64,000 bases of DNA from Corythucha ciliata (lineage: Eukaryota; Arthropoda; Insecta; Hemiptera; Tingidae). The stretch covers positions 21,243,009-21,307,008 of the forward strand of contig CM075938.1 in the NCBI GenBank assembly GCA_038030265.1, read 5' to 3'. This document shows, in pieces, positions 1 to 64,000 of the stretch (positions are counted from its first letter, which is position 1; each line of letters begins with the position of its first letter). A model generated the notes under the pieces. That model made no database searches. It had not been told where the DNA came from and saw only the letters and a program-made list of their open reading frames with translations. The translations under genes were made by a program, and so were the position numbers.

Positions 1-479
1 ACTGGAACACATGAGCCATGATGAACACGTTTCAGTTCAGAACCTCTAAAACATCAAGATCACGGTCGGTTCGATTTTTCAATCACGTATCCAGGTGGCA
101 ATCGAAAATGCGGGCATCAAGGTAGTATTTGTCATTTCACATATGGAATCCACAAGCTTATATTGGAATCCGCAAATTAGTACATCCCGAGGAAAATCGC
201 TATTTCGCAGATGACATGGCTCGCACAGAGTCTTATGTCAACTGATAAAACATAGACAGTGGACGATCAACAGACTTTGCCCAACCAGTTCCATTGCACC
301 GTTTTCATGCGTTGGACAGAAGAACGTTCATGAATAAAAAACGAAGAATTGTCACGGCAAGTGGCTTGGAAGGGGGGGGGCGAGTAGCAGTTTTTTGACC
401 GAACAGTCGAGTTGTGGCTAATTTCCTGTTTCATGAGGGAAGGATTAATCGCAATTAATCTTGTTTTACTACGATCCCA
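1..479. other. No recognisable feature
   Basis: I see no gene, inverted repeat or array here. A G run lies near 372-380. Confidence 0.5.
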
Positions 480-720
480 ATATATTATCATTAAAAAAAA
501 ACTCATAGTTTTGGCTAACTTTTCATGTAGCCCGACCCATGATCGGAATCATTTGTTTAGCTCCGTTTCTAGTCATAATGTCATTAGTTTAGCCGACATT
601 TTTGTTTGTTTAGCCCGGCAAACACTTCAAACAACAAACAAACTTGGGTATGGCCAGGTTCACGCTCCCCGAATCATCAATGAAATCGTTTGTTATGCAA
701 CATATCTGGACGTTACTATG
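480..720. repeat. Dispersed AAACAAACG/GTTTGTTTAGC repeat
   Basis: ATCATTTGTTTAGC, GTTTGTTTAGCCC and AACAACAAACAAACTTGGG mark this family. Other copies lie at 1490-1640, 2870-3290, 53470-53930 and 54540-54680, in both orientations. A shared block around ACCCATGAACGGAATCGTTT suggests a common ancestral element. Class unknown. Confidence 0.65.
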
Positions 721-1489
721 TTTCCTATTTATTATGGTTGATATAGGGAACTCGAGATCAAGAACCAAAACAAGAACAGTAAAACAATTATTAGCCCGGT
801 GCACACGGTGCCAGTTTTCACCCAGGCAGGTTTCTACTCTTGGAAGCGTGCCTGCTGGCGTGCATGAAGTGTTCACATTGTGATCTTTTCTTGCTTGGCA
901 GCCACCCATCAACCATCTCCTTTATAGCCTTCTTCGGAATTTTTCTTCTAGGAGGTTACCCTCGCTCATAACCATTTTGATACTGTGTTTGATTTTTATA
1001 TCCTGCGTTAGCGTTTTTCCTATCTCGTTTTGGTTCTGTTTTCCATTTATTATTTTTTCGTACCTACGTACAAACTCGTGAAGGTTGTACAGGTATAGCC
1101 CTACTGGAAATAGAAACCTTCAGAGTCGAGCGACAACGTCGAGCCGTCTGATTGGCTGTTGGTAAAAACAGCCAGGCAGGTTGGCCAGAAAAATAGAACC
1201 GCTTCTATCTTCAGAAACAGGTACATCTCCCTCCGAGTGACGTCACTCTCATTGCACGGGTGCATGCGCCTTACCATTTCATGAAGCATCGATCGGGGCA
1301 GGAAAATAGGCACCGTGTGCACCGGGCTTGACTTTTACTGGCTGGGAGAACTTAACACACAACAGACAGACAACTCAGGGGACCAAACCAAACCATGAGA
1401 ATTATGACTTTCTTGGATACGCTCTAGCTCGAGCCTATTCGACGCTAACAAGTTTAGCGCTTCGAAACATTATTTTTTTCAGACAACAT
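721..1489. other. No recognisable feature
   Basis: Unique-looking sequence between two copies of the AAACAAACG family. Short open frames here show no domain or periodicity. Confidence 0.5.
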
Positions 1490-1806
1490 TGATCGGCTTG
1501 GCCAATGCACGTAACCCGAGCCATGAACGGAATCGTTTGTTTAGCGGCATGTCTGGGTGTAAACTCGTTTGTTTAGCCATTTATTGTGTTTGTTTAGACT
1601 TTTGAAACATAACTCTTTCAACAAAAAAAACATTACGGTAGATTTTACCACCGAGAGTAAAGCCGGCTTCACATGTGATCTGAAAAAAGCTCAGCTTTGA
1701 GCTGCATCCAATGAAATACATAATACGATGGGGAAGCGAGGTTCGATTTTTCAAAGGTTATTCGACTCATAACAAATAAGAAGGTTAGAACCCACCTCAC
1801 TGGACT

Positions 1807-2803
1807 CATGTCCATTTTGAATTCCTAGTTTTGTTCTTTTTTCCTCTAGTATGTTGTATAGAAATTGTCACTGTGAGTTTTTAGATTGTTTCACAGGGCA
1901 TTAATAAAGTGAATAACCCACAACTGTACTCCGGAGAATCTTTATTTTAAACGGTCGACCATGCGCGAGTTGTTGGACTTCTTTTCCGGATATTTCAACG
2001 TGCGCAAGTAGCTCCAATCCTCTTCCGGGAATCACGACAGAAGCCACCGGGAAATCCGTCACTCATGTTTTTTATGGACTACGTCATGTTTCTGAGTTCA
2101 AGATAACTTGTTTTTTACTGATGTGTTGTGAATTTTTGGGTATGTTTCTACAGGAATCGATCCTCTGATAGCAAAGAGAAATACAGGGCTAAGAAATCAC
2201 GAACGTTTATTTCACATAATAATCGCTCGCAAGCAAGAAACAAACTAATTCAGAAACATTATAAGTACCAGCACTGCGAATGAGAAGACCCTTGGTTCGA
2301 GCACAGCGAGAACTGCATGAGTGTGGCGACTTTTGTTTCGTAGTCCTCAAGAGACGGAGCGGCTCTTTCTGAACTCGTGACTGTCTCGCCCATGTAATAT
2401 TTTTCCTAGTATGTTGATGGAACGCGATCAGGGCCACTTATTTTAGAAAATAAACTCCAGAATACACTTGAAAACACGGCTACGTGCCACGAACGATTAC
2501 ATTTACAATAAAATCGTATGAATATCAAGTCGTCCACGCTTTAAAAACGAGAGTGTTGACGAGTTTGATTTAGTTTTTACCGAACAAATTCCCCGAAATA
2601 CCCCTTGTTCATTTTAACTCGGGCTCTTTTTTTTGTAATTTTGCATTAATCTCAGGGGGGGAGGTGAGCATTTTTGTTGATAACCTGACGGTGTAGAGGT
2701 AAATTCAAGGTTCTGAAGGTGTACTTTGGCGGCCATATTTGTGACAACCCTTCTACCCACCCCCAGCCCATTCAGGCTTTCTCCAGTTTTATTTACCTCT
2801 ATG
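1807..2803. repeat. Dispersed 1 kb repeat, copy 1
   Basis: This is the same repeat as at 27404-28414. Both copies start near a CCAYTTTGAATTYCTAG block and end at ACCTCTATG. No terminal inverted repeats, poly-A tail or target duplication is evident at either copy, so the element type is unknown. Confidence 0.85.
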
Positions 2804-2869
2804 GTTAACTCGGAGTTGAAAAAAAAAATGCGTCACAATTTATGTAAATGTTTGAGTTGGGTAACTCCA

Positions 2870-3290
2870 ACCCAGCTCTCGGTGGTGAAATCCGCCAAGA
2901 ACAAACAAACAATGTATATAGATAAACATGGGTAACCAACGAAAAATATGGCTGAACAATCATACACTTACGAATTTATGTCCAGATTTGCAGCTAAACA
3001 AACGATATCGTTAATGAGTCAGTTAGCGTTTAGCAAGCCGCATCCAAGTTTGTTTGTTGTTTGAAGTGCTTGAGGTTCTAAATAAACGAAAATGTTGGCT
3101 GAACAAACGATATTTAGGCTATAAATGGCGCTAAACATTACGATTCCGTTCATGGGTCGGGTTACGTGAAATTGGCCGCACCCATGTATTTTTTTTTTTT
3201 TTTTAATCTTGTTTCAAAATGCTAAACAGACGAAAATTTTGGCTAAACAAACGAATAGGTCTGTTTTCGCGGTTTTATGCGTTATGGGCC
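2870..3290. repeat. Dispersed AAACAAACG repeat
   Basis: This copy of the family at 480-720 has GCTAAACAAACGATAT, CAAGTTTGTTTGTTGTTTGA and GTTCATGGGTCGGGTTACGT. A poly-T run at 3189-3204 lies inside it. Confidence 0.65.
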
Positions 3291-3857
3291 GGGTCAGGTT
3301 CACCTGCATTGAAATTACTAGTTATCGTGTCGAAAAATTCACTGTTCTGGCTCAATTAACAGTCTCATTTATGGCTAAACTGTTATAGTTTCGTATCCAA
3401 TCAGCAATGCCTGAGGGTTAAGTTAAATCTTATACAGTTGAATATTTGGTTTCTCGCGTCTTAATTAAAGTTTTCCGTAGGTGAACTGGTCATTTTCTTT
3501 TCAAGAAGTTTGGAACTAAACTTTATGCTTTGGTCCCCTCGGTAGTCGGTGTTGTAACTGAGATAATTTAGCCCCACAAAATGAACTCGTCAATCGTAGA
3601 AACGAATAGTTCCTCATCTAGCCCCAACAAGTGCGTAGTCTTGATCTCAGGAAAAGATAGCTTCTCTAAGATTATTGGAAATTGAGTTTCCAGCAAGCCA
3701 AGACCCACAAAATTGAGTTGCTCAGGCCTGCAAAGATGTTTTGAACAATTAAAATCAAGAAATAAACTCTCTCTCTTTAACTCCCTCTTCAAGTGAGCAG
3801 ACTTGTGAGAGCAATAAAATACTCTTTTTAAGTCAAAATCGTTTCCTCAATCGTTAA

Positions 3858-3996
3858 GCCGCCTTCGCATGCAAGCTTTAAAAAGCCAAGCTGTGGGCTT
3901 CAACCAATCAGAGTGCTCCGCGCAATGTACTCGGAGCGCTCTGATTGGTTGATGCCCACAGCTCAGCTTTTTAAAGCTTATACATGTAAAAGCGCC
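3858..3996. mobile_element. 139 bp near-palindromic MITE, copy 1
   Basis: It is a near-complete palindrome. GCATGCAAGCTTTAAAAAGC at the left matches inverted GCTTTTTAAAGCTTATACAT at the right, and CAACCAATCAGAGTGCTCCG matches CGGAGCGCTCTGATTGGTTG. TTAA flanks both sides (3854-3857, 3997-4000). A second copy is at 35123-35246. Confidence 0.9.
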
Positions 3997-4224
3997 TTAA
4001 AAGTAACGTCGCTTCAACCCGAAAACCCCGAAAATAATCAACGCTCCACACATGATTATGGTTGGAATCGCCAAAAAAAAACTTCAAAGGGCTTTTCGTT
4101 TTTTATTTATAATTATGGTGTTACGAATAACTCTGGCCCCAAGATGCGGGAAATAGACGGCAATTGAGGGAGGATGTCTCTGAATACACCCTAAGAGCTT
4201 ATTTGATGAAGAGTTCATAATTAA

Positions 4225-4490
4225 GGTGGGGTTTCAGTCGAGTTTCCTCCCAGTCACCCCCTCACCTAAATTTCGCACAAAATCACTTTGGAGTTCGAGT
4301 GTGTTTTTAAGGTAATTTCAGGGATGAAATTTGGAAAAGCAAGATCTAACGTCACTGTAGAACTTTCCTGAAGATAAAAATTAGACTTTGAAATTTAATA
4401 TTGGTGAAGAAATGGAGCCAAAATTCATGTGCGAAGTTTAGGCGAGGGTTTGCTGGGAAGGGGTCGAGGAAACCCGACTGAAACCCCGGC
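4225..4490. mobile_element. 266 bp TTAA-flanked MITE, left of an adjacent pair
   Basis: The ends GGTGGGGTTTCAGTCGAGTT and GACTGAAACCCCGGC are inverted copies, with further inner pairing (CACCTAAATTTCGCAC with GTGCGAAGTTTAGGCG). TTAA lies at 4221-4224 and 4491-4494; the second TTAA is shared with the next element. Confidence 0.85.
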
Positions 4491-4494
4491 TTAA

Positions 4495-4887
4495 GGGGGA
4501 GTTGTACATGTGTTTCCTCGACCCCCCTCCAATCATACCTCGCCTACTCCGCGTTACGGAAATTACCGCCGTATTTCTGCACCAATCGTGAACTTCGAGG
4601 GCTCATTTAAATCTTCAGGAAATTCCGCACAAGCGTACGATCTTGCTTTCCTAAAAAAGTCGTCGAAAAAGTTTGAATTTTCAAGGTAAAAGTTTGTGTG
4701 CGTTTTACAGTTATTTTAGGGATGAAATATGAAAAAGGAAGATCGTACGCTTGTGCGGAATTTCCTGAAGATTTAATGAGCCCTTGAAGTCCACGATTGG
4801 TGCAGATATACGGCGGTAATTTCCGTAACGCAGAGTAGGCGAGGTAAGATTGGAGGGGGGTCGAGGAATCACATGTACAACTCCCCC
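4495..4887. mobile_element. 393 bp TTAA-flanked MITE, right of an adjacent pair
   Basis: The ends GGGGGAGTTGTACATGTG and CACATGTACAACTCCCCC are inverted copies. The arms pair almost continuously for about 170 bp, including TACGGAAATTACCGCCGTAT and GCACAAGCGTACGATC. TTAA lies at 4491-4494 and 4888-4891. The unpaired centre is only about 60 bp. Confidence 0.9.
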
Positions 4888-4889
4888 TT

Positions 4890-5570
4890 AAGGGTTGATG
4901 ATTGAAGGATGTTTTGGATTGACGATTAGGGTTGATTTAATACTTACAATGAATTATTGAATATTGACGATTGAAAGAGCATTGCTGTTTAAAGGAGGGT
5001 TGATGATTGAAGAAGGTTCCTATGAGGTTGGCCTCACCATCAAGGTAATTAATATCTTAATAAATTTAATTAATATTTAGATTTATACCGGACAACATCC
5101 TAAAAAATTTTAATGATAGAAATATCAACTTCTTTGAGTGCATTTGAGGTGCCACTTGAGTTTCCAGAAATAATGTCTATCTGGTATGGTTCTCACTCTG
5201 TTATCACTCACTGGTAGCCTTATTGGTAAAGGCGCCGGACTAGTGATCAGGAGTTTGCGGGATCGAACTCTACCCGGGGTGTCATGTTTTCTGGAAAGTC
5301 AAAATCAGAAGTGGACTACTCCACTCTACTCATGTCTCGGGTAATTAACATCTTTATAAATTTAATTAATATTGAAGGTTGCTGTTTCGGATTCATCGTT
5401 TAGGACTGATTTTTAAAGACGGATCTTTGAGGATTGATGATTGCCGGCTTAGTCGTTGAGGACTAAGGGTCGATAATCGATGATCAAAGACTGATGATGG
5501 GGGATGAAGGATTTCGGATCAGGCATTCTTTGGGGATTAAGGACTTTGGAGTTGATGATTGATAGTTCCC
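4890..5570. repeat. Decayed tandem array of GGATTGATGATTGA-like units, split by a SINE-like insertion
   Basis: The stretches 4890-5035 and 5375-5570 consist of degenerate repeats of GGNTTGATGATTGAAGG with a period near 14-18 bp. The segment between them (5036-5376) is unrelated and contains the tRNA-like SINE, so the array predates that insertion. Confidence 0.6.
5195..5376 (+). mobile_element. tRNA-derived SINE-like element
   Basis: TAGCCTTATTGGT fits an RNA polymerase III A box and GGATCGAACTC fits a B box. Between them, CCGGA-CTAGTGA-TCAGG resembles an anticodon arm (AGT, Thr). The acceptor stem is not convincing, so this is a tRNA-derived retroposon and not a working tRNA. An AT-rich tail of about 36 bp (TAAATTTAATTAATATT) ends it at 5373, and a near copy of that tail lies upstream at 5042-5080. 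Confidence 0.6.
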
Positions 5571-5579
5571 GAATGCGTG

Positions 5580-6240
5580 ACGGATGGCGTGGATGCGCGA
5601 AAACGGTTTTTTAATGAAGCAACCGCGCGAAATTCGAATTCCAGCATCACAAGTCCACGAAATTGTGGTTTTAGGGATGAAGGGAGGAGGGGGAGAAAAA
5701 TGGATGAAAATTGTTTTTAAAGGCCAGAAACCGAGAAATAGGTTTTTCAGTAAGCCAGACCTGGGGCCTTATTCCGAACAGTCGTGAAAACATGCCGCAA
5801 GCGGGATCCAAGAACTCCGAATAAGAAATAACATTATCCCGCCATAGCAACCACACTTGCGGCATTTTTCCCGACGATTCTGAATAGGGCCCCTGCACAA
5901 AGTCGTATTTTTTTTTTTTTTTTTTTCATTTCCCGCGAAATTAATTTTTCAGCCGAAAAATCAGCGAAACTGTTTATTTAGTGAGCCAGACCCGTGAAAA
6001 TTGTTCTTTAACGAGCAAACCCCACGAAATTGGCATTTTAATGGGGCAGACAATGGGGACAGTGGGACTAATGGGTCAAAGAAGCACTTTCGGTTTGCCA
6101 CTTCAACTTGGTGTAGGGTGAAGCAAACAGAAATTGTTCCTCCAGAAACTCGTAATACGGTCTGTAAAACACCTCGCCGCCCAGAAACTCACTGTACAGG
6201 CTGAAAGAAGTCCGAAACTGAAATTTGCCCACTAAAACTT
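5580..6240 (-). repeat. Decayed 30 bp-family array
   Basis: Repeated CGCGAAATT/CACGAAATT cores are spaced by TTTTTnATGAGCCAGACC-like linkers, the reverse complement of the units at 12335-12530. It is interrupted by the MITE at 5763-5893. Confidence 0.6.
5763..5893. mobile_element. 131 bp MITE with GGGGCC ends
   Basis: The ends GGGGCCTTATTCCGAACAGT and GATTCTGAATAGGGCCCC are inverted, and pairing continues through ATGCCGCAAG/CTTGCGGCAT. The target duplication is unclear. It sits inside a decayed 30 bp-family array (5580-6240). Confidence 0.8.
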
Positions 6241-9059
6241 CTAATTTTTATACCCCTAGAATACATCCATCAAGAGGCTCCAGGGACAACCGGCAGACTG
6301 CCTGTGAGGCAGTCTCCGTCAGATTTTTTCCAGATATTTGCCCAGTTTACTTTTGGTGATCGGTTGACACCTCCACACCATAAGATCATGACAAACAAAA
6401 CATTCTCGTTAATTTTCTGTAACGATAAAATTGTGCTCGAAGATCTACACGACAAAATTCTTCAACGCAGCAATTCATATCACTCTTCTAATTTTCACAC
6501 CCGCGATTATAAATACTGTGGAGAGATAGAGAGAGCGAGGCCTCGTGGCGCTCTTTAACTCCTTCTTCGGGGCTCATCACATAAAAACCCGATAACTCAT
6601 GTTAATGTTGTTAAATGGAGATGATATTGTTGGTGGGGTGGGGGCGAGGGTATTCAAGAATGACTATCAGCGGGGAGGGGGTTGTTATAAACATGTCTGT
6701 AAAGGCGGTAAAACTGGCCGGATCTGGCTGGCTGGCCCGAGGGGCCGGCTTTGACTTCAAGAATAAAAAAAATCTTCTCGGATATTTTTTTTCATTTTTG
6801 TAAGCGGGGAAAAATTAAAAGAAACTGGATTAAGGAGTGGGGGGGGGCTGCCCCTTCGACATCAATTTCCGTTTTATAATTAATACAATTCTCGATCACC
6901 CCGCGAACCTTTACAGTAGCCCCGGCGTTTTTAGATTGCTTCAGTTCGATCAGGAGGGGGGGGGGAGCGGAGGTCTGGACAGAAGGTCAAAATGATGAAG
7001 TTCGAAATGAAATCTTACGGTACTTGCTTCCATTTTTGCCTTATTTATGTTTTCTAATATCTTTTAGCCGCTGCCAGAAATAACTTGCTGCTTGAGATGT
7101 AATTTTTGTAATTGGAAAAATAATTTTGAACTACAAAAATAATTCACCCGGCTAGTGATTTATTTCGAAAACGACTACAATTTAATGGTTTTTGGTGAAA
7201 TACGAGAAGCGAAACTTTACAGTTGAGGAGATCCTGTTTTTAAATTGTAGGAGTAGGTACATGAAAAAAATAAAAAATAAAAATTAATGGGAAAAAATCG
7301 TTGCATGATTACCAGCATCCGGTTCTCTAAGCAAAGAAACAATAAAATTTGGAGTCGATTCGCCTCGGACAACACATGCTATGCACAGAAAAGCTTGGAA
7401 AAAAAATTAATAATTCGAAGCCGCGGCTTGCGTGTTTTTTCATGGATGTCGTGGTGGGGACAGAAGTGGAAGGGTCACCTTCTGTTTAAGCCATCAACAT
7501 TAGAGGGGAGGACACGTCTAATGATGATATTTCCGTTCGAAACAAATGAGGCTATCATCGTCCTTTTAAAAACATTTTTACAATGACGCGAAACAAGAGT
7601 CACAAGAAGGACAATTTTCAGCATGACAACTTGTTAAAAAAAAAAAGTCGAAGTAAAAGGAAGCGTGTGCAGTAAAATACTGTGTATTCCATTAAACGAG
7701 GGTCTTGCTTCCTGTAATTTCTCGTCGATTTATGTAAATTGAGCGTTCAATGGTTTTTCGATCGCTTAAGGCCGTCCCAATTTTAACAATTTTGAAACTT
7801 GGGAAGGGCAAGGAATAACGTCTCTCTGACGTTTTATTTTGGCATGTGCCGCGCAGCGTGAGTTTCAATGATTTTTAACACACACACACAAAATGAAAGA
7901 AACAACTGGCTCGTAAGCTTGATTTTTATTCTCTCGACCACTTAAATATTTTAAAAGCTCGAGAACAGGAACAGTTAACGGCGGAGTGGGGGAATCACGG
8001 CAGAAAATGATTCAAAAAGGGGAAAGATGAGTGTCCAGTCTGAAGAGAAGGTCAGGTATACATTGGATATGATCGCATATTACACCGCTTGAAAGGATTA
8101 TTGATGTACATCGTTTTCAAGCCAAATAACCTCCCAACCCCTCCTCCTAACCATCAATATCGTCATCTTTGGGTCGAGCGAGAGTGTGTAGAGGCTTTGA
8201 AATCATATGCAAACGACCCACGGGTTCGGGGTTGTCTTCCACACCTGCTCCATAACCAACCCTGAAATACTGACTCCCCCCCCCCCTTCCACAAGACCAT
8301 TAAAAGCCTTCTCATTCCAAGCCACCAAGAAAGGATCGTTTATAATATTTTTCGTCAGCATATTTAGAGCTTCCGTCTGAGTGGCGTTAAAAACCTACAA
8401 AAAAACGTCCATCCCTTTAAGCTTCCTCAGTGAATAAATAAAAGAACGAGAGATGCGATTCCTCCGCGACGCTCATTGTGACTCGAGCTGTAAACTAAGT
8501 GAAATACTGCGCGAGTTGGCTCGAATATTATAATCTCGAGACTCATTTTTTTCATCCATCACACACACACACACAAAATGAGTGAGTGGGGGGGGGAGAT
8601 GAATGAAGATCAGTGAGAAGGGCAATTTGAATACAAAAACATGGAAGTGAAAAGCCATAGACTTGAGGGCTGTTGACTGTTGACAGGGTTTATGACAAAG
8701 TGGTGCTGAAGGTATTGAAATGACTCAGCTTGACACCAAAGTCAATAATACGAGCACTACAACTGTGTCAAAAATGAACTATTCGCGTGTTCTATACGAC
8801 CCACCACTGCGAGGGTGAAGGATGACATCAGCGCCTCTGAAAGCGGCCTAAAATGACCGTTTTGCCTAGTCGTTGATGGCTTTGGTAAATTTTCAGCATA
8901 CTAGATTGAGCCAGACACCTCTGACCGACTGGCGGCCCGAAAGTTTCGATACAATTTGTGGGGGGGGGGGGCACCCGGAAAACGTGCCAAAGTGGCCAAT
9001 CCCGCTGGAATCTCAAGAGCACCCAAACGACGGTTAAAATTGATTCGATCATAAGATAC
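6241..9059. other. Intergenic, no recognisable gene
   Basis: AT-rich sequence with G or C runs (6840, 6955-6964, 8276, 8588, 8961) and short CA repeats near 7880 and 8564. Short open frames show no domain or homology that I recognise. Confidence 0.5.
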
Positions 9060-9190
9060 ACGCGCTGTAAGAATTGAGAAAAAACAGCGCTTTTCGCGTT
9101 TTTTGGAGTCAATTCGCGGCTAAAATTTGACGAATAGCGCTTATTCGCGGTTTCTAGAGGTCAGTGAAAGGCTAAAATTATTGACAGAAA
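9060..9190 (-). repeat. Short 50 bp-family array
   Basis: CAATTCGCGGCTAAAATTTG and AGCGCTTATTCGCGGTTTCT are reverse-strand units of the family described at 9700-11480. Confidence 0.6.
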
Positions 9191-9699
9191 GCATGTTTGT
9201 GTTTGTGGACAGTGAAAATAACGTCAAAGCGTACAGTTCACGTTACGATAGTTGAACGGCTTGGATCGAATGAGGACCTATACAGAGATTCACCTCTTCC
9301 ATCCATAATAATACAAATCCAAACCCCCACCAACGGGCCTTTGATAACGCACAAAAAGACGCGAATAATACTCAACTCCCTTGTCAAAGCTTTGAAATTC
9401 ACGATTTGGTTCATTATAGACGATGGGAAAACTCCAAAATCCTTACGTGTCTCCCCCAGTTTTTCCCCCTATAGAAGAGCCTCATCAGAAGCTACTCAGG
9501 ATGGCAACGAAATGAAACAGCAAAAAGGGTGGTGACTGGGGTGATTGTACGGATATTCGGGTATCCCGCCAGTGTATAGATAGTCTACACTTGTAGAAAC
9601 GAATCAGTAAAAACTGCCGCAGTCGAAACAGCGGTATATCTGCTCAAGAACTAGATTCTCTACAAAAACTCAATAATCAACTGAAAACCTCGAAATCTC

Positions 9700-11480
9700 A
9701 AGTTTGGGCCTTTACGCACAGCACGTGCAGAAAACTGCAAATGTAGCCTAAGTAAGCGCGCTATATGCCCAACATTACCGCACTGCACTCTCAAAATTCT
9801 AATATTGGGGTCAAAAAAATTACTTCTAAGCCTGGGCCTGGGCGTATGCTATTCGGAATCAAGCGGCCTGTCTCAATTTTTGCTTCAAAGTGTTCTCCAG
9901 AATCCGCGAGTTAGCGGTATTTGTCGTTTTACGGTCGAATCAACGGTTTTTTTTTTATAGCCGCGAAGTGGCGTCCAGAGACGATACACTGAGCTTTTTT
10001 TAATACTGATTTTCTCGGTTTCTTGCGTTTCGTCTCAATTTTAGTTTAGCCTTCAAGTCGCCTCTATGTAGAGACCGCTGCATTCGACCTCTTTTGAATT
10101 TAAGCCACGAAATGTCCCCTTAAACCGCGAATCACCGTTTTTCTCATCAATGCTTTCTGTAGAGAACCTATAGTTAAAAACTTGTTCTGACAATATCCGC
10201 CATATGTAATCCTTGATGGGCTGGTGAGCGTATAACCTACACGGTAGATATAAAATCTATTTGATTCGCATATGGAGGGTGGGGAGGACCATAGATGGCG
10301 ACTGTCAGTACTCGTAGGAACTTATAGAGCCTTACTTTCTGTAGACTTTATCGCCTTTAGCCGCAGATTGGCTTCCTGGGAGCCATGACAGGCTTTCAGA
10401 AATCACGAAATAGGAAAGTCCCGAATATTTTACGTTCCGTCTCCAATTACCCACAAAACTGGCCTCATCAAAACACGCAAAATAACACTTTTTGCTCATT
10501 TTACCCACAAATTTGTTGTCCAGTAACCACGAATCAGCGCATTTTGTCAATTTTAGAGTGAAGTGCATGCAGAAACCACATTTATTTGGGACTTGTTTCC
10601 TAATGAAAACCGCGAATATGACTCCAAAAACAATTTTCTCGCGTTTTGTCTCAGATATAGCCCCGGAGTCACCTCCAGGAACTATGCATGAGTGCTTTTT
10701 CTCAGTTTTAACAGTAAAATTACCCTAAAAAATTGCACGTTTAGCGGTTATTGGCCGTGTTATAGCCTAGAAATTCAATCTGGAAACAGCCATTTAGCAC
10801 TTCTTGTCCATTTCAGCCGCGAGACCATACATTGGTCCATATTTTTAATTTAAGTCACGAAATGGCAGAGTACACAGGAAATTAGCAAATTTTCTCGCGT
10901 ATTTTGGTTTTTTCTCAATTTTAGCTCTGGAGACTTCCTGAGGATCCACGAATTAGCGATTTTGAACAATCGGAACGGTGAACTTGGCCTTAGAACAGGA
11001 CTTTAACCCTTTTTGATCCTTTTAGACCTGTACCTACGGAGCTCCTGAAACATCTAACCAACGGTTTTTGTACATTTTAGCCACAAAGTTGGGTCCAGAG
11101 GCCACGAAAAGGAGTTATTATTGGTTCCTGCACTGCAAGCTAGCGCATTTTCTCAATTTCTGACACTGAGTGGGATACAGATCAGCACACTAACAATTTT
11201 TTGCCAATTTGCCTAATTTAAACCAGGAAATGCATCCAGGTCAGGCCAATTTTCTCGTGTGTTTTGCGTTCTGTTTCCAGTCTCTGAAGTCACCTCCTGG
11301 GACTGTTTTCTCAATTGTAGCGGGGATCCCGCCCCAAAAAATCATTTATTAGCACTTTTTGGTCAAATATTGGCGTGAACATGACACCATCATTATCATC
11401 GAATTCATGCTATTTCCCATCAACTTCAGCCGCGGGCTGGCCTTTTCGTCAACTTCAGCCACGATTGTGCATCTTAAAAC
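9700..11480 (+). repeat. Decayed 50 bp-family tandem array
   Basis: This is a long run of degenerate units built from GAATTAGCGCTTTTTGTCAA, TTTTAGCCGCGAATTTG and CCTCCAGGAACC, roughly 50 bp apart. No two units are identical, so the array is old. Its right end is cut by the foldback element at 11483, and it resumes at 12770. No coding content. Confidence 0.75.
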
Positions 11481-11482
11481 AA

Positions 11483-12767
11483 TATAGTCCTGTCAATCTA
11501 AGCATAAAAATGCAAAATAAATGCAATAAATACGAGATTTTGTTTTTTTTGCGGGAATGTGTACGGGAGGGTCCCCTGACCATTGTCTAATAAAGTCCCG
11601 AGCTGAACCACCAGCCCCAGAGGGAGGGAGGTCGTTTAAAGGTACCTTTTCGTGATATTTCGCCTGTATCTAAAAAACGGTGCGTCTTGGACAAAAACTT
11701 TTAGACAAAGAATGTAAGCTCCTTAAATTATCTTCAACTTTTACTTCATGCATTTTTTTTTAAATTCCCAACAGTTTTCGATATATATGAACCTGAAATG
11801 TGACCTTTTCAAAAACATTATTTAACCTCACGTTTTTTGTCAAACCTTTCATCATACCTTCACCTGTTCAATTTTAGCGTAAAGAATAAATTTAGAAGTT
11901 GTTGAGAATTGAATTTGCTTCAAGAATATATGCATAAACGCAAAATTATCTTTAAGGGGTCGTCGGCTATGAATTTTGTGGTTTCAAAAGGAAGTCTACA
12001 AAAATGATTCACAAATTTTAAGTTTTCACCCTCAAACAAAGCTGCGGCGCTTAGCCGCCACGTCACCAGTCGCCATTTCGCTATCGCGGCCCTCATCAGC
12101 CCTGGTGAGCCGGGTCTCCTCCCTAACTCGATTTTACCATGTCAGGTCGAGCGTCAGGGGCGGAAAGATCGTTGAATGCAAAGTCCACTCAAAGAAAAAT
12201 ACAGCGATTTCACCCACTGCATCACTTCCACATACCGTCATGCCTCCATTTCTCTCACAACTGTAAAATTCGCCCCAAAACCCATGAGATTGAATCGACG
12301 GAAAATATGACTTAAGTCTGATTTAAAAACAGACATGAGCGTTTGGCACTTTCGAAAACATAATTTCGTTATTTTGACTCTTCCAAACGTCAATTTCGTG
12401 AATTTTCGCTCATTCAAAACTAAATTTTGTGGATTCGTCTCGTTCAAATCCCAATTTCACTCGTTTAAAAACCAAATTTCGTTGAATTTGCACCTTCAAA
12501 AACCCAATTTACAATTGACAACTCCAACTAAGGAAGAATATCCAAGAAAAAGTATCTTAAAGTTTTCGTCCAAGACGCACTGTTTTTGAGATACAGGCGA
12601 AAAACCACAAAAGGGTACCTTTAATCAGCCCCCCTCCCCCTGTGGCAGAAGATTCAGCTCGGGACTTTATTAGACATTGATCAGAGGACCCTCCCCTACA
12701 CATTCCCTCAAAAAAACAAAATCCCATATTTATTTCCGCTCGAAAACCTTAGATTGACTGGACTAAT
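11483..12767. mobile_element. 1.3 kb foldback-like element with terminal inverted repeats of about 240 bp
   Basis: The left arm (11483-11735) and right arm (12530-12767) are inverted copies. Shared blocks include AGTCCTGTCAATCTAAG, GGGAATGTGTACGGGAGGGT, GTCTAATAAAGTCCCGAGCT, TAAAGGTACC and GTGCGTCTTGGAC. It splits a 50 bp-family array that continues on both sides. The interior holds a 30 bp-family array (12335-12530) next to the right arm. No transposase frame is seen. Confidence 0.85.
12335..12530 (+). repeat. 30 bp-family array inside the foldback element
   Basis: The units are close to AATTTCGTGGATTTGGCTC plus TTCAAAAACC, with a period near 30 bp, so the frame stays open and gives a peptide with a 10-residue rhythm. 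This is a repeat effect and not a gene. Confidence 0.75.
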
Positions 12768-12769
12768 AG

Positions 12770-13470
12770 TTACTAACTAGCGCTTTTTGTCAATGTTTTC
12801 TCCGAATTTTCCTCCAGAAGCCGTGAACTAGCAACGATGAAACGCTAGAACAGCACAGGGCTTTTGGAGCACTATTTCGATCCTCTGATTTATCTCCTGA
12901 AACAGGCAATAAGCATTTTTCGTTATTCCAGCCACATATATTATCGTCGTTCCCTCATTTTAGTCGTGAATTTAGCCTTCACGTACCTCGAATTAGAACT
13001 TTTTGTCAATGTTACCCTTGAATTAGCGCGTTTTGACTATTCTATAGCCGCGAATTTCGCTGTTTCTTCATTTTAACCGCGTGAATTTGTCTCCAGGAAC
13101 CTTGACTTGACCAGTTTTTTTAATACTAAAGTGTTTTGTCAATTTCACCTTCGAAGTAGCGTTTTTTATTTTAATTTTGCTGGGAAATTGCCTTCACGAG
13201 TTTTTCCAATTCCAGCCGCTAATTTGCCTCCAGAAACCTCGAATTAGGGCTTTCGTGTCGTTTTATTAGCGTTTTATGTGTCGTTCTAAACTGCAATATT
13301 TTTTCTTGAATCCGTGAATTATTACATTTTTTTTAACTGTAGCCGCATACTTGCCTCCAGCAACCGCGGATAAGTCCTGCTTGTCATTTTACCCGCGAAA
13401 GTAGAGCCTCCCGGTGAACACATTAACGCTTTTTCGTCGGTTTAGTAAGCTGATATAGTGTCTCCATAAT
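12770..13470 (+). repeat. Continuation of the 50 bp-family array
   Basis: The units are the same as at 9700-11480 (TAGCGCTTTTTGTCAATG, GCCGCGAATTTGC, CTCCAGAAACC), resuming directly after the foldback element. Confidence 0.7.
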
Positions 13471-15138
13471 GTACCAAATTTAGCCTGGAATTCGCATTTT
13501 TGGGGCTGAATTTACTCCCACTGCGGGCAAAACCTCATGCCCGTGGTGGTATAGAGCAGACTTCAATGAAAACGTTTCAAGCAATATTGTGGAATGCTGT
13601 GACGTGTAAAGCCTTAAACAGAACTCGAAGGCTTTAAAACTTCTTGTTGACTGCCAAACGACTAAATTAACTAATACATATATTATACGTATCAAGCATT
13701 TAAAGACCTTGGAATGATGAAGTTCTAGGAGGCAATATATTATTGTGTCCGGGACAGCTTATACCTTTTAATTACTCGCTGTCGATTACATTATCCCCTT
13801 ATAAATCACAAACCTCCGCTACTCGAGTCCAATTCTCTCGGAGCATTCTTAATGGCTTGAATCTAATTTCTAAGCCCTAGAAAATGTAATTTATGTATCG
13901 TCCGAAGGCGGTAGCTTCGCCTCTATGGTGTCATCGTTGTTGAAAAGTTGAAAACGTTTGCCAATTGTTGGCTGTCAACTGAGTCGTTGGAATGGGCAAT
14001 CAATCAAAACGCGGGGTATTTTAAGCTTCCTCACTTTGACGTGTTGAGGTTTTCCGGTAGATTATAGTTGAAAAGCGTTTATTTGTAGTGGCGAGGGGGG
14101 GAAGAGAAAAAACTGTCTGGGCTTTTATTTAGGGTGGTAACAACCAGGTGAGTAGGGTATAAATGAATTTTAGGTTTGCAAGGTGCCCACCCTTGATGAA
14201 CGCTTTCATCCCTCGATATTCAAGCCTCCCCCCCCCCCCTTCTAAGGCGTTCGACGTCCAATATGTTTTAATTGCGGTAGCCGTCGAAGACTCGAGTCAA
14301 AAGCCATTAGAGTAATAGTCGTGTTGGGCTACTTGATTCATTGCCCTCAGGGCCGACCGCACCAACTCTTAGCCTCTAATAGCTTTCACCACCGCCAATT
14401 AGATAATAAATTTCCAAGACACCTCGAGGGCCCGAAAGAGCTTCAAGGAGGCCGCCGCCCCTCTAATATTACCAAAGGGCCCCGTCATGAATTTCAGATT
14501 TATGGCTACTCCACCTTTCTCGTCGCGCAAAGGAAAAATCATCCACACCGTACCACCATCACCACCCACGCGGTCTATTCTTCTCGCTTCTTCAACTCTT
14601 TTCGCTTCGCGCTTCTTTCACGACCTCTCGCTTCCATCTCCACATAACTGGTGAAGGGGAAGGGGCGAGGGGGCCCTCCTTCCAAGTTGTACAAATTACA
14701 ACTCCCACCCCAACCCCCCTCACAATAACCCATCATTCTCCGTGAGTCATTACAAAAAGCCCGGGTCGAACAGTAAATCAATCCCACAGAGACCGAGAAT
14801 GGCAAAAAGAGGTGGGGAGGGACACTCGCCTTGTGGGATTTGCAATCTACGCCATCGATACCTTTAAAAAAAGACTTCGTGTGCGTTATGCAAGTTCATA
14901 CGTGTATATATATATCATTTCCCCTGGTACACCCTCCCCTATGTCTATTCGGTTCTGAGAAAACCGATTGCCGAGCCGCGGCAAAGTATCTCCCCCGCCC
15001 CTCCAACCTGACATTCCATCCAGTCCCTTTCTGCTTAATGGGAAAAACGTTGAAAACAATAACCGGACCCTCAGTGTGAGTATATCAAGCGCAATTTCTC
15101 CTTTTTTTTCAAGTGCAAACTTCCAAGCGGTACACTTG

Positions 15139-15169
<31 letters not shown>

Positions 15170-16399
15170 TTTTAGCCCTTAAATCAATGTGTTAAATCAA
15201 TGTGTTGCGGAATTTAGAAGGATTAACTCTCAACCAAAAACTATGGAACAGCTGGCAGTTTATGGAGGGATGCCTGGGGGAGGGTGAGATTTGTCCATTC
15301 GTTTGAAACCGAAGGACCCCGTTCCGGGGCGGCATTTTTCCTTTCAACTGTATAAACACCGAACAATTTCACGGGTTGCTTGGGATGCCCCCCCCCCCAA
15401 CCAACCAATCTGGAAACGTATCAGTTTCCCAGTTATGAGAAATGTGGTGTGGTGCTTCGGTTGTGGGAGGGGGAAGGGTTTAGGCTTTAGGATGACGAGG
15501 TTGGTGAGAATATAAAGCTGAAAAGCCCCCTGAAAAACAATAAATAAATTAAAATAGAGGAAACTATAAAGAAATTGACTCGCGTGCTGCATATCAGCTC
15601 AGTAAACGTTCAAAATAAGAGAATCGTTTTAAGAAAAATAATTTATAAATAAGGTCGGTAGGGGGGCGGGTGGCAGCAAGCGAGTGAGTGAGTGGGCTGT
15701 GAATGGGTTTCGTGCCGACTTGGAAACACACGTTAACAGGCGAAAAGGCTGATAAGCGACCTCGAAGCTCGAGTTGACAATTTGTAGCTTTATAGTTAGA
15801 TTTCACCGCAGGGTTGAATAATTTTATTTTAGCGTGACCTCAACGCTCTTCCATCCCCACCCACCAACACGCTTTCCTACAAAAATGAAACGAAACTGCA
15901 GGTGGCACATCCCCAGGTTTGTTTCGTTTTTGACATTCGAGACTCAAAAGAAGATTCTTTACCCAATTTTCACTCGCTTTCAAAAGCTCGAACAATTACC
16001 ATAATTTTCCGAGTCACAGTGGAGCCGAAGCTCCCCTTCCCCCCTCCCACAATCATCACCCATGAACCAGTGGTCTCACCTGTTCCACTTGACCGTTCAA
16101 CTCGGCCACTCTTCTTTTTCTTTTCTTTTTTCTCCGAATAATTACGGGTCTTATTAAGCCATCAATTGTATTTACCGGGCACTGGTGGTAATGGCCGTTG
16201 AGTGCACGTTGGACGGACAACGAATTTGTTAAAACCGTCTCTTCGCATGTGTCCATTAACATAAACATGGTGTCTCTCTTCCGGGTAAAGTTACTTAAAT
16301 TAGGGTTAATGTGGAGGGGTGGGTGGGCGGGTTAATCGAAGTTTTGATGAACCCCTTTGGCTATAAAATGAGTATTCCAGCTCATAAGTCGTTTTGGCT
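13471..16399. other. Intergenic, no recognisable gene
   Basis: Frequent C/G homopolymers, CT/CCACC-rich strings and one poly-A tract. Open frames lack recognisable domains. Confidence 0.5.
15139..15167 (+). repeat. Poly-A tract
   Basis: An uninterrupted A run of about 29 bp. No retroelement body with a target duplication is recognisable upstream. Confidence 0.9.
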
Positions 16400-18470
16400 A
16401 ACTTGAAAAAGCGACCGAAATCAACTTTAACGCCTAATATTCCGTCGCACACGGGCTATTATTCTTCCCCTCCCACAACACATTGTGCAAAAGTCGAGAG
16501 TTTGGCTTATTTTCGCAGGTAAATCGCATCGAAAATTTAGAAAAAGTGCTAATGCGTGGTTTCTGGAGGCATTCAACGTTGCTATGAAAATAATCACAAA
16601 ATCGCGATTTGGACATCTTCTGGAAGCTTCTTCGTGGCTACGAAAGTGCAAAAAATAGCTAGAGCCCGTAATGCACCTCCTAATATTTGTACAGTTCTTC
16701 CCATCCCATGATCCCACTAAGCTGTTGCAGCCAGAAATCCTTTAAAACCGTGATTTCCTCCTTTTTTCTGCGGGAGGCAACTCCGTAAGTCCGTAGCAAT
16801 AAAATTTGGGAAAAGTTAAGATTTTGGCTATTGACCGGTTCAAGACACGCCTGAAATTGAGAAAAGAAGCCGTAGCGTGAATAAGGCTTTTCCTGCTGCT
16901 CCTGGTCAATTTCACGGTTAAAATTATATGTATAGATTAAGCTTTAAAACGGTGATGGTGCCATTATTGGGGCAATTTCGCGCCTAAAATTGAGAAAAAA
17001 GTGCTAGAGCACGTTTTGGGCATCCCCTCGCTCAGAAGCCCTTGCCTCTTACAGGACTCCCCCTCCTCGCTCCTTCGCCATCAACTGTTATAGTATCTCG
17101 CTATATAGTTGCAAATATTTTAAACCACAAAAAACGCCCAACCAGAGAAAATCTCCAAACCTCAGCAATGATCCAACCACAAAATCTCTAGCCACAACCA
17201 CAGCAAAGCTCCAAGCCACAAGAAAGCTCCAAACCACTACATAGCTCCAAACCACTCAAAAGCCCTAAACTATAACAAAGCACAAACCAAAGTAGAGCCT
17301 TAACCCCAGAAAGCGTTCCTTTTTTTATTTCTTCCCTTCCTTGATTTCCGAAGCCCGGGCCCTCTCGGCTCTACATACGGTGGCCAATTTACGGCGAGAA
17401 TATTATGGAAAAGCACTAAAGTGCGTTTGGGCTATTTTTGCAGGCTGCCCCTACCTATGTCACGGCTGAAAAATCAAGAACAGCGGCAGCTAGCGCGTTT
17501 AGGGCAATTTCTACTGGCCAATTTGCGACCACAAAGTTGGGGGAAAGCTCTAAAACATGTTTGTGCTGGTTCTGGCTGCAAACACTTGGAAAAAAGGGCC
17601 AGAGTGCATTTCGGGCTATAGCTCCAACAAGTCGTGCCAAAAATTGAAAATCACCAAAGGCGTGTATTTTCGGTTATCCTGGCTGCTAATGCGGAGGTTT
17701 AAATTAATAAAAACCGCTAGTACCAGGTGGTACGTTTTTGGCAATTTCTGCTAGAAACTTCGTGGCTTGAACCGAGTAAAAGTGCGATTTGGGATATTAT
17801 TTGAGGCTAAAAATCATTAATGCGCATTTTGATCTATTTTTTCAGGCCATACAGCGACTTGAAAATCAGGAAAAATTACCGAAGCGCGATTTGGCCTATT
17901 TATGGAACAAACATCGCGGCTTGAATTGAGAAAAAGAACTAACGCCGCGATTTAGGCTATTTAGCTGTCCAATTCGTGGCAATAAAATTGAGGAGAAAAG
18001 GCTTAAGCGAGATTTGGGTTGTTTTTCCTAGCATCACCAAGAAAAATCAAATCAAGAAATCAAGAAAAACCGCCAGATTAGCGGCTAAAATATGGAAATG
18101 AAGCGCCTGAGCACATTTTTGGCTGATTCTGCTGACCAATTCGTGGATTCGGCGCTATACAGTGAGGAACTAAAGAGTAAAGAGAGGAGCTGACAAATTC
18201 GCGGTTATTAAATTGAAGATAAAGCGCAAATGAGCGTTTCGGCATATTTCCGCTCGTCATTACGCGGCTAACTGGTAAGAAGCGCTGCTGTGATGTTTAG
18301 ACTATATCTTCAGCCGATTAAGTTGGAGAATGGCGCTGGATAGCATTTTGGGCTGTTTCTGCAGGTAAAGTAGCTGCCATATAAAGTTAGAGAAGCGCGT
18401 TACGTGCCAGTTCTGCTGCATGCTGTGGAAATTCCGGGAAAACGCTTGTTCGCCGTTTCATAGAAGACGC
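16400..18470 (-). repeat. Long 50 bp-family array in reverse orientation
   Basis: Units read GCGCGATTTGGGCTATTT, TTCTGCTGGCCAATTCG and CGGCTAAAATTGAGAAAAAG, the reverse-strand form of the family. A different short array (about 20 bp, AAGCTCCAAACCAC) is embedded at 17120-17310. Confidence 0.7.
17120..17310 (+). repeat. About 20 bp tandem array (AAGCTCCAAACCAC)
   Basis: AGCTCCAA followed by GCCACAAG, ACCACTAC or ACCACTCA recurs every 18-21 bp. It is more regular than the array around it. Confidence 0.7.
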
Positions 18471-21400
18471 GACCACCTCTGAGGTGGCACCTCATCGATC
18501 CCCTTCACTGTCGAGTTGGCCCTCCCAGCGCAGATTAGGACTCCGATGGTGTGCCTCTCTCTGTGTGTTGTAGGATGGAGGGTGGGGGGGGGGATAATGC
18601 GGTGAAACCGAAATTTTGCTATGGCGTTTTTTCAATGTGTTTTTGGCGCTTGTTTGAGAGGGAGTTTTCACACAAAATGGTAGTGACCGCCCCCAAACGA
18701 TACACAGTCCTGGGCATCGATGAGCTGCTCGTGGATCCTCGGGAAATCGACCGCCAACCAAGGAAAGGCTCAAGGGTACACTTTCTCTTCTCGCTACTTT
18801 CTCCCAGCAACTGCTGTGAGTCCCAGCACAGTGGTGTCTCGTGTGGGGAGCAGAGACGGAGCGGCCAACCCATGTGGCCGCCTATCGCCTAGAGTTACAC
18901 CCACACCGCATCCAACGCATTCGAGAAAGTACCCCCTCCCCCATAAAAGCGTGCGCTACGTGATTTTATCCATGACCTAGCACCCTTAGTCCATCAGGTT
19001 CATCCTCAGAGTCGTCACATATGACAAAAAAGAGTGTGCTGGAAACCCCCCGCGAAGAAAAAATTGAAAAGAAACAAAAACAAAGTGAGAGTGCTCTCGC
19101 GCTACTTGTGATAAATGATGATGGGCAACTCTCCTCCTCTGTGGTGCAGTGAAGAAGAAACTTTGATGATGATTATCCCTCGGCAGGCACGGGGGTAAAA
19201 TGCGGACGAGATGATGAGACCGCGGAGGATGTGACAACGCCGCGCCGCTCTGCCACACACAAATTCCCTTTTTTTTCTTTTGTTTTGGTGAATTTTTTCA
19301 AAATAACCCCTTCCCCCACTACACACTGTATATTAACCCTCCAGTGACATTCGTTATCACGGCATTCGTTAAAAAGCACGGTAGCACCGGAATTAAAGTG
19401 GTGGGGGGGGAGAGGAAGATTTATGTTTCGAGAAACCCTCTTTGGAAGATTTGTTTCGAATGATTTCGCGATCTATCATCGTCTTGTTTCTGGAGAAAAA
19501 AAAGTTATTTTTATCTTCACCGGGTTGACGTTTCGTTATAATTATTTAAACAATTTTTTTCCTAGGGGACTGAATTAATAACAAATTAACTGAAACGGCC
19601 TTCGTGTATTGAAACCCGTTAACATTCATTATTATAAACACGCGAAAAAATTAAGCAAAATGACGTGAGCTGGTTGGGGGGGGGGGGAGCAATTAAGCTT
19701 TAAAACGAGAAAATATAACGTGTCTACACGTTTTTCTTCTACTTCTGCTTCTTCACTGAATGATAGTTTCAGGGCTCACCCCCTGCCCCCCTGGAGTGGA
19801 GAGGAGTTTTTAATTGCGCGACCCGGTGAGAAATCATACAGAGAGGGCGGGGTGGAGGCGTTAATAGTTTTGGCAGTGGCTAAGGCGATTGTCAGGGTGG
19901 TGTGGGGGGGGGTGTAATTATCCTTAGTGGAAATTATGTAAATGACGTGCTTGGCAGTTTACAGATCAGTGAAGAAGCTGGAGAGTTTGAAAAATTGCAT
20001 GGCAAAAAAGAGGCGTATTATTAATTCTTTAATTCGCGAGACGATTTTTGCAAATTTGGACTTTTTTCTTTCTTTTTTAAAACGACACGAGTTCGAGTTT
20101 TTCCATAATTTTTTTCTGCTTCGTGCGTCCTTGAGTCCGATATTAACGGCGTGAGAAGCTGCGATCGCGGTAGTGAGTTTTCATAGTTGTTTCGAGTCAT
20201 TAATTTGATTTGCCAACGAATATTTCCTGTCAACAGCGACTTTAACTTCTTTAAGATTATTAATGGATCGTTCTGCACGACGCTCACTGAAAGCGCAATG
20301 CTTTGGTGCTGGTGCTGGTGGTGTGAGGGGGGGGGCATTCGGGTCCTCTTTGTAGACTGAAGGCACTCCGGTGACTCGGTGAGCGTTGGATAGAGTGACA
20401 GCCTCAGAGAAGGTTTTCCCATTGATAATACGGGTAATTGCTCGGCTGAACGCTTTTAAATTATGCTAATCGCTTCGATATTAACTGCTAAGCTTATACA
20501 AGTAAAATTACACAGTTATAACAGGGTCGAGTCTTCCCTGTTATTGTGTGCTTCGATGGTCCCGGTGGTTCGGTTTTCGAGGGTTCCTTATAATTATCGA
20601 CTTGCAGTAGAGAGAAAAAACCCAAAAATTGTAGTCCCCCCTTCTCTATATGTCGCTCAAAATATGGGAAGGACGACTTAATTACAATTTATTAGCATAC
20701 ATTGTTAATATGTGAAAACTTATAAAAATATAGGGACGCTCCTATTATGTACTGTCGACATCACTTGACCATGTGTTTTCGTTGGTTGAAGGGGAGGACT
20801 TTTGTTGCGTGCAGCTTTGTTCTTTAGCACGTAATTAACTCGAGAGAAATTTACATTTTATGGATTGGGTGAACCTAAAAAAATTGTATAATTGGTCGCT
20901 GCTGCGGATTGACGATTCACACAGTGGAGCCATTGTGCGTTTATAGAGCAAATTGGTCTCACGTGTTAGTTCCGTGACAAACTTACAGTAACAAGGAAGT
21001 AATCAAGAGTGCTAAATTGATTTGTTGAAATTAAACGTTGGATGCAAGTCGTTTCGATCAGAAATCGTAAAAAAAGAAAAAGTTTCGAACCCTAAAGTTG
21101 TAAAAAAAGTGGTAACCACGGTGGTTGGGTTGGGTGGAGGGTCACTCATTGATGAAGACCGGTAGCACTGAGGAGAATTTTTATTATTATTATTTTTATT
21201 ATTGTTATTATATTCTTCACCCCTTACGTCCACCCACCCTCCTCATAACACTCCACGGTCCTTTTCATTCATCTTTACGACCGAATCGAACGTAACAATG
21301 AAACAAGGGGACAAAACCTTACGTCAGGCAATTATAATTGTCTATCACAAGACACACACACACACACACACAAGTACTCCGAAGAAAAAGACCGCGGCAA

Positions 21401-21789
21401 AAAAGGCGTGGAGGAGGCATAATGGGTCATTAATAACTGTGTGACTTCCGGCGTTTCACCCCTTTAACTGTCAAGCCGATCGCTCAACCGTCTTCGAGAG
21501 GCGAAAAAGGAACGGCCTTGGGAACACTTATAGAGACAAAAAGTATTTAGTCAATTTGTTGTTCTTATTTCGGGGGTTCGGGTAGCATTAAAAAATTAAG
21601 AATAAAAAAAGGAAATGATATGCTAATAAGTGTGTTTTTTTCACTGCCAATTAAATTAGTAACTCAGGCGAGGAAAAGCACTCTCGCATTATACGCCGAG
21701 TGTTTAAAAGGATTTCGTTAGGGTAACACTTTCCTTTGAAAAAATGATCGATGATGATGAGTTCAGTCCATTCAATTCTCTTAAGTTAG
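18471..21789. other. Intergenic, no recognisable gene
   Basis: G/C runs near 18587, 19403, 19676 and 20327, and a CA repeat at 21353-21373. Overlapping short frames around 18550-18980 and 20020-20420 have no recognisable domain. A short 50 bp-family remnant starts at 21790 and ends near 21970. Confidence 0.5.
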
Positions 21790-22562
21790 CCCTGTTCTTT
21801 CATTTTCACCTCACATTTGCCTCCAGAAACCTCGAATTAGAGATGTTTGTCAATTTTAGCAGTGAATTAGCGCATTTCGATAATTCTATCTGCGAATTTT
21901 ACTCAGCGAACGGTGAATTAGTTATATTGTATCATCCCAGACCATGAATTAGCGCTGTTTTTAGGCAGTAGCCTACAGAGGTAGGAATGAGGGGGAAGGA
22001 CTACAACAGGTCATCATTCAGAAGGAGCCCCCGAGAAGCTTAAAGATAGTAAAAAGGGGATACTTAGCGATATTTTAATGGGAAAAAGAGCTAATATGTG
22101 TAATGGACAAAAACCGCAATTGAAGACTGTAATTAAGAAAAATTTCGCTCCGGCAGCTGGCGGTCGGAAAGAGTGCATTTCATTCCGTATACGGATACCC
22201 TAAGCCGTCCCAGAAGTAATAATTTTGATACCATAATTTGTTTCATTAAGCCGAACTTCTTCCTCTATTTTCACCCCCTCTCTTCAAAAATGTCGAAAAG
22301 TGTCGGTAGTTTTTCAAGGGCTTTGTTATATTAAATTTTTGTGCCGTATTTTATAATACCTATACGTGCGAATTTAAGCGATTTTTTTGAAATTTCATCC
22401 CCTGTTTCACTCCCCCCCCCATCAAAGTTTTCGATAAATCTCAATGGAACCCAGGGCTTAGGTTGCATTAAATTATTGAGTCGAATTTTAGAGCGCTAAG
22501 ATGAACTAGTGAAGTTCAACGCTATTTTTACACTTCCACACCGGAAGGACCACCCCCACCAC

Positions 22563-23108
22563 TTTGACTTTTTCGAAAAATTAAAATGGGAATCAAAGGC
22601 TACTCTAACATGGAGTATTCGTACTGAATGTGATGCATCTAGATTCAACTGGTGAATTGTAGTGATTTTTTGACCATTTCACCCCCTATTCCCCCCCCCT
22701 CCACTTCGACCGTTTTGGGCCAAATGCAATACCGACCGGGGTCTTACGACTACTGATTTTTGTGCCAAAGCGCGTTCCGCTAAATTGATTTCTTCGAGAG
22801 TTATCGTGCTAACAAGACCACACACTTACTTCCAATCCGGTGGCAACACCCCCTTCCCTTCGACTTTTTCAAAAAATTAAAATGGGAATCAAAGCCTACT
22901 CTAACATGGAGTACACGTACCGAATATGATGCTTCTAGAATCAACTGGTGATTTTTTTTTGACCATTTCAACCCCTATTTCCCCCCCCCCTCCACCACGA
23001 CCGATTTGGCCCAAATGCAATACCGACCGGGGTCTTACGACTACTGATTTTTGTGCCAAAGCGCGTTCCGCTAAATTGATTTCTTCGAGAGTTATCGTGC
23101 TAACAAGA
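22563..23108 (+). repeat. Two tandem copies of a roughly 295 bp unit
   Basis: Unit 1 (22563-22817) and unit 2 (22859-23108) both start GACTTTTTCRAAAAATTAAA and end GTTATCGTGCTAACAAGA. The last 110 bp or so, from AATACCGACCGGGGTC onward, look identical, while the first half differs at many positions. Weaker related sequence may precede it at 22200-22500. Confidence 0.85.
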
Positions 23109-23109
23109 A

Positions 23110-24300
23110 AACGGCCATGATATAATATTATATAATATATATATTCTGGAGATCACTGAATTCGTGTTCTAGAGGTTCTGAAACGTGAAAAAAACATGAC
23201 ATGACCCATGTTTGCCACCATCACGACGAGACCAATAGTGCATTTTCAGAATGAAATGCACTAAAAGTGCTAGTTCGGGGCTGAATTTGAGGAAATGAAA
23301 AAAAGCGCTAATGCACAGGTAAAATTAGTGCTTGCCCTCTGAAACCTTCAATTACATCGCTTTTTGTCTTAGAGATAAAAATGAACGGAGAAAGCAAAGT
23401 CGTATAGATACCAAGTCATTTCTCTTCTGATAACGCGTGGTCACTAAAGCTAGAGGGAAAATTGCTCCCGCCAGAGTGCCACATGACATTTGGTCCCAAA
23501 ATTTGGCGGTTCGGAAAACGCTTATGAACAATGGCTTATTTAATAGCGATTTCCATTCAACACAGTCTCAAGTGTAGTGCAGCGTCCTCTCTATAAACAT
23601 ATGTTTCAATTCAGAGAGGACGGGTGGAAAACTCACACCACACTATGAATATCGGCGTGAGAACTATGAATATCGGGTCAATCACGACATAATAGTAATG
23701 AATAGTGGATGAATGGTTCTAGCAGACTGAAACTGAAGCAGATTTCCGTCCGCTGAAACAAGTTAATTGTATCTATTGAAACTGTGTTTTTTCACGATGT
23801 TTTGTCAAGTGCAGCGAGATCCTGGGCATTCTCAAGCGTCAGGTGAGCATGGTGTTTCTTCCATCTCCTCTGCAGACCGAACGTTGAGGGCATGATTCAC
23901 GCAGATAGTACCTCGCCCCCTCCAAACAGCCTCCGTCAAGCACATGGCAAGTTTTTTCACGCCTTCTTTGTGCTGCACGGATTTCAAATACTCATTCCTA
24001 TCTACAGAAAATTTTACATAAAATGCAGTAGTATACATTTTCCAAATTTTGTCCCCAAAATAACTTCAAAACCGCCTTGAATTTTTATCTTGAAAATTTA
24101 CGCTCTACCTTCGACTCACTAATAGCGGACATCTATCTACAGTTCCTCTGGCTGTGCTGGGTTTTACACCGGGGCACGAAACAAGACGGAACTTGAAGTT
24201 GAAATTAATTGTTTTTTAAACAAAATAGATAGAAAAGAATAGAAATAATTGAAATTTTGTTGACCAACCAAACACAAAATAAGCAACAATCGCACACACC
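23110..24300. other. Intergenic, left flank of the Penelope-like fragment
   Basis: It contains a 50 bp-family remnant at 23250-23360 and the truncated inverted repeat at 23584-23635. The DNA becomes A-rich from about 24180 toward the retroelement fragment, but its 5' limit is not marked by a target duplication I can see. Confidence 0.5.
23584..23635. repeat. Truncated copy of the 54322 inverted-repeat family
   Basis: GTCCTCTCT and AGAGAGGAC form a stem around an AT-rich loop, followed by GGGTGGAAA. The element at 54322-54478 has the same centre (CTTCTCTG, AT loop, CAGAGAAG, ACGGGTGGAAA). Confidence 0.5.
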
Positions 24301-24303
24301 GGT

Positions 24304-24753
24304 CTTTTAACCAATAAATTACAAAAAATCTTCAAACAATTCACCATTGAAAATTTCTAACAAACCTTACAACACTAACAAAATGTTTTTTCTAAACTAA
24401 AGGACAAAACAAATACACTCCAAAAATCGGGAGTTGTGTATAAAGTAGACTGTATAAATTGTAATCAAGCATATATTGGTGAAACAAAACAATACTTAAA
24501 AGAAAGACTAAAACAACATGACCGCAGCTTAACAGATAATACACCTCTCACAGCACTGTCTCAACACGCCAAAGAACTTTCACATAAACTAGATCTAAGC
24601 AACCCAAACATTTTACACCAAGAAATCAACACACACAACAGAAAATTTCTAGAAATGGTAGAAATTAGAAAACACAACACGGTGAACTACAAAAGAGACT
24701 TAGACAACTTATCCAAGATTTACACACCTATCATCACCTCAGACACAACGTAA
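24304..24753 (+). pseudogene. Penelope-like retroelement fragment, GIY-YIG endonuclease domain
   Basis: The frame from 24379 to the stop at 24751 encodes Q-N-V-F-S-K-L-K-D-K-T, then K-S-G-V-V-Y-K-V-D-C-I-N-C and A-Y-I-G-E-T-K-Q-Y-L-K-E-R-L-K-Q-H. This is the VVYKVxCxxC...YIGET pattern of the GIY-YIG nuclease at the C-terminus of Penelope-like elements. In the same frame upstream, L-T-N-K-L-Q-K-I-F-K resembles the linker after the reverse transcriptase, but it is cut by two in-frame TAA stops at 24358 and 24376. The reverse transcriptase core is absent, so this is a 5'-truncated, dead copy, as is usual for retroelements. It ends just left of the inverted-repeat composite at 24996. The GIY-YIG assignment is firm; assignment to the Penelope group rests on the linker and the cysteine spacing. 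Confidence 0.85.
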
Positions 24754-24826
24754 AACACCTTCAAAATAGTAAAAATATAAAACCACATGTCAATAGAAAC
24801 AAAAGCTAAAAAAAGAAGACGCCAAG

Positions 24827-24862
24827 AGACGTAGATGATTCCTCGACGAAACGTCACGTCAC
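24827..24862 (+). ncRNA. Possible degenerate hammerhead ribozyme motif, 3' of the Penelope-like fragment
   Basis: Hammerhead ribozymes are known in Penelope-like element terminal regions. Here, 75 bp after the stop, a GATGA box (24833-24837) is followed by CGAC-GAAA-CG (24844-24853) and a short stem ACG-TCA-CGT ending in C, as expected for core helix III. The expected CTGATGA reads TAGATGA, and helix II pairs poorly. If it is a ribozyme, it is mutated. GACGT (24828-24832) and ACGTC (24856-24860) could also pair. Confidence 0.3.
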
Positions 24863-25213
24863 TGAAAACAAAAACGCCGGCAGGATCGGTCGAAAAAAAA
24901 TTGAAAACAAGAAAACAAATCACTCCTGCCTCCAAAATAAAAAAATATTCTATAAGTGAAAATGTCCAAAATCCAGCTGTAATTTGATCTGAGCTGTGAT
25001 TTGCCCATTACGATAACATAATAACTCCAGTAAGTTGAATTTTTCATAACCTGGTACTTTATAGCTTCAGTTTTTGAAACTGTACAGTACAGGTTTAAAA
25101 CTGACATGAAAAGTTTTTTACATGTCAGTTTTCTATAACCTTGTGCAACCTTTAAGGGCGCCGCGCGCCGACTCCGGGAAGGACCGCCCATTCCCTACCA
25201 CTGGAAGACCCGT

Positions 25214-25242
25214 GGGAGGTGCCTCCCATCGGGCTATATAAA
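25214..25242 (+). promoter_or_regulatory. TATA-box core promoter candidate of the GC-rich insertion
   Basis: TATATAAA lies at 25235-25242 in an otherwise GC-rich setting. It is preceded by a perfect palindromic stem GGGAGG-TG-CCTCCC at 25214-25227. A start site about 25-30 bp downstream would fall near 25265-25272 and transcribe the array as plus-strand RNA. This rests on sequence match only. Confidence 0.45.
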
Positions 25243-25953
25243 CAGCGCGGTGACCCAAAAATGGTATTCGGACGGCCGCAGCCAGAGAAGGAAGACCCCT
25301 GGACCAGCCTAGTCACCCAGGACCAACCCGGACGAGGACCAGCCGACACCGCGGGAAGCGAAAAGGACGCAAACTGGAGCAGCAGTGGAACTCCAAGAAG
25401 GGACAATCGGACCTAGGACCACCCCAGAGGATCTACGGACAGCGCCAAGGGCGCTAACTGCCAACCAGGAGGACTCCCAGCGAACCCGTCGCCCCCTCGG
25501 TAGTTCTCCCCATCGTGGTTGACGAACACCGAGGACCGGCCGAGCAAGAGGGAAGCGAAAAGGACGCTAACCGGACCCAGGATCATCCCAGAGGATCTAC
25601 GGACAGCGCGAGGGGCGCTAACTTCCACCCGGAAGGACTCCCAGCAAAACCCTTCGTACCCCCTCGGTAGTTCTCCCCGTTGTGGTTGACGAACACCGAG
25701 GAGTTCCCAGCCAAACCCCCTCTACCCCCGGCTGCTTCTCCCAGTCATTGGTCGACGAACGCCGGTCCTCCTCCCTGTGGTGGCGGGTCTTCTCCCAGTT
25801 ATTGGTCGACGAAGGCTCCACCTTCCTACCCCATACCTCCCAGGGTGAATCCTTACCAGAGGGCCTATAGGGCTTAGCGCCTTAATTGGCTGCCCTTGAA
25901 CTCCTGGTGAGCGACAGAACCACATCCCTGTCCTCACCCTTACAGCTGGAGCG

Positions 25954-26590
25954 AGCGCAGGAGCGCTAACCGAACTTCACCCCGGAGGACCCGCAGATAG
26001 CGTCGAGGGACGCTCATAGACGACCCCGAGGACCTGGAGCAAGCGCAAGGGCGCTAACCGACCGGCTACCCAGGAGGACTGGAGCAAGCGCAGGGCGCTA
26101 ACCGAACTTCAGCCCGGAGGACCCGAAGATAGCGTCGTGGGACGCTCATAGACGACCCCGAGGACCTGGAGCAAGCGCAAGGGCGCTAACCGACCGAATA
26201 CCCAAGGATCTAGGGCAAGCGTAAGGGACGCTAATCGAACTTCGGCCCAGAGGACCTGTGGCGAGCGCAAGGGCGCTAATCGACCACCAACCTCCCGGAT
26301 CTAGGGCAAGCGCAAGGGCGCTAATCGAACTTCGGCCCAGAGGATCTGTGTCGAGCGCAAGGGCGCTAATCGGCCACCAACCTCCGGATCTAGGGCAAGC
26401 GCAAAGGCGCTAACCGAACTTCGGCCCCGAGGGCCTGTGGCGAGCGCAAGGGCGCTATCCGACTACCAACCCCTAGGATCTGGGGCAAGCGCAAGGGCGC
26501 TATCTACCGTTTCGACCCAGAGGACCCGCAGGCAGCGTCGAGGGACGCTCACTGACGACCCAGAGGGCCTGTGGCAAGCGCCAGGGCGCT
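25954..26590 (+). repeat. Fifteen-unit 44-45 bp tandem array, one hairpin per unit
   Basis: Hairpins begin at 25954, 25999, 26042, 26087, 26131, 26174, 26218, 26264, 26309, 26354, 26398, 26443, 26488, 26534 and 26577, a spacing of 43-46 bp. Most read AGCGC-AAGG-GCGCT. Variants are AGCGTC-GAGG-GACGCT (25999, 26534), AGCGTC-GTGG-GACGCT (26131) and AGCGT-AAGGG-ACGCT (26218), which keep full pairing. The hairpin is usually followed by AAYCGA. Spacers fall into types: ACTTCGGCCCAGAGGACC, CCACCAACCTCCCGGATC and GACGACCCCGAGGACC. More diverged hairpins of the same kind lie upstream at 25441-25455, 25554-25568 and 25605-25619. Confidence 0.9.
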
Positions 26591-26949
26591 AACCCACTAT
26601 CGACAGAGGCACGCCTACCGCAGAAGGAGCTCGCGTCCAGAAGTACGACCGACCTCCCGTTGAAATGTTATCACCTCATCCGTGATTATAGAAATATCTT
26701 AGGACATGTTTTTTTGCCAAAAGAATAAAACTGGGTAATATTCGACGATGGTTGCGCGAAAAATAACGTACATCACTCGACTATTAAGTGGTACTACCCG
26801 CTCGTTTTTAATTAGGAGCCCCGGCAAGCCTCGTCAAAACTCGCACGTAATGCACCACTTACTAATCTTGTGATGTAATTTACTATTGCTTCACATGTAG
26901 TTTGTGAAGCAAATACTTTATATTTAAAAAAAAAAGTTGAGACCAAATG

Positions 26950-27200
26950 GGGGTGATTCTGTAACTTGCAAAATTTACGTGTCGTAAATTGGAAGAAGGG
27001 CGAGGAGAGGTACCTCGTTACCATGGTTTTTACGATACCTAGTGAATTAAACTGTGGAATTTTCACGCTAGATTGTGTGGTCTCGAAAAAAAATAATAAA
27101 TTCTTGACAAATGCGAGGAAAAACCAAGGCAACGGGATACATCCTCACCCCCTCCTTCCCTGTTACGACACGTAAATTTTGCGAGTTACAGAATCACCCC
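26950..27200. mobile_element. 251 bp MITE with long terminal inverted repeats
   Basis: The ends GGGGTGATTCTGTAACTTGC and GCGAGTTACAGAATCACCCC are inverted copies, and pairing extends through ACACGTAA/TTACGTGT, with weaker similarity for about 80 bp. CCAAATG occurs directly on both sides (26943-26949, 27201-27207), a 7 bp target duplication, or 8 bp with one mismatch as in hAT elements. There is no coding capacity. Confidence 0.8.
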
Positions 27201-27403
27201 CCAAATGTTGGAAGAGCGCTGTAGCGGGATCAAAATTTCATAAATGACCACCGTTACCATAGCGATCGTGATAAGTGGAAAAACTTGGGTTCTATACAAC
27301 TTTGGGAGAAAGCTTGTGCTTGAATTTTCTTGGCCATAGTTATTATGGTGGGAGGTGCTCCGTGTGAACCACAGAGTAACCTCAAGTGAAGTTGTTTTTT
27401 TTT

Positions 27404-28414
27404 ACATATCCACTTTGAATTTCTAGTTTTCTTCATTTTCCTTGAAAAGTATGACCAGAAATGCTCACTAGTGAGTTTTTAGATTGTTTCACAGGACGTT
27501 AATGAAGTGAATAACCCACAACTACTCGGGAGAATCTTTATTCTAAACGGGATGCGCGAGTAGTGAGTTTTTGGACTCTTTTTCCGGATATTTCAACACG
27601 CGCAAGTACCTAGCTCCAGTCCTCTTCCTGAAATCACGACAGAAGTCTCCGGATAGTCCGTCACTCATTTTTTTATGGGATACGTCACGTTTCTGAGTTC
27701 AAGATAACTTGGTATTTACTGATGTGTTGTGTATTTTTGGGTATGTTTCTTCAGGGGTCGATCCTCTGCTAGTTAAGAGAAAAACAGGGCCTAAGAAATC
27801 ATGAACGTTTATTTCACATAATAGCCGCTAGCAAGCAAGAAACGAACTAATTCAGAAACGTTATTAGTACCGAAACTACAAATGAGAAGAACCGTGGTTC
27901 TAGCACAGCGAGAACTGCATGAGTGGTGCGACTTTTGTTCAAATCCTTGTTTCGCAGTCCTCAAAGGACGGAGCGGCTCTTTCTGAAGTCGTGACTGTCC
28001 CGCCCATGTAATATTTTTCCTAGTATGTTGATGGAACGTGATCAGAGCCACTTATTTTAGAAAATAAACACCAAAATACACTTGGAAACACGGCTACGTG
28101 CCACGAACGATGACGTTTACAATGAAATCGTATGATCATCGTGACGTCCACGCCTTGAGAACGAGAGTGTTGACCAGTTTGATTTCGTTTTCACCGAACA
28201 AATTCCCCGAAATACCTCTTCTTCATTCTAACTCGGGCTCTTTTTTTGTAATTTTTCATTAATCTCAGGAGGGAGGTGAACATTTTTATTGATAACCTGA
28301 CGATCTAGAGGTAAATGCAAGGTTCTGATGGGATACTTTGCCGGCCATATTTGTGGCAACCCTTCTACCCACCCCCTTGCACACTCAGGCTTTCTCTAGT
28401 TATTCACCTCTATG
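27404..28414. repeat. Dispersed 1 kb repeat, copy 2
   Basis: It aligns from end to end with 1807-2803 in the same orientation. Shared blocks include GTGAATAACCCACAACT, CATGCAGTTCTCGCTGTG on the reverse strand, and GATAACCTGACG. It contains a minus-strand frame of 80 codons matching a 76-codon frame in copy 1; a 12 bp indel keeps the frame. Differences are mostly amino-acid-changing, so no protein constraint is evident. Class unknown. Confidence 0.85.
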
Positions 28415-28717
28415 CCTTTTGTCAATATTAACCAGCAATATGCCTTCAAAGACCTCAAACAAAACGATTTTTGTCAAATGAGGAAGTTTCAAAGGTCGAG
28501 GCTTTGGGGAATAGTAGATTATATTACAAGATTAGTAAGTGGTGCATTACCTGCGAGTTTGGCGGACGAGGCTTGCCGATTCTTTTGACAAAAAAAAAAA
28601 ACATGTTTTAAGATATTTCTAAAATCACGATTGAGGTGATAACATTACAACAAAGGTTGCACAAGGTTACCGAAAACTGACACGTAAAAATATTTTCATG
28701 TCAGTTTCAAACCTTTA

Positions 28718-28853
28718 GGGCCGTATTCAGAAACCAACCTTAACCTTTACGTCTCCTTTAAGCGCTTCAAAACAGATAACACATTTTTATAAACCAACAC
28801 ATTTTTCAACTCCTTTAGTTAAGGCCTCGTAAAGGTGTTTCTGAATTCGGCCC
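28718..28853. mobile_element. 136 bp PIF/Harbinger-type MITE in the right inverted arm
   Basis: The inverted ends GGGCCGTATTCAGAAAC and GTTTCTGAATTCGGCCC are flanked by TTA on both sides (28715-28717, 28854-28856). The left arm of the composite at 25083-25100 lacks the insertion and reads straight through as an empty site, with a single TA-containing target. A 3 bp TTA duplication is typical of the PIF/Harbinger superfamily. Confidence 0.85.
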
Positions 28854-29205
28854 TTACTGTACAGTTTTCAAAAACTGAAGCTACAAAGAGCCAGGTTAGG
28901 AAAAATTCAACTTACTCGAGTAATCATGTTATCGTAATGGGCAACTTACGAAGCAGGTAGCGCGAAAAATGTATTTTTTTTATGATTAAGTAGGCTAAAA
29001 TAGAGCTTATGTATACCGTTTTCCGTTCGTCAAAAACTCCATCCATTAATTTTTAATTGACGTTTGCAGTTACGGGCTGCTCCCCCGGCCCCCTCGCCTG
29101 TAAACTACGTCATCAATGCTGCTCCCCACTTCACCACCCTGAAGGCGGCTCGGTTGCAATTATTTCCATTACCTTCAGTTTATTTTATTGACCCGGGACA
29201 TATTA

Positions 29206-29570
29206 GGTTCGTTCGTTTGTCGTTCAGTATAGTGGTGCAGGGGTAGTTCGAGCAGTCCGGGATTGACGTCATTTTTGAAAAGCAAACGAACGCTTTTCTT
29301 GCAAATGGCTAACCTAACGATAACAAAATCGTTACCTTTATAATTTAATTCCCGCTTCCCAGACAGAAATGTTGACAAAAGGTAATTATAGAGCAGGTTA
29401 TAACATCTCGAGCAGCAAGCTCCTCCTAATTTTTCAGTGTAGATAGTGCTGCACTGAACAGTCCGAGGTTTGACAAACGAACGCTTTCAGTTTAGTTCGG
29501 GATAACAAAAGAACGCTTTTCGGACTGTTCGTGCAGTCCAGAGCAGCTCCGGACGACAAACGAACGAACC
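29206..29570. mobile_element. 365 bp MITE with GGTTCGTTCG ends
   Basis: The ends GGTTCGTTCGTTTGTCG and CGACAAACGAACGAACC are perfect inverted repeats flanked by TA (29204-29205, 29571-29572), suggesting a Tc1/mariner-type insertion. Internally it repeats AACGAACGCTTTT and GGACTG sub-motifs. No coding frame. Confidence 0.85.
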
Positions 29571-30251
29571 TATTATAAGACTCAAGGGGAAAAAAGAAAA
29601 ACAATTAAGTAAAATAAAAAAAAACGTGAATTCAAGGTAAATCACGTCTTAAATATGTATTTCTTTAACGGTAACCCTTTTGAAATGGAAACTTCAGCGG
29701 CTTCTCGTTTGAGCGCCACGTTGTTCATGTTTGGAGGGAAACATTTCACTCACAATATCAATTTTTGAATTATTTTTCAACTATCAGTTTTTCTCGGTTA
29801 GCCGATGCCATTCCTTTGTTTAAATCCGTATTTTTGCATCCTTTTCCTTTGACGTTTGTCTATTCTCTCCGGTGACATCAATTATCCACATCGTTGCCCC
29901 GTCATCGTAGCACGCGCTAGGACGCCGTTGCTCGACAGCAGGCATAGTCAAGAACCAAGCGCAGTACAACATAGCCTGCAAAACACGTCCTTGCGTTCGG
30001 CCAATCATGTTACGTTTGGATAAAAATTAGCACTCGCACTAGGTCATTCGACCTCTGTTTACGTTTTTAAATAGAAAACCTAATTCACAAAACGTTTGAA
30101 GTGAAAATATGAGAACGAACGAAGAGAACCTCCAACTTTAATCAAATATTATGAAACTGAAAAATTGGGGAATAGACTATTTCCGTGGAAAAAGCGAAGG
30201 TTTAGAACTGCAGGTTATGGGTTTATTCCTAGTTGCCTAGATCCTCTTTAA

Positions 30252-30589
30252 AGGGGTCCATAGACGTACAATAAATATTGCGCAATAAATTTGACAATAT
30301 TTCGTTTCCAGATGTTTAAGGCCTCGCCACACCGAACGCGAACTGCCGCGCGGACTGGTCCGCTCGCGGAAAAACTATGGTAACGGGGTATACCCCACCC
30401 ACGTTGTCATGGTTTTTTAGCGAGCGGACCAGCCCGCGCGGCAGTTCGCGTTCGGTGTGGCGAGTCCTTTAGGGATAAAAAAATAGGTTGTTCATTATAT
30501 TGTGCAACCCGTCAATACAACCCACAAACGTTCAATTTTATTGTACAACCTCTATTATTGCGCAATATTATTGTACGTGTATGGGCCGC
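30252..30589. mobile_element. TTAA-flanked MITE with GGGGTCCATA ends, copy 1 (carries a nested MITE)
   Basis: The left end GGGGTCCATAGACGTACAAT and right end ATTGTACGTGTATGGGCC are inverted copies flanked by TTAA (30248-30251, 30590-30593), as for piggyBac-type target sites. Inner inverted motifs TATTGCGCAATA occur at both sides. A second copy is at 53934-54247. Confidence 0.85.
30319..30468. mobile_element. 150 bp MITE nested in the TTAA MITE
   Basis: The ends AGGCCTCGCCACACCGAACG and CGTTCGGTGTGGCGAGTCCT are near-perfect inverted repeats; the arms pair over about 55 bp, including GTCCGCTCGC. TTA flanks both sides (30316-30318, 30469-30471). The other copy of the host MITE (near 54140) reads GATGTTTACGGATAAAA without it, an empty site with one TTA. 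PIF/Harbinger type. Confidence 0.9.
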
Positions 30590-30730
30590 TTAACAGTTTT
30601 TTTTTTCACATTGCTAGCATTACTACGACTGTATTTCGGTTTCAAATACTACATGATATTTTGAGATTTTCGTTTATTTCGAGTCTGCAATTACACTTCC
30701 TTCGCGTGCTTCTCATATAAAATCAAAAAA

Positions 30731-31006
30731 ATGCGATACTATTGCTGCTTCGGTGACTGTACGAGTTCTTCCATTCCGGGTCGACTTGGTTTTGACCCAG
30801 CTACTAAATTTATCCCTTTCTTTCAACCTTACCGGCACTTGACTGAAAATGTCTTAAATTGAGGAAAAAGGGAAGAGAAAGTACATGTGAAGGAGTGTGA
30901 TAAATGCGCAACTATGATGGGACTTCATGTTAAGGTTCCGCCGGAACGACGAGTTTTCATCGGTACGTTTCGTGTGACGGAGGCTGAAGAATATAATCAG
31001 AATTGA
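30731..31006 (+). pseudogene. Possible broken zinc-finger-like (THAP-like?) reading frame
   Basis: From the ATG at 30731 the frame gives M-R-Y-Y-C-C-F-G-D-C and K-F-I-P-F-F-Q-P-Y-R-H-L. This recalls the first half of THAP C2CH fingers, which begin with a Cys pair and have an FxxFP-like segment. A TGA follows at about 30860. The same frame then stays open with E-C-D-K-C and P-P-E-R-R-V-F-I-G-T-F to a second TGA at 31004. The second Cys-His pair of a THAP domain is not identifiable. It may be a decayed transposase or cellular fragment, or a chance frame. Confidence 0.25.
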
Positions 31007-31009
31007 ATA

Positions 31010-32220
31010 ACTGCAAATGTGGTTTTAGTTTGACGGGACTGACAAGAGTAACCCATAACCTGGCCTTAGCGGGTTGCAAAACTGTTGAAGTAGGACTGGA
31101 GAGCGCATGAGTGGAAATCGTCTATTGACGCTGAAAAAATCAAACTTTTGTTTTTTGTTTTTTTAATGATAAACTAGCTTGAATATTAATCATGTTGCAC
31201 CGTTCAATGAAGTGAGGCAGGTAACACACAAAATGGCAGTGGCAGTGGCAGTGACACAAAATGTAGTAAGACAAGGACAGAGTACGCATTCGTGACGTCA
31301 CGCGGGAACCCAAATTTCCTATTTTTATTAATTAAACAAAATGTGTCTAGCACGATTTAATTTTGTTTACACGTTTTTATATTTATATTTATCTATGTGT
31401 CCGACCATGAAACTTTCTCATTCAGCCATCGAGTCAAACCTCGGCTTGGAGCTTTTTGTGAATTGCAACAGGAAAATTTCCCTCCAGAACCATTCCAACA
31501 CGAGCCTTTCCAGCTATACGAGAGAACGCTGTTGCTTCTTTCGTGAAGCAAATTTTCCCCCATGAACCTTATGAATTATAGTGTTATTGATAGTTTTGGT
31601 CTGTTTGTCACCGTGAATCTGCGAGTTCACAGGCTGCCCAAGAAGCCATACCGAAGCGCCAATTCGAATCATCCGCGCACAAATAACACAAAATCCTGAA
31701 TCTCGTATGAGACAAGCGTGATCACAGAAAGTAGGACCCGTCAAAATTTGGCACTCTTTCCAAAAATTATTTTCCTCTAGCGCCTTTCCAGAGCTTTCTG
31801 CTTGTTATTCTTCATTACACTACCAAGCCAATGAAGAGGGCAAAATTAATTGTGTTATTAAATTAATGGTTTTGTTACGACCAGACGCAGCCGCTAGGCA
31901 GAAACGAATGGTTGAAGCTTGAAGTTGCGAAAAAAAGCCCTATCTGGTGGGCCTACTCGGAACTAGCTCTCCCGTGGTCTTCCCCTTGTCGGAAACATGC
32001 TCGCTCAGGCCAGCAAGCACGGTTGACGGGGAGCGAGGTGCGGATAACCATCAGGTACATACTTCACGCCGTGGGTCACTTTCAGCCGTGTGATACCCGT
32101 GTCCCGACCATGAGCCACAACTGGCTTTAAATCGGGGCAGGAATAAGAAAAACGCAAACGTGGTCTTCCCTTTGCCATAAGCTCCCAGCCGTTCCTATTC
32201 TCCTAGTCTTTCGAAACCCA
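31010..32220. other. Intergenic, no recognisable gene
   Basis: Unremarkable sequence with a GGCAGT triplet-like repeat near 31236. No domain-bearing frame. Confidence 0.5.
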
Positions 32221-32223
32221 AAC

Positions 32224-32330
32224 ATGTCGAAAAACACAATTCACCCCTGGATCAAGGGCTGGCTACGCCCTTGAGGGAGGGGGAGGATTGTGTTTTTCGA
32301 CATACGTAGCCAGCCCTTGATCCAGGGGTG
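32224..32330. repeat. Interleaved inverted repeats (A-B-A'-B' order)
   Basis: ATGTCGAAAAACACAAT (32224-32240) pairs with its inverse at 32287-32303. CACCCCTGGATCAAGGGC and the bases after it (32242-32267) pair with the inverse at 32305-32330. The order is A, B, 19 bp, A', B', so the two pairings cross as in a pseudoknot instead of nesting. Both matches are essentially perfect, so the structure is recent. Confidence 0.9.
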
Positions 32331-32589
32331 GGCAGACGATGTCGGATGCCCTATAGAGACCCCAGAAAAAACAGGTTTTTGATTATAACATAGGCGCATT
32401 AAATCGTCAAATTCTTCCCCGGAAACTGGTCTGTCACAAAAAGGGCCGTAATTCATCAATAATTAATATCTCCGTTGGGAAAATATCGGTAATTTAGCCT
32501 TCTATTCCTTTTTTTCTATCCAAAATTGGCAATGTTTCCCCCGGTAATCGATGCTTTGTAGGAAAGGCTTCGCACTTAAATAATGGGAG

Positions 32590-33480
32590 GCGGTTTTTCA
32601 TCAACGTCTTGTCCGAGAGACGTAAAAATCGAACACTTTTCAACTCAAAGCTGGCGTTTTTTAACGCAGACCGGAAGATTTCACTCTATAACTCGATGTT
32701 TTACTTCAAAACTGACGATTTTATGCCTAAATCGAGGTGTTATCCCTAAACTAAAAATTTCACAGCACAACTGGCGATTTTAAAATCTAGGCTTTACACC
32801 AAAATTGATGATATCACCCTAAAACTGGTGGGTTTATATCCCAAACTGATGACAAAAGTATGACTTTTTATACCCAAACAGACCACCTCGCATTAGAAAC
32901 TGCCGATTTTATCCCTTAAGTCACAATTTTACTCCAAAAACGTACGATTTCTCGCCAAAGGCGACTGTTTCCTCCCTCCAAACTGAAGTATTTTTTACTA
33001 CAAATCTGGCGGTTTTAACCTACAAATTTTATGTTTCAATGAAAAAATGAATATTTCACACGCGAAACGATGATTTTCCCCAAAATTGGATATTTTACTC
33101 CAAATACGGTCACACTGTAAATAGAGTTTTCCCCACAGCGGATGATTTTAGGCGAGAAAGGACGACTCTGCCTTGAAAACCGGTGATTTCACCACAAAAC
33201 TGACGAATTTATCCCAAATGTGACGATTTTATACCAAAACAGGCGATTTCACCAAAGCTGACATGTTGCCTCATAACTGAAGACGTCACTGCAAAACTAG
33301 CAATTTTACCCCAAAACCAAATTTTATTGTTGAACCTCAGAAATGAATATTTTACTCCAAAATGGGTTACCACACAACTGCCTTCGTGAAGTGTTCATCT
33401 GAATTTTTGTCAACAAATATAACTGGCAATTTTACCCCAAAACTGACTATAGTCGGATCGGTGAAAGAATACGCATGAAA
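32590..33480 (+). repeat. Decayed 20 bp-family array
   Basis: Units approximate AAAACTGGCGATTTTACCCC, repeated about 40 times with substitutions (CAAAACTGACGATTTTATCC, AAACTGGTGGGTTTATATCC). Short outliers occur at 33690-33750, 34385-34420 and 35280-35340. Confidence 0.75.
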
Positions 33481-33769
33481 TGACCCTCTCTCTTTTCCCT
33501 AAACCCACATGACTTATCGCTACCACGCCATCACCCGAGAGGAGCCTTTCCTATTTTATCGGTAAAACTCTCTGCTATTGGTTGCATTTGTTTGATAATA
33601 AGAGGAGAAGTAGAGAAGCACGTTAAGAGAGGGGAAAAGCAGGCTTTTGGCTTCCCACCGCTCATGCACATTCTTTCGCCGATCCGACTATAGTAGGCCC
33701 TAAAATTGTGATTTTGGCCAAAAACTGGCAAATTTTGCCGCTAAGCGGGAGATTTCAGGTGTTTTTTTT

Positions 33770-33960
33770 TGTTCAGAGAAGTAAAGACCGAAAAATTGGT
33801 TTTTCAGTTGTGGCAGATCTGTGAAAACGGTATTTTAGGGTTCAGAAACCACGAAATTGGTCTTTCAATTATGTCACCCTAGCGAAATTCGTTTTGTGAG
33901 GGAACAAAAATCTTCGTAATTGAATTTTTTATGAGAGCGCCGACGAAACAAAATGTTGTT
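33770..33960 (-). repeat. Short 30 bp-family array
   Basis: CACGAAATTGGTCTTTCAAT and AGCGAAATTCGTTTTGTGAG are reverse-strand units of the 30 bp family, next to the 20 bp-family outliers. Confidence 0.6.
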
Positions 33961-34638
33961 ACCCTGAAAAACTTATACTTTCAGTACGTATCTACAGGAG
34001 GGCAGCTGTCCCACTAAATATTCGCTTTCGAGTCTAGGGGAGGGCAGCTGCCTGCCCCAGCTTCTTTCTGGCTACGCCCATGTCCCCCCACTTTCCACCG
34101 TGATAACAGGATGCCCAAGAAGCTTGGTACTTTAGGGGTGTCTGATAATAATACGTTCGAGGACATTCTGGACTCATCGAAAACGATTCAAGAACTATCT
34201 CAACATTTTAATTTGATTGTAACCACACCTTAACACTTTCTCCTGAACGTTCTAAATGAGGCCAATTTTCCTCCGCCCAGAGCCGGTTCAGTCAGCTTCA
34301 TTACGGCTAGGTACCTCCCAAACGTGTACCGCGCAGTAGATGATGGGTGAACGAACGGGGGTCGAGGAATCATCTGTGAAACACCCCTTTAACAAAACCG
34401 ACGATTTCACCCTTTCCCCCGTGTTGTGCGACTATTTTTGTTCAATCTGGCTAGACAACGCCGCCAGCATGACCCCCATCGTTTTCAAGTTTTGTTTCGC
34501 CCCATTTGTAATGCGTTAGTGTAGTCGTGAGATCAGAAGTGTAGAGGACTGACCTACAACTGATGGTGACGGGTTTATTTCGAGTTCAGGGAGAAACGAT
34601 CATTAAAGATAATGCAAGAAAGAAAAAGAAAAAGAAAG

Positions 34639-34678
<40 letters not shown>

Positions 34679-35118
34679 AGGAGGACTCAGCGCTTTCTAG
34701 TTGAAGCGTTGGAAATCCGGCAGACTGCCTAGAACGATCTAGGCCTTGCTGGATACAAAAAATATGGGTCAACCCCCTGGACCTTCCACCAGGACCCGAC
34801 TTGTCCGGACCTTCCAAGGCCCCCGACATACTACTACACCGGCTCCAATTCCATCCTTATTCAAATCATTCGGGACCAAAACTTATCAAAAACGACGATT
34901 TGGTCCATTTTGTCACGTGATGTACGACGATTTTTGAACTTTCCCACCAGGAGAATAGGATGTCTAGCTAGGAGGTCTTCTAATACCCATCGTGAGTAAG
35001 GTTTTCCCCTCTACCAGAGGCCTCAAGCCAGGCCCTCTTATCACCCTTCAAGTTGTCCGATATTAAAATAATCTTAAAAGTTTAAAATTTTCCCTCAATA
35101 TCGTCGTTGTGTATCAAT
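33961..35118. other. Intergenic, no recognisable gene
   Basis: Contains CTGGCTACGCCC (34066), a string also seen at 32259 and inverted at 53123, likely the end of a common mobile element, and the long poly-A tract. No gene. Confidence 0.45.
34633..34676 (+). repeat. Poly-A tract of more than 40 bp
   Basis: It is preceded by an A/G-rich stretch (AAAGAAAAAG). It may be a retroposon tail, but no body or target duplication is identifiable. Confidence 0.9.
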
Positions 35119-35122
35119 TTAA

Positions 35123-35246
35123 AGCCGATTTTACATGCAAGCTTTAAAAAGCTGAGCTGTGGGCTTCAACCAATCAGAGTGCTCCGCTCTGTGTACTCGG
35201 AGCGCTCTGATTGGTTGAAGCCCATAGTTTAGCACGTAAAGGGGCC
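35123..35246. mobile_element. 124 bp near-palindromic MITE, copy 2
   Basis: This is the same family as 3858-3996, with central arms CAATCAGAGTGCTCCG and CGGAGCGCTCTGATTG and TTAA on both sides (35119-35122, 35247-35250). The right arm has lost about 15 bp relative to copy 1 around AGCTCAGC. Confidence 0.9.
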
Positions 35247-35538
35247 TTAAGACAAATCGACGCAAACCACTTTTTAACGGCCGTCCGCAGTTTGGCCCCA
35301 TTCATTCTCCCCTCGCAAAATTGACGATTTTGCCCCCCGAAAGTTCCAGAGCTCGGTCCCCTCATAAAAATGACGCCCCCCCCCCTCCGATAGTGTTGCG
35401 GCGATTTCGGTTCAATTTGATGTCGCAAGAGCTCAAACTTTGAAGTTCCAGGTTCCAGTTTCAGCATTGGCAATGTTTCAAGAGGATTTATCGACTCAAA
35501 ACAAAAGCCTCCAACAAAACACATCGCTATATTTTGTA

Positions 35539-35544
35539 TTTATT
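35539..35544 (-). terminator. Candidate polyadenylation signal for the T-box gene
   Basis: AATAAA reads on the minus strand about 550 bp beyond the stop codon at 36090. It is the first canonical hexamer I noticed downstream in the correct orientation. The 3' UTR end is inferred; transcript data would decide. Confidence 0.3.
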
Positions 35545-36089
35545 CCTATTAAGTACGTAAATGGACATTGAGTTACAAGTTATTTACACAAAAAGAAATG
35601 AGTAGAATTTATGCTTATGTACAGTGAAAATTGAGTTTTTCAACAGCCAATAATACAGAGAAAAAGAATAGCTTTATGCTCAGAATAAATACTTTTCCTA
35701 CGACTGGGAATAGATGCTCGCCTTCACGTGATGAGTGCATAAAAGAAACGAAGATTAAATTGGCTAAATCGAGTGAATAAAGGTAAATGCTATGTTCATA
35801 TTATATTTTCTTTGGTTATTTCCACGTATTGCTACAGGAATGGAACCTACGGGACGAAATATCTACAGAATCTCACTTTTATGTACATCTTTGGTTTTGT
35901 TTTTCTAAAAGAGCGGGACAACGGTCCTTGGGGGTTGTTACACACACATAAATTATATAGCTAACTCTTTGACGGTACGTAACTATAAAAAGGGATTGCA
36001 CTGGGAACAATAAAATAGGTATAATAGTCAGAATTGCACGAAAAATACCCCCTCTCTCCACTTCACTAACACCATCCGGTTGAAAGCGT

Positions 36090-36540
36090 TCAATTTCTCG
36101 CCGGTGACGCTTGAATGTGATAGGGCGAGTACCGATGCGACATGGGTCGTGGCGAGGGTGAGCCCGATGAGGAGGACGGCGTGGAGACGGGAGGCGGCGT
36201 CACTTGGTGTGATCGGGGAAGGGGTGGTCCAAGGAGGCCGCCCGCCATTGACGTTGGTGGTGGCGGCGGTGGTGGCCAGTGGTGATGACCCGCGCCCGGC
36301 CCACCAGGCCACATGGGCATTCTTGATGGAATGAGAAGCGGGTGTCCCGAAGCTGCGGCAGCGGCGGCGGCAGCGGCCGCTGCTGCTGCCGCTCCGGCGC
36401 CCCACAGTGCGCGGGCTTTTTCGATCATCGCCGCCGACAGTAGTGGATTCGAGTTATTGTTCTCCGCGTCCAGTTCCGAGTAGAGGCGAAGCGGCGAGCG
36501 AAGGAAGTGATGCTCCATAAGCATCATGTCCATTGGGTCT
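36090..36540 (-). CDS. Tbx20/H15: T-box transcription factor (Tbx20/H15/midline), C-terminal exon with stop
   Basis: This last coding exon of 451 bp gives 149 residues after the split Arg codon, then a stop at 36092-36090. The acceptor is a T-rich tract ending CAG at 36543-36541. The order is: DPMDMMLMEHHFLRSPLRLY, which matches the segment just after the T-box in arthropod H15/mid; then an M-I-E-K-A-R motif, also typical of the arthropod proteins; a run of 14 Ala; a His3/Pro7 segment; and a Ser/Pro-rich tail ending S-P-A-R-N. The Ala run uses GCG, GCA, GCC and GCT codons, so it is not a recent triplet expansion. The tail is low complexity and poorly conserved across the family. The exon is clearly more GC-rich than the flanking DNA. 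Assignment of the first half is secure; the tail rests on the open frame. Confidence 0.93.
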
Positions 36541-38639
36541 CTGCAAAAAAAAAGAAGGATATTGTAAAAAAAAAAAAAGAGAGAGAGAGAGAGAGAGAAA
36601 GGAAGTAGCAAAGACAATAATTAAACTATCGAGAAAATTAACAAAAATTGCTCAATTTTTCGCCTCGTTCCCAAAAGGAATGACAAGACGATAAAAAAAA
36701 GGGGGAACGTGAGAAGGATGAAAGAAATATTATTTTTGAGTTTTTGTTTCTCCTCCGCCCATCACCTCACCCCTATCCTGTTGAAATCCTCCCCTACTCT
36801 TCTCACAGTCCACGGGAGATAATTGATTGCGGGTAATTGGGCCGAAGGTGTCGGTATCTTCGTTTGAAGTTGAGCCGCTCTGTAATGACAGAGTTGTTGG
36901 AGGGTTTTCAAAAGCCCCCGAAGCTCTTCTTCTATCTCTCTCATCGTATTATTTTAGAACCCCGCCCACTCAAGCTCCGAAGTTCACGGTACAGCGCCTT
37001 TCTTTTTAACCCGCGCGGTATATAAGTTCACTCCTCCCCCTTTTCGGAGGATAATTTCATTTAAAAGGTTACTTTCCTTCTTTTTTTGCAGTAAAAAAAT
37101 ACCGCATATCTTAATTACGTTAGCGCTGCCGAAAGTCGCGAGAAAATTTAAAGATTTGGCCCTCCCACCCACTCCGAACGTCAACAGCGAATTGAATTCA
37201 ACATTGCTGCAAAGGGCGCGGATGATTTAAGGGGGCAAGAACAACACACATGGAAAAGGGTTCAACGAGAAAAGGATGCAAAGTGTTGCTCTTAATCTCT
37301 TTAGTAACACATAATAAGTTGTGTATTGGGGAGAACCGTAGATTGTAATCCACTGGGATTGGTCGGGCGGCGGGTGAAAAGGGCATTGTAAAGGGACGGG
37401 TGGAGGGGGGTCGTATAGCCTACGGGGTATTTTTGGTGAAGGTTCGGAAGGGAAGAGAGAGGGCAGTGAGTGAGAGGAGAAACGAGGGTGTGAGTAAAGA
37501 GACTGACTTTCCTAGGATTAACCGCCCCAGAGAGAGAATCGCTAATTTGCTATCTGTCCCCTCTTCCCCACCTCCTGACATCACCAAGAACCACCCCAAC
37601 CAACCCCCACCACCTCAAACACCCTGTTGGTGTTGGTGCTTTGCTATAGGGCAGATTGTGGTTGGGTGAGGGGCGGTCCGTATCTGTAATCCTTCAATTT
37701 GGGTGTGTAAATGGGCGAGGGGGGTAAAACGCTTCCCTGTTCTCCCCACGATTTCGCTTCCACACCACCAACCCTCCCTTTGTTCCACTGCTAATCCTCG
37801 AAGCTAATAACATTCACCCCCCCCCCACCCTGCAGCGATCCGCACTTCATGGTCCTAAAAACCCTCCCTTGCAGCAACTCTCAGTCTATCGTTAATACTC
37901 ACTTCCATCAACCTCGAACCCTGAAGGAATGAAAGGATGAAATGGTGTAGAGAGTGTTGGAATAATGGTTAGTGGGGGGTTAAAAGGGTTTATTTTATAA
38001 CAAGTAAGAACCTTTCCGCCCATTTTATCTTCCTCTTTCCATTTAATTTCTTAGGAAACACTTCCATACAATACGTTTCACGAGTAACATCACGATGGGC
38101 GGGAGGATAAACTTTATTTTGCCGATGCTAAGGCCCGTCTCCAACTGAAAGGCGCCTGAGTATTGGCTCTGCCCATAGTCCCATCTCTTCTCTATACCAC
38201 GGCCCTTCAGAAGCTTCGGTAGCACCTGCCCTAACGCAACACCTCTGGTGTGATGTCCGCCACCTCAACTGAATCCTATCGGGAGCCAGCAACCGCCCCC
38301 CCCCCACCGCCGATTTTTTCCACTGGCAGCCTATTCCATTAATTTTATCTCATTGTCTAATACAAGGAATTCTGTACAGAGTACAACAGCTATTAATTGT
38401 TTCACGAATTGCGAATTAGCTTTCACTTCTGCTATCAAAAGAAATGTGAGGTGACAAGGCGAGGATGGTTGGGAAGGGTCAAAACTGTGCTCCGCTGAAT
38501 ACAATCTACTGTCTTCCTCGTCTTCTGCCACCGTTGAGAGCTGGAGTAGAATGTTTTCAGAAAATACTTCTTGCTTTCCTCCGGCAGCTTCATTCTTTCT
38601 ATCACCGATCAGTGTATTGTTAGTTATTACGTGCAAAGT

Positions 38640-39860
38640 ATGCTGTATGCCATTTTTCAGCTTAGAATTAGCGCCTCCAAAAAATCGCTTTTTTCCTCCA
38701 ACAACCGCCATTTCTTCAGTTTAGCCGAACATTTTGCTCCTGGGGCCTCGAAGTGAATTTTATCTAAGAATTCAAGCTTTTGGCTCATTTTAGCCGCAAA
38801 TTAGTCTCCTGGAACCTGGAATCGGCCATTTTTGTGAATTTCAGCTGCAGCAGCTTTGCTACCACTTGAACCACGAATTGGCGCAGTTTGTCAATTTAGC
38901 AGAGAATTTGCGGTTTTTGTCAGCTTCAGCTTCAAATTAGCGTTGTTGCTTCATGTAAGCCGCAAATTGCATAGAACCGTGAATGAGCACTGTTCCCTTA
39001 TTTTACTCATACTCACAATCAGCGCACGCTCTCAATTGTGGCCGCAGAAGACCCGCCCAGGAACCGCACTTTATAGCGCGTTGATGCCATGAAATACCGC
39101 GAATGAATTCTGATTGAGCATGCTGCTGATGAATGCTGTGTAGTGTCCCAATTTCGGCCCACGAGTGCGCTATATCAGCAGTTCTTGTTCGTTTTAGCAG
39201 CGAAATTGAGCCCAATAATAACGCCCGCATTATTGTCGTTTTGATCCTGATCGGCTCCATAAATTGCGAATCAATGGTTTCTTTCAATTATTGTACAGCC
39301 GTTAATTATCGCTTACGGTCAGCGCATTTTTGTTAATTTTAGAAGGGGATTTGTCTCCAGTATCGTCCAATTGACCCGTTTTATTGGCACTTTAGTTGTG
39401 AATTTGCCTCGGCGAAATACGAACCGGTTCATTGTTTCGATCCAGTCACGCATTTTTGCTACCAATTTGGGCTTTTTATCAATTTTAGGTTTAAATTAGC
39501 ACTGATACTTAATTTTAGCTAAAATACTGCCTCTTGGAACCGCGAATCAGCGCTGTTTATTTATTTTAGTCGCGGTTTTTCCTCATTTCAGATGTGATTT
39601 TGCCCTCAGGATCCACGAATAATCGCTTTCCGTCAATATTAACCTCCAATATGCTTCCAGGAACATGAAGTCAATGCTTTTTGTCAATTTTAGCTCTGGA
39701 GTCAACCTCCAGGTAACCTAGGTACTGTTTTTTTGTTTTTTATTTTCTTATCTTTTTTTCTTATTCATTCATTTTTTCATTGAAGCTGCGAGTTATAGCG
39801 TTGCCGGTGATGACCTTTTTCCATTGAATTAGCACTTCTTCCTCCACTTTGCAACAGTCA
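38640..39860 (+). repeat. 50 bp-family array in the T-box intron
   Basis: Units include CGAATTGGCGCAGTTTGTCA, CATTTTAGCCGCAAATTAG and TCTCCTGGAACC. It is on the opposite strand sense to the gene and heavily decayed. Confidence 0.7.
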
Positions 39861-42800
39861 ACTCGACCAATTCTGGCCTATTGACTACATATACAAGGAA
39901 TTTTGCACCGATTATTCCACAGCTTTTTATTCAGATTAATGCTGAGCAGGGCCGTCCACACCACAAGTCCTTCGATGGTTCACTCAGAGACCTCGGGACG
40001 AGAATTAATTAACGGGTGAGAGCGGGCGGGGGGTCAAATGGGTTCCTACTGGGGCTAACTAAACGCTACTGAACTTCGTGGCTCAAAGAATTTCCGAAAG
40101 GTTGAGCCCGAATACACGATTTTTTAAGCGACAAAAAAGCGTTATCGCGTAGTCATTTCGACCGACACGATAATGCCGCTAAGTTGTGGCTTCATCGAGG
40201 AACGGGTTGAGGGGTGGGTTTAGTGCTGGAGAGTGGTGCGGGGGAGGGTGGATTCCATCCAGGTGAGCCAAAACGAGAAAATTTACCGAAGCGTGACTCT
40301 CGTGTTGGTGCGGGTTGGTGGGAGGGCAGGAGTGAGGTAAGAAAGAAAATTAACTTCCCATATCTTCAAAAGTCATTGCACGGATATCTTAATGAGACAT
40401 CCTCTTTATGCTCGTTACATGCTGCCAACAAAATAAAATTTATGCTTTGCGTCCACAGCTCTCACCACGCCCCCCTTCCTAAGAAAGGAGAAAACAGTAG
40501 TCGTCACGTGACTTCATTTACTCTCTTTGGAAAAAAATAAACAAATCCAACAGTTACATTCATGCCGGGAAAGCTCTATAGACCGTAACTCTTAGGAGAA
40601 TGAGGGAGGGGGTTCTTCATTGCCACCCCTCTCTCCAGTACCTACCCTAAAAAGGACATAACATGTAATTGCAATAAACTTTAATTGCAAGAAACTGTCA
40701 AAAACTATAACCCCGAATTATACCGGTCACGGTCCATTCAACACCAAAATTGTTTGAAAACTAAATAGTCTTCTCCCACCGCTCCATCTCTCTCATTCAT
40801 TTTAAGAGTAAAGAAAAATGGTGGTTTCCCCGGCCCCCTAAAAACGACTAAAATACAATCAGTCAGATGTGTTACAGTAATTTCCTCTCTTTGTAACAGG
40901 AAGCGCGCTCACATATATATATAATATTTCCCACCCCTCCTGTCACTTATAATATTTCCCCCGCCTCACAAACCCCCAGTGATGATGAGGGAGGGGTGCT
41001 TGACACAGAGTGTTTCAGCGTCAGTCAATTAAAAAAAACTCCTCTAGAACAATGAGGAAGCAAATTATGGTGTAGTGTTAGGGGGAGGGGGGTTTGGAGA
41101 GGAAGGTGAGATAATGACAAAAAAAAACTATAAGAAAGAAAATTTATGAGCTTCACAAGAGTTAAATTATTTCCTGGGTGGAGTTTCCATTCGCTTTTAA
41201 AATGATAAAACGCCATTCATTTTGTCCAGAAAGGCTCGCGGGAGATCTCAAGATCGGAGCGGTAAAGATAGCTTTTATATTTTTTCTTAATTGTAAGCTT
41301 CGTGGTTCGAAAAGAATCGATGCTCAATGCTGTAACTGTTTTTATTGCAATTAGATTTGGCGAATGGGAGGAGGGATTGGATGGAAGTTGGTGGGGGGTG
41401 AAGCAACGGTTTTAATTATACCCCGAGTATACGCTGGCTGGAAGAAAATAGAAAATGATTCGGCTCGTTAAGAATTGAATACCGTTTAAAAGTGCGCTCT
41501 GTTGTAAAAAGAGAAACAGTTGAATACCTAAGCGCGTTGCGATTTGAAAAAAAAAATCTTTTTATTCAATTACGGCAATCTTGAGCCGAAATCTTTACAG
41601 TTGGCCTAGGAATAATGCCTTTTTATATCGTTCTAGTTCCCTTTTTCTTTTTTTTTAATTGTGCGATGCAATGACTTCTTTTTTATTGCTTAAAGCGTTC
41701 GCAACTGCAAAGAAATAATGTAAATTCATCCGTTTTCTAATGGGACTAGACGATGAGATAAATCCTTCGTACAGGTGGGGGTGGAGGAGACAGGCGCTCC
41801 GTTGACTTATTTAATCGCTATCCGTAACTAAATGATTCGAATGTTGAACTTCATTGTTTCCACTACCCGGCTATTAGTACAAAAAAAAAACAAAAAAAGG
41901 GGAACGAAAAGAAATTTTCCATTTAGCGTTTGGTTGATCGCCCCATCAGGTAAGAAGTCACGCGAAGAAGTTCCATCTGTTCCCTCCCCCCCCCCTAACA
42001 CACCTCACACACACTCTATCTAACAACCTTTCGCATTGGAAAACAATAGGTAACAACCGTGAAAATCTTCAATTAAGACGATTGAGATGGGAAAAAAAGG
42101 CGGCCGCACCTTCTCCCCCCTCGCCCCTCACCAATCGACGACTACGCTTCACACAATCTCAATAGCGTGTGTTCTGAATGAACTTTGTGTTTTGAAATCG
42201 GTAATAAACCGGAACGCAATTAGATATGTGCCACGGGAGTGGTTTTTTTAATTGAATTCAACGGGTAGGTACACATATAAGTGCGTTAAGAGAGCGAGAT
42301 TGAAAAAAATACTAATAATAAATAAATATAAGTTATAAAAAATTGCAGTCCTATTCACGCCATCTGGATCAATGGGGCTCTAATATTATATGTCCTTTCA
42401 ATTGACACGGTTTCATTACCACCATTTCCTCCTCCCCGAAATTCTTCATAAGATTTGGCACGGAGCAAGCGATCGTAGCCTTGACAATGGGTGAGGTCAG
42501 TTCAGTAGTTTGCTCAGGGCGGGGTAAAAATCCAGGCGATTTAGCGCCTAACAGTTCAACTATTCGCAGCTGTACGAATACATTTTCCACCTCCGAATGA
42601 TAAAAATTAGTTAGAGGTATACGGTTGTTCAACTGACATTTTTTAGCGGATTATTTTGCGATATGGAGCCGTACGTGCCCCTTATTACCCAAACGGTCCA
42701 GAGCTACGGCCCATGCAACTGTAGGCTTAAAGCCTATACTTTAATGGAAGGATTTCACTGTCCAGAAAAACTTCTCGGCAATGGAGGATGCCAAAGAATG

Positions 42801-43492
42801 GGGGGGGGGAGGTCCCACTTTCATATTTTTTATTGGTTTATGGTAGTAAGAGCAATTAGCCATTGTTAGTTTCGGTTTTTATTTCCCAGACAAATATTTA
42901 TGATGAGTGTGTTAAACTATTATTCTGATTTTAGCATTATTTACTTATGAAGAGCAAAAGGTTAGTTTTGCTTTTTCTACGTTGATCACTTTGGAAGGAA
43001 AATAGGTGAGGTGGGAAATAGGTGGAGTCTAAGAACCCCCGCCACCATGGTCCTAGCACCGTTTTAAATTTTCTGGGTCAAATAAGGTCAGTGAAATTCA
43101 GTGAGTCGCGCCAAAAACGCAGAATTTGAAAAACTCGAAAAACGTTGTTAACTTTGGTGGGTAGAGGGACGGGAGGGTCAAGCCATAGCTTCGCGTTCAA
43201 AATCCTTTCTCCTGACAACAATCATGGGAGCAACTGCTCGAAACGATTTTTTTACAAATCCCTCCTGGACGCCATGGGAGCGAGAAAAACACTCTCTTTC
43301 GCGAATTCTTCAGCAGTTTTGCCTTAACAGGCCTCCGGGAGGGGGGGGGCAGTGGTGGATAGAACAGGCTGGCACCCAAATTTTGTTTTTATCACTCACT
43401 GAAATCCCTGTCCCCCTCTTCACTGACACAAGAAACCGAATTTTATAGGGAATTTCAAAATGGTGGTGAGGAGCAGGGACGTGTCTGTGGGG

Positions 43493-43539
43493 CGTCAGGG
43501 ACGCAGCATGCATGCTGCGTTGTGTCAGTGCCCCTGACG
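43493..43539. repeat. Perfect 20 bp palindrome inside a longer stem
   Basis: ACGCAGCATGCATGCTGCGT (43501-43520) is a perfect palindrome. It is flanked by CGTCAGGG (43493-43500) and CCCTGACG (43532-43539), so a second stem could form outside it. Confidence 0.8.
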
Positions 43540-43619
43540 GCAACCAAACAATGCTACGGCGGCCGTTCTTTGTGCGAATGTTCTCCCTTTCAGTCATGAT
43601 CAGCAGCAGAATGGGTCAC

Positions 43620-44410
43620 GGATGAGGAAACTCTGTGAAGCTTTCGTTTTGGAAAGAACCAAACCCACGAAATTACTTTCTGAAGTTCCAGATCCACAAA
43701 ATTTGGAATTTGAACGAACTTCACCCACGAAATTTATTTTTTCCCAGCCAGCAAAATACATAATTTTGGATAAGGCAACCCCATGAAACGACTTTTTTGA
43801 AAAGGTCAACTGTGGGAATTTTGTTTTTAATGCGGCGATACCCGCAACACTGTTTTTTTGGTGAGCCAGCCCGTGAAATGGCCTCTTTGAATGAGTCAAC
43901 CCCGTAAAATTGTCTTTTAGAGGGGGGGAGGGTCGATTCTGTGAAATTGACTTTTTGAGAGAACACAACTCTCGAAGTTGGGTTCTGTGAGTGCCCAACC
44001 CACAAAATTAGAGTATGGAAAGGAGCAAGCCCGTGAAATTCTTGTTTAAGGGGTTTTGAATCAACCAAAACCACGAAATAGGATTCTGTAAGTGCCACAT
44101 CCATGAAATTCGGATTTGGACAAAGTTCAACCCACGCTGTAAGTGTTTTAAAGGACCCAAACTCGTGAAATTGCATTTTTATTGAGTGATCCCCGTGAAA
44201 TTGGCATTTCACGTATGTAGTTAATTCTGCGAACATGTATTTAGGATTGCGAGGGAAACCCGCGAAATTAGCTTTTTGAGTGGAAAACCTCGAGAAATTA
44301 GGAGCCATGGGTCGAAAATCCGCGAAATTCGGGATTAGAATGAGCCAAACCCACGAAATTGATTTATTGAAATGACGAATCCGCGAAATTGGGGTTTAAT
44401 GAGGTGAAAT
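43620..44410 (-). repeat. 30 bp-family array with a long repeat-driven open frame
   Basis: More than 20 units of CCCACGAAATTGG plus TTTTTGAATGAGCCAA type recur. On the minus strand a 195-codon frame (43721-44308) stays open with a recurring F-x-G/x-x-S-F-K pattern, which comes from unit lengths divisible by three. It has no conserved domain I can name. Confidence 0.7.
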
Positions 44411-47400
44411 TCCCACATTCCAGCCACCAGGACTGTGAAGAAGAGGAAGGTGCTGAGTCATGAATCATCCGTGGCTCGCTCCAAACCCTCAATTTCGCAC
44501 CTATTCATCCTCCGAAACTTTCAATTTCGTGCTTTATTTATTTTTTATTTTTTTAGCCCTAATACTTCAATCTCGAAACTATTAACTCCATGAGGCTCGC
44601 AATGCCGTGGCTGAATTATGCTTCTTAACATGCAATGCTGTGGCTATTTATAACTAAAACATCCATTTAGTGACTGTCTTACCCCTTGGCATTTCCAGTT
44701 TCACGGCCACGTATCCCTCAAAGCGTCTGTGACGTTGACAGTGCGACATCTGTTGTCTCCTCAGTCACTGTTTGACCCAAATCCCATGCAGTTTCGAGCA
44801 TTGCCAAACTGCGTAACCAAGCAGCCACTAATAGAAGCAGAATCTCCATTGCCTATTGTGTTTAGGGTTGGTGAAGGGGTCCAGTGGAAAGTTACTCTCC
44901 ACCCCCCCCCCACAATACTTCGCTACCATGTTGCATTGTAAGGTTCGCGACTGTTTTTATCTTCCACTCGGGAAGCACTGTGAAAACGTGAGAGAGGAGA
45001 AAAGAAAAAGAAAAGAGGTCTTATCATACAACTCGAAAAAGATTACAGACATCCACGAACCGCACAATTTTACAAAGTCCCCCCCCCCTCTACCAACCAC
45101 TTCACCACTATCCCCATGGGAACGCGATACTTTTGTAATTCAAGAAGCTGTACACGCGGTGCCTCTCAACCTCATCGTATTCAGAACTTCTTCAAATGGG
45201 GTGAACTGTACAGTTTTACCTCTCGGGGGTCTCAATTCTTGGAAAAGCCAACAACTTTTTTAACCCCACTGCACCTTTCACGCTCACTCCTTCGTCCCCT
45301 CCCCTTCAGCACCTTTCAATACAGAAGACTTCGTCGTTCGTTTCGACGTTTTCATCCTCCTCGGGTTATTACGGCGACAAGGACGATGAAGGTGAAAATC
45401 TAAAACGCAGGTGCCGAGTTGCCAAGAGGTGGAGTTCCAAGTTCTCAATTAATTTTCTAATTCAACCCCCCCCCCCTCACTAAATCACCACACTTGGTGC
45501 GGAGGTGTTATAATAGTGGTGTGCTGAGAAGGCGAGGGATTCTTGAACTGCAAAAAGGATATAATGAACTGCAGGGGAGGTGGGGATATAATGAAAGGTA
45601 TTAAGCTTCCCAAAAGGCTGTGAGAGGCCTCTTTCAACCCAGTGCTGTGTTGTTTGGGACCCGGACTATGTAATTTTAAAGGATTTAGGTCTCTCTCATC
45701 CAAGACCCTGGGGGACAATGATGGTCGTCGCCCAGTGCAGGGGGGGGGGGAGACTAGAAGAGACCGTCAAAATTAAAGGGAAGTGAGTGGACGAGGAGGA
45801 AAAAAATATTCTGAAAACGCCTTGGAAAGGTGTGAATGTGAGGCTGTAAACAAGGCGTTTTTCTTTACAACAGAAGACGATGTTTCTGAATTTATTGTGG
45901 TGGGTCTGGTTTTGTATACCTGCAGATGAAGACGCTTTGCAGTCTGTTTAGCGACTGTAGGAAGGGGAAAAAGTTGAGTGTGAGATTGAACTTCCCGAGT
46001 AATTTATGCATTCAGACATGAACAGAAACAACCTAAAACCTGGTGGTGGCCACATCTCAGATTACAAAATCAGTGCCAGTCTTTTTGAAATGATTTATTA
46101 AGGGCTTTGAACTTCACCGATTTGCTCCACTTTTTTGATTTGTAGCGCAAAGGCTAAGTGGGGGGGGGGATGTTAAAAAGTCAGCGTGTAATTTCCTACA
46201 GTGACAGGCCTTTCCCCAAAAAGGAAAGGATATTAACCTTTTTTTTCATCATCACATCCTGAAATTCCAGTAGCTTTGTTCCTATCAAAAAGCGTCTAAT
46301 TTCAAACATTCACTTTTGGGGGTCCATTACTCGCTGACTGATGGAGAGCCCTGCCGACTCGCCCCCCCCCCCATCGTTCACCAGCATCACAGTGTGTGGT
46401 CGGGTTCTTCTTCTCTATACCAAACTACAAATCTCATCACCCGCAAAACCGTGGATGAGAAGAGAGAGATGAAGAAAATGATGAGAGGCACCTCGTCCTG
46501 AAGAGGTGGCCAACCGTGAGGGGGGGGGGGAGAAGGTCTCAAATTGAAAAATTAAAAATCCTCGCCGCCTTCACCCTATCAAAGGTGCTTCTTGGCAATC
46601 AAAATTTCATTAAGAGTTAGATAAAGGGGGGAAAGAAGAGACTCTTCTACGACTTTCTCTCTCTCATTTTGGAGCTGTCAGAAAAAAAGGGAAAGACCAG
46701 TGGAGGAGGGGGGTGAGGCGCTTGACAGACTGTTGAGGATTCGAAAGGTATTAAAGGGAGGATCCCCCCCTCCTGCCAGCCAAGAGCCACAGTACCCCTT
46801 AAGGCTCATCACACTCGAGCCCACAAGGAGCGTTTTTCGTGTTCTGAGGGGTGATGAAGAAGAGTGTGATTCAATTATTGTCGGTGCCTGAACAAAGCCT
46901 CTGCTTCCTCCCCTCCCTACCACCATGCAAGACCGTACACCTCCACAACATCTGTGGAGACCGGGAGGTAGGACAGTTTCTTTTGGAGTCCAGAAGAAGG
47001 CAATTACACGCCGTTTACCGGGGGCCCTTCTAGAAAAGATGAGAGGGAATGAGCAAAGATATATTTTCATCCTTTTTCAGGGCGTTTTTTCCAATTCCGC
47101 GCTCTAATTTTTTTCTTCATTAGAACCGCCAGAACTCGCTAATTACAAATGTAATGAACTTTACGACCGGACAGTTCTCTCACACCTTTTTCTTACGTGC
47201 GTACGACCTGTGCAGCTTAGAAAGGTCATGAGATGTTTAAGGTCACGCCGCGGGTAAAAGGTTTTTAATTACTTTTCGCATTAATACGGTGAAATGAATC
47301 GGACTCCCTCCCCCCCTTGAGTGTCTATGAGAGTGGATGGAAACCGGCTGAGTTTTTTTGTAACAGCGAGAGCCAATTTTGCAGCGTCCACAAGCAGGAG

Positions 47401-48489
47401 CCTGAAAACCTCCTGAGAGGCGGAGCTTGACGACAACCGCGAGGTCTTCGGCAGAGGCTTCACTTTGACGCAAGCCCTGCACCGGCACAGCCGTTGCCAA
47501 GAGCACCAAAAAAACAAACGACTTAAAAAAGGATCAGAGCAGCGGACAGCCACCACTACACCGGAGAAAACCCCCGCCTGGAATTCCTACCTGCCTGAAA
47601 AAGTGCCAAAATCATCGTGGAACCACGAGAAAAACTCCTTTAACGTCTCTTCTGATCAGAAAACCGTTTAGATTTTTGCCAAAAACGCCTAACATTTTAC
47701 TTTTGTTTTGTTTTTGAAGTATTCCGATCTGGCAATGAGCCGAACGCTGTTTAAGACTCCCTCGGGCCATGCTCAACAGACAAATTCAGACGGCTCCGGC
47801 GAGGACGCGATTATCACCTCTCGAAGTGAGGCAAAATGGATGTTTTGCTTTGTTCGTAGGTTTTGGTAGATTTTCTCGATTCTGGAGAAGCCCAGCGAGG
47901 TCAGCTTGCGACGAGGCACTTCCTTAGACTTCAAAGCTTTCGATTTATGATGAGCTGTCAGAGCTACAGCTCGTAGACATTGCATGGTCTGTTCCAGAGT
48001 CAAGAACATCAGCCGAAACTAACGACAATGCGAAACGATAATTTTCGACTCCTTTCAGAGGCTCTGACGGCCTCCTTCAGTGCGTTTTGGCCTGCGATGA
48101 GGAGCACTCCACAATTGATCATTTTCCGAGGGAGTCACAAACCGCGCCCGGTTCAAATCGAAACTTTAAGAAAAAAAATACTCCCCAAAAACCACCGAAA
48201 TCACCCAGGCAAAGGACAAATCTGGCGAAAATAGCCAAAATTGGACGATGCTATACGTTGTACTGGGGGTTTTCGACTCAGGAAATCAGTAATTTTCACG
48301 GAAGAATCAGGCACATAATCTATACTGCCCTGGAGTTCAAGGATGAACCTGATGGAGTGTTTGTCGGGGCTCACCTCCACTGTTGTATCGCTCCCCACCC
48401 CACTCCACCAAGCGCGGTGAAAAGTGAACAACATATCGACCAGTGGCAACGGAGAGTGCACCTGGACGACGTGTGGGCCACAGGATCCC

Positions 48490-48920
48490 AGTGATATTGG
48501 GTTTTGAAGGAGAAAAATCCGAGATATTAGGTTTTGTAGGAGTAAAAACCCGAGAAACTGAGGGGATGTAAGGACTACAATGACGTAATTTGGTTTTTGA
48601 ATGATCCACATTGGTTTTTCGAACAAGTGAAACCCGCAAAAATGATTCGGAGCCAAAGTCATGAAATGTGGTTTTAGAAAGAGAAAAAATGCATGAAATT
48701 GAGATTTGAACGAACCAAATCCACAAAATTCAGTCTTACACGGGTAAAATTGGGGTTTAAAATAACCAAAATCGCAAAACTTGATTTTGAAAGAGCCAAA
48801 TTAGTTTTTAAGATTAACAAAACCTGCGAAATTGATTTTAGAACGAGTTAAAGCCACAAAATCTGGAATTTCATAAATACTAAATCCCCGAATTTGAGTT
48901 TTGAAGGAGCTGACTGTGTG
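48490..48920 (-). repeat. 30 bp-family array
   Basis: Units like CCGCAAAAATGATTCGGAGC, CATGAAATTGAGATTTGAAC and CGAACCAAATCCACAAAATT recur at 30-40 bp. Open frames across it are repeat artefacts. Confidence 0.65.
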
Positions 48921-50993
48921 AAGTGGCTAACTGGAAATTCGGCCCCACCAAAAGGGCTCGACAGCAACAAACGGGGAGGGGAGGGCGGTGAGAACATCAA
49001 AAGTTCAGGCGTTTCAACCATCAACTCCTGTAAAGAAGCCCAATAGAAGCGTCAATAAAGGTTAACCCTAGAACTCTTCCTCACTTCCCCACACCCGTTT
49101 TTTCGTGTAATTTGCCTGTCTTCACGCCTTTTGTTTTAATAATCGGTTTCAGTCCGTGATTCGAAGAAAATAACGCACAAAAAAGATACCCAATGGTCAA
49201 AATAAAATCATCAAATTAGCTCTTTTCAAAATTGTTAGTGGGAGGATTGCTTTACGTCATCCCGCCCGCCGCACATAACACCACCGGGAAGTCAAAACCT
49301 TTGAAAAAAAAAACATAAAAAATAAAAAACTGCCGAGAGGAACAAAAAAGGGGCGTTTTGATGAGTGCGCAATAAAACCTGACCATCGGCAACAAAAACA
49401 AAAAAATTGCTTTGGGTTAAATGGGCATTTTCAGGTGTGTGAGTGGGGGAAGTGCCCTCCCGACCAACAGCTTCAGGGAAACATTTTTTTTACCTTTTGT
49501 TTTTAATGAGCCCTCTCAGTCAAAGTTACATTTTCAAGCCCTCCACCAACCACCACCGCCACTTTCACCCATGCCGTGGACCTTAATAACGGAGTAAAAG
49601 GCATCATAGGTAGCTCTTCACCAACACTATACACAGGCACCTGCACCGTGATGGAACGTACCCATCTTCGAGGTACATCTACTCACACCACACACCTTTC
49701 CCTGGCAATCCTGAGAAATGGTCCAGGTTTATAATGATGGGGGGGGGGGGACGTAATTGGGTTCTGTCAACACTGCAGGGTGGTGGTGGAGTGTGATTGT
49801 TGAGATAAAAATGTGTGATCCTGAAAATTCCTGTCGAATTAATTCAACCTCAAAGGGTATATATGTATATAGAAGAGGAATTCATTCCTTTATCCGTTGA
49901 TTTTATCGTCATCCCGCCCTTCTTTATAACATTCCTACGTCTAAGCAACCTCTCCTCCACCCCAACCCCATTCGTATTTGCCATGGGATTCTCTCTCTTG
50001 AATTTCTGACCACGATTCTCGCTATTATTGGTCAAACAACAATTCAGCTTCCTGTTGTGAAGAAGGGCTCGTAATTTCTGTGAATATTAATAGATTACTA
50101 CAAGTTGTAAAGATTAGAGTTGAAATTTGAGTTGGTCGTAGGTGGGAGAGGGGGATCTCTCAAAACCAGAAGACCTTCATCTGTTTGGGTGTTAATTATC
50201 ACGTACATTTTCTTCCCGGCGAGTTAAAATAATCAGCCCCGGGAATACACGCTGAGGCGGCACATCTTTTTTTCAAAAATTAACATTCGAAAAATCGTTA
50301 ATTGATCAACACCTCCTCCCTGCTACTGCCCTCTCCCCAAGACCCCTATATTTTGATACTTTCAAACCCGCGATTAATGCGGGAACGGGACCGACCTCCT
50401 CGGACACCCAAAAATTAGAGAGCGCCGTCAAAATACCCGCCTTTGAGGCGTGCTAGGGTAGTTCGTTGATGGTGGAGAGAGGAAGGGGCTTCAGATGAAA
50501 TTTTATTCCAACTTGGGGCTATTTCGTAATTAATTTGATTGCCCTCTGTCAACCCCGTACCCCCCCCCCCCAATCATCAAATCATAAGTTGAAAGCATTT
50601 TCTCTCCTCACCTGTGGACCATTAAAAGTAAATATTAATCCCTTCGCTTGAATATAATATCGAGTGACGAGCGAGAATAAAAAAAATAAATGAAAAAAAG
50701 ATTATCGCGAGCGTTGGTTGACACGAGGAATCTTTTTAAAAAATGTTGACACCGTCTCATAGTGGGTGTCACACAATTTTTTTTTCTTCCCTGGGTGGCT
50801 TATAGAGAGACTCCCTCCCCAATCATTGTGGTTATGTTGGAAAAGGTAGAAGAAGTGGAGGGGGGTGGTGAGATTTTTATCAAAATTCTTTTCAAGGATC
50901 TCCCTTAACTCTAAAAACGAGGCGACGGACACAAAAAAGACACACACACGCACAAGAAAAAAACTGGTTGTTGTAAAATTGTTACAAGCTCAC

Positions 50994-51070
50994 CTGTCAA
51001 AATCAGTCAGTCTCGACGAGTCCCTGAATCCTTTAGCGAACGGATTGCTGTCAATCTTTAATTTAGTGAT
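50994..51070 (-). CDS. Tbx20/H15: T-box transcription factor (Tbx20/H15/midline), end of T-box
   Basis: This short exon of 77 bp (25 codons plus 2 bases) encodes I-T-K-L-K-I-D-S-N-P-F-A-K-G-F-R-D-S-S-R-L-T-D-F-D and the first two bases of the next Arg codon. The block ITKLKIDxNPFAKGFR is the near-invariant C-terminal end of every T-box and includes the last DNA-contacting helix. The acceptor is TTTGCAG at 51073-51071. The donor is GACAG|GTGAG at 50993. The split codon AG|A is completed exactly by the first base of the exon at 36540, giving DFDRDPMD, as in insect midline/H15 proteins. The frame, phase and protein continuity support the join although the intron is 14.45 kb. Confidence 0.96.
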
Positions 51071-51148
51071 CTGCAAAAGCACAACATTTTGAAAATTCTA
51101 TAAATTTTTTATTCAAATTTAACACACAAAAAAAACGCTCATACTCAC
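51071..51148 (-). other. 78 bp intron within the T-box coding region
   Basis: The intron has a GTGAGT donor at 51148 and a TTTGCAG acceptor at 51073-51071, and separates YQNQL from ITKLKID. Small size is common for arthropod introns. Removing it restores the conserved T-box sequence exactly. Confidence 0.95.
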
Positions 51149-51307
51149 CAGTTGATTCTGATAGGCCGTAACAGCGGTGAACACCGTTTCAGGGAATATG
51201 TGAGTCCTAAATTGCTCCTGCTCGAGATCGATAATTGGCCCACCCTGTTCGCGCCATTTGACTAGGTGAATTCTTGGTTGATACCTGTGCATCGAGTTTA
51301 GAACGAT
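51149..51307 (-). CDS. Tbx20/H15: T-box transcription factor (Tbx20/H15/midline), central T-box exon
   Basis: This exon of 53 codons starts [16 protein letters not shown] and ends [16 protein letters not shown]. Both are hallmark T-box blocks: the HRYQPRIH strand and the [11 protein letters not shown]-contacting region. The acceptor is ...CCCCCGCAG at 51310-51308 and the donor is CTG|GTGAGT at 51148, both phase 0. It therefore joins the upstream exon (ending GQ) and the next exon (starting ITKLKID) without loss. The middle segment ([16 protein letters not shown]) is a variable loop of the domain. The total fits a normal T-box with no missing blocks in this part. An intron of 6.46 kb separates it from the upstream exon and a 78 bp intron from the next. 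Confidence 0.97.
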
Positions 51308-53469
51308 CTGCGGGGGAAAAAAAAGAAAAGACGATTAGGGTAGAAACCCTAAAAATTGTGGACGAGACTGATCGTTCAACGGGGCAATTTTGTACGAAAA
51401 GGGAGAAAAATGAGGATTTCGCTCATTACACATCGGAATAATCCAGCGTTTTGATGCGGAGGAGGGAAAAACTGTCGTTTTCCCAGAAGATGAGGCGAGG
51501 AGTGGGGGAGCTCTGTAAAACGTGTTGGCAAATAATCCGAACGATTTCAAATCGCTAAAAGAAGGACGAGACGGGATGCTGTGGTATGAGCAGGGGGGAG
51601 CTTAGCTGGCATTATTCATGACGGAACAATTGCAGCGGAATAAATCCCCCTCTATCCATAACCAAAATGAACTTTTTTTTATGTACACAAGGGTAGGATA
51701 TGGAGAAGCTGGGAGCATACATTCAAACCACATAAAACTCTTTTCAAATGAATTAACGAGAGACCAGAAGCGCTTGTGCTCCCCTTCTATACCCTCCCCC
51801 AGAGCCAAGAAACAAACACCTTTCTGTTTGTCTATGTTAATTTGCCTCATGTTTGACTGACGTCCGGCACCCTCGGAGTTTGGCGACGGCGCGGCGGGAC
51901 GGGAGAGGGATAAGCAGATAAGGAGCATTAAAACGAATTGCTCGAGTTGATTTGTGAGAACCACACCCCTCCGGTCCATCCGTCTCCCATCTATAACTTC
52001 TTTCAAGTTCAGTGGTGCGCAGGTGTTTTGTGTGTGTGTGTGAGGAACAGTGGAAAAACAAAGAGACGAAAGAACAGATGCAACAAGAGAATGTGTGAGT
52101 GGTGTGATGTGGAAGATGATGCTTATTCGTGTCCCTCAAACTCATAGCTACGTCTAAAATTGTTGAGGGGGGGGGGGGGGCTGACTACGTCCAAAGTTAT
52201 GAACAACTTCGGGAAAAATTGAATGGACCAGATGGAAAACACACTACAACAGAGTTTTCTTGTTAATCACACCGCCCCCCTAATTATCGCCGAAAGGCTA
52301 CAACACCTGCATGGTGCTCTATGTGTAGAAGCTGCGGCCCCGAGTTACAGCTCCGAGCTCCATAGGTATCCCCTCCCTCCCACCGCACACATTCGCTTAC
52401 TGACTCGTGGTCACGCCAGCCATCTAGGTTAGGGGGAACTCAATCCCTTGTGGTGTACCGACTCCAGTGACGTCTCGACAGTCTTGAAGTTTCAATTACG
52501 TACTTTTTATCCTTTATCTTTTTATCTTACTCGTTCAGTTAACATTCATTGCTTTTTGATTGTATGCTCTTGTATGATTTATGTTCACATTCAAAATATA
52601 TACCGCTTACGCGTTTTCTTTCGAATACCGATTTCTTCAATAAAAAAGAAGAACATTAAAGTGGCGACGGGGATGAACGGTTTTCTTGTTCGCTTTGTTT
52701 AAGTCCGTGCTCGCGATCGCGTTCCCATGGCCGAAAATGCCGATGTATCACGGGCGTTGCTTACGCTTTTGTGTTTCGTTGCCTAGCGAATTCAGTTAAC
52801 AGTTTTTTCTGTAAAATGATTCGGGAGGGGGGAGTCTGGATACCAATTAGACCAATATATCACCGTTTTAAAGGCTAACTTCACCGAGTTTTCAGTGAAG
52901 AGAGGAAGCGGGGATGAATTATGCGCAGTTTTCTTTTTGAATAAGACGATATGAAAAACAGTAGGTCCGTGAAAAACAGTTTTTGACCATCGCATCGGAT
53001 CCTCCTCAGTTTCCAGGGGGGGGGGGGCTATTGTGAGCCGGTGGTACAGGGTGTACAACCTGATAAAAAATCAGCAGCTACAGGGTCCCGAACGCGAATG
53101 CGCTCGTTTCCTGGACTACATAGGCGTAGCCAGAGGGGAGAGTCTGGCTATCGAAAAACCAAGTTCTCCAATTTCACTCACTGAAAACACAAATTTTGCG
53201 CGTTCCACTCGCTAAAAAAAAAAGTATTTTCGCCGATGCATGTAAGCCTGACTTAACCTATTCGTAACTTTCATAAATACACCAGCGCTCATAAGGCGAC
53301 TAAGTGAAATGACCTGCTAAGGTATCCTTCAATATGCAACTGGGTTTCACTTCAATAATATTCATTCTGATTCTGATTCTCGCTACCACAATAAACAAAA
53401 CAACGCAAGTGACACCGGTCAGATGTTACCCCACATCTTAGTTAATCTTAGCTCGGCAAGAGCGCTAAT

Positions 53470-53854
53470 GTATTTATGAAAGATCTCAATAACGCATAAA
53501 ACCGCGAAAACGGCAGTATTCGTTTATTCACGTTTGTTTGTCCATTTATGTTTGATTAGCAATTCAAGCCCTTTGAACAACAAACAAACCTGAGTGCGCC
53601 TAGTTTCTCGCTTCCCGATCCATGAACGAAAACGTATGTTTAGCGGCATTATAAATGTGGATGTAACATCTTTTTTTTTTACGTTTGTTTAACCAAATTT
53701 TCAATTTCTTTAGCTAAGCAAACAAAAGATTTGTTTGGTGAAACGTAAACAAACGATTTACGTGTCCTCATATGGCGCTAAATAAACGAGCGTGAAAATA
53801 ACCTCACTCAAGTTTGTTCATTGTTCAAAGGGCTTGAAAGGCAATAAAAAAAAA

Positions 53855-53894
<40 letters not shown>

Positions 53895-53930
53895 TAAAAA
53901 AAAAAGATTTTTGGTTAAACAAACGATATT
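53470..53930. repeat. Dispersed AAACAAACG repeat containing a TAA microsatellite
   Basis: The same family as 480-720 (GTTTGTTTGTCC, AACAACAAACAAACC, CCATGAACGAAAACGT). A TAA/AAT microsatellite of about 12 repeats lies at 53857-53892. Confidence 0.7.
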
Positions 53931-53933
53931 TAA

Positions 53934-54247
53934 GGGGTCCATACACTAAGGGCCGCTTTATCAATTGTCGATTAAGGAATTTAAAGAACTGATTTAGACA
54001 AATCATCTGCGAAGCATGACGAAATATTTGGTCATGAAACAGATGAAGTTTTTAGTCAGCTCTTTAATCAACAATTGATAAAGCGGGCCTTACAATAATT
54101 ATTGCGCAATAAATGTCTACAATATTTAGTTTCCAGATGTTTACGGATAAAAACAATGGGTTGTTCAAAATACTATACAGCCCGGCAACACAACCCACAA
54201 ACGTTCAATTTTATTGCACAACCCCTACTTTGCGTATTATGGGCCGC
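53934..54247. mobile_element. TTAA-flanked MITE with GGGGTCCATA ends, copy 2
   Basis: It has the same ends and interior as 30252-30589 (GGGGTCCATACAC, ATTGCGCAATAAAT, ACAACCCACAAACGTTCA, ATGGGCCGC), flanked by TTAA (53930-53933, 54248-54251). It carries its own nested insertion but lacks the one found in copy 1. Its right end has lost the terminal TTGTACG part. Confidence 0.85.
53949..54090. mobile_element. 142 bp MITE nested in the TTAA MITE, TA target
   Basis: The ends AGGGCCGCTTTATCAATTGT and ACAATTGATAAAGCGGGCCT are inverted copies with TA on each side. Copy 1 of the host (30264-30275) reads across this position uninterrupted. A Tc1/mariner-like target. Confidence 0.85.
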
Positions 54248-54321
54248 TTAAGGCCCATTTTCACCAACAAAATTGATCTCGTGATTAGTTGTCAATAACG
54301 ACCCCTACGAATTCCTGATAT

Positions 54322-54478
54322 AATGACGTTTTCCATTTACATAATATTCCGCTTTGGAGCCGAGCATTTCCACCCGTCTTCTCTGTTACCATATGATATA
54401 ATTCAGAGAAGACGGGTGGAAATGTTCGGCTTCAGAGCGGAATTTTACGGAAATGGAAAATGCTATAAGTGTGACATT
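54322..54478. mobile_element. 157 bp inverted-repeat element
   Basis: CATTTCCACCCGTCTTCTCT and AGAGAAGACGGGTGGAAATG pair perfectly. Pairing continues outward with gaps through TTCCGCT/AGCGGAA and TTTTCCATTT/AAATGGAAAA. CGTGATTAGTTGT occurs as a direct repeat on both outer sides (near 54272 and 54484). Confidence 0.75.
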
Positions 54479-54539
54479 GTAATCGTGATTAGTTGTTGAT
54501 CGTGGTTTAAGAAGAGAGTGAAATCGGGGCTAAGACTAG

Positions 54540-54618
54540 AAATGTCGCTATAAACAAACGATTTCGCCCACGTGTAAGGTTAGGTTATGTGAACCTTGCC
54601 AAACCCATCAATGTTTGT

Positions 54619-54650
<32 letters not shown>

Positions 54651-54680
54651 GGTTTTTTTGTTTTTTTTTGTTTATTTTTT
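54540..54680. repeat. Dispersed AAACAAACG repeat containing a GTT microsatellite
   Basis: The family motif ATAAACAAACGATTTCGC is followed by GTT repeated about 12 times at 54614-54651, directly after GTTTGTTTGTT, the part of the repeat that could seed it. Confidence 0.7.
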
Positions 54681-57600
54681 TACAGAAACACTTGGAACTT
54701 GGTTTTGATGCTCATGAATTGGGAAAATGATGTTCTAAAAAGAGCCATCTCAAACTCTTGTACTATATCCGATTTTGCCAGTTCTGCTCTTTCAAAAACC
54801 AGCTTTGTGACTTCCGGGTCAGCAAAAAAGTAATTTCGGAGGGTGGTTGGCTCTCTTGAAGACCATAATTGATTTGGGAAGATTTTGATTTGGGATTTTG
54901 GGGAAGATTTGGCTCCTGCACTGTGGAATGACACTCTGGAAAGTGACAGGGGTGGGAGTAGGCTTTTTGTCTTTGACGTTAAGACGTTAATTGCGACGCC
55001 GGACTCGTCCCCGTATGAAGAAGCGAGTTTGTCTCCAATGAACAAAAAGTAAAAAAACTTCAAATGTAGTGCACGGAAAGACAATTTCCATCATCAAAGC
55101 TGCCATGCGTCCACATCACATCTCATAGGCCTTTTATCCCGCAATTTTTCCGTGACTGTGAAGGGCCAGGGTCCTTTTTTTTTTTGCACACTTTTAACGC
55201 GTTCCTTTAACCGTATTTAAACAAAGAAAAAAGATACTCGGGTGAGGGGGGGGGGGCTTTCTCTTTTTCCACGACATTGTGGGGCCCCTCTTTCATAATT
55301 CAAAGATATGACGATCGTTAGACCCCCCCCCCTTCCTTTTTTCAACAACGCTGGCCACCTTTAAAAACCAGTTTTTTTCGCTCTCTCTCACTCTCTCTCT
55401 CTCTCATTTTTCTTATCTCGCGTAATGAATGATCTGACACTGTAGTCGGAGGTTACTGAGAGGGGAGTATAACGCTTCAATTGCCCTTTTGCTTACAATA
55501 TAAAGTTTCACCGCGCGTGTTTTCAGTGTATGTGTGTGTGCGTGTAATGGTGGAGCAACGCCCAGGAAATTGTAGCACCTTGCATGGTAATTGTTAGTAA
55601 TGAAATGAATAATGTGCACGCATTTTTCTCTTAAAAAAAAAAATATTCCAACTTTCAACTGTCCTGCGGGTGTTGTTATTAAAATTTAGGGATGTCGAGA
55701 TGCAGAGCGGGGGGATTATGGTTAAATTTTTGATTTAGTATCACACGCAAGATGGGCTTTAGTGAAGGGGTTCGGGAAGAGGACACTAATAAAATTTCAA
55801 GTTTCACACTTCCAAGGACACGAGTCGAAATAAATTATATATTAAGTGGGTGTAATACACGCGGATAGTAATCCCATAAAATAAGACAAAATCCGGTTTC
55901 TTACCCCTCTCCCCTCCCCACAGCCATACAGGCGAGAATTTGTCACTAAGGCCACTTTTTAAGCTTCACATTTTATTACAACGAATTTCAGGCTATAAAA
56001 ATCCCACCTAGAGACCACCCATTCCTCCCCCCTCCCACGTTAATAACGAATTCATCGATTTTAATTTGAAAGTGACGAGTTTCTAGCAAGATTTTTTAAA
56101 AAGTTTTATTTTTGTGTAAGCCCCTGGTAGGTACTTTGCCCACTGCCGCCTGTTGACAGGTGGAATTCATAAAGTGGCCGAACTCACGCAACCTGACGCA
56201 AGTTGTAATTAAAAAAGTATATGTATATACCTATGTATATAAATACTCAAATAAAAAGCTAAAAAAGTTTTTCAACCCATTTTCATATTTTTGGGTGAGT
56301 GCGTGTTAACACTCGGCATCGACGTCTAATAAATCCCCGAGTCAACAAAAAAAAGTTGGGGGCATTTCTGGTGTTTACATAGCGCTTTAAGTGGAGATGG
56401 TAGAGCATTGAAGGGTGGAGGGTGGGTGGACTGGTGGTCCCATGAATCTTCATTTGGTAAAATAAATATTTAACTTTTTTTTTTTTTGTATAAAACTTCA
56501 GACTTTCTTCCACCTTGTAAATTTTATTACCAAGCGTGAAAATAGAGCCTTATTAACCGAATGATAAATTATACTCCTCCATCACACAAACCTCTCCACC
56601 CCCACCCTTACCATCAAGAACCCAATGAATAGCAAACCGGATTATTCATAATGCCCTCCACCCCAACCCGTGCCCACCCATACACCGTTCAACACGTCAC
56701 AATAACCACACCGGAGCTGAAGGTGAGAAAGGATTTCAAATAAAATTATGTTTTTCGGGTGGAAAGGATAAATAACCGCTTCATAATAGCCGAGGGGAAA
56801 GTCTCGGCTTCACCCCCCCCCCCTTCGGACAGACAACCCTATACTAACTCTCCACTGTGACTCGTTTTCGTTACAATGGACCTCCCGTGTAGGGGAGGGT
56901 CTCTTTCGTGACATTCGAAAGATTCCCGAAAACCTACGCACTTGAGGTATTATTTTTTTTGAAAAAAGAAAAAAAAAACGTCAAAAGAATTTAAGAATAT
57001 GAGTGGTCGAAGAGGGGAGGGAGGAGTTTTTTCAACATCAAAATATTTTTTTGTTGGCTTGTTTACGTGGACAGTCACGCGAACTGTTTGATGGCCCTGA
57101 TGCAGCTTTGTATATACGCGACATGCTGAGGAGTTTTTCATGGGGCGGGGGGGTAGTGAGAGGGGTGGGATCACGCGAAATCTAATAAAATAATCTCTAT
57201 GATCAACGCTATAACCTCCCCCCCCCCACTTCACAACTCGTACTCTCGCATAACAACATCGTTGAACGGTTGCGATCAAAAGTACAAAAACACAAAAAAA
57301 AGGGTTGAAAAATTTAAGAATGCGCGAGGACGATTTGCTGCCGTTTTGATCGCTTGGCCCCGTGTTCGCCCCCTTCTTACCCCTGTCCACCTTCATTTAA
57401 ACATGAATAATTCAGCAATGGGAAGCTCTACTTGTCAAGAGTTATGACATGACAAATCAACTTTGGACTGGAAGGGGGGGAGCGTTATTCAGTATTTATT
57501 TGTTCGGGGCGAAGAAGAAAAAAAAAAATGTTCAGAGGGACTGAGAAGTAGGGGTGCATGGATAAATAAATAAATTTTCGGGTTAAGATGAAAGACTTCA

Positions 57601-57764
57601 GCCCCCCCCCCCTCCTCAACACACTCGTTGTAGGTTTTTTTTTTTCTTCCTTCAAACACGCCACACGTCAACATAGAAAAGTGGGAAAAGGTTTCACAAT
57701 GGGACAGTGGTGGGGAGGACGAAAGACAAACAGTATCGATTTGTGTGCGATGTGTGTCTGTTAC

Positions 57765-58038
57765 CTGGCCGTTTTTATCCATTTCATTGTTCGTCAGTTT
57801 GACTTTTTCGAACGAGACGACTTGTTTACGGAGCTGTTCGCCCGTGAACGGGGAGTCGGGGTGAAGGTAGAGGCGACTCGGTGCTGGAGGATCGGCTTTG
57901 CCGGCGACGAGCCATGAACTTCGATGATAAGCGTAGCGGTAGCGTTTATTGTCAACGGGGACAATGTCCATGAGAACGGCGTAGCGTTGATCGGGTCGAA
58001 TGCCGCTGAACGAGACTCGGACTGTGGGGAACATTCGC
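57765..58038 (-). CDS. Tbx20/H15: T-box transcription factor (Tbx20/H15/midline), T-box exon
   Basis: This exon encodes 91 residues of the T-box DNA-binding domain, beginning [10 protein letters not shown] and ending N-N-E-M-D-K-N-G-Q. It includes the subfamily-typical stretches [27 protein letters not shown] and [11 protein letters not shown], which match Tbx20/H15/midline better than other T-box classes. Tbx20 proteins are nuclear transcription factors used in heart and neural patterning (family knowledge). The acceptor is a pyrimidine-rich tract ending CAG at 58041-58039. One base of a split codon (read as Arg) opens the exon. The donor is CAG|GTAA at 57764, in phase 0. The length of 274 bp is 1 base plus 91 codons, with no stop or frameshift. 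The first third of the T-box is not here and no matching exon is visible up to 64000, so the gene continues off the right edge. Confidence 0.97.
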
Positions 58039-58199
58039 CTGCGGGAAAAAAAAAGAAAAAACAAAACAATTATTTTAGAAGAGTGTAATAAAAGAAGATT
58101 TTGAAATCAGCGAGAATCAGAGAGAAGCGTAAAAAAAGAACGGCATTGCGAAGAGAACTCATTTAACGTCTCGTCCGATCAACAACTTTAGGAAAAACC

Positions 58200-58990
58200 C
58201 CGATCCGCGATTTCTGACCTCAACTTGACTGCTAACATTGGCAATTGTAGCTTACAGATTATAGATTTAATGGACAAATATCACTAATTCGCGACTAAAA
58301 TTGGCAAATCGGGCCAATTTCGGCTTCGCGGTCAATGCGGAGGATGGAGGCAACAATACGTTATAGAAAAACAGCTCTTTCGACTTTGACACTAAGTCCG
58401 TAAACCGACCCCCAGATATCCTATATCACGCTTTGTCACAATTAAACAGCTCTAGCCACGAATGGAGACTCCGTAGAAAGACCAATTCCAGCGCTTTTTC
58501 TTCCCAAACAGAGGCCTAAATCGCAGTTCAGTGCACTTTATCATTTTATAATGGCCACGTTATGGCTAAAATGGACAAGTAGCACAATTCGCGGTTTCTG
58601 GAGGCAACTGCTCCATACTCTAATTGGCAAACAACGCCAATTCACAGAAAATTAGGAATAAAATGGATCAATATTGGATCCATATTGGATCAATATGGAG
58701 CTATTTATCGGTCACTCGAGGCAACTACGTATAAAAGAGAAAGAACGCTTTATAGCACTTTGTCTCAAATTGAGCCGCGAATGGACCCCCCCATAGAAAG
58801 CCCAAATTGCGGTTTGGTGAATTTCGTCAGTTCTAGGCATTAATGTGCCCCCTCCCACTCATAGATACCCCAAATCTACCAATAACGCTTTTTCTGCCTC
58901 CAGAGAGAGCCCAAATCTCACTTCAGCGCACTTTTTTCACCAGCAACCGTGAATTGAACTAGAGACACTTTTTCTCATTTTGAGATGTGA
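58200..58990 (-). repeat. 50 bp-family array in the upstream T-box intron
   Basis: Decayed units such as CTAATTCGCGACTAAAATTG, GCACAATTCGCGGTTTCTGG and CACTTTGTCTCAAATTGAGC recur. Near its middle GGATCCATATTGGATCAATA forms a tiny local repeat. Confidence 0.6.
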
Positions 58991-59229
58991 ATCGGCCTCC
59001 AGATACAGCCAAAACAGCGCCATGGTTCCCTTTCTCAATTTTAACAGCGAGTTTGGTTTATTTGAATTTTCATGGAGCGTTGGAGCCCCTAATAAACACG
59101 CCGCAAAGCAAAGAAAAACACTGAAATCATGGGGGAACCGCGTTGATCGGCCAAAACGCACCCAAGGAGCCTCCAGCTGGCAGCGGCTCTCAAACTGGCT
59201 GGTTGTCGATTTTAACTCTTGGGAGTATA

Positions 59230-60345
59230 CCAAAAACGCGGAGTTTCTCGTTTGAACATCAAATTTCGGGTATTTGGCTTGTTCATAAACCAAATTTCGT
59301 TGATCTGACGCACCAAAACCGTAAATTCGCATGGTATATGGCTTTTGGAAAAACCAATTGCACTTTGAAACAACGTAATTTCGTGGTTTTCATTCTTAAA
59401 AACTCGTGAAGTCAACACAGTGGACGGTTTGATTCATGAACCACCAGCGGGTTGAGAGTATCAGCCAGTCCCAGAGGGCCAGAGGCAGTTCCTCAGGGAT
59501 TTGGACCTTGGAGTATTTTTACAGTACTCGGGTTCCAGAAAACCTAATTTTCGCGTGGTTATACCTAACCCTTTAAAAAATCACTTTTGCGCTGTACCCA
59601 TTCTCATTTCAATTTCAAAAATCAAATTTCGTGAATTTGTCTCCTTCAAAAACGAATTTTGCATATTTGGCTCTTTGGGAAACAAAATTTCGTGTATTTG
59701 GACCTCGGAAACCCAAAATGCCAAGGACTAGGCTCTTAGAATACACATTTTTGATAGATAGTCTCTGGCAAAATCCAATTTGACAGGATATTTACCCTGG
59801 GAATTTTCAAAAACAATTTCCATAAATAAAAATCAAATTTCGTGTATTTGACTCCTTGAGAACCAAAATATTATTTGGACCTTATAAAAACTCAATTTCA
59901 CGAATTTGGCTCTTCGAAAAATCAATTTCACCAATTTTAGCTCGTAGAAAAAAATCCGGGAGCTTAATTCTCACAAAAACCAATCTTCCTGGGTCTCCTT
60001 ATTCAAAATTCAAATTTCGTGCGTTTTGATCTCTCAAAGTTGACTCTTCGGACAACCACATTCTGTGGATTTGGAACTTGAAAAAACAATGTAAAGGATT
60101 TGCCTGCACGCATGTTACTATTAAACCAATTCGCCAATTTGGCCCCTGAAAAATTAAATTATGCGAAGTTGACTCTGGAAAAAACCAATTTGACTGGGTC
60201 TTCTCATTCACGAATCAAATTTTATGTATTCAGCACCTCTAAAAACAATATTTTTTGTTTTCAATATTTTATCAAAACTCAAACTCCTAGTAATTGGCTC
60301 TTATAAAAAACCACGTTTTTGCTCACTCAAAAATAAATTTCGCGG
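59230..60345 (+). repeat. Long 30 bp-family array
   Basis: More than 30 units of AAATTTCGTGTATTTGGCTC plus CTTNAAAAACC recur at about 30-38 bp. It is the longest plus-sense array of this family here. Confidence 0.75.
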
Positions 60346-63300
60346 AGTATAGTTTCCTATAGATGCGGCACTTATAAAGTCTCAAAAATTGCTCAGTCGG
60401 GCACAGCCGGTGTGGTGGTGGCTCCCACCTTTTCCCACGCGGTACATACCGATGGTACAGCTGTATCACTATACAATTATAAGTGCGAATTTGTTCAAAG
60501 TAATCAAAAATTAACCGTTTTACTTTGTCGTTGGTTTTGGTCGATTACCCCGGGCCGATATTGACCGGGGCAAACCTCCAACCTCCCAGTGCCGCCGGTC
60601 AAAAACCATCTTCAAGCCAATTTCTGGCTGTAAAATGGCCTAATCACATGAGGCCGAAAGCCGAATAATTTTATACCGTTTTGCGACCAAAGATCGTTGC
60701 GTCTTCAAGATCATTTCTTGGGTCTTATTCAACGCTTTCCACCCCTCCTCGTCACTACTCCCCATCTATCTTCACCGCTCAGAACCATTGCGCGTTGTCA
60801 CCTCTCGGTGACACGCCTACTCACCATGAAAACTTCTTTTCGTGTAGAATTTTTCCCGGCAATAAAACTTATTATAGCCCACTCAAGACAAAGGTAAACC
60901 GTTAAAATACGCAGTCATTTTTATTTTGTTTTATGTATAATTATATTTTTTTATCATTATTATATGACGCCGCAGCTGTTACTCGAAACATTTTTCCTCT
61001 AGCTCCACTTTACTATCCCGCACGACTGCATAATCGTTTCAAAACTGTGGGCATTGTCGTGCTGTACCTGGTGAGTGGTTTTATATGTTTTTCAAACGTG
61101 TTTTCTCGTTAATTCCCCGCCCCCCCAACGCCATCCCATTTTGGCTTTCTTCGAATAATTGCCCTTGCCTTTTGTTTTTAATGTTCTCTCGCTCCTATTA
61201 GTTGTGTAAACAGGATGGTATTAAGAAGTTTTATAAGTTGTTACGTGTATAACGCCGTTGTGAATGAAAAAGGTCTCCCCCCGACTCCCCAACGTATAGC
61301 GATGAGGCTTGAGAAACTTCTAATTGCTTATTAATACGCTTCACTCAACACGCTATCCCCTTGATATAATAAAGTAATTTCTATAAATTAAGCTTCGATT
61401 TTTTTTAAGGCGAGAATAAAACGGTAATGATGTGGGAACCTGGGGGGGGAGGGGGATCATATTCAATATGCGATCCACCCTCGCATCGTGTACCCTAAAA
61501 ACATTATGAGTGTGGCAAAAGGTTTTGATCTTTATCTTTTAGGAGCGTTGCAGGGGAAATCTTAAATTAAAATGTCACGCGATCTTGTAAGTTTTTTATT
61601 TTTACAAGATTTTAAATATAGATACCATTTGTTTAAATTAAAAGCGTTTAGAACGACCGCACCGCCCTGCCCATCCATCGCGACCACCACCCAAAATCTT
61701 CCTTCTGTTTCAATAATTATAAGGGGATAATTTTATTCAAAAAAATTAATCAATTTCTGATAGGACAGTGAGACGCTATTTTTCATGAGTCCGTTATTAG
61801 TACAAGTCAAATAATAATTATTAATGTCGGGGGTTGCTCCTCTCGCTCCCTACACCTCCCCCCCACCCATCATCGAAAAAGATAAAGATCACTTTTTATA
61901 AATGTAGATCACCTGCTTTCATAAAAGGATACAGGTAGCGTGAGGTGGTTACGAATAGGAGGGGGGGCAGCTGCTCCCCGCAGCGGGTGATCATTCATTA
62001 AGCCACCTTTTTTCTTTTTCTACTTGTTCTTCTTGAAGAAAAAGAAAACGAGAGTGTCGCCTTTATATTTTCGCCGTTCGGGGGGGGGGGGGGATACATA
62101 AGGTTTGTTTCCTTTAAAAAGCCCATGCGCCCTATACAACTTTTGGAATATTCCATTAATATTCTATTAAAGTGTACATATTTTGACAATTTTTTGGTGG
62201 AGGGAGGGAGGAAAGGGACACGACGTGAAAATAATGCAAAGCCCTTTTTTAAAATAAAAAACGCATTTGTGTTAATTAAACGTTACAAGATCCCCGAATT
62301 TTCGGGAAAGGGAAACGATATATTAGCATAACCTAATTAGGGGAAGTAGCGATAGGTAAGAGGGGATTACTAAAAAAAGCTCTCGGAAACAAGTGAACCG
62401 ATTAAAATATTAATAAATTCCAACACCATATAACAATAATATATTATATCATTATCTTTCAGAACGTTTTTTTAAAACTGGGCGATTAAAAAATGATAAA
62501 AAATGATGAATGATTTACGTCAAGAGGTGGGAAAAGATACGAAAAACTTCCTTTCCTCCCCCCGCTGCCACCCTCACTACAACACAAGAGTTGTACCCCG
62601 GAAAGAGAGCGAATGGATAACAAAGTCACGATTAAACTTCAACAGGCTTTGGCATCAATATACCTCCACCCCAACCCTACCATCACCCGTGTTAAAACTT
62701 TAATCAACGATGTTAAATTTTAAAGTTGATAGCGGTTCATTAGCATAAGTTCACTTTTCTTCAGATATGAGGTGTGAAGGGGGGTATTTAAACTAAAGTA
62801 GAAAATATTTTTTAATTATGATGAAACGTTTTTCTTAGGACTTTAATAATTCTTTTCCCGTAAAAAGCGCTTTCAAAAGGTTTACGTGTTAAAATTGCGT
62901 AAGAAGCACAGCCCAGCGATAACCACCTCATTTGTATGCATTTCAAGGTCAAAATAGAAATGATTTTTTTTTTTTACGGTGTTGAGGGATGTGATGGGGG
63001 GGGGGAGAACCTCAGGTGGTGAGTCTCCGGTTTCCTTCTTCTCTTTCTCTTCCCTAATAATTGTCGACCACGAAAGCGACCACCCATACGGCTCCTTCAA
63101 ACAGAAGGAACCCCCCACAGGAGAGTGTTCCTGCATGCCCACACTCGTCCGCCAGTAAAATTCTGAGTTGAATGAGTGAATTGGGGTGTTTGGTGTTGGT
63201 GAGGGCTGGGTGAATAAAAAAAAAAAAGAATGAGAGAAAGACAAACCCACTGATTTATAGTTCTTTAAAAAGGTCTCTTTTCCTGGAAGGATATCACCAG

Positions 63301-64000
63301 AATTGTTAATGGTTGGGGTCTATTCCTCAAGTTCCATGAGAAGATTGGAGTTGTGGAAAAATGGTAATAATCCTCAGGTATTAAGCCGATAATTTAATTT
63401 CAATTTTTTCTTTTTATTCCACAAAACAGAGCAATGCTTCTAGCGGGTTATCAAAGCTTACAATCAAAAACCAATCATACACAGCAAAGTGAACCGCCCC
63501 ACACTCTCGCATCACAGCCACCATATAAAGCTTCAACATCCAATCCCTTTCACTCCTACTCACTGTCACGCTCTCTCTCTCTCCCACAACGAGCAATAAC
63601 TCCCTGAACCATCCCCCTCCCCTCACCAAAACTCCAGAGCCACTGAAATCAATTAACTCGCTGTTTTTTCGTGCAGCGGAAAATTTTCATTTAGAATTTT
63701 CACGGCTCTTCCCATCCACTGGTTAAATGTGTGTGGGCGAACGAAAGGGATGTGGGGAGGGGGCAGTCGAGGGAACGATAAAAAACCCAAAAAGCCGAGA
63801 AATAACGTTCGCGGCCTCTCGCTATTCTTTATCGGTGGTGAGACGGAGGATGGGGTGGGTGTTGGGTGAATTAAAATCGATTCAGTTTAATTGTATGATG
63901 ACTTCGTTTTATCGTATTTTTCGTGGATTTGTTTTTTAAGGAATCAATTTAGCGGTTAAATGCCCCCCCCCCCACCAACACTTTTCATAAAACACTATAA

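Follow-up and report, generated by a model that had tools for sequence, protein, structure and literature searches.

A GC-rich block with two families of repeated hairpins, an apparent insertion in an AT-rich repeat of Corythucha ciliata

The locus and its AT-rich flanks

The window, the whole 64,000-nucleotide stretch of Corythucha ciliata DNA that was analyzed (GenBank assembly GCA_038030265.1, contig CM075938.1, positions 21,243,009 to 21,307,008 of the forward strand), carries a T-box exon at 57489-58106 on the minus strand (PF00907, E 4.6e-31), with 950 protein relatives and 61 to 94% identity among the 120 matches listed, many of them named insect TBX20. The open reading frame at 36090-36620 resembles, by eye, the C-terminal part of a TBX20-like protein. 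Pfam families were found in none of 10 other open reading frames of the window and in one of five in a separate set, the T-box. About 9.4 kb beyond the frame at 36090-36620 lies a GC-rich block, the 3' part of which is an array of tandem hairpins. The block, its flanks, and a second copy of the flanks are located as follows.

25154..26658, plus strand (by hairpin loops and TATA box): GC-rich, apparently non-coding inserted block, 1,505 bp
25001..25153, plus strand: left flank, AT-rich repeat, common to 28652-28717 and 28855-28944 on the minus strand (self-BLAST, 89% and 91%)
26659..26887, plus strand: right flank, AT-rich repeat, common to 28510-28651 on the minus strand (self-BLAST, 84% and 88%)
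28510..28944, minus strand: second copy of the flanks without the block, the empty site (window self-BLAST and alignment)

The two flank copies were identical at 259 of 292 aligned letters, with about 95 extra bases of the right flank (26727-26821) missing from the other copy in the alignment. Joined across the block, the flanks read ..GTGCAACCTTT|GTTGAAATG.. and the empty copy is the same except for one base, with unbroken identity over 18 bases to the left of the junction and 4 to the right. Compared with the empty site, the target-site duplication at the block junctions amounts to zero bases. In 50-bp windows the GC content steps from 0.30 to 0.72 at the left junction and from 0.66 to 0.34 at the right. 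Because the empty site is clean at both ends and both junctions coincide with a GC step, the block probably arose by insertion; this is preferred to a deletion in the other copy, since a deletion would need cuts at both composition steps. No terminal inverted repeats of a transposon were found at the block, with no inverted pair between its two sides, none above the cut-off, and the zero-base duplication. Similarly, no LTR-type TG..CA ends with a target-site duplication beyond 4 bp were present near the block, where five 4-bp duplication matches with TG..CA were counted, none of them at its junctions.

Other repeats were observed in the same region. The empty copy contains a 137-bp MITE-like insert (28718-28854) with the inverted ends GGGCCGAATTCAGAAACACC and GGTTTCTGAATACGGCCC, and the flanking repeat contains a perfect palindrome at 25097-25132 with 12-bp arms AAAACTGACATG..CATGTCAGTTTT, the folding window around which is the strongest local fold nearby (z -3.9 and -4.6). 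A foldback MITE-like repeat with 83-nt arms, 83% complementary, occupies 26949-27201. A 1-kb direct repeat, 85% identical, is found at 27405-28414, near the empty copy, and at 1807-2803, and a 291-bp tandem duplication with 90% matches at 22551-23108. Just upstream of the block, the plus-strand open frame at 24379-24753 contains a GIY-YIG domain (PF01541, E 6.5e-4, below the cut-off) and is probably a 5'-truncated Penelope-like element.

Hairpins and other content of the block

The features within and next to the block are listed below; F1 to F4 are the copies of a second hairpin family.

25235..25241, plus strand: TATATAA, possible core promoter, 81 bp from the 5' end of the block
near 25355, plus strand: upstream copy of the array hairpin, weak
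25441-25455 and 25605-25619, plus strand: upstream copies of the array hairpin, perfect
25554-25568, plus strand: upstream copy of the array hairpin, four pairs
25495..25534, plus strand: F1, stem CCTCGGT/ACCGAGG, core TTCTCCC..GACGAA
25662..25701, plus strand: F2, stem of F1, near-identical duplicate of F1
25728..25765, plus strand: F3, stem CCGGC/GCCGG
25779..25822, plus strand: F4, stem GGTGG/CCACC
25954..26590, plus strand: tandem array of 15 units, each with a perfect AGCG[C/T]..CGCT hairpin
26724..26729, plus strand: AATAAA, possible poly(A) signal, outside the block

All 15 perfect hairpins that the sequence-only reading had placed at 25954-26590 were found at the claimed positions, with starts at 25954, 25999, 26042, 26087, 26131, 26174, 26218, 26264, 26309, 26354, 26398, 26443, 26488, 26534, and 26577. 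The spacing is regular, as had been claimed, with a measured start-to-start distance of 43-46 bp in place of 44-45 bp. The six-pair stems at 25999, 26131, and 26534 are likewise present, as is the T-A fifth pair of the hairpin at 26218-26232, the loop of which has five bases. Loops that had been described as close to NRGG are so in 10 of 15 units (AAGG in seven, GAGG in two, and CAGG in one), and the other five read AGGA, AGG, GTGG, AAGGG, and AAAG. The Smaug-type loop motif is CNGG; by eye, at most a minority of the array loops could fit it. Watson-Crick pairing holds in 78 of the 78 stem pairs, with no G-U pair.

Counting hairpins of at least 5 bp gave 16 in the array, whereas 1,000 dinucleotide shuffles averaged 2.8 and never exceeded 9; the 16th is probably 26423-26435. 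As the units duplicate one another, the array does not amount to 15 independent hairpins, and the excess over the shuffles reflects a repeat unit that holds a hairpin, not 15 separate origins. Higher-order periods of 132 and 90 bp were detected in the repeats. The array stands at 25954-26590, an extent that is too small for the feature overall, as copies of its hairpin and the second family lie upstream inside 25154-26658. The upstream copies within 25441..25619 are older copies.

The second family consists of four copies with the common core TTCTCCC..GACGAA and with stems that differ yet remain paired. The native combination of F1-F4 stems paired best of the 24 permutations, and its mean was reached by none of 2,000 shuffles; F4 by itself was not significant (p 0.34).

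A coding role of the block was considered and rejected, the longest start-codon frame wholly inside it having 71 codons, or 84 if allowed to end two bases outside. The longest stop-to-stop frame wholly inside runs for 102 codons (25413-25721, minus strand) and the longest one touching the array for 95. Of 2,000 shuffles, 21 contained TATATAA on the plus strand and 180 contained the less strict TATAWAR on either strand. Since TATAWAR matches once on the plus and once on the minus strand of the block, the motif does not decide between the strands. No AATAAA is present inside the block, the first being that at 26724. The base composition of the block is A 0.241, C 0.334, G 0.293, and T 0.132, and an excess of A over T is not unique to it, the AT skew of 24001-25000 being 0.30.

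The TATA box and the predominance of A over T on one strand could belong to a fragment of a retroelement, from an LTR or leader, the hairpins of which once served genome packaging or translation. The Penelope-looking GIY-YIG endonuclease fragment just upstream, with its E value of 6.5e-4 below the curated cut-off, would agree with such an origin, against which stand the missing TG..CA ends with a duplication beyond 4 bp near the block, the missing long open reading frame, and the zero-base duplication at the empty site; we consider this origin very improbable.

In 27 windows the folding energy of the block was no better than that of shuffled sequence (mean z -0.40 on the plus and -0.02 on the minus strand), and the minus strand of the block folds to a lower energy than the plus strand. 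With z near 0 and the lower energy on the minus strand, the whole-RNA fold was rejected as structural evidence. Outer stems closing each unit were convincing by eye and were also rejected, as native energies averaged -9.94 kcal/mol against -9.49 kcal/mol with swapped flanks (P 0.16); the lower energy of native than of letter-shuffled flanks (0.01) is explained by the swapping result.

Conservation and covariation of the hairpins

Changes are plainly kept out of the hairpin arms. Among the 15 array units, non-consensus cells numbered 0 of 120 in the arms, 12 of 89 in the loops, and 169 of 647 in the spacers, and among all 19 units, comprising the 15 of the array and the four upstream copies, 1 of 152, 19 of 113, and 240 of 810, respectively. 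The Fisher test of arms against spacers in the 15 units (P 8e-15) overstates the conservation because the units are related and spacer letters may be partly misaligned. Loop length ranges from 3 to 5 bases while the stem stays, or up to 6 when every stem is counted with five pairs. If the arms drifted at the transition rate of the spacers and G-U were tolerated, about 10 G-U pairs would be expected among the 78, and none was seen, which points to the letters themselves being what matters or to a constraint acting on the DNA.

The perfect Watson-Crick palindromes, their invariant arms, and the absence of G-U pairs fit a DNA element with palindromic sites bound by a protein as duplex or cruciform DNA, as in the homologous regions (hr) of baculoviruses. 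The hr are likewise repeated palindromes; as described in PMC6669502, they function in replication, with IE-1 able to bind the cruciform as well as the extended form. The same source describes the hr palindromes as 30 bp long, imperfect, and AT-rich, whereas those of the array are perfect. Further, the spacing between the arms varies by the loop lengths given above, the loops are purine-rich on one strand only, and two exact patterns had no match in viral contigs, nor was any match found among phages. Loops of 3 to 5 bases on an unchanged stem suit a folded strand better than a rigid DNA dimer site, and the DNA element appears quite unlikely.

The claim that the folded form is maintained draws support from the arm conservation and the second hairpin family, and not from the compensatory changes originally cited for it, which proved thin. 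In the alignment of 19 units, three of pairs 1-4 of the array stem were constant in 19 of 19 and one was A-T in 18 of 19. By hand alignment, the fifth pair was C-G in 13 units, T-A in 4, and unpaired A/A in 2, so that pairing was kept in 17 of 19, which none of 20,000 shufflings of the partners reached. When related units were collapsed by hand to 10 clusters, 9 of 10 were paired, and 145 of 20,000 shuffles equalled this. The T-A pair traces to about two origins on a UPGMA tree of the unit flanks (the clade of units u2, u5, and u14, and unit u7), and both events also allow an alignment in which T and A are a paired insertion rather than substitutions. RNAalifold found a two-sided change in none of the five pairs of the array, and the count on the named structure gave one such pair, a count that 228 of 500 shuffles also reached. 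At 0.019, the covariation score of the array was equalled by 23 of 500 shuffles and exceeded by four of six slid control structures. The argument from compensatory change in the array alone is weak.

For the second family, two-sided change was found in 3 of 13 pairs (equalled by 19 of 500 shuffles) and the covariation score was 0.321 against 0.162 when shuffled (attained in 2 of 500 shuffles and in no slid version), statistics that rest on four sequences, two of them near-identical.

Known systems and the favored explanation

Searches for relatives covered viral contigs, phages, plasmids, prokaryote genomes, and proteins. The plasmid search returned only chance matches of 29 bp (E 0.4, in 20 records), and two translated frames of the block had no match among 5.8 billion proteins. 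In the window, no Rfam family reached its gathering score, the five matches in 25000-26800 being weak (best E 0.28), and tRNA and tmRNA scans found none. Covariance models of the two families match in the block by construction, and in the rest of the window each gave one chance-level match (E 0.78 and 7.5). Of the 19 units, 11 were recovered by model R1, and model R2 recovered three of the four second-family copies, all but F4; overlap of the 58-position model with neighboring units may explain most, not all, of the omissions, and weak copies elsewhere could escape.

Among prokaryote genomes, one hairpin-repeat match was obtained, in a metagenome-assembled genome of Rhodospirillales (L001). 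Three tandem copies of a repeat that contains the same hairpin, AGCGCAAGGGCGCT, lie there on the minus strand at 150-250, in a non-coding gap near what appear by eye to be nusG and secE. The spacers are unrelated and the sequence is bacterial, and the likeness of the hairpin is taken as convergence.

The layout had been thought to match no described element, which is too strong, as Xist repeat A has a similar one (PMC3734131). As described there, repeat A usually comprises 8 or 9 tandem monomers with a 46-bp consensus, each with a CG-rich hairpin carrying compensatory mutations. In both, a unit of about 45 bp recurs in tandem and contains a short GC-rich hairpin, mostly with a loop of four bases. 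Repeat A is mammalian and has T-rich linkers and an ATCG loop, whereas the block is in an insect and has 15 units, A/C-rich spacers, and mostly NRGG loops. The layout has a precedent, and the block may be considered a variant of a known layout, pending a genome-wide count of copies. A narrow literature search (titles and the starts of abstracts) on tandem-repeat hairpin lncRNAs of insects and Hemiptera found no such block described.

The closest rival explanation, a quite possible one, takes the block as repeats carried by a non-autonomous transposon, such as a Helentron-associated HINE or a foldback element, with the AT-rich flanks as its ends, the GC-rich repeats as a variable center present in one copy and absent from the other, and no RNA function. 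Template switching during replication would have made and mended the hairpins, and unequal exchange would have spread them. Satellite-like repeats can occupy the center of HINE elements (PMC7492417), and hemipterans are among the reported hosts of DINE-1-like elements (PMC4067079); such elements are, like the block, non-coding and may hold internal tandem repeats. The flanks form a two-copy repeat with palindromes, and no target-site duplication is visible at the block or its flanks, which is also as in Helentron-associated elements. Template switching, which can create and keep perfect stems (PMC8794818), fits the strict Watson-Crick pairing, and the periods of 132 and 90 bp agree with this origin as well. 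However, it keeps complementarity and need not keep the letters, and the arms are invariant across 15 units while the spacers vary. The HINE hallmarks are not clear in the flanks: for subterminal inverted repeats of 11-15 bp, the best match at the flank ends was 9 of 12 or 7 of 7 bp, and no palindrome with 6-bp arms was found near the right end of either copy at about 8-35 bp from the 3' end, with a 12-bp palindrome near the left end of the flanking repeat in one copy only. At the expected TT insertion, a T stands on both sides in both copies, but it may belong to the element. Finally, unlike Helentron-associated elements, the block is bounded on both sides by an abrupt change in GC content, which suggests foreign DNA rather than a derivative of the flanks.

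The reading that we tentatively favor, at somewhat less than even confidence, is that of an inserted non-coding element, the plus-strand RNA of which would present repeated hairpins to a protein. A GC-rich non-coding element of 1,505 bp would have inserted, with no target-site duplication, into one copy of the AT-rich repeat. The possible TATA-type promoter near one end of the block may direct plus-strand transcription to a predicted transcript of about 1.4 kb, rich in A, C, and G and poor in U, which would display 17 perfect and 2 weaker copies of one hairpin and four of the other. Together these hairpins may form a multivalent platform for a putative RNA-binding protein with specificity for both the stem sequence and the purine loop. 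This RNA reading is favored because the arms are kept at varying loop length with purine loops on one strand, and because a second structured family lies on the same strand with the TATA box ahead of all. The excess of A over T counts for it too, though the bias is not specific to the block. Against it stand the ordinary folding energy, the lower energy of the minus strand, the lack of native outer stems, of G-U pairs, and of AATAAA inside the block, the non-significance of F4 alone, and the lack of a relative in the collections searched. A stronger version, in which the block is an insect gene for a non-coding RNA, undescribed and either mobile or duplicated, with its own promoter and an independently evolved two-hairpin scaffold resembling Xist repeat A, is unlikely.

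Should the block prove to be transcribed, it would represent an independent RNA scaffold of tandem hairpins in an insect, situated on an apparent insertion, which would indicate a route by which such RNAs originate. If it is not transcribed, it would clearly exemplify the conservation of hairpin arms within a minisatellite carried by a transposon, in which selection could be tested against template switching.
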